A stretch of 64,000 nt of DNA, taken from contig NZ_AP018664.1 of the NCBI RefSeq assembly GCF_003967075.1, positions 2,356,001 through 2,420,000 of the forward strand, given 5' to 3'. Under the pieces are notes generated by a model, which ran no database searches, was not told where the DNA came from, and worked only from the letters and a program-made list of their open reading frames with translations. Origin of the DNA: Sphingobium amiense. GTDB lineage: Bacteria; Pseudomonadota; Alphaproteobacteria; Sphingomonadales; Sphingomonadaceae. The translations under genes and the position numbers were made by a program. Of the stretch, positions 1-64,000 are shown one piece after another (the stretch's first letter is position 1; every line of letters begins with the position of its first letter).

Positions 1-158
1 CCCCGCCCGGCATAATGATCCGCCAGGGCGGACAGCGCCGTGGACAGGTCGCCGCTTTCCCCCACATGCAGCCGGATCTCGGCGGGCGTCAGCGGCGCTT
101 CGGCGACGAACAGCGTCGCTTCCACCGCGCGCAGGAAATCGTCCGGCTCTTCCGTCAC
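1..158 (-). CDS. scpB: Segregation and condensation protein B (partial, N-terminal part)
   Basis: Only the first 52 or so codons lie in the window; the gene runs off the left edge. The GTG start at 158-156 overlaps the scpA stop (GTGA), the usual translational coupling of this pair. The visible start reads MTEEPDDFLRAVEATLFVAE and continues with the conserved 'APLTPAEI' winged-helix stretch of ScpB. The protein pairs with ScpA and SMC in chromosome condensation and segregation. The call rests on position after scpA and this N-terminus; the rest cannot be checked here. Confidence 0.85.
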   Translation of the reverse strand, partial: MTEEPDDFLRAVEATLFVAEAPLTPAEIRLHVGESGDLSTALSALADHYAGR

Positions 159-925
159 GCCCGCGCCTCCGGCACCGCCGCGCGCAGGTAGAGCGGCGCG
201 AAGATGCCTTCCTGCGCGATCTCCAGCCGCCCCTGCCGCGCCAGTTCGAGCGCCGCGACAAAGCTGCTCGCCAGCGCCGACTTCGCCCTCGGCGCGTCCA
301 GTTCCTCGGGCAAAAAGGCTTCGAGCCGGGTCCAGTCGAGTGCCGCGCCGACCAGCGATCCGACGCGCTGGATCGCCTCGTCCAGCGTCATGACCGGACG
401 CACGGCGATGGTGTGGACGACCGGCTGCGTGCGCGCGCGGACCTGCCCATAGGCGGCGATGAGATCGTAGAGGCTCGCCTGCCACTGCGCCTTTCGGACC
501 ATGCGCAGCCCCTCGGGCGCGCGGCGGGCGAACACGTCGCGCCCGATCCGGTCGCGCGCCATCAGCCGGGCGGCGGCGTCGCGCATGGCGTTGAGGCGCT
601 GAAGCCGCAGGTGCAGGCGCAGCGCCAGTTCCTCAGGACTGGGATCGGGCTGCTCCGCCTTGGGCAGCAGCAGCGCTGACTTGAGGTAAGCAAGCCACGC
701 CGCCATCACCAGATAGTCCGCCGCCAGCTCCAGCTTCAACTGCCGCGCGCTGTCGATGAAGGCGAGATATTGTTCGGTCAGCGCCAGGATCGAGATTTCG
801 CGCAGATCCACCTTCTGCCCCCGCGCCAGCGTCAGCAGCAGGTCGAGCGGCCCCTCCCAGCTATCGAAGCTGACGGTCAGCGTATGGACCGGCGGAACCA
901 CGGGCGAAGCGAAGAGGTCGTCCAT
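155..925 (-). CDS. scpA: Segregation and condensation protein A (kleisin)
   Basis: 256-residue ScpA, the kleisin that bridges SMC heads together with ScpB for chromosome segregation. The diagnostic F/W-EGPLDLLL motif lies at residues 23-31, followed by the helical region ('LAADYLVMAAWLAYLKSALL') typical of the family. Length fits the family. It lies downstream of nagZ in the same direction and overlaps scpB by the GTGA junction. The start ATG at 925 has a GGGGAGG Shine-Dalgarno 5 bases upstream that is supplied by the end of a dispersed palindromic repeat (931-1046). Confidence 0.95.
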   Translation of the reverse strand: MDDLFASPVVPPVHTLTVSFDSWEGPLDLLLTLARGQKVDLREISILALTEQYLAFIDSARQLKLELAADYLVMAAWLAYLKSALLLPKAEQPDPSPEELALRLHLRLQRLNAMRDAAARLMARDRIGRDVFARRAPEGLRMVRKAQWQASLYDLIAAYGQVRARTQPVVHTIAVRPVMTLDEAIQRVGSLVGAALDWTRLEAFLPEELDAPRAKSALASSFVAALELARQGRLEIAQEGIFAPLYLRAAVPEARA

Positions 926-930
926 TAAAT

Positions 931-1046
931 CCTCCCCTGCAAGGGGAGGTGGCAGACGAAGTCTGACGGAGGGGTGTCCCCCTGTCGATAGCGTGACACC
1001 CCTCCACCATCGCTACGCGACGGTCCCCCTCCCCTTGCAGGGGAGG
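931..1046. repeat. Dispersed structured palindromic repeat, copy A
   Basis: 116-bp element between nagZ and scpA. The two ends are 19-bp inverted repeats of cctcccctgcaaggggagg type, each also able to fold on itself. Inside are a small hairpin with stem cagac and loop gaa, an 11-bp inverted repeat ggaggggtgtc/gacacccctcc, and a further hairpin tcgc-tac-gcga. A second copy in the same orientation is at 7880-7993. Stem sequences differ between the copies but the pairing is kept. No transposase is linked. Its left end supplies the scpA ribosome-binding site. Confidence 0.85.
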
Positions 1047-1064
1047 ATGAGACGGGGTCCGCCC

Positions 1065-2078
1065 TCAAGCCGCCACCAGTCCCAGCAGAGTGTCGCGCGT
1101 CGCGATCAGTTCCTCCATCGGCGGCTGGTCTCCGCCGCGCGTCACCGACGCCATCGCCCGGTCCAGCCGGTCGCGGGCGGCGTCGGTGATGTCGGGCAGG
1201 CGTTCGGCGATGCCCGCCATGTCGTCCATCCGCCCCCAGCAGTTGAGCGCGATGTCGCATCCCGCCGCGATCACCCCGGCCGCCCGATCCGGGATGCTGC
1301 CCTGCAAAGCCTGCATGTCGAGATCGTCGGACATCAGCAGCCCGTCAAAGCCGATCGACGCACGGATGATCTCACCGATGATCGTCGGCGAAAGGCTCGC
1401 CGGGCGGTCCGCATCCCATTCGGTATAGACGACATGCGCGGTCATCGCCATCGGCGCGGATCGCAGCGTGCGGAAGGGCGCAAGGTCGGTTTCCAGCGCG
1501 TTGAGGTCCGCGTCTACCACGGGCAGTTCATGATGGCTGTCGACCATGGCGCGGCCATGGCCGGGCATATGCTTGACGATGCCGACGACGCCGCCCTCCG
1601 CCAGTCCTTCCAGCGTCGCGCGGCCCAGCGCGGCGACGCGCATCGGCTCCGCGCCCAGCGTCCGGTCGCCCATGATGTCGCTCGCGCCCTCCTGCCGCAC
1701 GTCGAGCAGCGGCAGCGCATCGACCGTGACGCCCACGTCCGCGAGCATCAGCGCGATGGCGCGGGCATTGGCTCTGGCGGCGGCGATGGCGCTCGACGGC
1801 GCGCGCTCATAGAGCCGGTCGAACGCCGCGCCCGCAGGAAAGGCCGGCCATACCGGCGGCTGCATCCGCGCGACCCGCCCGCCTTCCTGGTCGATCATGA
1901 TGAGCAGGTCGTCGCGTCCGTGCAGGCTGCGCAGATCGTCGGTCAGCGCCCGCATCTGGTCGCGGTCGACGCAGTTTCGCTTGAAGAGAATATAGCCCGC
2001 CGGCTGCGCCTGCGCGAAGAAAGCGCGTTCGTCGGGCGTGAGAACGGGACCGGACAGGCCAAAGATGACAGGCTTCAT
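1065..2078 (-). CDS. nagZ: Beta-N-acetylhexosaminidase (peptidoglycan recycling)
   Basis: 337-residue glycoside hydrolase family 3 enzyme that removes GlcNAc from 1,6-anhydroMurNAc-peptides during cell-wall recycling in the cytoplasm. Visible motifs are 'IDQEGGRV' (62-69), the KHMPGHG substrate loop (169-175) with the following DSHHELP catalytic-histidine loop (180-186), and SDDLDM (250-255) carrying the nucleophilic aspartate. No signal peptide, as expected for NagZ. It follows the SPOR-domain gene and precedes scpA, a gene order typical of sphingomonads. Confidence 0.95.
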   Translation of the reverse strand: MKPVIFGLSGPVLTPDERAFFAQAQPAGYILFKRNCVDRDQMRALTDDLRSLHGRDDLLIMIDQEGGRVARMQPPVWPAFPAGAAFDRLYERAPSSAIAAARANARAIALMLADVGVTVDALPLLDVRQEGASDIMGDRTLGAEPMRVAALGRATLEGLAEGGVVGIVKHMPGHGRAMVDSHHELPVVDADLNALETDLAPFRTLRSAPMAMTAHVVYTEWDADRPASLSPTIIGEIIRASIGFDGLLMSDDLDMQALQGSIPDRAAGVIAAGCDIALNCWGRMDDMAGIAERLPDITDAARDRLDRAMASVTRGGDQPPMEELIATRDTLLGLVAA

Positions 2079-2131
2079 GAGGGAGATGGTAGCGGCTGGC
2101 CGCCCCCGTGTCGAAGGGCTTTATGCGCCCG

Positions 2132-2854
2132 TCAGCTCACCACGAGGCAGCTTTCCCCCGCGACCTTGAGCTTGCCGCAGACAAGGCTCGCCTGCCCGCC
2201 CGCCGCCGCGCGGAGGCGATAGAGGGTGCTGCCGCCGATCTCCACCGGCTCGACCGTCATGGCGAGCGGGGCGAGATAGGCGAATCGCTTCGACAGCTTG
2301 CCCCATGCGTCCTTGGCCAGCGCCGCGTTGCCATAGGCGCCAAGCTGGATCGTGCCGCTGCGCGCGGCCTTGGGCGCTGCCGCGGTTGCGGGGGCGCGGG
2401 TTTCGTCCTCCACTTTCGCCGTCACACTTTGCGAGGGGCGGGCGGGTGCGGCGGGGCGGCTCGCGACCGGCGCGGGCGCGGTCTTGGCGATGGGGGCTTC
2501 GGGCACGCGGCTGGGGTCGATGCGCCCGTCGCGCACGACGCCTTCGCTCGCGGCGTAGCTGGCGTCGCCCTCGCCGTCGAACTTCTTTGCATCCGCCTCG
2601 TTTGCCGCGACCTTATAGTCGCCTGCGGGCGCGGCGATCAGTTGGCCTTCGCCCGCACCGCCGCCGCCGGAGCGGTTCTGCACCCACCACACGCCCGCCA
2701 CGACCGCGCCGACGATGGCAAGGCCCAGCAGGATGAAGCCCAGCAGCTTGAGCGGGGAGATGCCTTCATCCTCGACCTCGTCGAATGCCGGCTCCAGCCA
2801 GGGCAGCCTGTCATCGTCGTCCAGATCCAGTCTTCCCCGCGCATAATCGCCCAT
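2132..2854 (-). CDS. SPOR domain-containing inner-membrane protein
   Basis: 240 residues from the ATG at 2854, preferred over the longer frame because it has a GGAAGGA Shine-Dalgarno and sits just after the argS stop (23-base gap). An acidic cytoplasmic N-terminus is followed by one membrane segment (about residues 35-57), an Ala/Pro-rich linker and a C-terminal SPOR domain (about 165-240, beginning 'GTIQLGAYGN'). SPOR domains bind denuded glycan at division sites. Its place between argS and nagZ agrees with a cell-wall role. The specific partner is unknown. Confidence 0.88.
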   Translation of the reverse strand: MGDYARGRLDLDDDDRLPWLEPAFDEVEDEGISPLKLLGFILLGLAIVGAVVAGVWWVQNRSGGGGAGEGQLIAAPAGDYKVAANEADAKKFDGEGDASYAASEGVVRDGRIDPSRVPEAPIAKTAPAPVASRPAAPARPSQSVTAKVEDETRAPATAAAPKAARSGTIQLGAYGNAALAKDAWGKLSKRFAYLAPLAMTVEPVEIGGSTLYRLRAAAGGQASLVCGKLKVAGESCLVVS

Positions 2855-2877
2855 GCCAGTCCTTCCGCCTGTTTGCC

Positions 2878-4605
2878 TCAGCCCATTTCCGTGAGAGCGG
2901 CCACGCCCATAAGGGCCAGCCCGTTGCGGATAATCTGCCCGATTCCCCTCGCGAGGAAAAGACGGGTTGCGGTGAGTGACGGATCGTCGGCCAAAATGAC
3001 GCGCGCGCGCGGATCGTCGTTGCCCATGTTCCACCAGCCGTGGAAAGAGGAAGCCAAGTCATTGAGATAGAAGGCGATCCGGTGCGGCTCCCGCCCCTGC
3101 GCCGCGCCATCCACCACACGGGGGAACTGCGCGGCCAGTTTGACGAGGGCAAGTTCCGCCGTCCCAAGAAGGGACAGGTCGGCATCCGGCAGGACGATCC
3201 CCGCCTCCTCCGCCCGCCGCCCGAGCGAGGAAATGCGCGCATGGGCATATTGGACGTAGAAGACGGGATTGTCCTTCGACGCTTCGACCACCTTGGCGAA
3301 ATCGAAGTCCATCTGCGCATCGGCCTTGCGCGTCAGCATGGTGAAGCGGACGACATCCTTGCCCACTTCGCGGACGACATCGGCCAGCGTCACGAAATTG
3401 CCCGCGCGCTTGGACATCTTGACCGGCTCGCCGTCGCGCAGCAGGCGGACCATCTGGATCAGCTTCACGTCGAAGCGCGCGCGCCCTTCGGTCAGCGCGG
3501 CGACGGCGGCCTGGATGCGCTTCACCGTCCCGGCATGGTCCGCGCCCCATATGTCGATCAACTGGTCGGCGGTCTGCGCCTTCTGGAAATGATAGGCCAT
3601 GTCCGCGCCGAAATAGGTCCATGCGCCGTTCGACTTCTTGATCGGCCGATCCTGATCGTCGCCGAACTTCGTCGAGCGGAACAGCGGCAGCTCCACCGGT
3701 TCCCAGTCGTCGGGCAGCTCGCCCTTGGGCGCTTCGAGCGTCCCGTCATAGACAAGGTCGTGCGCGCGCAGCCAGGCTTCGGCCTCGCCCGGCTTGCCCG
3801 CCGCCTGCAATTCCGCCTCGGACGAGAAAATGTCGTGATGAATGCCCAGCAGCGCCAGATCGTTGCGGATCATGTCCATCATCTTCGCGACGGCGAAGGT
3901 GCGGAAGAGGACGAGCCATTCGCTCTCCGGCGCGCTTGCGAAACGGTCGCCATGTTCGGCGGCCAGAGCCTCCCCCACCGGGACCAGATAGTCGCCGGGA
4001 TAAAGTCCTTCGGGGATCTCGCCGACATCCTCGCCCAGTGCCTCGCGGTAGCGCAGATGCGCCGAGCGGGCGAGCACATCGACCTGACCGCCCGCGTCGT
4101 TGATATAATATTCGCGGATCACCCTGTGCCCGGCATATTCGAGCAGCGTCGCGAGCGCGTCGCCCACCACCGCGCCCCGGCAATGGCCCATATGCATGGG
4201 GCCGGTCGGGTTGGCGGAGACATATTCGACGTTGACCGTCACCCCGTGCCCCACAGTCGAGCGGCCATAATCGTCCGCATCGGCATGGATCGCCGCCAGC
4301 TCCTCGCGCCATACCGCGTCATTGAGCGTCAGGTTGATGAAGCCCGGCCCGGCGATGGCGGCGCTCTCCACCTCGTCGAGAGCCTGCACTTTGGCGACAA
4401 TCGCTTCAGCCAGCGCGCGCGGATTGGTGCCCGCAGGCTTCGCCAGCACCATCGCGGCGTTGGTGGCAAGGTCGCCATGGCTCGGGTCGCGCGGCGGCTC
4501 CACCGTCACGGGCTTGCGGTTCAGGCCTGCGGGCAGCGCGCCCTCGGCCTCCAGCGCGTCGAGCACGGCGTCGAGATGGGCGGTGAAACGGGTGTAAAGG
4601 GACAA
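2878..4605 (-). CDS. argS: Arginyl-tRNA synthetase
   Basis: Class I aminoacyl-tRNA synthetase, 575 residues from the proposed TTG start at 4605 (reads MSLYTRFTAHL, the expected N-terminus). Signature motifs are HMGH (138-141) in place of HIGH and KMSKR (about 396-400) in place of KMSKS, followed by the C-terminal DALR anticodon-binding domain. An AGGAAAG Shine-Dalgarno lies upstream of this TTG. The longer frame begins at another TTG (4671) inside a dispersed repeat, so its extra 22 residues are probably not translated. It heads the argS-SPOR-nagZ-scpAB cluster. Confidence 0.95.
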   Translation of the reverse strand: MSLYTRFTAHLDAVLDALEAEGALPAGLNRKPVTVEPPRDPSHGDLATNAAMVLAKPAGTNPRALAEAIVAKVQALDEVESAAIAGPGFINLTLNDAVWREELAAIHADADDYGRSTVGHGVTVNVEYVSANPTGPMHMGHCRGAVVGDALATLLEYAGHRVIREYYINDAGGQVDVLARSAHLRYREALGEDVGEIPEGLYPGDYLVPVGEALAAEHGDRFASAPESEWLVLFRTFAVAKMMDMIRNDLALLGIHHDIFSSEAELQAAGKPGEAEAWLRAHDLVYDGTLEAPKGELPDDWEPVELPLFRSTKFGDDQDRPIKKSNGAWTYFGADMAYHFQKAQTADQLIDIWGADHAGTVKRIQAAVAALTEGRARFDVKLIQMVRLLRDGEPVKMSKRAGNFVTLADVVREVGKDVVRFTMLTRKADAQMDFDFAKVVEASKDNPVFYVQYAHARISSLGRRAEEAGIVLPDADLSLLGTAELALVKLAAQFPRVVDGAAQGREPHRIAFYLNDLASSFHGWWNMGNDDPRARVILADDPSLTATRLFLARGIGQIIRNGLALMGVAALTEMG

Positions 4606-4628
4606 GGGACGAAACTTTCCTGCAAGTT

Positions 4629-4706
4629 CCGTTCGCCCTGAGCCTGTCGAAGGGCTGCTCTTTTCTTTCAAGAAGGGCAGGGCTTCGACAAGCTCAGCCC
4701 GAACGG
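4629..4706. repeat. Dispersed inverted repeat, 'GTTCGGGCTGAGC' family
   Basis: 78-bp palindromic element just upstream of argS. The left arm starts ccgttcgccctgagcctgtc; the right arm, read in reverse, starts ccgttcgggctgagcttgtc, a match except at paired positions. The arms flank an AT-richer loop. Repeats with this core are frequent in sphingomonad genomes. It separates argS from the upstream lipoprotein gene and may act as its transcript end or as a structured RNA. A degenerate relative lies at 47755-47808. Confidence 0.8.
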
Positions 4707-4723
4707 TGGAATGGGACTAAGCC

Positions 4724-5362
4724 TTAGCGGGTCGCATTATATCGGAGCTGGTCCTGCGTCAGGTTGAACCCGACGAGCAGCTCGAAACTGGTGCGCTGGA
4801 GCGCGGCCTTCACGTCCGGCTGGGCGAAGGGGTCGATGGCGGCGTCGGCATCGCCCGCCTTGCGCTTCTGCGTGATCTTGGCCTGCACGTCGGCGGGCAG
4901 CGTGGCGGCGGCCTTGTCGACATAGGAACCCGCCTTCGCCTGCGCGCTGGCGCGATAGGCGCCGGGCGCGAAATTGAGCGTCACCTGCCCCACCCGCTTG
5001 GCGATCACATTGGTGCCCGCCTGCACCACGGCGGAATAATAAGGCAGCGTCACCTGCCGCGCGACGCTGGCGTCGGTGCGGCGCGCGTTCACGGTGAAGG
5101 TCGCTTCGGTATAGAATTGCGCTCCGTCCGAGCAGGTGGAGCGCAGGTCGGTGATGTTCGCCACCACGTCGATGGCGGACGCGTCGGTGCTGTTTGCCGG
5201 GTTGAACAGGGTGACGTCGCCCGTCCCAGCCGGGATCGCCGCGCTCGGGCAGGCGGAGCGCACCGCGACCACGCCGCCCGTCGCGTCGATCTCGCCGCGC
5301 CGCGAACAGCCCGCCAGAGCGAGGGCGAGCATGGCGGTCGTGGCGACGGGTGCAATCTTCAC
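4724..5362 (-). CDS. Conserved hypothetical lipoprotein
   Basis: 212 residues with a type II signal peptide; the lipobox LALAGC puts the lipidated cysteine at residue 19. The mature part is a soluble, mostly beta-rich and Ala-rich domain with no motif I recognise and no membrane segment. It is divergent from ispH with about 130 bases between them and lies upstream of argS in the same direction, separated by a dispersed repeat. An envelope location, probably periplasm-facing, is supported; the function is not. Confidence 0.8.
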
Positions 5363-5489
5363 GGGCAGACTATCCTTAACAGGCGCGGCCGTCGGGGCGG
5401 CCAGCTTTGCGCTTCCTTATCCATCCCCCGCCCCCCGCGCAACCTCAAGGCTCTTTCTTCGCGCGGCACATTCGCCTAAGCGGCGGAGC

Positions 5490-6449
5490 ATGACAGACGC
5501 GCCCGCCGCCCGCCGCCCCCTGACCCTGCTGATCGCCGCGCCGCGCGGCTTTTGCGCCGGGGTCGACCGCGCCATCATCATCGTGGAAAAGGCGATCGAG
5601 AAATATGGGGCGCCCGTCTATGTCCGGCACGAAATCGTCCATAACAAATATGTGGTGGACAGCCTGAAGGCCAAAGGCGCGATCTTCGTCGAGGAACTGG
5701 ATCAGGTGCCCGATGGCGTGCCGGTGGTCTTTTCCGCCCATGGCGTGCCCAAGGCGGTGCCCACGAAAGCGGAGCAGCGCGGCCTCGACTATCTCGACGC
5801 CACCTGCCCGCTCGTCAGCAAGGTCCACCGCCAGGCCGAGCGGCAGGTCGATGCGGGCCGCCATATCCTCTTCATCGGGCACAAGGCGCATCCTGAGGTC
5901 ATCGGCACCTTCGGTCAGGTGCCCGAAGGCACGATGACGCTGATCGAGACGGTCGAGGACGCCGAAGCCTTCGCGCCCGCCGATCCCGACAACCTCGCCT
6001 TCCTGACCCAGACCACCCTGTCGGTGGACGACACCGCCGCCATCGTCGCCACGCTGGAGCGCCGCTTTCCCACCATCGCCGCGCCCAAGGGCGAGGACAT
6101 CTGCTATGCGACTTCCAACCGCCAGACCGCGGTCAAGGCCATCGCCGCGCGGTGCGAGGCGCTTTATGTGATCGGCGCGCCCAACAGCTCCAATTCGCTG
6201 CGCCTCGTCGAAGTGGCCGAGCGCGAAGGAACGCGCGCGCGCCTGATCCAGCGCGCCGATGAGATCGACTTCGACTGGATCGGCGACGTAGCGACGCTGG
6301 GCCTCACCGCAGGCGCATCCGCGCCCGAAGTGCTGGTGCGCGAAGTGGTTGACGCCATCGCCGCCCGCTTCGACGTGACCGAGGAACAGGTCGAAACCGC
6401 ACGCGAAAGCATCGCTTTTAAGCTGCCGCGCGGGCTGGAGGCGGCCTGA
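5490..6449 (+). CDS. ispH: 4-hydroxy-3-methylbut-2-enyl diphosphate reductase
   Basis: 319-residue IspH (LytB), last enzyme of the MEP isoprenoid pathway, making IPP and DMAPP with a [4Fe-4S] cluster. The three cluster cysteines are C22 ('RGFCAGV'), C106 ('DATCPLV') and C205 ('DICYATSN'); substrate-binding histidines occur in 'AHGV' (84) and 'KAHPEV' (134). The start ATG at 5490 gives the normal N-terminus; the longer frame extends upstream without support. Followed by thrB after 3 bases and rnhA by overlap, so these three form one transcript. Confidence 0.96.
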
Positions 6450-6452
6450 TCC

Positions 6453-7430
6453 ATGGCGGTCTACACCCATGTTCCCGCCGAAGAGATCGACGCATTCCTC
6501 ACCCGCTACAACGCCGGACGGCTGGTATCGGCCAAGGGCATCGCGGAGGGGGTCGAGAACAGCAATTATCTGCTCGAAACCACCGGCGCGGACGGAAAGG
6601 GTCATCGCTACATCCTGACGCTCTACGAAAAGCGGGTGGATCAAGCGGACCTGCCCTTCTTCATGGACCTGCTCGACCATCTGGGCGCGCGCGGCTGCCT
6701 CGTCCCGCGCTTCATCGCCGACACAAGCGGGCAGCGGCTGCAACAGCTTGGCGGCCGCCCCGCCTGCCTCATCGAGTTTCTGACCGGCATCAGCGTGACC
6801 GAACCGACCCCGGCGCAGGCGAAAGCGGCGGGCGCGGCGCTGGGCGAGCTGCACCGGGCGGCGCAGGGCTTCGACGGAGAGCGGCGCAACGCGCTCGACA
6901 TCGCGGGCTGGCACGATCTGGCGGCGAAATGCGGCGACGATTTCGACAGCATCGCGCCGGGCCTTGGCGCGCGGGTGGCAGAGGAACTCGCTTTCCTCGA
7001 CGCGCACTGGCCCGCCGATCTGCCGCGTTCGGTGATCCACGCCGACCTCTTCCCCGACAATGTGCTGATGCTGGGGGACCGGGTGACGGGCCTCATCGAC
7101 TTCTATTTCAGTTGCACCGACATCCGCGCCTACGACCTTGCCGTCACGCACAGCGCATGGACGTTCAGCCATGACGGCGGCGCCTTCTTCGCGGATCGCG
7201 CGGCAGCGCTGGGCGCGGGCTATGGGCAAGCGCACGGCCTGACCGACGCGGAGCGCACCGTCTTCCCGATCCTGTGCCGGGGCGCGGCTCTGCGCTTCCT
7301 GCTGACGCGCGCCTATGACTGGATCAACACGCCCGCCGACGCGCTGGTGACGCGCAAAGACCCGCTCGCTTACCTCCGGCGCCTCGACTTCTATGCGAAG
7401 GCCGATCCGACGGGCCTGCTCGGCGCATGA
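6453..7430 (+). CDS. thrB: Homoserine kinase (aminoglycoside phosphotransferase-fold type)
   Basis: 325 residues; phosphorylates homoserine in threonine synthesis. It belongs to the APH-like ThrB family found in alphaproteobacteria rather than the GHMP type. The catalytic loop HADLFPDN spans 196-203 and the metal-binding 'LIDFYFS' carries D216. The N-terminus starts '[12 protein letters not shown]', characteristic of the family. It begins 3 bases after the ispH stop and overlaps rnhA by ATGA; the ispH-thrB-rnhA order is common in alphaproteobacteria. Confidence 0.94.
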
Positions 7431-7873
7431 GCGACCTGCCGCAAGTCGAAATTTTCACCGATGGCGCATGCAAGGGCAATCCGGGTCCGGGCGGCTGGGG
7501 CGCGGTGCTGCGCTTCGGCGCGAAGGAGAAGGACATTTCCGGCGGCGAGGCGCAGACCACCAACAACCGCATGGAGATGATGGCGGCGGTCGAGGCGCTG
7601 AACAGCCTCAAGAAACCGTGCCGGGTGACGCTCTATACCGACAGCAAATATGTGATGGACGGCATCACCAGATGGGTTTTCGGCTGGCAGAAAAATGGCT
7701 GGAGGACGGCGGACAGAAAGCCGGTCAAGAATGCCGAACTGTGGCAGGAACTGGTAAAGGCCACTGCCCGCCATCAGGTGACATGGCAATGGGTGAAGGG
7801 CCATGCGGGCCACCCCGAAAACGAACGCGCCGACGCACTCGCCTGCGCAGCGGCGGAGAGCTTCCGAAAGTAG
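7427..7873 (+). CDS. rnhA: Ribonuclease HI
   Basis: 148 residues, standard length. Cleaves RNA in RNA-DNA hybrids. Catalytic carboxylates are visible: D12 ('[11 protein letters not shown]'), E50 ('NNRMEMMA'), D72 ('YTDSKY') and D136 ('NERADALA'), with the assisting histidine in 'KGHAGH' (126). The start overlaps the thrB stop (ATGA), implying translational coupling. The gene ends just before dispersed repeat copy B, which separates it from a convergent nucleotidyltransferase gene. Confidence 0.97.
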
Positions 7874-7879
7874 GCAGGT

Positions 7880-7993
7880 CCTCCCCTTCAAGGGGAGGTG
7901 GCGCGCGCGAAGCGCGTGACGGAGGGGTATCCAGTTATCGGGAGGGGGCCACCCCTCCACCACTTCGTGGTCCCCCTCCCCTTACAGGGGAGG
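7880..7993. repeat. Dispersed structured palindromic repeat, copy B
   Basis: 114-bp second copy of the element at 931-1046, in the same orientation. Ends are cctccccttcaaggggagg and cctccccttacaggggagg. Internal hairpins keep the position and GAA loop but have different stems (cgcgc-gaa-gcgcg instead of cagac-gaa-gtctg; ccac-ttc-gtgg instead of tcgc-tac-gcga). It lies between convergent rnhA and the nucleotidyltransferase and supplies the last 19 or so codons and the stop of the latter. Confidence 0.85.
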
Positions 7994-8786
7994 AATTTCG
8001 GTGTAGCGCATTCCCCAAGATCGCCTCGATCAGCGCCACGTCCTCAACCTTGTCGGCGTCGATGCAGGCTTCGGCCTTCTCCATCGCCACCAGCCGCGCG
8101 TCGAGGCCGAACCTGCGCCCCACCCGCGCGATCCCGCCGCGCAGCGTCAGGATGCGCAGCGCCGCGCCGATCAGCGCCAGCGGGCCGAAGGCGGCGAGGA
8201 TCTTCCACCCCTTCTTGCGGTCCTGCTCGACCTGCTGCCACAGCGCGATGACCCGCTTCGCCCGCTCGCTGCCGAACCAGAAGAGATTCGCGCCCGACCA
8301 CCAGCCGTCGCGGAATTTCAGCCACGTCCGCCGCGACTGCGGGTAGCGCGCCAGCAGAGTGCGCCGCTCCACCAGCGCGACGGCAATGTCAGCGCCGTCC
8401 GCCTCGCCGACGAACTGGTCGAGCATCGCGCGGTCGAGCAGCACATGATCGGCGGTCGTCACCAGCAGCGGATAGCCAACGCCCTCCCCCTCCATCAGCG
8501 CCAGCAGCGACGATGCGATGCCCTGCCCGCCCGCCTCGAACCGCACGCGCGGGTCGGCGGCGAGCCATGCGGTCGCAGGATCGGCAGCGTAGAGGTCGGG
8601 CCGCTGGGTGAGGATGATGAGCCGCGCCACCGCCGGATGATCGAGCAGCGCGCGCGCGGGATAGTCGATCATCGGCCGCCCCGCGACCGGCGCGAGCGGC
8701 TTGACCGCCACGCCTGCCGCCACCGCGATAGGATCGGGCGTCGGGCGCGCGCCCGCGAGCAGGATGGCAGTGACGGAGGCGGTCAT
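7935..8786 (-). CDS. MobA-like NTP transferase domain protein
   Basis: 283 residues with an N-terminal nucleotidyltransferase fold: 'AILLAGARPTPDP' (residues 7-19) in the glycine-rich nucleotide loop position, 'KPLAPVAGRPMIDY' and the acidic 'TTADHVLL' metal-binding stretch. This resembles the MobA/NTP_transf_3 family; the nucleotide and acceptor are not evident. The middle part has a short hydrophobic region (ILAAFGPLALIGAAL). The last residues (RNSSPVRGGGPRSGGG...) are encoded by the dispersed repeat, so the ancestral C-terminus probably ended earlier. It is 9 bases downstream of the M23 peptidase gene. Confidence 0.75.
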   Translation of the reverse strand: MTASVTAILLAGARPTPDPIAVAAGVAVKPLAPVAGRPMIDYPARALLDHPAVARLIILTQRPDLYAADPATAWLAADPRVRFEAGGQGIASSLLALMEGEGVGYPLLVTTADHVLLDRAMLDQFVGEADGADIAVALVERRTLLARYPQSRRTWLKFRDGWWSGANLFWFGSERAKRVIALWQQVEQDRKKGWKILAAFGPLALIGAALRILTLRGGIARVGRRFGLDARLVAMEKAEACIDADKVEDVALIEAILGNALHRNSSPVRGGGPRSGGGVAPSR

Positions 8787-8795
8787 CCCCGCCCG

Positions 8796-10352
8796 TTAGC
8801 GCAGGTGGCGCAGCCCCGCCAAGCGGCTTGTTTCCCCGGTCGGCGCGGGCGGAGCGGCGGACGCCTGCGCAAAACTGTCGTGCAGCCCCACGCGCAGCCC
8901 CTGATATTGTGCCAACTTCGCGCGGAACGCCGCGAGTTCCGCCCCGGCAAGCTGCGCCGTGGTGGTGAAGCGCACCGACAGCGGATTGACCGTCACGCCG
9001 TTGCGATAGAGTTCGTAGTGGAGGTGCGGCCCGGTCGACAGGCCGGTCGATCCCACATAGCCGATCACCTGACCCCGCCGCACGCGCTGACCCGGCACCG
9101 CCGCGATCCGGCTCATATGCGCATAGCCGGTCGCAAGCCCGCCACCGTGCTGGAGCCGCACATAATTGCCATGCCCGCCATGCCGCCCGGCAAAGGCGAC
9201 GACGCCATCGGTCACGGCATAGATGGGCGATCCGTAGCGCGCCGCAAAGTCGATGCCCGCGTGCATCCGCGTATAGCCAAGGATCGGGTGCCGCCGCATC
9301 CCGAAGCCCGAAGACATATGCCCCGCGACCGGGGAGGACAGGACGCCGCGCCGTTCGCCGACGCCCGACGCCTCGAACCATTCGGTGCGGCCATCCTTGG
9401 TCCATTTGAGCATGTCGATGGACTTGCCCCGCGCGCGCTTGAGGCCCGCGTAGAGGAGCTCGCCGACTTCCACGTCGCCGGTTTCGGCGCGGCGATATTC
9501 CGTAACGATGTCGTAACGGTCCCCCGCGCCGATCGCGCCAAGGTCCGCCTGCCCCGCAATGACGCGCAGGAAGGCCTGCACCGCCTTGGGCGGCGCGCCC
9601 GCCGCGCGGGCCGAGCGATAGATGCTGTCGCCGACCACGCCCTGAATGCGCAGCGGCGTGCTGTCGACACGGATCGGAACGCGGCGGACGGAAAGCACGC
9701 CCCCGTCCCGCGCCATTTCCACGTCGAGGTCGAGCCGCGCGCGGAAGGAGAGTTTGTCGAGCGGCCGGGGCCGGTCGCGGCTGGCGCGGCGGCCAAGGAC
9801 GATGTCGAGCCGGGTGCCGGGCTTCACGCCCGCGCCGATGTCGCCGCCCACCATGCTCATGACGGTTGCGACGTCCCCGCCGCTCACGCCTGCGCGCGAC
9901 AGGGCGCGGGCCAGCGTGTCGCTGCTCCCCACCTGCGCGCTGAGTTCGATCTGCGGGCGTTCGGGCGTCGCGCGCAGCGGCTGCACCGCGTCGGTCGATC
10001 CCATATGCCGCCCGCTGTCCGCACCCAGCGCCAGCGGCGTAATCATCTGGCTGCGTACCTCGTCATACTGCGCGTCGGAGAGGACCGGGCCGGGCGCGCC
10101 GGGCACCGGCTGGAAACCGGGGGAGAGATAGAGAGCGGTGGCGCACAGGCCAAAGCAGGTGGCAAGGCCGCGAAACCATGTCCGGCTGCCGATCCGCTGG
10201 CCAAGGTCGGGGACCAGTTCGACTTCGTCCGCCCATTCGCGCAGCCGCGCGCGCCAGTCCTGCGGCGGCTTCGGCGCGCGCAGGACTTCGGCCGCCCATA
10301 GCGACGCCGTGGCGCCGCCCTGCTGCATTCCGAACGAACGATCCTGAAACAA
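8796..10352 (-). CDS. M23 family metallopeptidase (LytM-type, membrane anchored)
   Basis: 518 residues from the TTG at 10352; an ATG at 10328 gives 510. The longer frame runs through the divergent helicase promoter and is unlikely. A cytoplasmic N-terminus with 'WVPDLGQRIG'-like sequence is followed by one membrane segment (about 60-80), an OapA/LysM-like linker, and a C-terminal LytM domain with zinc ligands HAGID (H364, D368) and HLH (443-445). Such enzymes cut peptidoglycan crosslinks or activate amidases at division. Divergent from the helicase gene. Confidence 0.9.
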   Translation of the reverse strand: MFQDRSFGMQQGGATASLWAAEVLRAPKPPQDWRARLREWADEVELVPDLGQRIGSRTWFRGLATCFGLCATALYLSPGFQPVPGAPGPVLSDAQYDEVRSQMITPLALGADSGRHMGSTDAVQPLRATPERPQIELSAQVGSSDTLARALSRAGVSGGDVATVMSMVGGDIGAGVKPGTRLDIVLGRRASRDRPRPLDKLSFRARLDLDVEMARDGGVLSVRRVPIRVDSTPLRIQGVVGDSIYRSARAAGAPPKAVQAFLRVIAGQADLGAIGAGDRYDIVTEYRRAETGDVEVGELLYAGLKRARGKSIDMLKWTKDGRTEWFEASGVGERRGVLSSPVAGHMSSGFGMRRHPILGYTRMHAGIDFAARYGSPIYAVTDGVVAFAGRHGGHGNYVRLQHGGGLATGYAHMSRIAAVPGQRVRRGQVIGYVGSTGLSTGPHLHYELYRNGVTVNPLSVRFTTTAQLAGAELAAFRAKLAQYQGLRVGLHDSFAQASAAPPAPTGETSRLAGLRHLR

Positions 10353-10572
10353 ACCCGCATTCCCCCCGGGGGTTGAGCCGCCCGGCAACGTCCCCCGCGC
10401 CATGCGTGGGCGGCACCGTTGTGAAGCCATAGGGTTAATGTCAAATAAAGAGGTCGCCGCGCCCCTCCTCCCCGCGACGAAGCGTGGCCTTCCCCCGATC
10501 ATCTGCCTGACGGACAGGGAACCCGTTATTCCCCTTGCCGATCCGCCGGGCGTGCCCGACATAGGGACGACC

Positions 10573-13287
10573 ATGGCCCAGTTCGCCCGCTCCCCTGTCA
10601 CTGCGGTCCTGGGACCGACCAACACCGGCAAGACCCACCTCGCGGTTGAGCGCATGTGCGCCCATTCCAGCGGCATGATGGGCTTTCCGCTGCGGCTGCT
10701 GGCGCGCGAGGTCTATGACCGGGTGGTGGCGATCAAGGGCGCGGACAAGGTGGCGCTCGTCACCGGCGAGGAAAAGATCGTGCCGCGGCAGGCGCAATAT
10801 TTCCTCTGCACCGCCGAATCCATGACGCTCGACCGCGACTTCGCCTTCGTCGCGCTGGACGAGGCGCAACTGGGCGCGGACCCGGAGCGGGGCCATATCT
10901 TCACCGACCGCATCCTGCGCGCGCGCGGGCGGGAGGAAACGATGATCCTCGGTTCCGCCAGCGTCGCCCGCGTGGTGAAGGCGCTGGTCCCGGACGTGGA
11001 GATCATCGGCCGCCCGCGCTTTTCCACTCTTTCCTACGCGGGCGCGAAGAAGCTGTCCCGCCTGCCCAAGCGATCCGCCATCGTCGCCTTCTCCGCCGAG
11101 GAAGTTTACGCCGTCGCCGAAATGCTGCGCCGCTTCCGGGGCGGGGCGGCGGTGGTGATGGGCGCGCTCTCCCCCCGCACCCGCAACGCGCAGGTGCAGA
11201 TGTTCCTCAATGGCGAGGTCGACTATCTGGTCGCGACCGACGCCATCGGCATGGGCCTCAACCTCGATGTCGCGCATGTCGCCTTCGCCTCGCTGCGCAA
11301 ATTCGACGGACGGCGCACCCGCCGCCTCACGGTCAGCGAAATGGCGCAGATCGCGGGCCGCGCGGGGCGGCATCACAAGGACGGCACCTTCGGCAGCCTC
11401 GGTCATGAAGATGGCGACGCCGCGTTCACGCCTGAGGAGATCGAGGCGATAGAGGCGCATCGCTTCCCGCCCATCGACCAGCTTTTCTGGCGCGACGGCA
11501 CGCCCCGCACCGACAGCATCGCCCACCTGATCGCCGATCTGGAGGAAAAGCCCGGCCGCCCCGAACTGCGCGCCGCGCCGGAGGCGGTGGACCTCGCCGT
11601 GCTCAAGCGCCTCGCCGACGATCCGCTGGTGATCGAACGCGCGCGCGGCCAGCGTCAGGTGGCGCGGCTCTGGGCGGCAGCCAGCCTGCCCGATTTCCAG
11701 AAGCTCGGCGCGGACCATCACGCCCGTCTGGTCAGCAGCATCTGGCGCTTCCTGTCCGAAGAATCGGGCCACATTCCGCGCGACTGGTTTGCGGGACAGG
11801 TGGCGCGACTCGATTCGGTTCAGGGGGACATCGACACGATTTCGGGCCGCATCGCCGCCGCGCGGACATGGGCCTATATCGCCCACCGCGCCGACTGGCT
11901 CGCCCATCCCGCCGAAATGGCGGAGCGCACCCGCGCCCTTGAAGAAAAGCTGTCCGATGCGCTCCACGCCGCGCTGACGCAGCGTTTCGTGGACCGGCGC
12001 ACCTCCGTCCTGCTGCGCGACATCGGCCAGAATGCGAGCGATCTGCCGGTCACGGTGGAGCCGGACGGGACAGTCTGCGTCGATGGCGAGACAATCGGGC
12101 GACTTGACGGCTTCCGATTCTCGGTCGATCCCGCTACGCGGCTTGCCGATCGCAAATTGTTGCTGGCGGCGGCCGACCGCCGGCTTGGAAAGGTGTTGCG
12201 CGTGAAGGCTGAAGAACTGGTTGCGACTCCCGACGCGGATTTCGCGCTGACGGACGAGGCGGGGCAGGCGCCGGGCATCGCGTGGGGCGACACGCCGGTC
12301 GCGACGCTGCTGGCCGGGCCGACTTTGCTGTCGCCCGAAATCCGCCCCGACCGCGCGCTGCTGGCGCTCGGGCAGGATGTGCAGAAGCAGGTCGTCGCCC
12401 GCCTCGCGACATGGTTCGACGCGCAGAAGCAGAAGCATCTCCTCCCCCTCGTCAAGATGAGCGAGAGCGCCGCCGATCCCGCTGTGCCGCCGGTGGTGCG
12501 CGCGGTCTTCGCCCAGCTTGCCGATGCGGGCGGCATCATCGCGCGCATCGACCTCGACGCCGCACTTGCCCATCTCGACAAGGACCAGCGGCATCTGCTG
12601 CGCAAGGCGGGCATAGATATCGGCGTGCTCGACATCTATCATCCCGGCCTCCTCAAGCCCGGCGCGGCGCGCTGGCGCTCGGCGCTGCTGGCGGCGCGGA
12701 TTGCGAAGCCCTGCCTGCCGCTGCCCGGCCCCGGCCTGACGCTGATCCCCGCGGGCGAGCGGCCTGCGCAGATGGGCGCGCGGGTCGCGGGCTTTCGCGG
12801 CTTTGGCGACCAGATGCTGCGTATCGACATGGCCGAACGCATGGCCCGCGCCGCGCATGAAGCCATCGCGAAGAACGAGCCTTTCATGGCGACCAGCCCG
12901 CAGATCGTGTCGCTGGGCCTTAATGAACCCGCGTTCCTGACGCTGATGCGGCTGGCGGGCTTCCGCCCCGTCGAGCCGGTTGCGCCCGCCCCCGCCCCGG
13001 TCGCCGAACCCGCCGAAGCGGTCGAAGGCGCGGAACCCGTCGAGGCCGCAGCCCCTGAGCCGGCCCCTGTCGGCGCGAACTGGGCCTTCCGTGGCCGCCA
13101 GAAACCGCGCCCTGACCGTCAGCCCCATGGCGGCAAGCCCCGCGCCGCGCGTCCCGAAGCCAAGGGCGAAGGCGACCGCCGTCCGCCGCGCGACCGTGGC
13201 CCGCGTCCCGCATCGTCGGGCAGCACGCCCGCGCCTGCTAACAACGCCTTTGCGGGCCTCGCCGAGCTGCTGGGCCGCAATGGCTGA
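10573..13287 (+). CDS. SUV3-like superfamily 2 RNA/DNA helicase
   Basis: 904 residues from ATG 10573, chosen because AGGGACG lies just upstream and the protein then starts MAQFARSPVTAVLGPTNTGK; an ATG at 10438 is the alternative. The Walker A GPTNTGKT spans 14-21, the motif II box is DEAQ (about 96-99) and the motif VI-like 'QIAGRAGR' lies near 258-265. The C-terminal 100 residues are Ala/Pro- then Arg-rich and look disordered. Related to mitochondrial degradosome helicase SUV3 and common in alphaproteobacteria. The overlapping S4 RNA-binding gene supports an RNA role. Confidence 0.88.
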   Translation: MAQFARSPVTAVLGPTNTGKTHLAVERMCAHSSGMMGFPLRLLAREVYDRVVAIKGADKVALVTGEEKIVPRQAQYFLCTAESMTLDRDFAFVALDEAQLGADPERGHIFTDRILRARGREETMILGSASVARVVKALVPDVEIIGRPRFSTLSYAGAKKLSRLPKRSAIVAFSAEEVYAVAEMLRRFRGGAAVVMGALSPRTRNAQVQMFLNGEVDYLVATDAIGMGLNLDVAHVAFASLRKFDGRRTRRLTVSEMAQIAGRAGRHHKDGTFGSLGHEDGDAAFTPEEIEAIEAHRFPPIDQLFWRDGTPRTDSIAHLIADLEEKPGRPELRAAPEAVDLAVLKRLADDPLVIERARGQRQVARLWAAASLPDFQKLGADHHARLVSSIWRFLSEESGHIPRDWFAGQVARLDSVQGDIDTISGRIAAARTWAYIAHRADWLAHPAEMAERTRALEEKLSDALHAALTQRFVDRRTSVLLRDIGQNASDLPVTVEPDGTVCVDGETIGRLDGFRFSVDPATRLADRKLLLAAADRRLGKVLRVKAEELVATPDADFALTDEAGQAPGIAWGDTPVATLLAGPTLLSPEIRPDRALLALGQDVQKQVVARLATWFDAQKQKHLLPLVKMSESAADPAVPPVVRAVFAQLADAGGIIARIDLDAALAHLDKDQRHLLRKAGIDIGVLDIYHPGLLKPGAARWRSALLAARIAKPCLPLPGPGLTLIPAGERPAQMGARVAGFRGFGDQMLRIDMAERMARAAHEAIAKNEPFMATSPQIVSLGLNEPAFLTLMRLAGFRPVEPVAPAPAPVAEPAEAVEGAEPVEAAAPEPAPVGANWAFRGRQKPRPDRQPHGGKPRAARPEAKGEGDRRPPRDRGPRPASSGSTPAPANNAFAGLAELLGRNG

Positions 13288-13573
13288 CGCGGCGGCGGTG
13301 GGGCATGGCCCCAGCCTTCGCATCGACAAGTTCCTGTGGTTCGCGCGCCTGTCGAAAAGCCGCTCGGTGGCGCAGGCGCTCGCGGAGGACGGGCATATCC
13401 GGTTGAACGGCCGCCGCATCGACCGCGCCCATGCGCCGGTGCGCGCAGGCGACCTCATCACCTTCCCGCACCCCAGCGGCGTCCGCGTCGTGCGCGTCGT
13501 CACCCTCCCTTCCCGGCGCGGTCCCGCCCCCGAAGCGCTGGCCTGCTATGAGGAACTGACGGTCGGCGGCTGA
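13280..13573 (+). CDS. S4 domain RNA-binding protein (Hsp15-like)
   Basis: 97 residues, starting inside the helicase stop region (8-base overlap, ATGGCTGA), so it is translationally coupled to the helicase. The S4 fold is clear: 'LRIDKFLWFARLSKSRSVAQAL', then 'GHIRLNGRRI' and 'VRAGDLI'. It resembles HslR/Hsp15, which binds free 50S subunits carrying nascent chains. Pairing with a SUV3-like helicase suggests a shared RNA-handling role, which is inference. Confidence 0.9.
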   Translation: MADAAAVGHGPSLRIDKFLWFARLSKSRSVAQALAEDGHIRLNGRRIDRAHAPVRAGDLITFPHPSGVRVVRVVTLPSRRGPAPEALACYEELTVGG

Positions 13574-13800
13574 GGGCGTCGCCTACAGCGGGCGGGGGGC
13601 GCTACAATCGGCCTGCGACTTTCCGATAGGACCGGGGCGGCGCAACAAAATGTCAAAACTTGCGGGAAATATGCGAAGCTAAGGGGGCGGCGGCGCGAAA
13701 ACCGCCCCTGTGCCGGGGCCAATAATATCCTCATTGACCTTCATCGCCCGCGCGCATAGCAGGGCCGCGATTTGACCGTAGAACCAAGAGTGCCCAGCCC

Positions 13801-14139
13801 ATGACCTATGTCGTCACCGACAACTGCATCCGCTGCAAATTCATGGATTGCGTGGAAGTCTGCCCCGTGGACTGCTTCTACGAGGGCGAGAATATGCTGG
13901 TCATCAACCCCAATGAATGCATCGACTGCGGCGTGTGCGAACCCGAATGCCCTGCCGAAGCGATCCTGCCCGATACCGAGAACGGCCTTGAAAAATGGCT
14001 GGAACTGAACACCAAATTCAGTGCCGAATGGCCCAATATCACGGTGAAGGGCGAAGCGCCCGCCGATGCCGAGGCCATGAACGGGGTCGAGAACAAGCTG
14101 GAGCAGTTCTTCTCGCCGGAGCCGGGTTCGGGCAACTGA
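13801..14139 (+). CDS. fdxA: 7Fe ferredoxin (FdxA type)
   Basis: 112 residues. The N-terminal half carries the cysteines of a [3Fe-4S] and a [4Fe-4S] cluster (C9, C12, C17, C21 region and the '[12 protein letters not shown]' block), while the C-terminal part is the long charged tail of the FdxA family. Soluble low-potential electron carrier. It stands alone with a 227-base upstream region that holds a GC-rich stem-loop (13684-13708) and ends at a strong hairpin at 14170-14206. Position between the helicase/S4 pair and carD is conserved in many alphaproteobacteria. Confidence 0.95.
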
Positions 14140-14169
14140 TTTCCCGCTTCTAGCGCTTTCGATCCGGCC

Positions 14170-14206
14170 CCACCCCCAGACTTTGTGTCCGGGGGTGGTA
14201 ATTTTG
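14170..14206 (+). terminator. Probable Rho-independent terminator of fdxA
   Basis: An 8-bp perfect stem CCACCCCC/GGGGGTGG with a 13-base intervening loop is followed by a T-rich run (taattttg). It starts 30 bases after the fdxA stop and lies before the carD promoter region. Confidence 0.75.
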
Positions 14207-14371
14207 TTACGAATCTGCTAAAGCGGTCAGCGACGGCTGGACATCCCCCTGTCCCGCCCTGGAGAATGAACTTCATGTCTTGACGGCGGCGCCGTGGACC
14301 TCCCGGCATGTCCCTACACGCTCATGCCCCGCGTTCGTCCCGTTCCCCCGGTCAAATTGGAAAGGTATCAA

Positions 14372-14899
14372 ATGGCTGCCAAGGCGCTGTCCTTTGACGT
14401 TGGTGATTATGTCGTTTACCCCAAGCATGGCGTTGGCCGTGTGATCGAACTGCAAAAGGAGCAGATCGCGGGCATGGAGCTGGAGCTGTATGTGCTCCGC
14501 TTCGAAAAGGAACGCATGACGCTGCGCGTGCCGACCAACAAGGCCGAGGGCGTGGGCATGCGCAAGCTGTCCAGCAACAAGACGCTGGAAGAGGCCATGG
14601 AAACGCTCAAGGGCAAGCCCAAGGTCAAGCGCACCATGTGGTCGCGCCGCGCGCAGGAATATGAAGCGAAGATCAATTCGGGCGACCTCGTGTCGATTGC
14701 CGAAGTGACCCGCGACCTGTTCCGCGCCGACGACCAGCCCGAGCAGAGCTATTCCGAACGCCAAATCTTCGAAGCGGCGTCCAGCCGCCTCGCGCGCGAA
14801 CTGGCCGCGATGGAAGAGACGGACGAGCCGAGCGCGCTCAAGAAAATCCTGCGCATTCTCAACGAAGCCGCACCGAAATACGCCAAGCTGGAAGGCTGA
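14372..14899 (+). CDS. carD: CarD-family transcriptional regulator
   Basis: 175 residues from ATG 14372, preceded by GGAAAGG; the longer frame adds residues without support. The N-terminal CarD/TRCF RNA polymerase-interacting domain begins 'FDVGDYVVYPKHGVGRV' and is followed by a helical DNA-binding C-terminal domain. CarD (CdnL) binds the beta subunit and stabilises open complexes at rRNA and other promoters. A strong terminator follows. Confidence 0.95.
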   Translation: MAAKALSFDVGDYVVYPKHGVGRVIELQKEQIAGMELELYVLRFEKERMTLRVPTNKAEGVGMRKLSSNKTLEEAMETLKGKPKVKRTMWSRRAQEYEAKINSGDLVSIAEVTRDLFRADDQPEQSYSERQIFEAASSRLARELAAMEETDEPSALKKILRILNEAAPKYAKLEG

Positions 14900-14921
14900 G
14901 CCTTCCCCCTTCGCGCCATGT

Positions 14922-14963
14922 AAGAAAGGGCGCTCCGGTCCGACCGGGGCGCCCTTTCTTTTT
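14922..14963 (+). terminator. Rho-independent terminator of carD
   Basis: A long stem AAGAAAGGGCGC pairs with GCGCCCTTTCTT, with an additional inner CCGGTC/GACCGG pairing, and is followed by a T run. On the other strand the stem is followed by TTTCTTA, so it may also end transcription of the convergent small membrane protein gene. Confidence 0.9.
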
Positions 14964-14992
14964 GCCCGACAGCGGCAAAACTCGGTCTGGCG

Positions 14993-15235
14993 CTACTCGC
15001 CGTTGGCGCTGCTCGCCGCATCCTTGGCGGCATCGCCCACATCGCTTGCGGCCTGACCGACCTGGGTCGCGGCGCTCGACACCGCGTTGTCCTTGTTGGT
15101 CTGGCTGGAAATCAGGAAAAAGGCCGCCACCGCGACAACCACCACCAGCAACAGAATGGCGAAGGTCATGCCGCCACCGCTGCGCTTTTCGATCACGGTC
15201 GTGGTCGTGGCGGGACGCTCTTCATACTCGGCCAT
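14993..15235 (-). CDS. Small single-pass membrane protein, unknown function
   Basis: 80 residues. A charged N-terminus ('MAEYEERPATTTTVIEKRSG') is followed by one strong membrane segment (about 23-43, FAILLLVVVVAVAAFFL) and an Ala/Asp-rich amphipathic tail with repeated 'AASDVGDAAKDAASS'-like units resembling stress-related small proteins. A good GAGGAG ribosome-binding site precedes the ATG. It is convergent with carD. I do not recognise a family. Confidence 0.75.
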   Translation of the reverse strand: MAEYEERPATTTTVIEKRSGGGMTFAILLLVVVVAVAAFFLISSQTNKDNAVSSAATQVGQAASDVGDAAKDAASSANGE

Positions 15236-15325
15236 GGGAAACTCTCCTCCTCGTCATGCACCCCGCCCGCAACAATGCGTAACGGGTGCGCAATGTTCCG
15301 GCGGAGTTGACGGAGGACGGAGCGG

Positions 15326-15829
15326 TCAGTCCGCCCTGGGCACGAACGCGCCTTTTTCGCGATCCTTGACCACCCGGTCGGCGCGGAAGACCGATCCGCT
15401 CATGGTGATATAGACGCCCGGCTTCGCGACCTGCGCGGCCGCGAACGCCATGCCGAGGTTGAAACTCGCGTCGCTCTCCCCGAAACGCGCCGGGGCGAGC
15501 GCGCCGACCAGCACGATGGTCTTGCCGGGGATGGCGGCGAGATGCTTCGCCGTCTCCGTCATCGTATCGGTGCCATGGGTAATGACGACATGGCTTTCAG
15601 GCGCGGCGGCGACGCGGGCGTAAATCAGCGCGCGGTCGGCATCATCCAGTTCAAGGCTGTCCTTGCGCGTCACTTCCTCGATCCGGAAGGGGCGTTTGAC
15701 CCGCGCGATCTCCAGCAGCCTAGCCACCACGGTTTCGCCGACCTGATAATCGGACAGCGCGTCGAAATAGATTTTGTCGATGGTCCCGCCAGTGGTGAGC
15801 AGCAGGATGGGCGCATCGGGAGAAAGCAT
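15326..15829 (-). CDS. Single-domain asparaginase-like protein
   Basis: 167 residues that match only the N-terminal domain of L-asparaginases. The first active-site motif 'TTGGTIDK' (T12-region) and the second 'ITHGTDTMTETA' with the Thr-Asp pair are both present. Usual asparaginases are about 330 residues, so the C-terminal domain is missing; no remnant is visible downstream, so this is a stand-alone version rather than a fresh truncation. It is 12 bases downstream of proC and probably co-transcribed. Catalytic activity is uncertain. Confidence 0.8.
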   Translation of the reverse strand: MLSPDAPILLLTTGGTIDKIYFDALSDYQVGETVVARLLEIARVKRPFRIEEVTRKDSLELDDADRALIYARVAAAPESHVVITHGTDTMTETAKHLAAIPGKTIVLVGALAPARFGESDASFNLGMAFAAAQVAKPGVYITMSGSVFRADRVVKDREKGAFVPRAD

Positions 15830-15841
15830 GGATCGGTCCTT

Positions 15842-16654
15842 TTACGCGCCGCGCGCCATCGCCTCGCCCCGGTCGCGGGCAGCCGCCAGCGTATCGGTGA
15901 GGAGCGTCAGCAGCCGCTCGTCGGCGTCGAGCACATTGAGACCTTCGCGCGTCATGCCGCCGGGCGAGGCGACCTGATCGGCGAGCGTCGCCGGACTGAC
16001 CCTGGCACGCGCGGCCATGTTCGCGGAACCCTGTACCGTGGCGAGCGCCATGCGCGCGGCCTGATCGACGGGAATGCCGATGGCCTCCCCCGCCCGCGCC
16101 AGCGCGTCGACGAAACGGAACAGGAAAGCCGGGCCGCAGCCCGACAGCGCGGTGATCGCGTTGAAGAGCGCTTCGTCGCCGATCCACTCCGCCAGACCGA
16201 GCGGTTCGATCAGCGCCCCGGCCTGCGCGCGGCTCTCCGGCGGCGTGGCCTCATCGGTGAAGAGCGCGGTGACGCCCTCCCCCAAGCCCACAGGCAGGTT
16301 CGGCATCGCCCGCACGATGCTCTGCGGCGCTGGGAATTGCGCACGCAGGCTTGCCAGCGGCGTGCCAGCGAGGATCGAGAGGATAGCGGTGTCGGCGCGG
16401 CAGAGCGGCGCGAGCCGCGCGGCGACATCCGCCAGTTGATAGGGCTTCATGCCGAGCAGCACGGTCGTTCCCGGCTCCAGCTTTTCGGGATAGTCGGTGA
16501 GGACGGCGACACCCTCCGCCACCGCCCGTCCACTGGGCCGCAGCACCGTCACCCGCGACGGATCGAGACCGCAGTCGAGCCAGCGCGCCAGCATCTGCCC
16601 CGCCATATTGCCGCATCCGACCATGAAAAGATGGCCGGGCCAGAGCCTGTCCAT
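15842..16654 (-). CDS. proC: Pyrroline-5-carboxylate reductase
   Basis: 270 residues from ATG 16654; the longer frame overlaps the YbjN gene. Last step of proline synthesis with NAD(P)H. The N-terminal Rossmann motif is 'MVGCGNMAGQML' and the family signature appears as 'ALSGCGPAFLFRFVDAL' with 'QVASPGGMTREGL' near the end. It starts 5 bases after the YbjN stop; a GAGG lies upstream within the end of that gene. Operon: YbjN-proC-asparaginase-like. Confidence 0.93.
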   Translation of the reverse strand: MDRLWPGHLFMVGCGNMAGQMLARWLDCGLDPSRVTVLRPSGRAVAEGVAVLTDYPEKLEPGTTVLLGMKPYQLADVAARLAPLCRADTAILSILAGTPLASLRAQFPAPQSIVRAMPNLPVGLGEGVTALFTDEATPPESRAQAGALIEPLGLAEWIGDEALFNAITALSGCGPAFLFRFVDALARAGEAIGIPVDQAARMALATVQGSANMAARARVSPATLADQVASPGGMTREGLNVLDADERLLTLLTDTLAAARDRGEAMARGA

Positions 16655-16659
16655 GCCGC

Positions 16660-17166
16660 TCAGGCCTCGCCGCGCGTTTCGATCAGGCTGGCGGAAATCG
16701 CTTCGGACGGCGACTTTCCGCCCCACAGCACGAACTGGAAGACAGGGTAGAAACGCTCGCACTCGTCGATTGCGGTTTCGACCAGCAACTGCGCCTGATC
16801 GAGCGTCAGCGTGCCGCCCGCGCCCACCAGCGCGCCGTGGCGGAACAGGATGATGCCGCTCGACGACCAGAGTTCGAAATGGCCGATCCAGAGCTGCTCG
16901 TTGATGAGGCCCAGCGTCTCGTAGATGGTGGCGCGCTTTTCCTCCGTCACCCGGATGTCGGGAAGAGCGAGGAGCTGAAGCACCTGATCCTCGTCGCGCC
17001 AGATGCCGCGCAGTTCATATTGCGCCCATGAACCCTGCGTGTTGGCGACGATCTCGTCATCGCCAACCTGATCGAAACTCCAGCCATGCGCCTCGAAAAA
17101 GGCGGCGAGCATGTCGATGGGCGCCGCTTCATGGCTACCCTGTTCATATTCGTCACTGTCCATCAT
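16660..17166 (-). CDS. YbjN domain-containing protein
   Basis: 168 residues matching the YbjN family, small alpha/beta proteins related in fold to type III secretion chaperones. Typical features are 'DMLAAFFEAHGWSF' near the start and the 'EKRATIYETLGLINEQLWIGHFEL' stretch. No signal peptide or membrane segment. It precedes proC with a 5-base gap, a pairing common in sphingomonads. The molecular function is not established. Two adjacent ATGs (17166, 17163) are possible starts. Confidence 0.85.
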   Translation of the reverse strand: MMDSDEYEQGSHEAAPIDMLAAFFEAHGWSFDQVGDDEIVANTQGSWAQYELRGIWRDEDQVLQLLALPDIRVTEEKRATIYETLGLINEQLWIGHFELWSSSGIILFRHGALVGAGGTLTLDQAQLLVETAIDECERFYPVFQFVLWGGKSPSEAISASLIETRGEA

Positions 17167-17207
17167 CGCCGGGCCTTATCACCCAAGCGGACGAAAAGAC
17201 AGATGGA

Positions 17208-17507
17208 TCACTCCGCGTTGCCCGCCTTGGGCGCCGATGGCTTCACGCTCTTCCGGAGCGGTTCGCCCGCCTTGCCTTCCAACGCGTCGAGCCGGGCTTT
17301 GAGCAGTTCGACTTCCTCACGCGCCGCCGCCGCCATGGCCTTGACCGCATCGAACTCCTCGCGCGACACAAATTCCATGCCGCCGATCCATTCCTTCGCC
17401 CGTTCGCGCGCGTTGGATTCGAACTCGCGCGTCATCCCCGCCACGGTTCCGGCGGCCCCGTTCACCAGCTTGGCCAGATCGTCGAAAAAGCGGTTCTCGC
17501 TCTGCAT
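17208..17507 (-). CDS. ubiK: UbiK-family accessory factor (BMFP domain)
   Basis: 99 residues starting 'MQSENRFFDDLAKLVNGAAG', the N-terminal amphipathic segment of the family, followed by a C-terminal coiled coil ('REEVELLKARLDALEGK'). In Escherichia coli UbiK supports aerobic ubiquinone synthesis as a lipid-binding accessory factor; the same role here is inference. It lies between tspO and the YbjN-proC genes on the same strand. Confidence 0.82.
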   Translation of the reverse strand: MQSENRFFDDLAKLVNGAAGTVAGMTREFESNARERAKEWIGGMEFVSREEFDAVKAMAAAAREEVELLKARLDALEGKAGEPLRKSVKPSAPKAGNAE

Positions 17508-17546
17508 TGCACTATCCTCATTGCGCGGGCAGGCACGCCCACTCGT

Positions 17547-18095
17547 CTATAATTGGGTCTTGAGCGCCGGAGCGACAAGGGTATCGGCGTCGGGATTCAA
17601 CCGGCCGATCTCATAGTTGAGGAATGAAGCGAAGGCCAGCCAGCCGAGATAGGGCAGCAACAGCAGGCCCGCGACGCGGCGGATGCGCCAGAACAAAGCT
17701 GCGGTGAGCGCCACCACCGCGAACAGCGCGACGATCAGCAGCAGCGCGCCGTCCACCTGATGCGCACGAAAGAAGAGCGGCGACCAGGCGAGGTTCATCG
17801 CGAGCTGCAGGAAGAACAGCGCAATCGCCGCCCCCCGCCCCTTCGCCCCGCGCGCATGAAGGACGATGGCGAAGGCGAGGCCCATGAGGATGTAAAGGAT
17901 CGTCCATGCAACACCGAACAGCCAGCCCGGCGGCATCAGCGCGGGCTTTTCCAGCGCGTCGAACCAGCGATTGCCATAGCCGCTGTTGGCCATCCGGCCG
18001 GAAAGGAAACCCAGAAACAGGATGGCGGGCACCGTAACCAGCGCCCAGCGCAGATAGGCGAGGCGCAACTGGCCCTGCGACGCGATCTCATTCAT
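17547..18095 (-). CDS. tspO: TspO/MBR family tryptophan-rich sensory protein
   Basis: 182 residues from ATG 18095 with five predicted membrane helices and the Trp/Pro-rich family motifs ('WFDALEKPALMPPGWLFGVAWT', 'NLAWSPLFF'). TspO binds porphyrins and regulates stress and tetrapyrrole metabolism. An in-frame GTG at 18122 overlaps the RND permease stop as GTGA, so a start 9 codons upstream by coupling is equally possible. Follows the RND pump genes. Confidence 0.9.
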   Translation of the reverse strand: MNEIASQGQLRLAYLRWALVTVPAILFLGFLSGRMANSGYGNRWFDALEKPALMPPGWLFGVAWTILYILMGLAFAIVLHARGAKGRGAAIALFFLQLAMNLAWSPLFFRAHQVDGALLLIVALFAVVALTAALFWRIRRVAGLLLLPYLGWLAFASFLNYEIGRLNPDADTLVAPALKTQL

Positions 18096-18118
18096 CGACG
18101 GCAACACTCCCCGCAATG

Positions 18119-21100
18119 TCACTCCGCCGGATCGGGCGAATCCTGCAATGCCCCATCCAGCTTGCGACTGACGGTTTGCGGAGAAACCGTGCGCTTGGCA
18201 ACGCGTGAATAGAAGATCGGGATGAGGAAGAGGGTGATGAGCGTCGCGAGGCTGACGCCGAAGACCACGACGACGCCGATGGAGTTGCGCGCCGCCGCCC
18301 CCGCACCGCCCCGCAGGACGAGCGGCACCGCACCGATCACCGTCGCGATGGATGTCATGAGGATCGGGCGCAGGCGGCGCTGCGCCGCCTCGCGGATCGC
18401 CTGCGCAACCTCCATCCCCTCGTCGCGGAGCTGGTTGGCGAATTCGACGATGAGGATGCCGTTCTTGGCGGCGAGGCCGACCAGCATGACGATGCCGATC
18501 TGGCTGTAGAGGTTGATCGACCCGCCGGTCAGCGCCAGCCCCAGAGCGCCGCCCGCCACCGCCAGCGGCACCGTGGCGATGATGACGCCGGGGTGGATGA
18601 AACTCTCGAACTGGGCGGCGAGCAGCAGATAGACGATGAGGATGGTGAGGCCGAAGACCAGCCAGATCGACCCGCCCGTTTCGCGCAGCGACTGGCTTTC
18701 GCCGCGATAGCCGATGGCGAGCACTTCGGGCGACTGGCGCGCCTGATCCTCAAGGAAGGTGAGCGCTTCGCCGAGCGAGGTGCCGGGCGCCAGTGCGGCG
18801 GTCAGCGTGATGGCGCGCAGCTTGTTGTAGCGGTTGAGCTGGCGCGGCCCCGCCACCTCGCGCACCGTGACCAGCGAAGAGAGCGGAATGAGCGCGCCGC
18901 TGCGGCTGCGCACGTTGATGCGTTCGAGATCGGCGAGGGTGCGGCGGCCCTGATCCTCCGCCTGCACGACGACACGATATTCCTCGCCCCGGTCGACATA
19001 GGTGCCCACGCGCCGCGACCCGAGCAGGCTCTGCAGCGCCTGACTGACATCATTCACGGAAACGCCGAGGTCGCCCGCGCGGGCGAGATCGGTTTCGATC
19101 CGCATCTGCGGCTTGGTTTCCTTGTAATCGCTGTCGACGTTGATGAGGCCGGGATAGTCTGCGGCGGCGGAGAGGATACGGTCCCGCGCGGCGATCAGGC
19201 CTTCATAGGTCGCGCCGGCGAGCACGATGTTGACCGGCAAGCCCCGCCCGCGCCCGAGGCCCGACCGCGGCGCTGCGTTGCCGCGTATGCCGGGCTGGTC
19301 GGCGATCACCCTGTTGATGATGGCGGCGACTTCGGACGTCTTGATCGTGCGGTCCTCCCACGGGCGGAGGAAGGCGATGACGTTGCCGCCGTTGAAATCG
19401 TCGGTCGTGCCGAAGCCGGAGGGCGTGCGGATGACAAGATTCTGGAGCGTCCCGTCCTTGCGCAGGAAGGCAAGGTCGTCCTCCACCTTCTTCATATACT
19501 GCATCATCCGGGCAAAGCCGGTGCCTTCGGGCGCGGAGAGTTGCGCCTCGACCACGCCGGTGTCTTCGGCAGGCGCAAGCTCGCTCGGCAGGCGGGTGAA
19601 GAGGAACGCCGCGAGCGCCAGAAACAGCGCCACGCCGGCCAGCGGCAGCAGCGGCCTGCGCAGCACATGGTTGAGCCAGCGGGCATAACCGCTCTCCAGC
19701 CGCTGAAACCGCGCGTCCACCCAGCGCGCCAGCCGCCCGCGCTCTGCGGTCTTGAGCAGCTTGGAGCAGAGCATCGGCGCGAGGCTGAGCGAAATGAAAC
19801 CCGAAAAGCCGATGGCCGCGATCATCGCGATGGCAAGCTCGCGGAACAGAAGCCCGGTCTGCCCGGCAAGGAACATGACCGGCACGAACACCGCGCATAC
19901 GACCAGCGTGGTGGAGATGATCGCAAAGCCCACCTGCCGCGATCCGAGGTAAGCGGCGACCAGCGGATCGTCGCCCTGCTCGACCCGGTGATAGACATTT
20001 TCGAGCACGACGATGGCGTCGTCGACCACAAGGCCGATGGCGAGCACGAAGGCGAGCAGCGTCAGCAGGTTGATCGACAGCCCCAGCAGCCACATCACCG
20101 CGCAGGTCGCGAGCAGGCAGATCGGCACCGTCACCGCCGGGATCAGCGTCGCGCGGACCGATCCCAGAAACAGGAAGATGACGAGGATGACGAGCAGCGC
20201 CGCCTCGATCAGCGTGTCATACACATTCTCGATCGCGCGTTCGATGAAGAGCGATTCGTCGGTGCCGATGGCGACCCGCATCCCCTGCGGCAGGCTGGGC
20301 TTCATCTCCTCGATCAGCGCCTTGGCGCGCTGCGCCACGTCCAGCGTGTTCGCGCCGGACTGGCGGATGATGCCGATGCCGATGGCCGTCCCCTGATTGG
20401 AGCGGAAGCTGCTATAGGGATTTTCCGCCCCTTTTTCGATCCGCGCGACATCGCCCAGCTTCACCTGATAACCGTCCGCGCCGCGTCCGACGACGAGATT
20501 GGCGAACTCGTCAGGCGTGGCGAAGGGGCGCTCGACGCGCAGCGTCTGGTTCTGGTCCCGCGATTCGAAGCGCCCGGCGGGCAGCTCGACATTCTGCTGG
20601 CGCAGCGCGTTTTCGACATCGGCCGGGGTCAGTCCGAACGCCGCCAGCCTGGCCGCGTCGAACCAGACGCGCGTGGACGGGCGCGCTTCGCCGCCGATAT
20701 TGACGCGCGCGACGCCGTCGATGGCGGCGAAGCGGTCGACGACATTGCGGTCGAGATAATCGCTGATCTGCAGGGGCAACCAGCCGGGGCGCGAGAAAGC
20801 GAGAAACAGGATCGCGCGGGCGTCCGAATCCACTTTGCGGATTTCAGGCGCGAGCGCGTCTTCGGGCAAGTCCTCCACCACCGATCCCACCCGGTCGCGC
20901 ACATCGTTGGCGGCGGTGTCGATGTCGCGGGAGGGATTGAATTCAATGTTGATGTTCGACGTGCCGTCCTGCGAGGTGGAGGTGATCGTTTCGATCCCCT
21001 GCACCCCCGCGACGGCATCCTCGATCAACTGGGTGATACGGCTTTCCACCACCGATGCGGCTGCGCCGGTGTAGGTCGTCTCGACCGAGACGATGGGCGG

Positions 21101-21223
21101 ATCGGTGTCGGGATATTCGCGCACCGACAGGCTCATATAGCCGACGATGCCCACGATGCAGAGCAGCACGGCGACGACGGCGGCGAAGACCGGGCGGCGG
21201 ACGGAAAGGTCGGAAAGCTGCAT
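18119..21223 (-). CDS. RND-family efflux pump inner-membrane permease (HAE1 type)
   Basis: 1034 residues, full length for AcrB-like drug exporters. The N-terminus 'LSVRRPVFAAVVAVLL' is the first membrane helix; the helix-4 motif 'GLVVDDAIVVLEN' carries the proton-relay aspartates. Two large periplasmic loops and twelve membrane helices are as expected. It lies 4 bases downstream of its periplasmic adaptor. No outer-membrane channel gene is adjacent, so it probably borrows a TolC-type protein from elsewhere. Substrates cannot be told from sequence. Confidence 0.95.
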   Translation of the reverse strand: MQLSDLSVRRPVFAAVVAVLLCIVGIVGYMSLSVREYPDTDPPIVSVETTYTGAAASVVESRITQLIEDAVAGVQGIETITSTSQDGTSNINIEFNPSRDIDTAANDVRDRVGSVVEDLPEDALAPEIRKVDSDARAILFLAFSRPGWLPLQISDYLDRNVVDRFAAIDGVARVNIGGEARPSTRVWFDAARLAAFGLTPADVENALRQQNVELPAGRFESRDQNQTLRVERPFATPDEFANLVVGRGADGYQVKLGDVARIEKGAENPYSSFRSNQGTAIGIGIIRQSGANTLDVAQRAKALIEEMKPSLPQGMRVAIGTDESLFIERAIENVYDTLIEAALLVILVIFLFLGSVRATLIPAVTVPICLLATCAVMWLLGLSINLLTLLAFVLAIGLVVDDAIVVLENVYHRVEQGDDPLVAAYLGSRQVGFAIISTTLVVCAVFVPVMFLAGQTGLLFRELAIAMIAAIGFSGFISLSLAPMLCSKLLKTAERGRLARWVDARFQRLESGYARWLNHVLRRPLLPLAGVALFLALAAFLFTRLPSELAPAEDTGVVEAQLSAPEGTGFARMMQYMKKVEDDLAFLRKDGTLQNLVIRTPSGFGTTDDFNGGNVIAFLRPWEDRTIKTSEVAAIINRVIADQPGIRGNAAPRSGLGRGRGLPVNIVLAGATYEGLIAARDRILSAAADYPGLINVDSDYKETKPQMRIETDLARAGDLGVSVNDVSQALQSLLGSRRVGTYVDRGEEYRVVVQAEDQGRRTLADLERINVRSRSGALIPLSSLVTVREVAGPRQLNRYNKLRAITLTAALAPGTSLGEALTFLEDQARQSPEVLAIGYRGESQSLRETGGSIWLVFGLTILIVYLLLAAQFESFIHPGVIIATVPLAVAGGALGLALTGGSINLYSQIGIVMLVGLAAKNGILIVEFANQLRDEGMEVAQAIREAAQRRLRPILMTSIATVIGAVPLVLRGGAGAAARNSIGVVVVFGVSLATLITLFLIPIFYSRVAKRTVSPQTVSRKLDGALQDSPDPAE

Positions 21224-21227
21224 CGGC

Positions 21228-22283
21228 CTAGCCCGCCTTGCCGGCGCCCGGCGCGGCCTTGTCTCCGGCGAGGCGAACGGTCGCGCCGTCCGTAAGTTTG
21301 ACGACGCCTTCGGTCACGACCTTCTGGCCCGCCGCAAGCCCGCCGGTGATTTCGACGAGACCGTTCTGGCGGACGCCGGTATCGACCTTGACCCGTTTGG
21401 CGGTGCGGCCTTCCAGCACGAAGACGAAGCGGTCCTCGCCATCGCCCACGACCGACAGTTCGGGCACAGCAAGCGACTGGCGCTGGCGAGACAGAACGCT
21501 GACGGTCAGCAGCATGCCGGGCTTCAGGCGGCGGCCCGGATTGGGCAGGATCGCGCGGACGCGCACGGCTCGGGTGGCAGGGTCGATCACCGGGTCGATG
21601 GTGGCGATGGTGCCGTTGAACGGCTGGCCGGGCCACGCCGCCGACACCGCCTTGATCGGCATCCCTTCGCGGATTGTCGACAGGCGCGTTTCGGGCACGG
21701 TGAAGTCGAGCTTGATGCGCGAAATGTCGCTGACCGTCGCGATCGCCGTCCCCGCCGGGATGATCGCGCCCGCCGATATGGTGCGCAGGCTGACGAAGCC
21801 GGAGAATGGCGCGCGCACGACGCGGTCGGCGATGGCGGCGCGGGACTGGTCGGCGGACGCCTTCGCCGCGTTGGCGATCGCAAGCTGCTGGTCGAGCGAG
21901 GCGGCGGTGGCGAAGCCGCGCGCTTTCAGCGCCTGTATCCGGTCGAGCTGCTGCTGCGCCTGCTTCGCCTGCGCCTGCGCGGCGGCGAGTTCGGCCTGTT
22001 CCTGCGCCACCGACATGCGCGCGACCACCTGCCCCTGCCGCACATAGCCGCCATCGGCGAAGTTCAGCGCCTCGATCCGTTCGGTGACGGGTGCGGACAG
22101 CACAACCTGTTCATTGGCGAGCGCGGTGCCGACCGCCTCCAGATCGTCGGTGAAGCTCGTGCGGGAAATGGCTGTCGCTTCCACCAGCGGGACCGCGCGC
22201 GGCTTCTGTTCCTTCTTGCCGCCGCAGGCGGACAGGCTGAGGGCGAGCGAACAGGCGGCGAGAAGAAGCGGAAACGGGCGCAT
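21228..22283 (-). CDS. RND efflux periplasmic adaptor (membrane fusion lipoprotein)
   Basis: 351 residues with a lipobox LSLSAC (lipidated C20). Adaptor architecture: lipoyl-like halves around 'VLSAPVTERIEALNFADGG' and 'RVVRAPFSGFVSL', a hairpin coiled coil between them, then beta-barrel and membrane-proximal domains. Links the permease to an outer-membrane channel. First gene of the pump operon. Its upstream region has an 18-bp inverted repeat and a GTATC direct repeat that could be operators. Confidence 0.93.
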   Translation of the reverse strand: MRPFPLLLAACSLALSLSACGGKKEQKPRAVPLVEATAISRTSFTDDLEAVGTALANEQVVLSAPVTERIEALNFADGGYVRQGQVVARMSVAQEQAELAAAQAQAKQAQQQLDRIQALKARGFATAASLDQQLAIANAAKASADQSRAAIADRVVRAPFSGFVSLRTISAGAIIPAGTAIATVSDISRIKLDFTVPETRLSTIREGMPIKAVSAAWPGQPFNGTIATIDPVIDPATRAVRVRAILPNPGRRLKPGMLLTVSVLSRQRQSLAVPELSVVGDGEDRFVFVLEGRTAKRVKVDTGVRQNGLVEITGGLAAGQKVVTEGVVKLTDGATVRLAGDKAAPGAGKAG

Positions 22284-22301
22284 CGTGGTGGGCTATCGGG
22301 C

Positions 22302-22354
22302 CTTGTGCAAGGATACAAGCTGGCCCTTGGTGGCGGCGTGTATCATTATGTATC
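22302..22354 (-). promoter_or_regulatory. Possible operator region of the RND pump operon
   Basis: An inverted repeat CTTGT-8-ACAAG (22302-22319) lies 19 bases before the adaptor start, and a direct repeat GTATC-5-GTATC with a one-turn period lies at 22340-22354. Both are in the AT-richer gap between the adaptor and tlyA. No regulator gene is adjacent, so the binding protein is unknown. Confidence 0.3.
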
Positions 22355-22379
22355 GGGGCGTTTAACGAAGCTGGCGGGC

Positions 22380-23117
22380 TTATCCGCCAAGCCGGGCGTG
22401 GAGGAGGAACTCCACATTGCCCTGCGGTCCGGTAATCGGACTTTGCGTCAATCCCGCGACGGCCCAGCCCTGTTCTCGCACCCAGTCCTGCACCTCTGCG
22501 CATACCCTGTCATGAACGGCCGCGTCGCGCACCACGCCATTCTTGCCCACCTCCTCTCGCCGCGCCTCGAACTGCGGCTTGATGAGCGCGACCATCTGCG
22601 CGCCGGGGCGGGCAAAGGTGATCGGGCGCTCCAGCACCTTGGCGAGGCTGATGAAACTGGCGTCGCAGACGATGATGTCGATGGGATCGGCGATGTGGGC
22701 TTGCGTGAGGATGCGCGCGCTCGTCTGTTCGTGAACGATGACCCGCGCGTCAGAACGGAGCTTCCAGGCGAGCTGGTTGGTGCCGCTGTCGACCGCATAG
22801 ACTTTCGCCGCGCCGTTCTTCAGCAACACGTCGGTGAAGCCGCCGGTTGACGATCCGACATCGAGCGCGACGAAGCCGGTCACGTCGATGGCGAAGGCAT
22901 CTAGCGCGTGGGCGAGTTTGATTCCGCCGCGCGAAACCCAGGGATGGTCGCGGCCGCGCACGTCGAGTTCGGCGTCGGGGGCGACCTGCTGCCCCGCCTT
23001 CTCGATCTTGCGGTCGCCAAGGAAGACGAGGCCCGCGAGGATCAGCGCCTGCGCGCGCGCCCGGCTTTCGGCAAGGCCATTGTCGACGAGCAACTGGTCG
23101 GCGCGGACCTTCGCCAT
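22380..23117 (-). CDS. tlyA: TlyA-family rRNA 2'-O-methyltransferase / hemolysin-like
   Basis: 245 residues from ATG 23117, which follows the DsbD stop by 2 bases; the longer frame lies inside that gene. An N-terminal S4 RNA-binding domain (1-65, 'RADQLLVDNGLAESRARAQAL') precedes an FtsJ-like SAM domain with 'ALDVGSSTGGFTDVLLKNGA' and the catalytic K-D-K-E pattern (for example 'LIKPQFE'). In mycobacteria TlyA methylates 16S and 23S rRNA; the exact target here is inference. Confidence 0.92.
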   Translation of the reverse strand: MAKVRADQLLVDNGLAESRARAQALILAGLVFLGDRKIEKAGQQVAPDAELDVRGRDHPWVSRGGIKLAHALDAFAIDVTGFVALDVGSSTGGFTDVLLKNGAAKVYAVDSGTNQLAWKLRSDARVIVHEQTSARILTQAHIADPIDIIVCDASFISLAKVLERPITFARPGAQMVALIKPQFEARREEVGKNGVVRDAAVHDRVCAEVQDWVREQGWAVAGLTQSPITGPQGNVEFLLHARLGG

Positions 23118-23119
23118 GG

Positions 23120-25147
23120 TCAGCGCACCAGCGCCGTCAGCGTCGCGGGCGTCAGAAGCTGCGGCAGGGTCTGCGCTTCCCCGCCCGGCGCATACCAGAG
23201 GTAGAGCGGCACGCCCGAGCGGCCCTGGCTTTCGAGGAAGCGGGTGATGGCGGGATCGGCATTGGTCCAGTCGCCGACCATGACGGTGACACCGGCCCTG
23301 CGGAAAGCGTCGCGCACTTCGGTTCGGTCGATGGCGGCGGCTTCGTTCGCCTTGCAGGTGAGGCACCAGTCGGCGGTGAAATAGAGGAAGACAGGCTTCT
23401 TCCGCGCGCGCAGTTCGCCCAGTTTCGCGACATCGAAGCGGACGGCTTCATCGCTTTTTTCGGCGGCAGCGGGCGCGGAGGCCGGGAGCGCGAACGCAGC
23501 CCCCGCGAGCAGCGCGAGCGCCGTCAGCGCAGCGATCCAGCCGCCGCTCCTGCCCGAATGCTGGCGGCTGCCGAGCCACCAGAGGAGAAGCGCGAGGGCG
23601 AGCGCTGAGAGGATGCCGATGGTCATGCCCGGGACGCCACGCTGCTGCCCCAGCAGCCATGCAAGGCCGATCGCGGTCAGGAACATGGGGACGCTGAGGA
23701 TTTTCTGGAAGCGGCCCATCCATGCACCGGGTTTTGGCAGGCGGCGGCGCAGCGCGGGGATATAGGCGAGCAGCAGGAAGGGCAGCGCGAGGCCGAGGCC
23801 CAGCCCCGCAAAGATGGCGAGCGCGGCTGCGAGCGGCAGCAGCAGCGCCGCGCCCATCGCCGCCGCCATGAACGGCCCGGTGCAGGGCGTCGCGACGAAG
23901 GCGACCAGTGCGCCGGTCCAGAAGGCTCCCGCAAGTCCTCCCTTCCCGGCAAGCCCCTCGCCCCCGCCATAGGCGCGCAGTTCGAACAGGCCCGCAAGGT
24001 TGAAGGCGATGGCGACCACCAGCAGCAGCAGCGCGAGTATGATGCGCGGGTCCTGCAACTGGAAGGCCCAGCCGACTGCGCCTCCGGCGGCGCGCAGGGC
24101 GAGCAGCACGCCGCCGAGCGCGAGGCAGGTGAGGATGATCCCGGCGGCATAGGCCAGCGCCTCGCGCCGGACGGTGCGTTCGTCGCCGCCCGCCTTGGCG
24201 AGCTTCATGGCTTTCAGGCCGAGGATGGGAAAAACGCAGGGCATGATGTTGAGGAGGAGACCGCCGAGCAGCGCACCGCCCAGCGCGGCGAGGATCGCGC
24301 CCGCCTGCCCCCCACCGGCCGCGCCCTCGACCGCGCCGGGACGGGCGGTCAGGAGAAAGCCGACATGATCGCCGGTGCGCAGGACCGCCTGCACCGCTCC
24401 GCCCTTGGCCGGTTGCGCGGCCTCCGTCTCCACCAGCAACCGGTCTCCCTGCCGCGTCACCGTCTGCGGCGCGGCGTAGCGGGCGAAACCCTCGGCCAGC
24501 GGGAAGAGATGCACCTCGCTCGCCCGCGCGCTTGCCGGGAAGGGAACGGAAAGGCGCAGCCTGCCGTCCTTGACATTATAGATGGCCTCGGACCCGAGCG
24601 GGCGCGGCAGGCGCGTGCGCCATGCGTCGAACATGGATCGCTTCGATGCCGGAACATCGCCGTCTCCCGCAACCAGATCGAGCGCGAGGTCGCCGCTCTG
24701 CGGCACGCATACCTTGTCGGTGCAGGCCAGCCAGTTGGCCTTCGCCCGGATCGGCAGCGTCGTTCCCGGCGCGATGCCCGGCGCCAGCGTCAGGGTCGAG
24801 AGGATCGCGTGCGGCCCTTCATAGACATGGTTCATCAGGCCCGCGATGACGAGCGTTTCGGGCACCGGATAGCGGAGCGGCCCGACGCTGACGCCCTTGG
24901 GCAGCGTCCACTGGACCGTCATGCCAAGGCCCGCGTCGCCGGGATTTTCCCAATAGCCGTGCCAGCCCTTCTCCGGCGTCATGGCAAAGGCGATGCCGGT
25001 GGTCGCACCTGCCCGTGGCGCATCGCTCTCCGCGACGAGGCGCGCGGCGATATGGAGCGGGCCGCCACCGAACGCACCCTGCGCCCGTGCGTCGGAAAAG
25101 CCCGACAGCAGCGCGAGCGTCATCAATATGACTTGAAAAATCCGCAT
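23120..25147 (-). CDS. DsbD-like thiol:disulfide interchange protein
   Basis: 675 residues from ATG 25147, chosen for the AGAGG 4 bases upstream. A signal peptide ('IFQVILMTLALLSGFSDARA') is followed by a periplasmic DsbD-like N-terminal domain with a Cys pair in 'ACTDKVC', about eight membrane helices of the DsbD/CcdA type, and a C-terminal thioredoxin-like domain with WCLTCK (C595, C598). It carries reducing equivalents from the cytoplasm to periplasmic partners such as c-type cytochrome maturation or copper proteins. Upstream of tlyA with a 2-base gap. Confidence 0.88.
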   Translation of the reverse strand: MRIFQVILMTLALLSGFSDARAQGAFGGGPLHIAARLVAESDAPRAGATTGIAFAMTPEKGWHGYWENPGDAGLGMTVQWTLPKGVSVGPLRYPVPETLVIAGLMNHVYEGPHAILSTLTLAPGIAPGTTLPIRAKANWLACTDKVCVPQSGDLALDLVAGDGDVPASKRSMFDAWRTRLPRPLGSEAIYNVKDGRLRLSVPFPASARASEVHLFPLAEGFARYAAPQTVTRQGDRLLVETEAAQPAKGGAVQAVLRTGDHVGFLLTARPGAVEGAAGGGQAGAILAALGGALLGGLLLNIMPCVFPILGLKAMKLAKAGGDERTVRREALAYAAGIILTCLALGGVLLALRAAGGAVGWAFQLQDPRIILALLLLVVAIAFNLAGLFELRAYGGGEGLAGKGGLAGAFWTGALVAFVATPCTGPFMAAAMGAALLLPLAAALAIFAGLGLGLALPFLLLAYIPALRRRLPKPGAWMGRFQKILSVPMFLTAIGLAWLLGQQRGVPGMTIGILSALALALLLWWLGSRQHSGRSGGWIAALTALALLAGAAFALPASAPAAAEKSDEAVRFDVAKLGELRARKKPVFLYFTADWCLTCKANEAAAIDRTEVRDAFRRAGVTVMVGDWTNADPAITRFLESQGRSGVPLYLWYAPGGEAQTLPQLLTPATLTALVR

Positions 25148-25223
25148 CGGGCCTCTGGTCGCGACCATGGCTCGGGGCTAGGTCGCTCCCTATCCGCCGT
25201 CAAGGCACCGGAAGGTCATAGTC

Positions 25224-26894
25224 ATGTGGAAAAAAGTCGCAGCCGCCCTCCTCGCCGCCACGGCCATGCCTCTGGCGGCGCAGGCGCCTTCCCCTTCGCC
25301 GGTGGCGAAGGAGACCATGCCCGCCACACCGCCCCGGCTGATTGTTGCGATCAGCGTCGACCAGTTTTCCGCTGACCTGTTCAGCGAATATCGGCAATAT
25401 TATAGCGGCGGCCTGAAACGCCTGACGCAGGACGGCGTGGTGTTCCCGCGCGGCTACCAGAGCCATGCCGCGACCGAAACCTGCCCCGGCCACTCGACGA
25501 TCCTGACCGGCAGCCGCCCGTCGCGCACCGGCATCATCGCAAATACATGGTTCGACCTGTCCACCGCACGCGCCGACAAGGCAGTCTATTGCGCAGAGGA
25601 TGAAAGCCAGCCTGGCACCAGCAGCGACAAATATGAAGCGTCCCCCATCCACCTGCGCGTGCCGACGCTGGGCGGGCGGATGAAGCTGGCCAATCCGGCG
25701 ACCCGCGTCGTATCCATTTCGGGCAAGGATCGCGCGGCGATCATGATGGGCGGGCCGACCGCCGATCAGGTCTGGTGGCTGGGCGGGCCGCAGGGCTATG
25801 TCAGCTACAAGGGCGTCGCGATCCCGCCGCTGGTGGCGAAGGTGAACGAGGTCATGGCGCAGCGTCTGGCGCAGGCCAATGCGGGCTTCGACCTGCCGGC
25901 TCAGTGCGCGGCCAAGGACTTCCCGGTTCGGGCGGGCGACAAGGTGGTCGGCACTGGACGCTTCGCGCGGGCGGCGGGCGACTATAAGGGCTTCCGCATT
26001 TCGCCTGAGCAGGACGCGATGACGCTGGCCTTCGCCGCCGCCGCCATCGAGGCCATGGACCTTGGCAGACAGGCGCAGACCGACATCATCTCCATCGGTC
26101 TGTCCGCGACAGACTATATCGGCCACACCTACGGCACCGAGGGCACCGAAAGCTGCATCCAGATCGACCGGCTCGACAGAGAACTAGGCGCTTTCTTCGA
26201 CCGGCTGGACAGAGACGGGATCGACTATGTGGTGGTGCTGACCGCCGATCATGGCGGGCACGACCTGCCCGAACGGCACCGGATGAACGCGATGCCGATG
26301 GAGCAGCGGGTCGACAAGGCGCTGACGCCCAAGGCTCTCTCGGACGCGGTGGCGGCCAAGGCCGGTCTGGCGGGCAGGAAGGTGATCTGGGGCGACGGAC
26401 CTGCGGGCGATCTTTATATCGACAGGGGACTGACCGCCCCGCAGCGCGCAAGGGTGCAGGCAGCGGCGCTCAGGCTGCTGCGCGCCCACCCGCAGGTGGA
26501 GACGGTGTTCACGAAAGCGCAGATCGCCGCCACGCCCTCACCTTCCGGGCCGCCCGAAAGCTGGACACTGCTTCAGGAAGCGCGTGCGAGCTTCGACCCT
26601 GAACGGTCGGGCGATCTCCTCCTGCTGCTGAAGCCCCGCGTCATGTCGATCCCCGAACAGGCCGTGATGGGCAGCGTCGCCACGCACGGGTCGCCATGGG
26701 ACACCGACCGGCGCGTGCCCATCCTCTTCTGGCGCAAGGGCATACAGCATTTCGAGCAGCCGCTGGGCGTCGAGACGGTGGACATCATGCCGACCCTCGC
26801 CGCGCTGATCGGCCTGCCGGTGCCGAAAGGTGACATCGACGGACGCTGCCTCGACCTCATCGCGGGCGACGGCGATAGCTGCGCGGCAAGATAG
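25224..26894 (+). CDS. phoK: PhoK-like alkaline phosphatase
   Basis: 556 residues with a signal peptide ending near residue 20 (ATAMPLAAQA). The family is the threonine-nucleophile phosphodiesterase/phosphatase group typified by PhoK of Sphingomonas sp. BSAR-1 (559 residues). Metal ligand D46 ('ISVDQF'), nucleophile T86 in 'ATETCPGHST', and later 'TADHGGHD' are visible and spaced as in PhoK. A secreted or periplasmic phosphomonoesterase. It is divergent from the DsbD-like gene and its stop directly abuts the stop of convergent cysE. Confidence 0.88.
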   Translation: MWKKVAAALLAATAMPLAAQAPSPSPVAKETMPATPPRLIVAISVDQFSADLFSEYRQYYSGGLKRLTQDGVVFPRGYQSHAATETCPGHSTILTGSRPSRTGIIANTWFDLSTARADKAVYCAEDESQPGTSSDKYEASPIHLRVPTLGGRMKLANPATRVVSISGKDRAAIMMGGPTADQVWWLGGPQGYVSYKGVAIPPLVAKVNEVMAQRLAQANAGFDLPAQCAAKDFPVRAGDKVVGTGRFARAAGDYKGFRISPEQDAMTLAFAAAAIEAMDLGRQAQTDIISIGLSATDYIGHTYGTEGTESCIQIDRLDRELGAFFDRLDRDGIDYVVVLTADHGGHDLPERHRMNAMPMEQRVDKALTPKALSDAVAAKAGLAGRKVIWGDGPAGDLYIDRGLTAPQRARVQAAALRLLRAHPQVETVFTKAQIAATPSPSGPPESWTLLQEARASFDPERSGDLLLLLKPRVMSIPEQAVMGSVATHGSPWDTDRRVPILFWRKGIQHFEQPLGVETVDIMPTLAALIGLPVPKGDIDGRCLDLIAGDGDSCAAR

Positions 26895-27902
26895 CTAGAT
26901 ATTCTCTCCCAACCCGTCCGTGCTTTCCACGAGAGCATGGACGCGGTGCGGGGCGGAGACTTCGACGCGGCTGGTGACTTCGTAGCGGGCCTTCGCCTGA
27001 CGGACATTGCTGTCCGCGGGCACGCTGTCGGTCAGCCAGACATTGCCGCCGATGACCGAGCGGCTGCCTACGATGATGCGGCCGAGCACGGTCGCGCCCG
27101 CGTAGATTACCACATCGTCCTCGATGATCGGATGGCGCGGCACCGCCTTTTCGAGCCGACCCTTCTCGTCCGAGGGGAAGCTGCGCGCGCCCAGCGTCAC
27201 GCCCTGATAGAGGCGCACCCGGTCGCCCACGATGGCGGTTTCACCGATAACGACGCCGGTGCCATGGTCGATGAAGAAGCTGTGGCCGATGCGCGCGCCG
27301 GGATGGATGTCGATCCCGGTCTTGCCATGCGCGATTTCCGAGATGATTCGCGCGACGAGCGGCGCGCCCAGCACATGCAGGCGGTTGGCGAGGCGGTGGT
27401 GGATGATCGCCAGCATCGACGGGTAGCAGATCAGCACTTCATCGACGCTGCGCGCGGCGGGATCGCCCAGAAATGCGGCGTCGACATCGGTGTCGAGCAG
27501 TTCGCGCAGTGCGGGCAGGCTCTGCGCGAAGGCGCCGATGATGCGGGCGGCTTCGGCGTCGACGGCGGCCGCAGGCTCGTCCTTCAGCGCATAGATGAGT
27601 TCGAGCCGGATCTGCCCGTAGAGGCGGCTGAGCACAGTTTGCAGCGTTTCGGCGACGAATGCGTCCTCATTGTGGAGACGCACGAAGCTGGGGCCGAGGC
27701 GCAGCGGGAAAAGCGCGCCGCACAGCGCCTGCATGATCTTGGTCAGATTGTCGCGCGAGGGGAAGCCCTCCGCGCCATATTCCGCGTGATGCTGCTGCGC
27801 CTGCCGCCAGCGGGCGCGCGCGGCGCTCAGCTCCGCGACGAGCTGGTCCACGTCCCAATATCCCTCGACGATGCGGTCGTCTTCCGCTCGGTCAGCTATC
27901 AT
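26895..27902 (-). CDS. cysE: Serine O-acetyltransferase, EpsC/SrpH-type
   Basis: 335 residues from ATG 27902, which has an AGAGG 5 bases upstream; the longer frame uses a TTG. Makes O-acetylserine for cysteine synthesis. An N-terminal helical domain leads to the left-handed beta-helix with hexapeptide repeats ('DIHPGARIGHSFFIDHGTGVVIGE'). The larger N-terminal domain is typical of the EpsC-like subgroup. The partner cysK is encoded at 51.3 kb, not adjacent. Its stop codon (CTA on the plus strand) directly touches the TAG of the phosphatase gene. Confidence 0.92.
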   Translation of the reverse strand: MIADRAEDDRIVEGYWDVDQLVAELSAARARWRQAQQHHAEYGAEGFPSRDNLTKIMQALCGALFPLRLGPSFVRLHNEDAFVAETLQTVLSRLYGQIRLELIYALKDEPAAAVDAEAARIIGAFAQSLPALRELLDTDVDAAFLGDPAARSVDEVLICYPSMLAIIHHRLANRLHVLGAPLVARIISEIAHGKTGIDIHPGARIGHSFFIDHGTGVVIGETAIVGDRVRLYQGVTLGARSFPSDEKGRLEKAVPRHPIIEDDVVIYAGATVLGRIIVGSRSVIGGNVWLTDSVPADSNVRQAKARYEVTSRVEVSAPHRVHALVESTDGLGENI

Positions 27903-27993
27903 GATCGCCTCTTGCCTTTCAGGGCCAAGGACATAGCCCGGCAAAAGGCGACCCGATAAACGGGTTTTGTTGGGCGACCGATAATTTCTCTTT

Positions 27994-29319
27994 CTAGGTC
28001 CGCTTCACGCGCGGCAAGACGAGGCAGATTTCGGCGCGCAACCCACCGTCGGGCCGGTTGGCGAGGGTCAGGCGGCCACCTTCCGCCGCGACGGTCTTCT
28101 GCACCACGGCAAGGCCAAGGCCGAGGCCGCGCGTGTTGCGCTGGCGCGCGTCGTCGAGGCGGGAGAAGGGCCGCAGCACTTCCTCCAGCCGGTCGCGCGG
28201 GATGCCGGGGCCGTCATCGTCCACGCGGATCAGCACTTCCTCGCCCTTGCGGTCCACCGACACGCGGGCGCGCTGGCCATAGTGAAGCGCATTCTCGATC
28301 AGGTTGCGCACCGCGCGGCGGAGGGAGAGCGCACGCACCTCCATTTCCAGATGGTCGAGGCCATCATAAGTCACGTTCTGCCCATGGTCCTGAAAGGCGT
28401 CGACGATGGTGGCGACGGTGACGGCGATGTCGGTGCGGACGGGAGTTTCGGGATCTTCGTCGCCGCCCAGATAGGCGAGCAGCGATTCGAGCATCGCCCC
28501 CATTTCTTCCAGATCCTGCCCCATCGCCTCCTGCACTTCGGCGTCCCGCACCGATTCGAGGCGCAGGCGCAGGCGCGAGAGCGGTGTGCGCAGATCGTGG
28601 CCCACGGCCGCCAGTGTCTCCGTCCGTTCGTCGATCAGGCGGTGGATGCGGCCCTGCATGGCGTTGAACGCGGCGATGAGGTTGCGCACATCGCTCGTCC
28701 CCGCCTCCGGCACGACGACTTCCTGCCCGCGCCCGATCATATGCGTTGCATGAGTGAGATCGCGCAACGGCGCGAGGGTGCGGCGGATGAGCAGCCATCC
28801 CGCGATCAGCAGCGCCAGCACCGGGATGAGCGCCATGCCCATGCGGCCGATGGTGAAGGCCCATTTGCCGCCATTGTGCCGCATCCCGAAATAGAGCCAG
28901 CTCCCGTCCGGCAACCGCAGGCCGCCGTTGATTTCCGAATGACGCCCCGGCGTGATGCGCAACCAGAGGCCCGATTTTTCGAGGCTCGGTTCCCACGCCA
29001 CGATCTGTCGCCGCATCCGCTCCAGTTCCCGCGAGAGCGGCGGCGGAGGCGGCGCGACGGGGGACCAGTGCACGTCATAGCGGTCGGTCGTGAGCTGGTA
29101 GCCCAATGTGGGCCGTTCCTCGCGCGGCTGTTCGGTGAGCAGCTTGCGCGCGATGATGAGATGTTCGGCCAGCCGCCGGGCTTCGTCGTCCTGAAGCGAA
29201 AGCTGGCTCGCGCGTTCGTAGATCAGCGTGCCGACCGCGAATTCCAGCGTGACCGTCAACAGCAGGATCGCAAAGAGGCGGCCCAGCAGGCCGAGCGATC
29301 CTCTGAAATGCAGGTTCAA
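27994..29319 (-). CDS. EnvZ-like sensor histidine kinase
   Basis: 441 residues from the TTG at 29319, which overlaps the response-regulator stop as TTGA; the longer frame lies inside the regulator gene. Membrane helices at about 11-33 and 159-178 enclose a roughly 125-residue periplasmic sensor domain with a Pro run. HAMP (180-232), phospho-acceptor H241 in GHDLRTPL, N-box N343, G1 DDDGPGIP and G2 GLGLGLA complete the kinase. The signal is unknown. Works with the OmpR-like regulator just upstream. Confidence 0.93.
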   Translation of the reverse strand: MNLHFRGSLGLLGRLFAILLLTVTLEFAVGTLIYERASQLSLQDDEARRLAEHLIIARKLLTEQPREERPTLGYQLTTDRYDVHWSPVAPPPPPLSRELERMRRQIVAWEPSLEKSGLWLRITPGRHSEINGGLRLPDGSWLYFGMRHNGGKWAFTIGRMGMALIPVLALLIAGWLLIRRTLAPLRDLTHATHMIGRGQEVVVPEAGTSDVRNLIAAFNAMQGRIHRLIDERTETLAAVGHDLRTPLSRLRLRLESVRDAEVQEAMGQDLEEMGAMLESLLAYLGGDEDPETPVRTDIAVTVATIVDAFQDHGQNVTYDGLDHLEMEVRALSLRRAVRNLIENALHYGQRARVSVDRKGEEVLIRVDDDGPGIPRDRLEEVLRPFSRLDDARQRNTRGLGLGLAVVQKTVAAEGGRLTLANRPDGGLRAEICLVLPRVKRT

Positions 29320-30026
29320 GCGCGGGTGACTTCGGCGTTGAACATATAGCCGACGCCCCGCACAGTGGTGATGGGCGCTGCCTTGTCCATCGTGGTGAGC
29401 TTGCGGCGCAGGCGGCTGACCAGCACGTCGATGCTGCGGTCGGAGCTGTCGCCCATGCGGGTGCGGGACAGTTCGATCAGGCGTTCGCGCGCGATGACGC
29501 GCTGCGGATGGCTGAGGAAGGAGCCGAGCAGGTCGAATTCCGCACCGGTCAGTTCCACGACGGCGCCGGTGGGCGAGCGCAGTTCGCGGCGGGGGAAATT
29601 GACGCTCCATCCTTCGAAATGGGCTTCGCTCTCGCGATGCTCGTCCGGGCCGCGCTCTACGCCGACGCGGCGCAGGATGGCGCGGATGCGGGCGATGAGT
29701 TCGCGCGTGCCGAAGGGTTTGGGGAGATAGTCGTCGGCACCGAGTTCAAGCCCGACGATCCGGTCGGTCTCGCTGCCCTTGGCGCTGATGAAGATGATCG
29801 GCACGTCGCTCTTGCGCCGGATCTGGCGGCAGAGGTCGATACCGTTGGTGCCGGGCAGCATCACGTCGAGCACGACGAGGTCGACCGGGCCAGCTTCGAA
29901 CGCCACCCACATTTCGGGTCCGGAGGAAGCAGGCCGCACCTGATAGCCATGCTCCTGAAGAGCGCGGGCGGTCAGCGTGCGGAGCGGCGGGTCGTCCTCG
30001 ACCAGGATGATCGACGGAGCGGTCAT
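29316..30026 (-). CDS. OmpR-family response regulator
   Basis: 236 residues. The receiver has the intact acidic pocket E10-D11, phospho-acceptor D54 ('VVLDVMLPG'), the switch S81 and K103. The C-terminal winged helix ends 'TTVRGVGYMFNAEV'. Overlaps the kinase gene by TTGA. It is a close paralogue of the orphan regulator at 33.6-34.4 kb, sharing the recognition-helix block 'SSDRSIDVLVSRLRRKL'. Downstream targets are not known; the TorF porin gene lies next upstream in reading direction. Confidence 0.95.
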   Translation of the reverse strand: MTAPSIILVEDDPPLRTLTARALQEHGYQVRPASSGPEMWVAFEAGPVDLVVLDVMLPGTNGIDLCRQIRRKSDVPIIFISAKGSETDRIVGLELGADDYLPKPFGTRELIARIRAILRRVGVERGPDEHRESEAHFEGWSVNFPRRELRSPTGAVVELTGAEFDLLGSFLSHPQRVIARERLIELSRTRMGDSSDRSIDVLVSRLRRKLTTMDKAAPITTVRGVGYMFNAEVTRA

Positions 30027-30138
30027 GATTTCGTCAGCGCAACATGGATCATGTGTGCGGGATAAGGTGCGGCCCGGCGCGGGTCAACCGCGCCGGGAGC
30101 CTGAACGGCCGAGCAACAATTTGTCACGGGCCGGAAGG

Positions 30139-30167
30139 ATAGCGGGCCGGACGGACCGACCCGCTAT
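30139..30167 (-). terminator. Possible terminator of the TorF porin gene
   Basis: An 8-bp perfect stem ATAGCGGG/CCCGCTAT lies 9 bases after the porin stop on the minus strand. It is followed by a pyrimidine-rich stretch (ccttcc) but not by a clear T run, so the call is tentative. Confidence 0.4.
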
Positions 30168-30175
30168 CTCATGGA

Positions 30176-31015
30176 TCAGAACGCAGCGGAGATGGAGAAG
30201 ACCACCGTGCCGCGCGCGATCGACTTGCCGGCATTGTCGGGATCGACCACCGAGAAGTTGGGACGGATGTAGTTTTCTTCGACGCGGGCGATGTCGGTGT
30301 CGACATAGGCGATGCTGGCGGTCAGCGGCGTGCCGGGGATGGCAAGGTCAGCGCCGACCAGCCAGTCCAGATACTTGCCGGTGGGCGCGGCCGAGGTGCC
30401 GTTGGGGCCAAGGCCCGGATTACCCTTCGACCAGCCCAGATGCGCCTTGAGCGAAACCGGCGTGTTCGGAATCGCGCCGCTCACGTCGCCCCAGACATAC
30501 AGGTTGTCGTTCTTCTTGCCCGGACGGAAGACCGTGCAGTCCGCGTCGCTGCATACTTCGCCCAGAGCCTGCTGCTTGGGCGCATAGGCGACGCCGAGAA
30601 GTCCCTTCACAGGGCCGATCTGGTGCGACAGCTTGCCGAAGAGTTCGGCGAAGTCGGTCTTGCTGAGGCCCGAGGGATACATGTACCAGGTCAGGCCCAT
30701 GTCCAGCGTCGAACCTTCGCCGAGCGGAACGGCGTAACCGCCGATCAGGTCGAGTTCCATGTTCGCGCCGCCGAAAGTCCCCCAGCCCGAAAGGTTGGAC
30801 GCCCAGGTGCCGACATAGGCACCGCTTTCATGCGCGATAGTGAAGCCGCCCTGCACCGCCATGCCACGATCGCTCTGTGAAACACCGCGCAGACGATAGT
30901 CCGACACGAGTGCCACGCTGCCGGTAACAGTGATGGGCTTTGCGGGTTCATCCTGTGCAAATGCCTGGGCGCTGGAAAGGAGCGCGATGGCGGCACAAGC
31001 GATTTTATACTTCAT
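30176..31015 (-). CDS. TorF-family putative outer-membrane porin
   Basis: 279 residues from ATG 31015, preceded by GGGGAA. A signal peptide cleaves after AFA at about residue 20. The mature protein alternates short beta strands with turns and starts 'VTGSVALVSDYRLRGVSQSD', the hallmark of the TorF/TIGR02001 family. Ends in a terminal phenylalanine (ISAAF), as outer-membrane beta-barrels do. Two cysteines (VCSDADC) sit in a loop. A hairpin covers the ribosome-binding site. The substrate is unknown. Confidence 0.88.
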   Translation of the reverse strand: MKYKIACAAIALLSSAQAFAQDEPAKPITVTGSVALVSDYRLRGVSQSDRGMAVQGGFTIAHESGAYVGTWASNLSGWGTFGGANMELDLIGGYAVPLGEGSTLDMGLTWYMYPSGLSKTDFAELFGKLSHQIGPVKGLLGVAYAPKQQALGEVCSDADCTVFRPGKKNDNLYVWGDVSGAIPNTPVSLKAHLGWSKGNPGLGPNGTSAAPTGKYLDWLVGADLAIPGTPLTASIAYVDTDIARVEENYIRPNFSVVDPDNAGKSIARGTVVFSISAAF

Positions 31016-31044
31016 GAACATTCCCCTTTTACGAAAGAATGTTC
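31016..31044 (-). promoter_or_regulatory. Hairpin over the porin ribosome-binding site
   Basis: On the minus strand GAACATTC pairs with GAATGTTC (8 perfect base pairs, 13-base loop). The second arm ends directly before the ATG and includes the end of the GGGGAA Shine-Dalgarno, so folding would hide it. The same palindrome could instead be a protein-binding site. Seen in sequence; the function is inferred. Confidence 0.5.
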
Positions 31045-31202
31045 CGTCCTGCTTCCGTGATCCGACGATCTGTTGCGCCGTCGATATCATCGGACGGACG
31101 CAGGGATAGGCGCAAAAGTGGGCGGTCGCAAAGCTGTTTTTCTTGCAGGTGCGAAATGCATTGGCGTCCTGTTGCGCGGCTGCAACATTTTTCGCGCGAT
31201 CG

Positions 31203-31238
31203 TAAAAGAAAGGCCGCCGCCTCCAAGACGCGGCGGCC
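31203..31238 (-). terminator. Rho-independent terminator of the carbonic anhydrase-SulP operon
   Basis: A 9-bp perfect stem GGCCGCCGC/GCGGCGGCC with a short loop is followed on the minus strand by TTTCTTTTA. It lies 32 bases after the SulP stop and closes the operon before the porin promoter region. Confidence 0.85.
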
Positions 31239-31269
31239 CAGTATCCTGACGGTCGCGGGGGGCGTGACG

Positions 31270-32766
31270 TCAGGCGACGATCTGGCGCAGCCTGCCGGTT
31301 GCGCCGAACAGTTCAACAGGCTCCCCCGCCCCGCGGCGCCGCGACACCCATTCCCGCAGCATTTCGGCGCAGGTGTGGTCGATATGGGCCAGCCGTTCGA
31401 CATTGAGAATGATGAGACCTTTGGCCGGAAGCGACTCCAGCTTCGCCGACAGCCCGGGGAGGCTGAGGAAGGTGGCGGACCCCTGAAGCGCAACCTCCTG
31501 CGCCTCTCCGCGGTCCGCCTGCTGGACGTCGAGACCGAGGCGGCGGGCATGGGGCAGCAGTTCCAGCAGCGACAGGCCGATGCCGACCAGCACGCCGGTC
31601 AGGAGGTCGGTCGTCACCACGCAGATCAGCGTCGCCGCCCACACGATCGCCGGAAGCGGACCGTAGAGATGGAAGAGATGCTTCACATGCGAAAGGCTGA
31701 CGAGCCGGACGCCGGTGATGACCAGCACCCCCGCCAAAGCAGCCATGGGAATCTCACGCAGCAGCCAAGGCAGCAGCGCGACGAAGCCGAGTATCCAGAA
31801 GCCGTGCAGGATGGTGGACAGGCGCGAGGTGGCGCCCGCCTGCACATTGGCGGAGGAACGGACGATCACGCCCGTCATCGGCAGTGCGCCCGCGAAACCG
31901 CAGAGCAGGTTGCCGATGCCCTGCGCGCTCAGTTCCTTGTTGTAGTTGGTGCGCACGCCATTGTGCATCCGGTCGACCGCCGCCGCTGACAGCAGGGTTT
32001 CCGCGCTCGCAATAAAGGCGATGGCGATGGCCGTGGTGAGAATGGCGGGATTCATCAACTGCGCCACCAGACCCTGTTCGGGCAGCGTGACAGCCGCGAC
32101 GATGCTTTCGGGCACCGCGACGCGGGCGACCGGCAGGCTGAAGAAGAAGGCGACGAGCGTTGCAGCAACCACGCCCACCAGCGCGCCGGGCAGCAGCTTC
32201 ATCGAGGCGGGACGGAATTTCTCCCAGCCCAGCATCGCGAAGATGGTGACGAGGCCGACCATGAAAGCGGTGGCCGCATCCTGATTGGTGAGGCCGAAAA
32301 TCTGGCCCGGCATCGCGATCAGGTTGTGCAGGCCGCTCGACAGCGGTTTGTCGTCGAAGAGAACGTGGAACTGGCCGACGACGATGAGGACGCCGATGCC
32401 CGCCAGCATGCCGTGCACGACCGCAGGCGAGATGGCGCGGAACCAGCCGCCTACCCGCGCGATGCCCGCAACGACCTGAATGGCGCCGGCGAGGATCAGA
32501 ATGGGGCCGAGCGCGGACAGACCCTGTTCGCGCACGATTTCGAAGACGATGACCGCAAGGCCGGCGGCCGGACCGCTGACCTGAAGCGGAGAGCCTGCGA
32601 ACAGGCCGACGATGATGCCGCCGATGATGCCGGTGATGAGACCCTTTTCCGGCGGCACCCCTGACGCAACGGCGATCCCCATGCAAAGCGGCATCGCCAC
32701 TAGGAAAACGACGATCGACGCCGTGAAGTCGCGTCCGAAATTGACGCCGGAAAGGGCTTTCAGCAT
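31270..32766 (-). CDS. SulP-family anion (probable bicarbonate) transporter
   Basis: 498 residues. The N-terminal membrane domain (about ten or more helices to residue 390) starts 'FGRDFTASIVVFLVAMPLCMGIAVASG' and carries the SulP signature. A short STAS-like domain follows ('GLIILNVERLAHIDHTCAEML'). It begins 3 bases after the beta-carbonic anhydrase stop. SulP proteins move sulfate or bicarbonate; the tight coupling to a carbonic anhydrase favours bicarbonate, which is inference. A strong terminator follows. Confidence 0.9.
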   Translation of the reverse strand: MLKALSGVNFGRDFTASIVVFLVAMPLCMGIAVASGVPPEKGLITGIIGGIIVGLFAGSPLQVSGPAAGLAVIVFEIVREQGLSALGPILILAGAIQVVAGIARVGGWFRAISPAVVHGMLAGIGVLIVVGQFHVLFDDKPLSSGLHNLIAMPGQIFGLTNQDAATAFMVGLVTIFAMLGWEKFRPASMKLLPGALVGVVAATLVAFFFSLPVARVAVPESIVAAVTLPEQGLVAQLMNPAILTTAIAIAFIASAETLLSAAAVDRMHNGVRTNYNKELSAQGIGNLLCGFAGALPMTGVIVRSSANVQAGATSRLSTILHGFWILGFVALLPWLLREIPMAALAGVLVITGVRLVSLSHVKHLFHLYGPLPAIVWAATLICVVTTDLLTGVLVGIGLSLLELLPHARRLGLDVQQADRGEAQEVALQGSATFLSLPGLSAKLESLPAKGLIILNVERLAHIDHTCAEMLREWVSRRRGAGEPVELFGATGRLRQIVA

Positions 32767-32769
32767 GGC

Positions 32770-33468
32770 TTACTCCGCCGCGACGGCAAAGGAGGTGTCG
32801 CCCGCCAGACGGCGGGCCTGGGGAAGCGCGACGGGCAGCGGCTCGCCCTCGCGCAGCGGAACGAAGCGGCCGGTTTCACCGTCGAGACCGAGCACCTGAC
32901 CGGCATGGATGTCGACATACCAGCCGTGCAGCGCGATCTCGCCCCGCGCGATGCCCGACGCGATCGACGGGTGGGTGCGCAGGTGCGCAAGCTGCACCAC
33001 GACATTTTCCAGCGCCATGTTGCGGAGCTTTTCCGCGTCACTGAGGTCGGCGGGGTAATTTTCCTTGCAGACCTTCTGCGCGGCATGGCTGTGGCGCAGC
33101 CAGGCGGCGACGTTGGGCATGGAGGTAAGATCGGCTTCGGTCGCCAGCGCCTTCATCGCACCGCAGTCGCTGTGGCCGCACACGATGATGTCGCGCACGC
33201 CCAGCACCATGACGGCATATTCGACCGTGGCGGTGACGCCGCCCAACTGGCTGGCATGGGGAGGAACGATATTGCCCGCGTTGCGGCAGACGAACAGGTC
33301 ACCCGGCTCCGCCTGCATGATATGTTCGGGTACGATGCGCGAATCGGCGCAGGAGATCATCAGCGCCTTGGGGCTTTGCCCTTCATTGGCGAGCCTGCTG
33401 TAGAGGCTGTTCTTGTCGGGATAGGTTTTCTTCTCGAAATTGAAGACGCGACCGATAAGCTCGTTCAT
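32770..33468 (-). CDS. Beta-class carbonic anhydrase
   Basis: 232 residues from ATG 33468; the longer frame adds 35 residues without a Shine-Dalgarno. Zinc ligands C40 (in CADSR with D42 and R44), H99 and C102 (in HSDC) are all present. Interconverts CO2 and bicarbonate in the cytoplasm. Only 3 bases separate it from the SulP transporter, forming a likely inorganic-carbon uptake and hydration unit. Confidence 0.95.
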   Translation of the reverse strand: MNELIGRVFNFEKKTYPDKNSLYSRLANEGQSPKALMISCADSRIVPEHIMQAEPGDLFVCRNAGNIVPPHASQLGGVTATVEYAVMVLGVRDIIVCGHSDCGAMKALATEADLTSMPNVAAWLRHSHAAQKVCKENYPADLSDAEKLRNMALENVVVQLAHLRTHPSIASGIARGEIALHGWYVDIHAGQVLGLDGETGRFVPLREGEPLPVALPQARRLAGDTSFAVAAE

Positions 33469-33632
33469 GATCCTGTCCTTCTCACATGTCGTTGCCGGTG
33501 CGGGGGAAACCGGCTCAGATTGCAGGATAGGCGACAGGTTTTGCTGCGTCGCAGCGGGTTTGTAAGAAAGCATGTCTGGAGAGGACCAGACTACGAAAGC
33601 CGGTTGCCCGCCTCTTTCAGCGTGCAGGCGCC

Positions 33633-34409
33633 TCAGCCGCGATCCACGACGGCGCTGAACATATAGCCCGCGCCGCGAACGGTCACGATGGGCGCGCGGC
33701 GCCCCTGCCCACCCAGTTTCCGGCGCAGGCGGCTGACCAGAACGTCGATGCTGCGGTCGGACGAGGGCGTGTCGCGCACGCCCGCCAGTTCCATCAGCCG
33801 CTTGCGGGGAATGATGATACGGGCATGATCGAGAAACACGCCCAGCAGCGCAAATTCCGCCGCCGTCAGGTGGACCTTCCTCTCATCGGGCGCGCTGACT
33901 TCGCGGCGGGTGAAATCCACCGTCCACCCCTCGAAGCGCGCCTGTTTGCGGTTGCGCGAACCGCGCACACGTTCAGCGCGGGTGCGGCGCAGGACGGCGC
34001 GGAGCCGCGCGGCGAGTTCGCGGACCGAATAGGGCTTGGCCATGAAATCGTCCGCGCCCAGCTCAAGCGCCACGACGCGATCAACCTCGGTGCAGTTGGC
34101 GCCGACGAGGATGATCGGCACGTCGCTGCGTTCGCGCAGGTCACGGCACAGATCCATGCCGTCCGCGCCGCGCAGTCCCGCATCCAGCACGACCGCGCCG
34201 ACGTGGGCGCTTGTGAGCGCATGGAAGAGGGCGTCCGCCGACGCGGCGGGCATCGCGCGAAAGCCGGTCTGTTCAAGATGATCGTGCACGGTCCGCCGCA
34301 CATCCCCTTGCGTTTCGGCGAGCAGGATCAGGGGGCTGGCCGGGCGAGACATGCCGCTTTGCGGCGGCATCGCGCCGCCTTCACCCTCCGCGACGATCTG
34401 GCGGGACAT
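33633..34409 (-). CDS. Orphan OmpR-family regulator with degenerate receiver
   Basis: 258 residues; a GGAGGAG precedes the ATG. The receiver keeps D76 ('VVLDAGLRG') and K125, but the acidic pair is E32-T33 instead of E-D and the switch Ser/Thr position is G103. Mg binding and phosphorylation-driven switching are therefore doubtful. The winged-helix domain is intact ('SSDRSIDVLVSRLRRKL', ending 'TVRGAGYMFSAVV') and closely matches the regulator at 29.3-30.0 kb. No kinase gene is adjacent. It lies upstream of the carbonic anhydrase operon in the same direction. Confidence 0.9.
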   Translation of the reverse strand: MSRQIVAEGEGGAMPPQSGMSRPASPLILLAETQGDVRRTVHDHLEQTGFRAMPAASADALFHALTSAHVGAVVLDAGLRGADGMDLCRDLRERSDVPIILVGANCTEVDRVVALELGADDFMAKPYSVRELAARLRAVLRRTRAERVRGSRNRKQARFEGWTVDFTRREVSAPDERKVHLTAAEFALLGVFLDHARIIIPRKRLMELAGVRDTPSSDRSIDVLVSRLRRKLGGQGRRAPIVTVRGAGYMFSAVVDRG

Positions 34410-34527
34410 GCATATTCTCCTCCAGCCGCCCTGCCGATCCGGTGCGGGGGTGGCAGCCTTGCATAGCGGAGGAGGATGTCCGCCATATGGGCCGGGGATG
34501 ACAAATTGTTGCTGATCCGTCGCTGTC

Positions 34528-35040
34528 CTATTGCGCGGCTTCCATCATCGGGGCCGGTTCAGGGGCGAGCGCGTGATCGAGAACATGCGCCAGCCACAGC
34601 GCGTCCGCGCTGGCGCGATGCCGGGCGCTGACCTGCGCGCTCGCCCGCGCGATGGCGGCAGCGACGGTCGCGGAGGATGTCCCGGCTTCATCGAACAGGC
34701 TGCCCGCATGGTCAATGGCGAAGGGGGCGGGCTTTCCGGCAGCCTCGGCCAGCCGGTCGAGCCAGTATCGGTCGAGGCTGCTGTCGGACACGAGGCGGCA
34801 ATTTCCGACCGTCTGCGCCAGTTCGGCCAGCACCTGCGCGGCGGGCAATCCTTCGCGCAGAACGCGGTCGCGGGTGAGGTTGTGCAGCGCCTCCGCCTCT
34901 GCGGTCCAGTCCCACCCCAGCCATTCGTCCGTCGGACGGATCAGCCAGCTCCGGCTCATGACCGGAGTGGCAATGCCGACCTCGATGGGGAAAGACCGTC
35001 CGTGGCGCGGCAGGCAGGACGCCTCGAAGTCGATAGTCAT
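34528..35040 (-). CDS. Small DEDDh-type 3'-5' exonuclease
   Basis: 170 residues from ATG 35040 (MTIDFEAS). The four-carboxylate core of DnaQ-like exonucleases is visible: D4 and E6 in DFE, an aspartate in 'SDSSLDRYWLD' (86-95), and H141 with D146 in HRASAD. The family is normally longer; this one is a bare catalytic domain. It has a weak ribosome-binding site. It could act on RNA or single-stranded DNA; no partner gene is evident. Divergent from corA. Confidence 0.72.
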   Translation of the reverse strand: MTIDFEASCLPRHGRSFPIEVGIATPVMSRSWLIRPTDEWLGWDWTAEAEALHNLTRDRVLREGLPAAQVLAELAQTVGNCRLVSDSSLDRYWLDRLAEAAGKPAPFAIDHAGSLFDEAGTSSATVAAAIARASAQVSARHRASADALWLAHVLDHALAPEPAPMMEAAQ

Positions 35041-35260
35041 GATCGTCAAGGCGCGGCTCCAGCATGACGGCGCGGCCGCCCCCTCCCCAAGGCTGCCACG
35101 CATCGGCCCGATACCCCCTTCGCCCGCAACTATGTCAGGCCGAAGTCACACACCAGCCGGTTGTGGAAAAATCATATGAGGCGGACCGTGGGCGGGACGA
35201 AGCGCAAGGCGGTCGCGACAGCATCGCCGACTTCTGCTAGCCGGTGGCGAGGAAGCAAGG

Positions 35261-36241
35261 ATGCCGTGCCGCATGACCGTGATCGCCGCCTATCTCTATC
35301 GCAACGGGCAGCGGGTCCGTCCCGTCGCCATCGACGAACGCGTCGCCTGTGCGCAGGACAAGTCGGAATTTATCTGGATCGGCGTCGCGGACCCTTCGCC
35401 CGGAGAGATGAAGACGCTGGCGCGCACCTACAACCTTCATCCGCTGGCGGTCGAGGACGCGATCAACGCGAACCAGCTTCCCAAGGTCGATGTCTACGGC
35501 GACCAGTTGTTCGTCGTCGCGCGCACCGCGCATATCGAGGATGACGGCATCCATTATGGCGAAACCGCGCTCTTCATCGGGCAGGACCATATCATCAGCG
35601 TGCGTCATGGATCGGCGCGCGCCCATCTCAAGCTGAGAGCCGAACTGGAAGCGATGCCCCAGCGGCTGGCGCAGGGGGTGGATTATGTCGCGCACGCGAT
35701 CCTCGACTTCATCGTCGACGGCTACCTGCCGATCATCGAGGGAATCGAAGAGGAAGTGCTGGCGATGGAACAGCAGATGCTGGATCATTTCCTCGGGCGC
35801 GAGGAAGTGACGCGCATCTTCACCCTGCGGCGCGAGCTGATCCGCTTTTCTCGCATCCTGGTGCCGATGCATGAGGTCGCGACCAAGTTCGTTAAGATCG
35901 ACCTGCCCTGCGTCGATCCGGAAGCAAGGCTCTACTTCAATGACGTGCGCGATCATGTGCGGCGGGTGCAGACGATGGTCGACGACCTGAGGGAGATATT
36001 GAACAGCGTGTTCGAATCGTCCAACCTGCTGGAGCAGCAGCGCACCGGCGACATCACGCGCCAGCTTGCGGCATGGGCCGCGATCCTGGCCGTGCCGACC
36101 GCGATTGCGGGCATTTACGGCATGAACTTCGAACATATGCCCGAACTGCGCACGCGCTATGGCTATTTCGTGGTGCTCGGCGTGATCGCGGTGATCTGCG
36201 CGATCCTCTACACCCGGTTCAAAAAGCTGAAATGGCTCTGA
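35261..36241 (+). CDS. corA: CorA-family divalent metal transporter
   Basis: 326 residues. A large cytoplasmic N-terminal domain, a long stalk helix, then two C-terminal membrane segments with the CorA signature YGMNFEHMPEL (GMN) between them and a basic tail (FKKLKWL). Imports Mg2+ and related ions. The ATG at 35261 is supported by GAGGA; an ATG at 35273 is a possible alternative. Ends 4 bases before the convergent piuC stop. Confidence 0.94.
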   Translation: MPCRMTVIAAYLYRNGQRVRPVAIDERVACAQDKSEFIWIGVADPSPGEMKTLARTYNLHPLAVEDAINANQLPKVDVYGDQLFVVARTAHIEDDGIHYGETALFIGQDHIISVRHGSARAHLKLRAELEAMPQRLAQGVDYVAHAILDFIVDGYLPIIEGIEEEVLAMEQQMLDHFLGREEVTRIFTLRRELIRFSRILVPMHEVATKFVKIDLPCVDPEARLYFNDVRDHVRRVQTMVDDLREILNSVFESSNLLEQQRTGDITRQLAAWAAILAVPTAIAGIYGMNFEHMPELRTRYGYFVVLGVIAVICAILYTRFKKLKWL

Positions 36242-36245
36242 GCGC

Positions 36246-36929
36246 TCAGGCGTCGGCCCAGCGGCGCAGGAGATTGTGATAGACGCCGGTCAGGCGGATG
36301 ACATCGCCATGGTCCTGCCCCAGTTCGGCGGCAACGCCCTGCACGGCACGGTCGAGATCGAAGAGCGTCTGGCGCGCGGCATCGTCGCGAACCATCGACT
36401 GAAGCCAGAAGAAACTGGCGACCCGGCGACCCCTTGTCACGGGTTCGACCCGATGCAGCGAGGATGACGGATAGAGGACCGCGTGCCCGGCGGGGAGCTT
36501 GACCTGCTGGACGCCGAACTGCGTTTCGATGGTGAGTTCGCCGCCATCATAGGCGTCCGGTTCTTCGAGGAACAGCGTCATGGACAGGTCCGAACGGACG
36601 CGCAGGCCCGTGGACGACTGGACGCGCACGGCATTGTCGACATGAACGCCGAACGCCTGCCCGCCTGAATAGCTGTTGAAGAGCGGGGGGAATATCCTGA
36701 GCGGCAGCGCCGCGGCGATGAACAGCGGCGAACGGCCCAGCGCCTCCAGCACCATCTGCCCTGCCTGCCGCGAGACGGCGCTGTCTTCGGGCAATTGCAG
36801 GTTGCGCTTGGCGAGGGCGGATTGCGGGCCGGACGTGGCGTTGCCGTCGATCCAGTCCGCAGGGTCGACGAGCGCGCGGATGGCTGCAACGCCCGCTGCG
36901 TCGAGCAGGTCGGGAATGGCGATCAGCAT
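36246..36929 (-). CDS. piuC: PKHD-type Fe(II)/2-oxoglutarate dioxygenase
   Basis: 227 residues. Iron ligands H96 and D98 (HVD), H159 and the 2-oxoglutarate arginine near 168 ('TRGRR') are in family positions, matching the PiuC/YbiX group. It starts 4 bases after the tonB stop, so the two genes form one operon behind a Fur-like box. PiuC homologues accompany TonB-dependent siderophore receptors; the substrate is unknown. Confidence 0.9.
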
Positions 36930-36933
36930 CGTG

Positions 36934-37698
36934 TCAGGCCGCGCCGGTCTTCAGCACGAAGGGGATTTCGACCGTGCCCCGCACGCGCACCGGCTGGCCG
37001 CCGCGCAGGGTCGGCTTCCAGCGCCAGCCCTTCACCGCGTCGCGGGCGGCATCGTCGAGGCGCGGGAAGCCGCTGCTCTGGGCGATGCTGATGCTTTCGA
37101 CCGAGCCGTCGAGACTGAGCACCAGCGCGAGCGCAACCGTGCCCTGCTCTCGCCTGCGACGACTTTCAATGGGGTAGCGGGGCGGCTTGCCCGACAGCAT
37201 CTGGGTGCCGAGGTCGCTCGCCTGCACGATAGCGGGGGGAGCCGGAGCTGCCGCAGGGGCGGCGGCGGGTGCGGGCGACGGGGGCGCGACTATGGTGGGC
37301 GGCGCAAAGGCGACCGGCGCGGGCGCGGTCTGCACCTGCGGCGCGGATGTCACGGGCGTCTGGACGAGCGGCGGGGGCGCGGCGACCTGCGGCTGCGCAG
37401 GCGGCGGCGTGTCGGCAGCGGCGGGAGGCGGGGGCGGCGGCGTCAGATTGACGACGGTCAGCTTCGCTTCCTGCCGCCTCTGCACTTCATTGCGTATCTG
37501 AAGGAACAGAGCGAGCAGCAGGCCGTGGACAAGGACGATCGCCAGAATGACGGGCAGGTTCAGGCGCGATTGCGATCCGTAGCGCGCGGGAGCGACGGGG
37601 AGCGCGGCCGGCGCCGCATGCGAGCGCGCAGCCGGTTGAGGCTGATCGAACAGATCGGACCGGTCGTCGTCGAACGCGCGGCTTGCGGCTTGAAGCAT
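36934..37698 (-). CDS. tonB: TonB energy-transducing protein
   Basis: 254 residues. A short cytoplasmic N-terminus, one membrane anchor (about 47-67), a long Pro/Ala-rich periplasmic spacer (75-165) and a C-terminal TonB domain with '[19 protein letters not shown]' and the '[18 protein letters not shown]' block. Transmits proton-motive force from ExbBD to outer-membrane receptors; exbBD is not in the window. GGGAGG precedes the ATG. The upstream Fur-like box suggests iron control. Confidence 0.94.
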
Positions 37699-37734
37699 GT
37701 CCTGCCTCCCTTCGCCGCCGCCATAACGCGAACA

Positions 37735-38007
37735 CTAATGCGAATCAATTGCGGTTTTATCCGGATCAACAGATAGCGCCCGCGCGAACAGCCAGCAACG
37801 GATCGCGCTGGCGAGATTGGGGGTCGATGCCGCCGCCAGCCGGGCCGTGTCGATGCGGGCGATAAGAGCGTTGAGCGGCAGCCCCTCGCCCTGTGCCGCG
37901 CGGCGCAGCGCGTCCCAGAACAGCGGCTCCAGACTGATCGCGGTCTGGTGCCCGGCGATGGTCACGCTGCGCTTGACCGGCGGCGCGAAGGGCGGCTCCG
38001 GAGCCAT
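37735..38007 (-). CDS. Ribbon-helix-helix domain protein (RHH_4-like)
   Basis: 90 residues from ATG 38007, which has GGGGCGG 7 bases upstream; the longer frame overlaps phbB. The core 'KRSVTIAGHQTAISLEPLFWDALRRAA' matches small RHH_4 proteins common in alphaproteobacteria, with the beta strand and two helices of an Arc-like fold. Often found near phbB. It may be a transcription factor; its target is not known. It follows phbB by 20 bases. Confidence 0.82.
   Translation of the reverse strand: MAPEPPFAPPVKRSVTIAGHQTAISLEPLFWDALRRAAQGEGLPLNALIARIDTARLAAASTPNLASAIRCWLFARALSVDPDKTAIDSH
37737..37752 (-). promoter_or_regulatory. Fur-like iron box before tonB-piuC
   Basis: The AT-rich word aatgcgaatcaattgc lies about 40 bases upstream of the tonB start, inside the last codons of the RHH gene. 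It resembles the AATGCGAAT-type half sites of alphaproteobacterial Fur boxes, with an imperfect second half. Support comes from the iron-related genes that follow. Confidence 0.45.
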
Positions 38008-38027
38008 GTCGGAACCGCCCCTGTCCA

Positions 38028-38750
38028 TCAATACATATGCTGGCCGCCGTTGATCGACAGCGTGCTGCCGGTCACGAAGCCGCCTTCCTCGCTGCAGAAG
38101 AAAGCGACGCCGCGCGCGATTTCATGCGCCTGTCCAAGCCGGCCGACCGGGATTTTCGCGACGATCTTTTCCAGCACCGGCGCGGGCACGGCGGCGACCA
38201 TGTCGGTGTCGATATAGCCGGGCGCGATAGCGTTGACGGTGACGCCCGATTTCGCGCCTTCCTGCGCCAGCGCCTTGGTGAAGCCGTGGATGCCCGATTT
38301 GGCGGCGGCATAGTTCACCTGCCCATATTGGCCCGCCTGCCCGTTGATCGAGCCGATATTGACGATGCGGCCCCAGCCGCGCTCGCGCATCCCGCCGAAG
38401 GTCGCCTTCGCCATGTTGAAGCAGCCGCCAAGGTTGATGCGCATGACCTCGTTCCAGTCATCGAAGCTCATCTTGGCGAGCACGCCGTCGCGGGTTATGC
38501 CTGCGTTGTTCACGACGATGTCGATCGCACCCAGATCCTGCGCCACCTGCGCGCAACCGTCTAGGCACGCCTGATGATCGCCCACGTCCCATTTATAGGC
38601 CGCGATACCGGTCTGGTCGGAGAAGGCCCGCGCCTTCTCCTCATTGCCTCCATAATTGGCGGCGACCGTGTAGCCCATGTCCCTCAATGCCAGACTGATC
38701 GCTTCGCCGATGCCCCGTGTTCCACCCGTCACGATCGCCACTCTCGACAT
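38028..38750 (-). CDS. phbB: Acetoacetyl-CoA reductase
   Basis: 240 residues of the short-chain dehydrogenase family. NADPH-binding 'VTGGTRGIGEAI' (8-19), catalytic Tyr and Lys in 'VNYAAAKSG', and the PhbB-type C-terminus ending 'GSTLSINGGQHMY'. Reduces acetoacetyl-CoA to 3-hydroxybutyryl-CoA for polyhydroxybutyrate. The thiolase and synthase genes are not in the window. Confidence 0.93.
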   Translation of the reverse strand: MSRVAIVTGGTRGIGEAISLALRDMGYTVAANYGGNEEKARAFSDQTGIAAYKWDVGDHQACLDGCAQVAQDLGAIDIVVNNAGITRDGVLAKMSFDDWNEVMRINLGGCFNMAKATFGGMRERGWGRIVNIGSINGQAGQYGQVNYAAAKSGIHGFTKALAQEGAKSGVTVNAIAPGYIDTDMVAAVPAPVLEKIVAKIPVGRLGQAHEIARGVAFFCSEEGGFVTGSTLSINGGQHMY

Positions 38751-38777
38751 ATGCGCATCCTCTTCCTGGAAACAGGG

Positions 38778-39779
38778 TCAGTCGATCCAACCCGAAAGCT
38801 CGCGGCTCAGCAGCCTCTGATACAGGGTGATAGCTTCGCCGGACGCATTTAGACAGGGCAAATAGGCGAATTTCTCGCCGCCTTTCGCCAGAAAAACCTC
38901 TTTCGCCCGCAACGCGATTTCCTCCAGCGTTTCAAGGCAGTCGGCGGCAAAGCCCGGTGTCACGACAGCAACATTGCGGACACCTTTCTCCACCATTTGA
39001 GCAAGGGTCGATTCGGTCTCCGGCTCCAGCCATTTCGCCCGGCCGAAACGCGACTGGAAGCTCATATGGACAGGGAGCGGCAGCGCCTCGCGCAGCAGGC
39101 GGACGGTCTTGACCGACTGGCAATGATAGGGGTCGCCCAGATGCAGCGTGCGTTCGGGCATGCCGTGGAAGCTGGCGAGCAGCGCATCCGGCGCGAAGTT
39201 GAGCGCGGACAGATGCGCTTCGATAGATCCCTTCAGCGCCGCGATGTAAGCGGGATCATCATGATAGGGCGGCAGCGTGCGAACGGCGGGCTGCCAGCGC
39301 ATCGCCTTCAGCGCGGCGAAGGCGGCATCGTTCGCCGTGGCGGTCGTCGCTGCGCTATATTGCGGGTAGAGCGGCGCGAGGAGGATGCGGTCGCAGCCCG
39401 CCTGCTTCATCGCGGCGAGCCGCGAGGGGATCGAGGGATTGCCATAGCGCATCGCCCAGTCGACCAGCACCTTGTCACCCAGCGCCTGCTGCACGCCGAA
39501 GGCGGTGTCGCGGGTGTGGAAGGCGAGTGGCGAACCGCGCTCGGTCCACACCTGGCTATAGGCATGGGCCGACTTCTTCGGACGGGTGGTGAGAATGACG
39601 CCGCGCAGGATCGGCTGCCACACAAGCTTCGGGATTTCCACCACGCGCGGGTCGGAGAGAAACTCCGCGAGGTAGCGCTTCACCGAGGCCGGGTCGGGGC
39701 CATCGGGCGTGCCGAGGTTGATGAGGAGAACGCCGACGCGCGGCGCGGGAATGGCGGGATGGTCGGGGGGCCGGATCAT
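38778..39779 (-). CDS. hemH: Ferrochelatase
   Basis: 333 residues from ATG 39779, which overlaps the stop of the upstream molybdenum hydroxylase gene as ATGA. Inserts Fe2+ into protoporphyrin IX, the last step of haem synthesis. Family motifs: 'VGVLLINLGTPDGPD' near the N-terminus, 'ASFHGMPERTLHLGDPYHCQ' with the metal-binding histidine, and 'VVTPGFAADCLETLEEI' near the C-terminus. Confidence 0.95.
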   Translation of the reverse strand: MIRPPDHPAIPAPRVGVLLINLGTPDGPDPASVKRYLAEFLSDPRVVEIPKLVWQPILRGVILTTRPKKSAHAYSQVWTERGSPLAFHTRDTAFGVQQALGDKVLVDWAMRYGNPSIPSRLAAMKQAGCDRILLAPLYPQYSAATTATANDAAFAALKAMRWQPAVRTLPPYHDDPAYIAALKGSIEAHLSALNFAPDALLASFHGMPERTLHLGDPYHCQSVKTVRLLREALPLPVHMSFQSRFGRAKWLEPETESTLAQMVEKGVRNVAVVTPGFAADCLETLEEIALRAKEVFLAKGGEKFAYLPCLNASGEAITLYQRLLSRELSGWID

Positions 39780-42043
39780 GCCATGCTCCCTAGCGGAAGC
39801 GAGCGCAGCCTTTGCCCTGTCCATGTGAACAGGGCGTTGGCGATGGCGGGCGCGACAAGCGGCGCTGCGACATCGACGACGCCGACCGGCGCGGCGGTAC
39901 TGCGAATGAGTTCGACGGTGACTTCACCCACATCGGCGAGGCGCGGCAGGCCCATGCGGCCCATGATCGCGCGCGCCGGAAGCCCCTTGGCATAGGGCAC
40001 CGACGCGCCTGTCGCATAGGCGAGGCCGTAGATCAGGCCGCGCTCGACCTGCTGGCGCAGGATGTCGGGATTGACGGCATCGCCCGCGTCGATGGCGGCG
40101 ACGATGCGGGTGACGTTGATGCCCTCCCCTGCCATTTCCGCCTCGACCATCACCGCGCCATAGGCGCCGCCACCCATATGCGCCGCGATCCCCTGACCGC
40201 TGCCCTCGATCCCGCCCTGCCAGCCGCCCATCGCGGCGGCGGTGGAAAGGCACCGGGCAAGACGGGGGTTGCCGCCGAGCATCTGGATACGGAAGGACAA
40301 TGCCTCGACCTTCGCCAGATACGCCAGTTCGTCGATGAAGCATTCGGTGAAGAAGGCTCCATGCAGGCGGGCGTTGCCCGGCGCGAAGCCGAGGGCCAAG
40401 CCCACGTCCGCCGGATAATGGTCGATCGCCCAGTTGGGAACGGCATAGGGCAGCGCCACGCCCGCGACGGCGAGCCGGGTCGAGGTTCCGGCGGCATCGG
40501 CGGCGGCCTGCGCTGGCGACTTGCGGTCGGCGATGCGGCCCCATGTCTGTGTCATGGCGCAGGGGGCGGCGACTTTGGCCAGCCAGCCTTCGATTGCGCC
40601 GTTGCGGCCGAGCTTGGCTGCCATGCGCGCTTTGGCGGGGGCGCTCGGGCGGTCCTGAATGACATCCTCCGCCCGCGACCAGAGAAGCTGCACCGGGCGG
40701 CCCATTTCCTGCGACAGGAGCGCCGCCTGCACGCCCGCGTCCCAGTCCATCGCGCGCCCGAAGGAGCCGCCTGCGTGGAGGGGGTAAAGCGTAACGGCAT
40801 CGGCGGACAGGCCGAGCGCGTCGGCGATGGCGTCCCGCGCGAGACCGGGGGCTTGCGTCGCCATCCAGACTTCGGCCCCCTCCCCCGTCACCCGCGCGGT
40901 GGCGCAGGGCGGTTCGAGCGCGAGGTGCAGGCCGGCATCGACCTGATATTCGCTGGCAAGGATGGTCGCTTTCTCGAACACGGGGAGCAGGTCGCCCTGC
41001 GCATAGAGCCGCTTGCCCGCACCGCCGGAGAAAGCCGCTTCCAGCGCGCCGTCGATCCCTTCGCTGTCAACCGGGCGGCCGCGCAGGGTGAAGACGGGAT
41101 CGGCGAGATCGAGCGCTCTGTTCGCCGCCCACCAGTTGCTCGCCACCGCCGCGACCCAGCGGTCCCGCTTTATGAGCTTGAGGAAGCCGGTGACGGACGC
41201 GGGCGCGCGTTCGTCAAGGCCTGCGAGGATTGCGTCGCCGATCGGCCCCTGCCGGATCGAAGCGAAGACCATGCCGGGCAGGCGGATGTCGGCGGCGAAA
41301 TTATGGCTGCCGTCGATCTTGGACGGGGTGTCGAGGCGCGGCAGATCCTGTCCCGACAGGCGGCCGTCCTGCCCCTGACGATAGGGAAAAATGGTCGGAA
41401 GGTCGAAGTTCACACCGTCGCTGGCCACCTCGCCAATTTTCATGCGGCGGTCGGCTCCATCGGTGATGAGGCCATCCTGAATGTCGCAGCTTTCCCACGG
41501 AACGTCCCAGCGCGCCGCCGCCGCCTTGCACAGCAGCACGCGCGCGGCCGCGCCTGCGTCCCGGCAGGCGTCGTGGAACATCGCGACGGACGTGCCCCCG
41601 CCCGTCAGCATCAGCGCACTGCGCGTCGCATATTGATCGAGCGCCCAATCGCCGGCTGCGCCGAAGAGGCGCGTCCAGTCGCTTTCCAGCCATTCCTTCG
41701 CCAGCAGCGTGTTGGCGTAGAGCGGGCTGACGGGTGCGCTCTGGACAGCGACGGTGCGCCAGTCCGCGCCCAGTTCATCGGCGACGATCTGCGGCAGCAG
41801 GGTGGTGACGCCCTGCCCCATTTCCGTCTGCGGGACGACGACGATGACCTGCCCTGAACGGTCGATCTTGAGGAAGGCGTTGAAGACCGTCTCGTCCGGC
41901 CCTGCCTTGAGGTTGGGCCTGTAGTTGCGCGGCCACAGCCCCCACGCGATGAGCAGCCCCGCCGCCCCGCCGCCGCCGACCAGCAGGCTGCGGCGGTCGA
42001 TGCCCTTCCTCCCGGTCGCAAGCTGTCGCGGTGCACGCCCCAT
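39776..42043 (-). CDS. Xanthine dehydrogenase-family molybdopterin-binding subunit (IorB-like), orphan
   Basis: 755 residues with a twin-arginine signal (RR at 17-18, DRRSLLVGGGG) and a hydrophobic stretch, so probably exported with its cofactor. Domain content resembles the large subunit of isoquinoline 1-oxidoreductase and aldehyde oxidases ('VVPQTEMGQGVTTLLPQIVADELGAD', 'MATQAPGLARDAIA'). The [2Fe-2S] small subunit is not adjacent. The gene overlaps hemH by ATGA. The substrate is unknown. Confidence 0.88.
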   Translation of the reverse strand: MGRAPRQLATGRKGIDRRSLLVGGGGAAGLLIAWGLWPRNYRPNLKAGPDETVFNAFLKIDRSGQVIVVVPQTEMGQGVTTLLPQIVADELGADWRTVAVQSAPVSPLYANTLLAKEWLESDWTRLFGAAGDWALDQYATRSALMLTGGGTSVAMFHDACRDAGAAARVLLCKAAAARWDVPWESCDIQDGLITDGADRRMKIGEVASDGVNFDLPTIFPYRQGQDGRLSGQDLPRLDTPSKIDGSHNFAADIRLPGMVFASIRQGPIGDAILAGLDERAPASVTGFLKLIKRDRWVAAVASNWWAANRALDLADPVFTLRGRPVDSEGIDGALEAAFSGGAGKRLYAQGDLLPVFEKATILASEYQVDAGLHLALEPPCATARVTGEGAEVWMATQAPGLARDAIADALGLSADAVTLYPLHAGGSFGRAMDWDAGVQAALLSQEMGRPVQLLWSRAEDVIQDRPSAPAKARMAAKLGRNGAIEGWLAKVAAPCAMTQTWGRIADRKSPAQAAADAAGTSTRLAVAGVALPYAVPNWAIDHYPADVGLALGFAPGNARLHGAFFTECFIDELAYLAKVEALSFRIQMLGGNPRLARCLSTAAAMGGWQGGIEGSGQGIAAHMGGGAYGAVMVEAEMAGEGINVTRIVAAIDAGDAVNPDILRQQVERGLIYGLAYATGASVPYAKGLPARAIMGRMGLPRLADVGEVTVELIRSTAAPVGVVDVAAPLVAPAIANALFTWTGQRLRSLPLGSMA

Positions 42044-42082
42044 AGGCGTCCTGATAGGGGGCGGCGATGCGGTTGCCTAGCG

Positions 42083-42517
42083 CTATTGCGGCGAAATCGG
42101 CGCGACGCCGAGGCGCGGTATCTCGATGGCGGGACAGCGGTCCATCACGACCTTCAGGCCCGCGCTTTCCGCGCGGGCGGCAGCGGCTTCGTTGACGACG
42201 CCGATCTGCATCCAGACCGACTTCGCGCCCGCCGCGATGGCATCGTCCACCGCCTCGCCCGCCGCTTCGCTGCGGCGGAAGATGTCGACCATGTCGATAG
42301 GCACCCCGATGTCGGACAGGCGGCCCCAGACGAACTCACCATGCACATGCTCGCCCGCAAGTTGCGGGTTCACGGGCAGGACGCGGTAGCCATGGTTTTG
42401 AAGGAAGGCCATGACCGAATAGCTGGCGCGGTCGGGCCGGTCGGATATGCCGACCAGAGCGATGGTGCGGGTTTCGTCGAGCAGGTCGGCAATGTCCTGC
42501 GGGGCGGTAAGCGGCAT
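42083..42517 (-). CDS. CoA-binding domain protein (YccU-like)
   Basis: 144 residues from ATG 42517 with a GGAGA Shine-Dalgarno; the longer frame overlaps the divergent acetyltransferase. A single Rossmann-type CoA-binding domain: '[21 protein letters not shown]' and '[18 protein letters not shown]'. Homologous to the CoA-binding part of succinyl-CoA synthetase. The biological role is not established. Confidence 0.9.
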
Positions 42518-42604
42518 GGCGTGTCTCCTTCCCATTCCAGATGGGGAGCGCCGGGCACTGTGCAAGGCAGTTGCTTTGCCGGGACACGGGACTAGCGTTG
42601 GGTG

Positions 42605-43063
42605 ATGTTCGATATTCTTGCCGCCGATCTCGCCGAACCGCAGACCGTCGCCCTGCTCGCCCTCCACCTGTCGGGCATGCAGGACAACAGTCCCGCTGGC
42701 GCCGTATTCGCGCTGGATCTCGACGCCATGCGGGCCAGCGACCTGAGCGTCTGGACCGCATGGGATGATGGTCATGTCGTCGGTATTGGAGCGTTACGCG
42801 CGATCCGGCCCGATCATGGCGAGATCAAGTCGATGCGCACGCATCCGGACCATTTGCGGCGGGGCGTCGCAGCAGCGATGCTGAGGCACATCCTGGCGGA
42901 GGCGCGGGCAAGGAGCATGACGCGGCTGAGTCTGGAGACGGGCAGCGGACCGGCCTTCGATCCGGCCCTCACGCTTTACCGTCGGCATGGCTTCATCGAA
43001 GGTCCGGCCTTTGGAGACTATGAAAAAAGCGCGTTCAATCAGTTCCTGCATCTGAGCCTGTAG
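42605..43063 (+). CDS. GNAT-family N-acetyltransferase
   Basis: 152 residues from ATG 42605; the GTG one codon upstream is an alternative. The acetyl-CoA binding motif is '[21 protein letters not shown]', followed by '[23 protein letters not shown]', typical of small-molecule acetyltransferases. The substrate is unknown. It ends 1 base before the convergent mrp stop. Confidence 0.88.
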
Positions 43064-43064
43064 G

Positions 43065-44027
43065 TCAGGCAGTTTTCAGCCAATCGGTGAGCTTGCGGGC
43101 GATGGCCATGAAGGCGTCGGCGTGCGCGCCTTCTCCCGCCGCAGGAGGATCGCCCGCATCGGAGCGGCGGCGGATGTCGATGGCGAGCGGAATGCGGCCG
43201 AGGAAGGGGGCGGAAAGGTCGCCCGCGACATGCTCCGCCCCGCCCTGCCCGAAGGGATCGGAAACTTCGCCACAATGGGGGCAGGCGTAGCCCGCCATAT
43301 TCTCGACCACGCCGACGATGGGGACGCCCGCCTGATCGAACAGGCTGACGGCGCGGGTCGCGTCGATGAGGGCGAGATCCTGCGGTGTGGAGACGATGAG
43401 CGCGCCTGCGGGCTTGTGTTTCTGCACCATCGAAAGCTGGATGTCGCCGGTGCCGGGCGGCATGTCGACCACCAGCAGTTCGGTGTCGCCCCAATCCGCG
43501 TCGATCAGTTGCCCCAGCGCATTGCCGGCCATCGGGCCGCGCCATGCCAGCGCCTTACCCGGCTCCACCAGATGCGCCATCGACAGCATCGGGATGTCGG
43601 CGACGCCGGTGACGGGCACCAGCTTCTTGTCCTGCGCGACGGGCTTCTTGTCCTCGCTGCCCATCAGCTTCGCCTGCGAGGGGCCGTAAATGTCCGCGTC
43701 GACGAGACCGACCTTCACGCCCAGCCGGTGTAGTGCGACCGCGAGGTTGGCGGACAGGGTGGACTTGCCGACTCCACCCTTGCCCGATGCGATAGCGAGG
43801 ATGCGCAGCGGCTTGCGCTCGGCGGTCTCGACGACGCGCACTTCGTTCACGCCCGGCACAGTGAGGCCGCCTTCGCGGATGGCGGCGGCAAGGCCTTCGC
43901 GCTGCGCCGGGCCGAGACCCGCCACGTCGAGGACCAGAGTCATCACCCCGTCCTTCACGCGCGGGACGCTGGCGCGACCTTCGGTCAGGGCGGAAAGGCG
44001 GGCGGTAAAATCGGCAAGATCGGTCAT
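43065..44027 (-). CDS. mrp: Mrp/ApbC-family iron-sulfur carrier ATPase
   Basis: 320 residues: an N-terminal MIP18-like domain (1-70), then a P-loop domain with the deviant Walker [11 protein letters not shown] (81-90), '[10 protein letters not shown]' and a CPHC pair near residue 250 that can hold a bridging Fe-S cluster. Delivers Fe-S clusters to target proteins. It is divergent from hflK with 74 bases between. Confidence 0.94.
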
Positions 44028-44101
44028 GGCGAGACCCTCTAGGAAATAATCGCGGCCATTGGCACTGTTTTTCGGGGCGTCTCCTACCTATAGAAGAGGC
44101 C

Positions 44102-45223
44102 ATGACAGGAAAATTCGGGTGGATACCCGCGATCGCAGCGATGGTCCAAGGCCCCTGGGGGGGCAAGAATGACGGACCGGACGGAGACGGAAAGAAAGGC
44201 GGCGACAGCGGCCCGCGCAATCCGTGGACCCAGCCCGGCCGCCCCGGCGGCGCGCAGAAAGGCCCGTCCGCGATCGAGGAACTGCTACGGCGCGGGCGCG
44301 AGAGCTTCGGCAATGGCGGCGGAAACGGCGGCGGCTTCGGCGGCCTGCCCCCCCGGGCGGCGGGCAAGGCGCTGTGGCCGATCGCCATCGCCATCATCGT
44401 CGTCCTGTGGCTGGTGCTGACGAGCTTCCACCGTGTCGGCCCGCAGGAGCGCGGCGTCGTTACCCTGCTCGGCAAATATAGCCGCACGCTGACGCCGGGG
44501 ATCAGCCTGACCCTGCCCGCCCCGTTCGAGGCGGTGACGACGGTGGATGTCGAGGAAATCCGGACCATCGACATAGGGTCGGTGAGCGCGGAGAGCGAGA
44601 ATCTGGTGCTGACCGGCGACCAGAACATCATCGACCTCGCCTATTCGGTGCGGTGGAACATCCGCAATCCCGAGCTTTACCTGTTCCAGCTTTCCGATCC
44701 CGACGCGACCGTGCGCGAAGTCGCGGAAAGCGCGATGCGCGCGGTGCTGGCGAGCGTGAGCCTCGACGATGCGCTGGGCGCGGGACGCACCACCATCGAA
44801 CAGCAGGTCGAACAGAAGATGCAGGAGATCCTCGACGGCTACAAGTCGGGCATCCGCATCCAGGGCGTCGCGATCAAGCAGGCCGATCCGCCCACGGCGG
44901 TGAACGATGCGTTCAAGGCGGTGTCCGCGGCGCAGCAGACCGCGCAGACCTATCTCAACGAAGCCCGCGCCGCCGCGCAGCAGGTGACGGCGAAGGCGCA
45001 GGGCGAGGCCGCGGCCTTCGACAAGGTGTATGAGCAATATAAGCTCTCGCCCGAAGTCACGCGCCGCCGCATGTATTATGAAACCATGGAGGGCGTGCTG
45101 TCGAACGTCGACAAGACCATCGTCGAAGGGAATAATGTGACGCCCTATCTGCCGCTCCCCGAACTCAAGAAGCGCGCCCAGCCGGCCCCGGCCGAAAGCG
45201 CGACCACTGTGGAGGGACGCTGA
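44102..45223 (+). CDS. hflK: HflK, FtsH protease modulator subunit
   Basis: 373 residues. A Gly/Asp/Pro-rich cytoplasmic N-terminus, one membrane segment (91-108), a periplasmic SPFH/band 7 domain and a coiled-coil with Ala/Gln repeats ('AAQQVTAKAQGEAAAF'). With HflC it forms the large cage around FtsH. AGAGG precedes the ATG. The stop overlaps the hflC start as TGATG. Confidence 0.94.
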   Translation: MTGKFGWIPAIAAMVQGPWGGKNDGPDGDGKKGGDSGPRNPWTQPGRPGGAQKGPSAIEELLRRGRESFGNGGGNGGGFGGLPPRAAGKALWPIAIAIIVVLWLVLTSFHRVGPQERGVVTLLGKYSRTLTPGISLTLPAPFEAVTTVDVEEIRTIDIGSVSAESENLVLTGDQNIIDLAYSVRWNIRNPELYLFQLSDPDATVREVAESAMRAVLASVSLDDALGAGRTTIEQQVEQKMQEILDGYKSGIRIQGVAIKQADPPTAVNDAFKAVSAAQQTAQTYLNEARAAAQQVTAKAQGEAAAFDKVYEQYKLSPEVTRRRMYYETMEGVLSNVDKTIVEGNNVTPYLPLPELKKRAQPAPAESATTVEGR

Positions 45224-46068
45224 TGGGCATCGCACGCCATCCCGTCGCGCTGGCGCTGATCGCGCTGTTCGCGCTCATCCTGCTGGGCAGCACTATCGCC
45301 ATCGTTCCCGAAACCAAGCAGGGCGTCATCGTCCGCTTCGGCGACCCCAAGGCGATCATCAACCGCTACCGGTCCAACGAGAGTTTTGGCCAGACCGGCG
45401 CGGGCGTCATTCTGCGCGTGCCCTTTGTCGATCAGATCGTGTGGATCGACAAGCGCGTGCTGTCGGTCGAAATGGAGCGGCAGCAGGTGCTGTCCACCGA
45501 CCAGTTGCGGCTTCAGGTCGATGCCTTTGCCCGATACCGGATCGTCGATCCCCTGCGCATGTATATCGCGGCGGGCAGCGAGGAGCGGGTGTCGGACGCG
45601 CTGCGACCGATCCTCGGCTCCGCGCTGCGCAACGAGCTGGGCAAACGTCCCTTCGCCGCGCTGCTCAGCCCCGAGCGGGGGCAGGTGATGCAGAATATCG
45701 AGACCGGCCTTAACCGCGTCGCCCGCCAATATGGCGCGGAGATCGTGGACGTGCGGATCAAGCGGGCCGACCTGCCCGATGGCACGCCGCTCGAAAGCGC
45801 CTTCACCCGCATGCGCACCGCGCGCGAGCAGGAGGCGCTGACCATCCGGGCGCAGGGCGCGAAGCAGGCCCAGATCATCCGCGCGGAGGCCGACGCAAAC
45901 GCCGCCCGTATCTATGCCGAAAGCTATGGCAAAGACCCGCAATTCTACGATTTCTACCGGGCCATGCAGAGCTATCGCTACACCTTCTCGCCGGACCGGA
46001 CCGGGCAGACCAACATCATCCTTTCGCCCAACAACGAGTTCCTGCAACAGTTTCAGGGACGGCGCTGA
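45223..46068 (+). CDS. hflC: HflC, FtsH protease modulator subunit
   Basis: 281 residues. An N-terminal membrane segment (about 7-25), then the band 7 domain beginning 'IVPETKQGVIVRFGDPKAII' and a coiled coil with 'TAREQEALTIRAQGAKQAQIIRAEADANAA', typical of HflC. Overlaps hflK by one base (TGATG). Confidence 0.94.
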   Translation: MGIARHPVALALIALFALILLGSTIAIVPETKQGVIVRFGDPKAIINRYRSNESFGQTGAGVILRVPFVDQIVWIDKRVLSVEMERQQVLSTDQLRLQVDAFARYRIVDPLRMYIAAGSEERVSDALRPILGSALRNELGKRPFAALLSPERGQVMQNIETGLNRVARQYGAEIVDVRIKRADLPDGTPLESAFTRMRTAREQEALTIRAQGAKQAQIIRAEADANAARIYAESYGKDPQFYDFYRAMQSYRYTFSPDRTGQTNIILSPNNEFLQQFQGRR

Positions 46069-46090
46069 ACCGCCGCCCGGAGATCATTAC

Positions 46091-46116
46091 GGAACCAGCG
46101 TCATTCAAACAGGGTT
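46091..46116 (+). promoter_or_regulatory. Possible ECF-sigma promoter of the DegP-type gene
   Basis: GGAAC at 46091-46095 and GGTT at 46113-46116 are separated by 17 bases. This is close to the GGAAC-N16/17-CGTT pattern of alphaproteobacterial EcfG general-stress promoters, differing in one base of the -10. It would give a leader of roughly 75 bases before the protease start. The evidence is only the motif and the stress role of the gene. Confidence 0.4.
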
Positions 46117-46201
46117 AAGGCAAGACGGCGCATTTTTGAGGACCATCCGAACCAGTCCCGCCCCTTGCCTTTCCCTAAAGATCTGAAGAGGACCGTCACG
46201 A

Positions 46202-47704
46202 GTGCGTTACGCTTATGCCATCACCGGCGCCCTGCTCCTCGGCGGCACCGCCATCGCCGTCACCACCGCTTCCAACGTCGGCGCGCAGGTCGCGCAGAAT
46301 GAGGGGCTTCAGGCCGCAGCCCCGGCGGGCGCTCCCGCCAGCCTCGCCGACATGGTGGAAAAGCTCCAGCCCGCCGTGGTCAACATTTCGACCAAGCAGC
46401 GGGTAAAGGTGCAGAACCCGTTCGCCGGCACCCCCTTCGGCGACATGTTCGGCATGGGTCAGGGCCAGCCGCAGACGCGGCAGGCGCAGTCGCTGGGGTC
46501 GGGCTTCATCATCTCGGCGGACGGTTACATCGTCACCAACAACCATGTCGTGTCGGCGGGCGCGGAAGGCGCGAGCGTCGAGCAAATCACGGTGACGCTG
46601 ACCAACAAGGAAGAATATACCGCCAAGCTGGTGGGCCGCGATCCGGCGACCGACCTTGCGGTGCTCAAGATCGTCTCGCCAAAACCGCTTCCCTTCGTCA
46701 AGTTCGGTGACAGCACCAAGGCGCGCGTGGGCGACTGGGTGGTCGCGATCGGCAATCCCTTCGCCCTGTCGGGGACGGTGACGGCGGGCATCATCTCCGC
46801 CCTGCATCGCGGCACCGGCGGCACCTACGACAAGTTCATCCAGACCGATGCGTCGATCAACCAGGGCAATAGCGGCGGCCCGATGTTCGACATGCGCGGC
46901 AATGTGATCGGCATCAACAGCCAGATCCTCTCGCCTTCGGGCGGCAATGTCGGCATCGGCTTCGCTATCCCGTCCGAACAGGCCGCGCCCATCGTGCAGC
47001 AGTTGATGAAGGGCGAAGCGATCAAGCGCGGCTATCTGGGCGTGCAGATCAGCCCGCTGGGCGAAGACCTCGCCGACTCGCTGGGCCTTGCGAAGAATCG
47101 CGGCGAGTTCGTGCAGGGCGTCGAGCCGGGCAAGGGCGCGGAGAAGGCAGGCATCAAGGCAGGCGACGTGATCGTCAGCGTCGCGGGTCAGGAAGTCAGC
47201 CCCGATCAGAATCTGTCTTCCATCGTCGCGAGCCAGCCGATCGGATCGCGCGTCCCCATCGTCCTTATCCGCAACGGCCAGCGCCAGACGGTGACGGCGG
47301 TGGTGGGCGAACGTCCGTCGGAAGACGAACTGAACAGCTTCGCGCAGAATCAGGATGACGACGATTTCAGCCAGCAGGACCAGAATCCGGGTCAGGCGGC
47401 GCAGCAGTCGCTCGGCATTTCGGCGATTCCGCTGACCCCCACGATCATCCGCCAGCTCGGCGTCGCCGCCGACACGCGCGGCGTCGTCATCACTGCGGTC
47501 GACGGCTCCACCGACGCAGGCGCCAAGGGGCTGCGGCGTGGCGATGTCATCATCAGCGCCAACAATCGCCCGGTCGCGAGCCAGGCGGAACTGGACGCGC
47601 AGGTGAAGGCCGTGGCGGCACAGGGCCGCAACGCGATCCTGCTTCAGGTGCTGCGTCGCGGACAGCAGCCGATCTTCCTGCCGGTGCGCCTGCGCGACAA
47701 ATAA
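46202..47704 (+). CDS. degP: DegP/Do-family periplasmic serine protease
   Basis: 500 residues from a GTG start. A signal peptide or anchor (5-28) is followed by a trypsin-like domain with catalytic H115 ('TNNHVV'), D151 ('PATDLAVL') and S224 ('QGNSGGP'), then two PDZ domains, the second after an acidic/Gln-rich linker ('NQDDDDFSQQDQNPGQ'). Degrades or holds misfolded envelope proteins. Follows hflC by 133 bases with a possible stress promoter; a terminator follows. Confidence 0.94.
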   Translation: MRYAYAITGALLLGGTAIAVTTASNVGAQVAQNEGLQAAAPAGAPASLADMVEKLQPAVVNISTKQRVKVQNPFAGTPFGDMFGMGQGQPQTRQAQSLGSGFIISADGYIVTNNHVVSAGAEGASVEQITVTLTNKEEYTAKLVGRDPATDLAVLKIVSPKPLPFVKFGDSTKARVGDWVVAIGNPFALSGTVTAGIISALHRGTGGTYDKFIQTDASINQGNSGGPMFDMRGNVIGINSQILSPSGGNVGIGFAIPSEQAAPIVQQLMKGEAIKRGYLGVQISPLGEDLADSLGLAKNRGEFVQGVEPGKGAEKAGIKAGDVIVSVAGQEVSPDQNLSSIVASQPIGSRVPIVLIRNGQRQTVTAVVGERPSEDELNSFAQNQDDDDFSQQDQNPGQAAQQSLGISAIPLTPTIIRQLGVAADTRGVVITAVDGSTDAGAKGLRRGDVIISANNRPVASQAELDAQVKAVAAQGRNAILLQVLRRGQQPIFLPVRLRDK

Positions 47705-47754
47705 GAGGCACTTGCCGCCCCTGCCCCGTTCGCTAGGATCGGTGCGCCATATCG

Positions 47755-47816
47755 GACCCGTTCGGGCCGAGCCTTGCCGAAGCGTCGGCGGCTTGGGGCG
47801 AACGGGTCTTCTTTTT
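47755..47816 (+). terminator. Terminator formed by a degenerate dispersed repeat
   Basis: A perfect 10-bp stem GACCCGTTCG/CGAACGGGTC is followed by ttctttttgg. The left arm (ccgttcgggccgagccttgc) resembles the repeat family at 4629-4706, so the element looks like an old copy now serving as the end of the DegP-type transcript. It sits just 16 bases before the ATG of the next gene. Confidence 0.7.
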
Positions 47817-47832
47817 GGGAAGGATGTCGGGG

Positions 47833-49464
47833 ATGAGCGATGGGATCTTCATCGGACTGGGCGCGCCGGAGAAGGATGGCGGCATCCCCCAATATCTGAA
47901 CCTGCGCCGCGCAAACCGGCACGGCCTGATCGCGGGCGCGACAGGCACGGGCAAGACGGTGACGTTGCAGGGGATTGCCGAGAGCTTTTCCGCCCTTGGC
48001 GTGCCGGTGTTCCTCGCGGATGTGAAGGGCGACCTTGCGGGCATCTCCATGGCGGGTTCCCCCACCGCCAAGAATGCTGACAGGCTGGTCGCACGCGCGG
48101 CGGAAATCGGCGTTATCGACTATGCCTATGCCGACAATCCGGCGATCTTCTGGGATCTTTACGGGCAACAGGGCCATCCTGTCCGCACGACCGTCAGCGA
48201 AATGGGGCCGCTGCTGCTCGCCCGCCTCATGGGCCTTAATGAAACACAGGAAGGCGTGCTGTCGATCGCTTTCAAATATGCCGACGAGGAAGGGCTGCTG
48301 CTGCTCGATCTCGGCGATCTTCAGGCGATGCTCGCTTATTGCGCGGAGAATGCCGATGCGCTCTCGGCGCGCTACGGCAATGTGACGAAGGCCAGCGTCG
48401 GCGCGATCCAGCGGCAGTTGCTGCAACTGGAAGCCCAGGGCGGCGACCATTTTTTCGGCGAACCCGCGCTCGACATCCACGACATGCTGCAGGTGGATGA
48501 GAAGGGGCGCGGCTATATCAACGTCCTTGCCGCCGACAAGCTAATGCAGAGTCCAAAGCTCTACGCGACGTTCCTGCTGTGGCTGCTGTCCGAACTGTTC
48601 GAGACGCTGCCCGAGGTGGGCGATCCCGACAAGCCGGTGCTCGTCTTCTTCTTCGACGAGGCGCACCTGCTGTTCGAGGATGCGCCCAAGGCGCTCACCG
48701 ACAAGATCGAGCAGGTCGTGCGGCTGATCCGGTCGAAGGGCGTGGGCGTCTATTTCGTCACGCAGAACCCGATCGACATCCCGGAGGATGTGGCGGGGCA
48801 GCTCGGCAACCGGGTGCAGCATGCGCTGCGCGCCTTCACCCCGCGCGACCAGAAGGCGATCAAGGCAGCGGCGGAGACGTTCCGCATCAACCCGGACCTG
48901 AATGTCGAAACGGCGATCACCGAACTCAAGGTGGGCGAGGCGCTGGTGTCGCTGTTGCAGGAGGACGGGTCGCCCGGCATCGTCCAGCGCACGCTCATCG
49001 CCCCGCCCCGCTCACGGCTCGGGCCGCTGGAGTCGAAAGAACGGGCGATCATCCAGTCGATCTCGCCCTGCGCGGGCAAATATGACGAGGCAATGAACCG
49101 CGAGTCGGCGGAAGAAATCCTCTCCGCGCGGGGGCAGGCGGCGGCCGCGGCGGCGCAGGCGGCCAAGGCGAATGCGGAGGCCGACAAGGCTGCGGCTGCG
49201 CAGGCCAAAGTGGAGGCGAAGCAGCGCGAGGCGGAATTGAAGGAACAGGCGCGGCGCGACGCGGCGGCGGCGCGGGAAGCCGCCAAGCCCGGCGCGTTCG
49301 AGAAAGCGGTGCAGTCCGCCACCCGCTCCGCCGCCTCCTCGGTCGGGCGTCAGGTCGCCAACGAACTGGGCCGCGCGGTGTTCGGCGGGTCTAGCCGCCG
49401 CTCCTCCTCCGGCGGGATCGCGGGCAAGCTGGTGCGGGGCATTTTGGGAAGCCTGTTCAAATAA
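47833..49464 (+). CDS. HerA-like ATPase (DUF853 family)
   Basis: 543 residues from ATG 47833 (GGAAGGA upstream). Walker A GATGTGKT (35-42), Walker B with '[18 protein letters not shown]' (about 271-288) and the arginine-finger-like '[18 protein letters not shown]'. The C-terminus has a long Ala/Glu/Lys coiled coil (about 430-500) and a Ser/Gly tail. Family members are predicted DNA translocases of the FtsK-HerA group; no NurA-type nuclease is adjacent. Confidence 0.9.
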
Positions 49465-49490
49465 AGCGACAGCGATGTAGACAGCCGGAC

Positions 49491-49913
49491 ATGCAACAGC
49501 AGATTTCCGTCATCACGCTCGGCGTCAGCGCACTCGCCCGGTCGCGGCTCTTCTACACCGAAGGCTTCGGGTGGAAGCCGGTGTTCGAGAATGACGAGAT
49601 CATCTTCTACCAGATGAACGGTTTCGTGCTCGGAACCTTTGAAAAGTCGGCGCTGGAAACGGACATGGGCAGGCACGGCCTCGTGTCTCCGGGCGCCTTT
49701 TCCCTCGCGCATAATGTCGCGGACCAGGCCGATGTCGCACCCCTGATGGAGCGGCTGGTCGAGGCGGGCGGCAGCCTTTTGAGACCGGCCGACGCCCCGC
49801 CGCATGGCGGCTTTCGAGGCTATGTCGCCGATCCCGACGATCATGCGTGGGAGATCGCGTGGAACCCGGCATGGCGCATCGACGCCGACGGGCATGTGAC
49901 ATTCGCGTTATGA
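49491..49913 (+). CDS. VOC-family (glyoxalase-fold) protein
   Basis: 140 residues, one vicinal-oxygen-chelate module pair: 'VITLGVSALARSRLFYTEGFGW' at the N-terminus and 'GYVADPDDHAWEIAWNPAW' at the C-terminus with the usual Glu ligand. It may be a lyase, dioxygenase or resistance protein; the substrate is unknown. It follows the HerA-like gene by 26 bases. Confidence 0.85.
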   Translation: MQQQISVITLGVSALARSRLFYTEGFGWKPVFENDEIIFYQMNGFVLGTFEKSALETDMGRHGLVSPGAFSLAHNVADQADVAPLMERLVEAGGSLLRPADAPPHGGFRGYVADPDDHAWEIAWNPAWRIDADGHVTFAL

Positions 49914-50026
49914 CCGTCCGGCGGCCGCTTCGACAAGCATCGCTCATAGCTGCCCAAGAAAAGCTGATCGTCCGCAGTCCCTTCCCCGTTGCCTGACACT
50001 GCGCGCGGCGGCTAAGGCGGGAGGCG

Positions 50027-51331
50027 ATGAGCATCCCCCCCGCCCCGCGCCACCCGCTGACCTTCGGCAATTTCCGGGCCTATCTGGTCGGGCGGTTCGC
50101 CGCCGTTCTGGCGCAATATAGCATGATGATCGTGCTGGGGTGGCAGGCCTATAATATCGCACGCGAAACGATGTCGACGGCAGGTGCTTCGGCGCAGCTC
50201 GGCCTCATCGGCCTCGCGCAGTTCCTGCCGCTCTTTTTCCTGACCCCGGTGACGGGATGGGTGGCGGATCATTATGACCGGCGGGCGATCACGCGCGTCA
50301 CGCTTGCGCTGCTGACGGCGGCGGCGGGACTGCTGGCCTTCGCGACCTATGAGGGCTGGGTCAGCCTGCCGCTGATCTTCGGGATCGCGGTGATCGTGGG
50401 CGTGGCGCGGGCGTTCAACGGTCCGGCCTATGGCGCGCTGGCGCCCAATCTGGTGCCGGTGGAGGTGCTGCCCAACGCCATCGCCATTTCCAGCGTCGCG
50501 TGGCAGACGGGGATGATCGCAGGCCCGGCGGTGGGCGGATATGCCTATGCCGCGACGCCATGGGGCGCCTATGCGCTGGCGGCGGGGCTTTACGGCTTCG
50601 CCCTCGTCGCGATGTTCTTCATCGGCAGGGTGCCGCAGCCGCAGCGCGACACCAGCCGCCATCCGGTCCGCCAGATGATCGACGGCGTCACCTATGTGAA
50701 GGGCAACCGGCTGGTGCTCGCCACGATCACGCTGGACCTGTTCGCGGTGCTGCTGGCAGGCGCGACGGCGCTGCTGCCGGTCTATGCCCGCGACATATTG
50801 CAGGTGGGATCGACGGGCCTCGGCCACCTCGCCGCCTCGCCCGGCATCGGTGCGGCGGTGACGGCGCTGTGGTTCTCCTTCCGGCCGATGAAGACGCATG
50901 TCGGCCTGAAGATGCTGGGTGCGGTCATCCTGTTCGGCCTCGCCACCATCGCCTTCGGCTGCACCGCGTTCCTGCCACGATCCATCGCGGTTGAAGTGGG
51001 CATCGCTGCCCTCATCGTATTGGGCGGTGCAGACATGGTATCGGTGTTCGTGCGCCAGTCGCTCGTGCAGATCCATACGCCCGACGCCATGCGCGGCCGC
51101 GTGTCGAGCCTGTCGCAGCTGACCATTTCCGCGTCCAACGAACTGGGCGAGGCGGAAAGCGGGTTCCTCGCAGCGCTGGTCGGGCCGGTGGCGGCGGTGA
51201 TCGGCGGGGGCATCGGCGCGATCCTCATCACGCTTTACTGGGCACGGCTCTTTCCAGAGTTGCGCCTTGCGCATAGTTTCGATCCACCCGACATCGGGCG
51301 AGCGGACATCCATCAGGAGAAAGAGTCGTGA
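50027..51331 (+). CDS. MFS transporter (MFS_3, EntS-like)
   Basis: 434 residues with about 12 membrane helices. It begins '[23 protein letters not shown]' and has the '[17 protein letters not shown]' loop between helices 2 and 3 that marks the family. Members export siderophores or drugs. GGGAGG precedes the ATG. The stop overlaps the cysK GTG start (GTGA), so the two genes are translationally coupled. The substrate is unknown. Confidence 0.9.
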
Positions 51332-52245
51332 AAGCTGCCTCGATACTCGAAACCATCGGCAACACGCCGCATATCCGCGTGCAGCGCCTGTTCGGCGATG
51401 CTGAAGTGTGGATCAAGTCGGAACGGTCGAACCCCGGCGGGTCGATCAAGGACCGCATCGCGCTCGCCATGATCGAGGCGGCGGAGGCTTCGGGCGACCT
51501 CAAGCCCGGCGGCACCATCATCGAACCGACATCGGGCAATACCGGCGTCGGCCTCGCCATGGTGGCGGCGGTCAAGGGCTATAAGCTGGTGCTGGTCATG
51601 CCCGAAAGCATGTCGATCGAACGGCGGCGGCTGATGCTCGCCTATGGCGCGACCTTCGACCTCACCCCGCGCGAGAAGGGCATGAAGGGCGCGATCGAAC
51701 GCGCGCTGGAACTGGTGAGCCAGACGCCGGGAAGCTGGATGCCGCAGCAGTTCGAAAACCCCGCCAATATCGACGTGCATGTTCATACGACGGCGGTCGA
51801 GATCCTGACCGACTTCGGCGACGCGCCCATCGACGCGCTGGTGACGGGCGTGGGCACGGGCGGTCATATCACCGGGACGGCGCAGGTGCTCAAGAAGGCG
51901 TGGCCCGACCTCAAGGTGTTCGCGGTGGAGCCGACGCTGTCCCCGGTCATCAGCGGCGGGCAACCGGGGCCGCATCCGATACAGGGCATCGGCGCCGGTT
52001 TCGTCCCGGCAAACCTCCATACGCAATTGCTCGACGGCGTGATCCAGGTCGATCCCGCCGACGCCAAGGACTATGCGCGGCGCGCGGCGCGGGAGGAAGG
52101 GATGCTGGTGGGCATTTCGTCCGGCGCGACGCTGGCGGCAATCGCGCAGAAGCTGAAGGAACTGCCTGCGGGCAGCCGCGTGCTGGGCTTCAACTACGAC
52201 ACTGGCGAGCGTTACCTGTCGGTGCCCGACTTCCTGCCGGAATAG
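51328..52245 (+). CDS. cysK: Cysteine synthase A (O-acetylserine sulfhydrylase)
   Basis: 305 residues from GTG 51328, overlapping the MFS stop. Makes cysteine from O-acetylserine and sulfide. PLP lysine K41 in 'NPGGSIKDR', the substrate loop '[11 protein letters not shown]' and the phosphate loop '[11 protein letters not shown]' are all present. Works with CysE encoded at 26.9-27.9 kb. Confidence 0.95.
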
Positions 52246-52269
52246 GAACGCAGGTCCGGTCTTTTTGTC

Positions 52270-53589
52270 ATGAGCAATGCGGACACCCCCGCCCGGCCAC
52301 ATGCGGTCATGTGGCTGGTCTGGGCGCTGATCTTCATCGGTCTGCCGATGGCGGTCGCCCATTGGGAAAGCCGTCCGCGCGCAACCGGAGCGGACCGGCC
52401 CTTCGAGGCAGTGGCGGCGGGGGCGCGGCTGCGCGGACCCCGCGCCGCGCCGCCGCCGGTCGAGCCTGTGCAGGTGTTCGCGCTCGATCCTGCTGAGGCG
52501 CGCGCCTTCAACGCGAAAATCCCCTTTTCCCGCGATCCCAATCCGGCGGCGCGGCCTTTCCTCTTTGCAGGAGATGAGGGCGATTTCGCGCGCGCGACCG
52601 ACTGCCTTGCGGCGGCGCAGCTTTATGAAGCAGGCGACGATACCGTGGGCGAACGGGCGGTGGCGCAGGTGGTGCTGAACCGCGTGCGCCATCCCGCCTT
52701 CCCCAAGACGGTATGCGGCGTCGTGTTTCAGGGGCAGGAACGGCGCACGGGCTGCCAGTTCACCTTCACCTGCGACGGCGCGCTGGCGCGGGTGCCGGGC
52801 GCTGCCGCATGGAGCCGGGCGCAGGAGATTGCACGCGCGGCGCTGGCGGGCAAGGTGTTCCAGCCGGTGGGCTATGCCACCCATTATCACACCGACTGGG
52901 TGGTGCCTTACTGGAGCGGCAGTCTCGACAAGATCACGGCAGTGGGCACGCATCTCTTCTTCCGCTGGCGCGGCTGGTGGGGAACGCCGCCAGCCTTCCG
53001 CTTCGGGCGCACGCCGGGGGAGCCGGTGGTGCCGAAGATCGCGATGCTGTCGAGGGCGCACCGGGCGATGCCGGGGGGCGGATTGCCCCTGCCGCTGTCT
53101 GAAGGCGCAAGCGCGCTGGCCGCGCATCCCGAACAGGTGGGGATGGAGGCGCTGGGCAAGAGCGTGGCGGGGGTGAAGCTGATCTCCATCGCGGACGCGC
53201 GCAGCTTCCTCGTCGAGCTGCCGCGCGGCAGTGCGCCCGATCGCTGGCCGGAACTGGCGCGCACTTTCTGCGCCGGGCGGACGCAGTGCCGGATCATGGG
53301 CTGGGTCGCGGGCGAAGCGCCCAGACAGGTGCCGCTGACGCTGGCGGACATGGCGGCGATGCGCTTTTCCTACATTCACGATGCGGGCAGCGGGTTGCAG
53401 CGCGCGCTGTGGAATTGCGCCCGGACGCCGCGCGCGAACCGCAACGACTGTATGCGCCAGCGCGTGCCGGTGGCCGTGCCGCCGGTCGCCCCTACCGATG
53501 CGGGGCTGGCGGGCGTCCGGCGCAGGGAGCGGTTCGAAACCGTGAAGATCGTGCCGCCCGAAGCGCCTGCGAACGCGTCAGCGCCCTGA
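52270..53589 (+). CDS. SleB-like cell wall hydrolase (Hydrolase_2)
   Basis: 439 residues. One N-terminal membrane segment (about 13-30) anchors a periplasmic protein. The SleB/CwlJ domain spans about 110-230 ('DCLAAAQLYEAGDD', 'ERAVAQVVLNRVRHPAFP', 'CQFTFTCDG') and carries the catalytic glutamate. The C-terminal 200 residues are less conserved. Probably cuts peptidoglycan glycan strands. It starts 24 bases after cysK; ends 11 bases before the convergent LuxR gene. Confidence 0.88.
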   Translation: MSNADTPARPHAVMWLVWALIFIGLPMAVAHWESRPRATGADRPFEAVAAGARLRGPRAAPPPVEPVQVFALDPAEARAFNAKIPFSRDPNPAARPFLFAGDEGDFARATDCLAAAQLYEAGDDTVGERAVAQVVLNRVRHPAFPKTVCGVVFQGQERRTGCQFTFTCDGALARVPGAAAWSRAQEIARAALAGKVFQPVGYATHYHTDWVVPYWSGSLDKITAVGTHLFFRWRGWWGTPPAFRFGRTPGEPVVPKIAMLSRAHRAMPGGGLPLPLSEGASALAAHPEQVGMEALGKSVAGVKLISIADARSFLVELPRGSAPDRWPELARTFCAGRTQCRIMGWVAGEAPRQVPLTLADMAAMRFSYIHDAGSGLQRALWNCARTPRANRNDCMRQRVPVAVPPVAPTDAGLAGVRRRERFETVKIVPPEAPANASAP

Positions 53590-53600
53590 CCCGGCCCGCT

Positions 53601-54686
53601 TCAGTCGGCGAGCGGGAAGCGCGGCAGGCGGGCGATGCGGGCGACCAGTTCGGACTGACGGGTGACGTCCATCTTGAGGTAGATGGCCTTGAGCTGCGAG
53701 CGCACGGTAGCGAGCGACACCGCCCGTTCCTGCGCCACGGTTTCCACCGCCTTGCCGTCCGCAAGGCCGACGACGATGTCCGCTTCGGCTGCGGTGAGAC
53801 CATAGAGCGCGCGCACCCGGTCGGCGAGGCTCGCGTCGCGGCCATGAGGATCGGTGACGATCATCACGATCTGCCGCTGCTGCCCGGTCCAGATGGCGGC
53901 GATGGACGCCATATAGGGCGCGCCCCGTTCCCGATGCAGCGCAATCGCGCTCGCCTGCGTGGCGTCACGGGCGGCGGCGGCGCGCAGCGCGGAGAAAAGC
54001 CGGGCCTCGTCACGCGGGTCGCGCGCAGCGATCCGCCGCCGTCGCAGCAGCAGCGCATCGCCCGTTCGCAGCATCGCGTCGGCTGTGCGGTTGCTGGCGA
54101 CGATCAGGCCGTCCGTCGCGAGGGTGAAAACGGCATGGTCCAGCAGGTCGAGCGTGGCATGAAGCGCCCGGCCATGATGCACCGCGCGGTCGAGCTTGCG
54201 CCGGATGTCGAACATGCGGCCGAGATGGCCGACCTGATCCTGCACCATCGCAACCTCGCGCGCGTCGAAGGCGCGCTGCGTCCGCCCGCGATGCAGGCCG
54301 ACATGGCCAACCGCCTCGCCATGCTGGACGACGCCGCCAAGGCAGCGAAAGGTGTCGTCGCCCATCGGGCGTATCCATTCATTATATATGCGGCTGCCTT
54401 CATAGGCGCTGTCGGGCACCATCGAGTCGAAGGCCCAGACGCGGTTGGACGGTCGCCCGTCCAGCGCCCCGCCCCACAGGTCGTCGTCCTGAAATTCCTC
54501 GTCATAGACGGCCATCTGGTCGGCCGTGAAATAGCCCGAATAGCTGATTTCGGTCGCGTCGCCGGGCCTGCGCCCCCAGTGCAGCACGGCGGAACGCGCG
54601 CCCGCGGCTTCGGCCAGCAGGGCCGCGAGCCGGGCGAAGGCGTCATCGTCGGCGGCGGCGTCGTAAATATCTTCCGTGCGAATCAC
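53601..54686 (-). CDS. LuxR-family transcriptional regulator
   Basis: 361 residues. The C-terminal LuxR helix-turn-helix spans about 295-350 ('YGLTAAEADIVVGLADGKAVETVAQE', 'LATVRSQLKAIYLKM'). The long N-terminal region (1-280) has PAS-like features ('TLDLLDHAVFTLATDGLIVASNRTADAML') and no autoinducer domain that I can see. Divergent from the MFS gene at 54.8 kb, which it may control. Confidence 0.88.
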   Translation of the reverse strand: MIRTEDIYDAAADDDAFARLAALLAEAAGARSAVLHWGRRPGDATEISYSGYFTADQMAVYDEEFQDDDLWGGALDGRPSNRVWAFDSMVPDSAYEGSRIYNEWIRPMGDDTFRCLGGVVQHGEAVGHVGLHRGRTQRAFDAREVAMVQDQVGHLGRMFDIRRKLDRAVHHGRALHATLDLLDHAVFTLATDGLIVASNRTADAMLRTGDALLLRRRRIAARDPRDEARLFSALRAAAARDATQASAIALHRERGAPYMASIAAIWTGQQRQIVMIVTDPHGRDASLADRVRALYGLTAAEADIVVGLADGKAVETVAQERAVSLATVRSQLKAIYLKMDVTRQSELVARIARLPRFPLAD

Positions 54687-54807
54687 GGGGGCAGTCCTGT
54701 TTCGGGCGAAGGTCAGAAGTGCCGTATCACGGCATATTTTTGCGAGCCTTGGACGAATCGGACAAAATTTGCGTTAAGGCCGGGCGGTTTATGGATACTG
54801 GAAACCT

Positions 54808-55989
54808 GTGCGCGCTCCCCGATCCCCTTCCGTTTCTGCCCCGTCCGTTCTGGCCCCGTCCGTTCTGGTCCTGTCGGTCATCGCCCTGATTGTGCAGGGC
54901 GGGACGCTGATGACGCTGCCCGCGATCCTGCCGCACATGACGGGCGATTTCGGCTCCCTCGGTCTGGCGGCGACTGTTCTGCTGGTGGCGATGAGCGGCG
55001 GGAACCTCATCGTCGGCCGGCTGATCGGGCGGATGGATGCGCGTGCGGTGATCGCGGGCGGCATCGCGCTGGCGGCGGCAGGATGGCTGGGCGCGGCGAT
55101 GGCGCAGGATAGGATATGGCTGACGGCGGCGCTCGCACTGACGGGGGCGGGAATTGCGGGTTCGACCATCGTGCCGGGCATCGCGATCATCACCCGCGAC
55201 ATGCCGCAGCGGCGGGGCGGGGCGCTGGCGCTGTTTCTGGGCGCGACGATATTGGGCGGCGCGATCATGCCGCCCGCGCTGACGCTGATCGCGGACCTAT
55301 GGCACTGGCGCACGGCGATGATGCTGGCGAGCGCGGCGATGCTGGCGACGATGCCGTTGCTGCTGGTCGTACGGCGCGGCCTCGCTACCGGGGCCGATGC
55401 GCCAGATGCCGGGCGGACAGCGGTCTTGCCGCGCCCCGGCGCGGTGCAGGTGACGGCCGCGATGACCATGGTGCAACTGTCGATCAACGGCATCCTTTTC
55501 GCCCTGGTCGATGGGCTGATGCGGCAAGGGCTGAGCCATGGGCAGGCAGTAACGGCTTTTGGCATTGCGAACTTCATGGGGCTGCCCGCCCTGCTCGCCG
55601 GAGGGTGGGTCGCCGACAGGATCGGGGGCAGAGAAGCGTTCGCGCGCAGTGGCCTGATGCTCGCGGGGGGAAGCGCGGCGCTGCTGGCGGCGGGACCGTT
55701 CGGGATGGCGGGCGTCGCCGCCTTCGTGCTGCTGTGGGGCGTGGCGAGCGCGCTGCCGGGCCAGACCGGCGCGATGATGATCGCCGAGGTCGCGCCGGGC
55801 GCGCGATTCCCTGCCCTGCTGGGCACGGCGGTCGCGGTAGCGAGTCTGGTGGGCGCGCTGGCGCCGATGCTGACCGACATGATGCTGGCGGCGGGCGGCG
55901 GCCTTGCCGGGATCGTCATCGCCTATGCCGGTCTGGCGCTGGGCGGAGCGATGCTGGCGGGAGGGCGATGGAGCCTCTTCACAAAATAG
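54808..55989 (+). CDS. MFS transporter
   Basis: 393 residues from GTG 54808 (GGAA 5 bases upstream), about 12 membrane helices. 'GNLIVGRLIGRMDARAVIAGG' lies in the helix 2-3 loop and 'ITRDMPQRRGGALALFLGATILGG' in the middle. The first 20 residues are encoded by a 15-bp tandem repeat. Divergent from a LuxR-type regulator. The substrate is unknown. Confidence 0.88.
   Translation: MRAPRSPSVSAPSVLAPSVLVLSVIALIVQGGTLMTLPAILPHMTGDFGSLGLAATVLLVAMSGGNLIVGRLIGRMDARAVIAGGIALAAAGWLGAAMAQDRIWLTAALALTGAGIAGSTIVPGIAIITRDMPQRRGGALALFLGATILGGAIMPPALTLIADLWHWRTAMMLASAAMLATMPLLLVVRRGLATGADAPDAGRTAVLPRPGAVQVTAAMTMVQLSINGILFALVDGLMRQGLSHGQAVTAFGIANFMGLPALLAGGWVADRIGGREAFARSGLMLAGGSAALLAAGPFGMAGVAAFVLLWGVASALPGQTGAMMIAEVAPGARFPALLGTAVAVASLVGALAPMLTDMMLAAGGGLAGIVIAYAGLALGGAMLAGGRWSLFTK
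54828..54872 (+). repeat. 15-bp tandem repeat at the start of an MFS gene
   Basis: Three 15-bp units of the type gtccgttctggcccc, the first diverged, encode the repeated SVSAP, SVLAP and SVLVL-like peptide just before the first membrane helix. The unit is a multiple of three, so copy changes would keep the frame. Confidence 0.7.
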
Positions 55990-56177
55990 GAGATTGCTCC
56001 TATATGCGATCAGGAAATCGGTCCTGCCCGCCGCTCGTTGGCGGAAGGGACCGTCCCCCGGATCGCCCGGGGACCGGCACCGGCTAGCGTCCGGAACCGG
56101 CGGGATTGGGCGAATTTGGGCGGGTTTACAGACGCTGACAGTGCGGATCGGACAGTCCCGGCCCGCACTTTTTTGCG

Positions 56178-56210
56178 TGGAATGACAGGCGCGAATCGCC
56201 GGTCATTCCA
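56178..56210 (+). other. Stem-loop in the rpoB leader
   Basis: TGGAATGAC pairs with GTCATTCCA (9 perfect base pairs), extended by GGCG/CGCC after one mismatch. It lies about 67 bases before the rpoB ATG with no T run after it, so it is more likely a leader structure or processing site than a terminator. Confidence 0.5.
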
Positions 56211-56276
56211 CCGCAACAGGGCTGAATTTCCGCTGCGATGCGGGAAAACACGACGAACCGTTACAGGCAGGAACGC

Positions 56277-60443
<4,167 letters not shown>

Positions 60444-60446
60444 GGA

Positions 60447-60997
60447 TTGTCGCTAGTTTCGGACACTGAACTCAATCCGGTTTTCCGCCAGTTGGTGGAA
60501 AACTCGGATTGGGTCTGCATCGAAGCCAAGGGAAATGCCCTAAGCAGGTCTGAGCGCATTGAAAAGGATGGTGTTATCCTCCACTATTTCTCCGAAATTG
60601 GAGGATCGGATCAGATGTTTGACGCAAGGTCTACCGCTCTAGTTCGCGCTGAGAATAACGTGACGGTGGTTCCTAGCTTCAAACGCACCTTTGCCGATCT
60701 GGGCCTAAATTTCACAGGTAGCGACTTGGATTTTAAGACAGTAGATCAAAATTTTGAGACGGTGAGGGGTTATCTTGGCGACAAGAAACGCCTTCTTGAA
60801 CGCGTCGAGGAACAGGCAAAGCGCATACTGGAAGCAGTAATCGACGGAGCAGGCATGGTTCGTGGCCTGCCTCATTCATTGCAAGATGGAGAGCATTTGC
60901 AATGGAGGAGGAGAGTTGACGAAACTTACAGGCGTGCCGCTAGCGAACAGCTGCCGAAATATGAACAAGCAATAGAATCTCTTTCGAGGAATTCGAA

Positions 60998-61001
<4 letters not shown>
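60447..61001 (+). CDS. Unknown gene inserted between rpoB and rpoC
   Basis: 184 codons from a TTG at 60447, 3 bases after the rpoB stop and in the same frame. AGGA directly abuts this TTG, which is too close for a normal Shine-Dalgarno. An in-frame ATG at 60615 has a perfect GGAGG 10 bases upstream and would give 128 residues. The stop overlaps the rpoC ATG (ATGA). GC content is about 49% by hand count, against about 58-62% in sampled rpoB and rpoC lines. The protein is soluble, with no signal peptide or membrane segment; a mixed N-terminal half is followed by a helical, charged C-terminal half ('[19 protein letters not shown]'). I do not recognise a family. Probably acquired by transfer. Confidence 0.75.

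Positions 61002-64000
<2,999 letters not shown>

Follow-up and report, generated by a model that had tools for sequence, protein, structure and literature searches.

Gene entry into operons is thought to be rare, and the introduction of Oliveira et al. 2017 (PMC5635113) likewise describes operons as places where new genes rarely integrate; such an event is least expected between rpoB and rpoC, the two largest RNA polymerase genes. The window analyzed here, a stretch of 64,000 nucleotides on contig 1 of the 4.77 Mb genome of Sphingobium amiense (G000), carries a gene at exactly this position. The locus raises the question of how this gene came to lie within an essential operon, how it is expressed there, and what its protein may do. 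Searches of the available literature yielded no description of a gene inserted at this junction; the one paper that names the position between the two genes, PMC5660063, deals with mycobacterial identification.

Organization of the rpoB-rpoC Junction

All three genes are encoded on the + strand. rpoB occupies positions 56277..60443, with its stop codon at 60441-60443, and the inserted orphan gene, which begins with a TTG codon and encodes a protein of 184 aa, extends over 60447..61001. The list of open reading frames and inspection of the sequence place the start of the insert 3 bases past the rpoB stop codon, and its 3' end contains the ATGA with which rpoC begins (60998..64000, cut by the window end). 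The original prediction had described this arrangement as a 184-codon frame with a 3-base gap after rpoB and an ATGA overlap with rpoC, and each of these elements was confirmed. Its estimate of about 49% GC for the insert agrees with the computed value of 48.8%. The insert is also poorer in GC than its flanks, as had been stated, but the approximately 58-62% assigned to the latter was slightly low, as rpoB has a computed value of 64.1% and the portion of rpoC that falls within the window one of 62.7%. At third codon positions, GC content is 49.7% in the insert, 86.6% in rpoB, and 87.9% in the same part of rpoC.

Neither a promoter-like site nor a + strand terminator-like site was found at the insert. 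The motif GGAG at 60437-60440, which is carried by the last codons of rpoB and lies six bases before the TTG of the insert, is a plausible candidate for its ribosome-binding site, and GAGG at 60986-60989 is predicted to be the likely ribosome site of rpoC. A search of positions 60380-61080 revealed no direct or inverted repeats of at least 12 bases, a length below which target duplications would escape detection. A transposon or insertion sequence was considered and finds no support, given that no terminal inverted repeats or target duplication of at least 12 bases surround the insert.

The Junction Varies among Sphingobium Species and across the Family

Of 94 Sphingobium genomes, 88 yielded an rpoC start, and the rpoB-rpoC junction of each of these was read and assigned to a class by simple script rules. 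By these rules, an ordinary spacer of 73-92 bp is present in 66/88 junctions, a repeat-element motif in nine, and another type of spacer longer than 100 bp in five. A 37-codon open reading frame (MKRMRL...) occurs in three junctions (L050, L051, and L066) whose flanks occupy two branches in the tree described below, a tRNA-like element in one, and a gene of more than 140 codons in four. The tRNA-like element, located just 5' of rpoC (L032:1366-1500), resembles by eye a tRNA-Leu with a shortened anticodon loop, and ARAGORN made no call there.

The four gene-bearing junctions belong to the window's genome, S. wenxiniae (G116), G023, and G030. The product of the G023 gene, 143 aa in length, has a match named for S. 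estronivorans, and the G030 gene encodes a 152-aa protein whose match is named for Sphingobium sp. HBC34; inspection of the latter sequence by eye suggests membrane helices. That the insert is foreign to the ancestral operon and probably horizontally mobile, in keeping with the original prediction, is supported by the 84 of 88 junctions that are empty of a large gene.

Across the family, 397 genomes were searched for rpoC and 360 of them yielded it, 11 of these being Sphingobium genomes; from the best-scoring matches listed, 120 junctions of other genera were picked. Among the 119 that were readable, the gap measures 23-236 bp in 116 and 914-932 bp in three (L187, L189, and L209, sharing a single genus code). 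Each of these three gaps, which represent all read genomes of that genus, holds a 264-codon open reading frame, and the frame of L189, the one checked, scores over the cut-off of the FkbM methyltransferase model in Pfam. This FkbM-type gene resembles the Sphingobium insert in being a coding gene inserted at the same junction, but it encodes an unrelated protein of a known family, lies in a gap with a GC content of 0.59-0.64, and ends before the start of rpoC. Three other genera carry, between rpoB and rpoC, open reading frames of 61-78 codons that end in the rpoC ATGA (L096:1089-1301, L162:200-433, and L130:1119-1301); their products resemble two-helix membrane proteins by eye and have no Pfam match over the cut-off.

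Two control junctions were read in 30 genomes. No insert longer than 400 bp was found between rpsL and rpsG (29/30 genomes read) or between rpsG and fusA (30/30), where spacing ranges from 130 to 304 bp across the 30 control genomes. It is not proven that the rpoB-rpoC junction is uniquely permissive, as 30 control genomes are too few to show this.

The Insert Took the Place of a Structured Spacer

Alignment of 34 of the 65 listed ordinary spacers (e.g., L049:1415-1500) revealed a common 10-bp hairpin with compensatory changes, in which 8 of 14 predicted pairs have undergone a double change at least once. All 34 aligned spacers also retain a leader hairpin of four pairs (CCCU/AGGG), and the motif CCCTC is found in 61 of 66 ordinary spacers. 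Five loci were searched against Rfam and gave no match. These hairpins are possibly a processing or polarity-control element, and it is this ancestral hairpin spacer whose place the insert took.

The precise fit of the insert and its coupling to rpoC had originally been read as a sign of selection for co-expression with RNA polymerase, an interpretation for which the survey provides no support. rpoC begins with ATGA in all 88 Sphingobium genomes read, and the frame that ends at the TGA of this ATGA is already open for at least 10 codons in 51 of the 66 ordinary spacers. Coupling therefore requires no special selection, and, the overlap being near-default, it constitutes weak evidence of a polymerase role; the junction is moreover occupied elsewhere by the unrelated FkbM-type gene. 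The idea that an in-frame stop closes the ordinary rpoC leader, which would then have needed alteration before the ATGA overlap could arise, was also rejected, because the opposite was seen in those 51 spacers.

Coding Status and Homologs of the Insert

A search of approximately 5.8 billion proteins returned four at E <=0.001, consisting of the window's own protein and three homologs of 177-184 aa in which the frame is kept. The homologs are 73% (a protein named for S. baderi), 57%, and 46-47% identical to the window protein, and the latter two, P0004 and P0005, come from short contigs of 1239 and 1632 bp. In S. wenxiniae, a copy with the same start and overlap is present at the same junction; its product is 72-73% identical to the window protein and nearly identical to the S. 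baderi-named protein. A profile built from the four proteins matches two of the 94 Sphingobium genomes, and these are the same two that it matches among the 397 family genomes. The search for the same insert at the same site in relatives, which the original prediction had called for, located it by homology, among these genomes, in S. wenxiniae besides the window's genome.

Because three homologs keep the frame and the S. wenxiniae copy lies at the same site, the open frame of the insert is not a product of chance. Between the window and S. wenxiniae, 12 of 76 synonymous and 16 of 254 non-synonymous sites are changed in codons 1-110 (p 0.017), and 40 of 41 synonymous and 55 of 134 non-synonymous sites are changed in codons 111-168 (p 6e-12). 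Judged by these substitution patterns, the insert genuinely encodes a protein, and purifying selection acts on both of its parts.

The same comparison bears on the possibility that the insert is a translated filler, in which an open frame stands in for the lost hairpin spacer by keeping ribosomes on the RNA and the protein itself does little. Such a role would be in keeping with the covarying hairpin and conserved leader that the ordinary spacers carry and that the insert replaced. It would also be in keeping with the 3' end of the gene, which includes the likely ribosome site of rpoC and is its most conserved part: a run of 70 bases that spans codons 169-184 and the first rpoC codons (60951..61020) is identical in S. 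wenxiniae. However, purifying selection acts on the amino acids of both segments, and full length is kept in proteins that are only 46-57% identical, which makes a filler function improbable.

A Mosaic Gene with a History of Its Own

The conserved part of the insert, codons 1-110 (60447..60776), encodes the N-terminal motif LxPxFxxLVExxxW and differs from its S. wenxiniae counterpart by a dS of 0.177 and a dN of 0.066. In codons 111-168 (60777..60950), by contrast, synonymous sites are saturated in the same comparison, and the difference in synonymous change between the two segments is pronounced (p 2e-19). Since codons 111-168 are saturated while codons 1-110 and 169-184 are close, the intervening segment has been replaced through recombination. 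At the protein level, residues 1-112 of the window protein share 85-90% identity with the S. baderi protein (P0003) and about 50% with P0004, whereas residues 113-165 are 62% identical to P0004 and 38% identical to the S. baderi protein. Based on these sequence comparisons, the window and S. wenxiniae genes are mosaics of differently related segments.

The history of the flanks was reconstructed in a tree of 88 rows from the rpoB and rpoC flanks alone (about 1.3 kb), so that terms such as sister or separate branches apply to the flanks and not to whole genomes. The four gene-bearing rows fall on separate branches of this tree, which entails four changes, all of them forced by well-supported branches. 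S. wenxiniae pairs with a genome that has an ordinary 86 bp spacer (G034), and the flanks of the two, compared window by window, differ by 1.8%; the junction is thus filled in S. wenxiniae and lacks the gene in its nearest flank relative. Grouping the window's genome and S. wenxiniae in one clade is rejected on the flank data (p-AU 2.7e-5). Between these two genomes, the dS of 0.177 in codons 1-110 compares with 0.339 in the rpoB tail and 0.329 in the rpoC head, a difference that favors transfer after the two had split but is of marginal significance (p 0.04-0.05). From these flank and gene comparisons taken together, the history of the insert differs from that of its flanks.

These data also address whether the insert is an ancient, vertically inherited operon member, an outcome that the original prediction had set against its own proposal and that is disfavored here by the 84 of 88 junctions without a gene of more than 140 codons and by the empty row nearest to S. 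wenxiniae. A gene long resident in the rpoBC operon of Sphingobium could have been lost in most species by recombination with empty-site DNA, and the dS evidence against this scenario is only marginal. Nevertheless, each loss would have to rebuild the conserved, structured spacer, and codons 111-168 depart from the divergence of the flanks, so that such an origin is quite improbable. More generally, the patchy, patchwork distribution suggests gain, loss, and exchange of genes at the rpoB-rpoC junction in different species.

Protein Families and Possible Functions

The insert protein had not been recognized when the gene was first noticed, and profile searches bear this out, with no meaningful-score match in any of the four collections used. 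No Pfam family scored over its curated cut-off for the window protein or five other proteins, and no NCBIfam family did so for the window protein, the one searched. The best PHROGs match was at E 0.16 for the window protein and E 0.031 for the five other proteins. No PADLOC family matched the window protein, and the best E value, 0.015, was obtained for P0005; a new defense system would be absent from these models. A phage-encoded origin, which had been suggested, finds no support: 50,697 phage records contain no convincing homolog (best E about 3), and none of 31 candidate stretches from a pattern-based scan of viral contigs was confirmed. A role in polymerase modification or in anti-phage activity is possible for the insert protein.

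A stretch resembling LxPxFxxLVExxxW is common to the N termini of the window, G023, and G030 proteins. Over the first 30 residues, a region picked after viewing, alignment of the window protein with the G023 and G030 proteins gives scores of 34 and 37, compared to approximately 16 (s.d. about 3.4) for shuffled sequences, of which 0/1000 score as high. Full-length comparisons of the window protein with either of the two are weak, and the comparison of the G023 and G030 proteins with each other is not significant (0.128). Common descent of the three proteins is likely, as indicated by the shared N-terminal stretch.

The location between rpoB and rpoC invites the proposal that the protein is directed at the polymerase itself, binding RNA polymerase, for example, as a shield against phage inhibitors or for tuning, with the site securing a stoichiometric, co-translational supply. 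Two more proteins at the same site with a weak N-terminal LVExxxW motif are consistent with this proposal, as is the rapid change of one segment while the rest of the protein is kept, a pattern that an arms race would yield. On the other hand, the same junction is used by small open reading frames and by an FkbM-type methyltransferase (three genomes of one genus), and the ATGA overlap is near-default. In addition, the gene-bearing S. wenxiniae and the empty G034 differ by one amino acid in the RpoB tail (314 residues) and by none in the RpoC head (130), so that no co-adaptation is visible in those parts. A polymerase-directed factor is, on balance, unlikely.

A low-confidence structure model predicts a helix and a four-strand meander for codons 1-110 and places codons 111-168 in a helical hairpin; an alpha-beta-beta-beta-alpha fold of the dsRBD/HicA or AcrIIA4 kind was among the candidates considered. 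The protein may thus consist of two parts, a conserved N-terminal helix/beta domain and a helical hairpin whose sequence has been swapped. As a guess, weakly grounded in this architecture, such a two-part protein would be more in keeping with recognition or antagonism, whether in immunity, against phages, or against specific competitors, than with fixed housekeeping at the polymerase. In a more elaborate proposal, which is distinctly unlikely in its entirety, the junction would be an allele-swapping site of a fast-diversifying family. Three dissimilar members with the LxPxFxxLVExxxW motif, carried on the polymerase messenger, would guard RNA polymerase or another critical target against phage or competitor factors, and their recognition hairpin would be swapped by recombination.

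A Model for Cassette Exchange at the Junction

Taken together, the data are explained somewhat better by one model than by its alternatives combined: the insert would be an exchangeable single-gene cassette that is swapped via recombination in flanking rpoB and rpoC and that hitchhikes on the polymerase transcript for its expression. According to this cassette model, the gene would spread when double homologous recombination takes place in the conserved sequences of rpoB and rpoC on either side, without an integrase or transposase. It would be expressed as part of the rpoBC transcript: ribosomes would load at the GGAG in the last codons of rpoB and, at the ATGA, start anew on rpoC. Under these circumstances, the insert would need no promoter of its own and translation of rpoC would be preserved.

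Genes joining existing operons are not without precedent. Price et al. reportedly described, in 2006, ORFan genes joined to operons, and Omelchenko et al. are said to have described mosaic operons in 2003. The present case is like these in that an orphan or foreign gene is inserted in an existing operon. It differs in that the operon is rpoBC, the insert itself is mosaic, and different genes are found at the same junction across species.

A closer parallel for the proposed route of exchange is provided by transfer hotspots between core genes. In Oliveira et al. 2017 (PMC5635113), hotspots are described as diversifying by recombination in their flanks, a mechanism proposed there for hotspots without mobility genes, and double recombination at the core genes flanking hotspots is also described. 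The rpoB-rpoC junction shares with these hotspots a patchy accessory gene, the lack of a mobility gene inside, turnover among relatives, and flanking homology that suffices for exchange. In contrast to them, the insert sits inside an essential operon and is a single gene read with that operon.

Within one family, the rpoB-rpoC junction has been rebuilt repeatedly, holding a hairpin spacer, repeat elements, a tRNA-like element, small open reading frames, a methyltransferase, or a mosaic orphan gene. The tolerance of an essential operon for cargo thus becomes a testable question, as does the possible transfer of accessory genes between species by recombination tracts in rpoBC.

Genomic Surroundings of the Operon

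Several features of the wider neighborhood were observed in passing. In the window, the region 5' of rpoB (51328-56237) contains, by eye, open reading frames resembling a cysteine synthase, a cell-wall hydrolase, a LuxR-type regulator, and an MFS transporter, and not rplJ-rplL. About 2-7 kb past the window end, after rpoC (L217:2534-6971), the translations resemble a toxin-antitoxin system of the HigBA type, a serine resolvase, and a transposase of the Tn3 type; in the same genome, rpsG lies approximately 0.5 Mb away.
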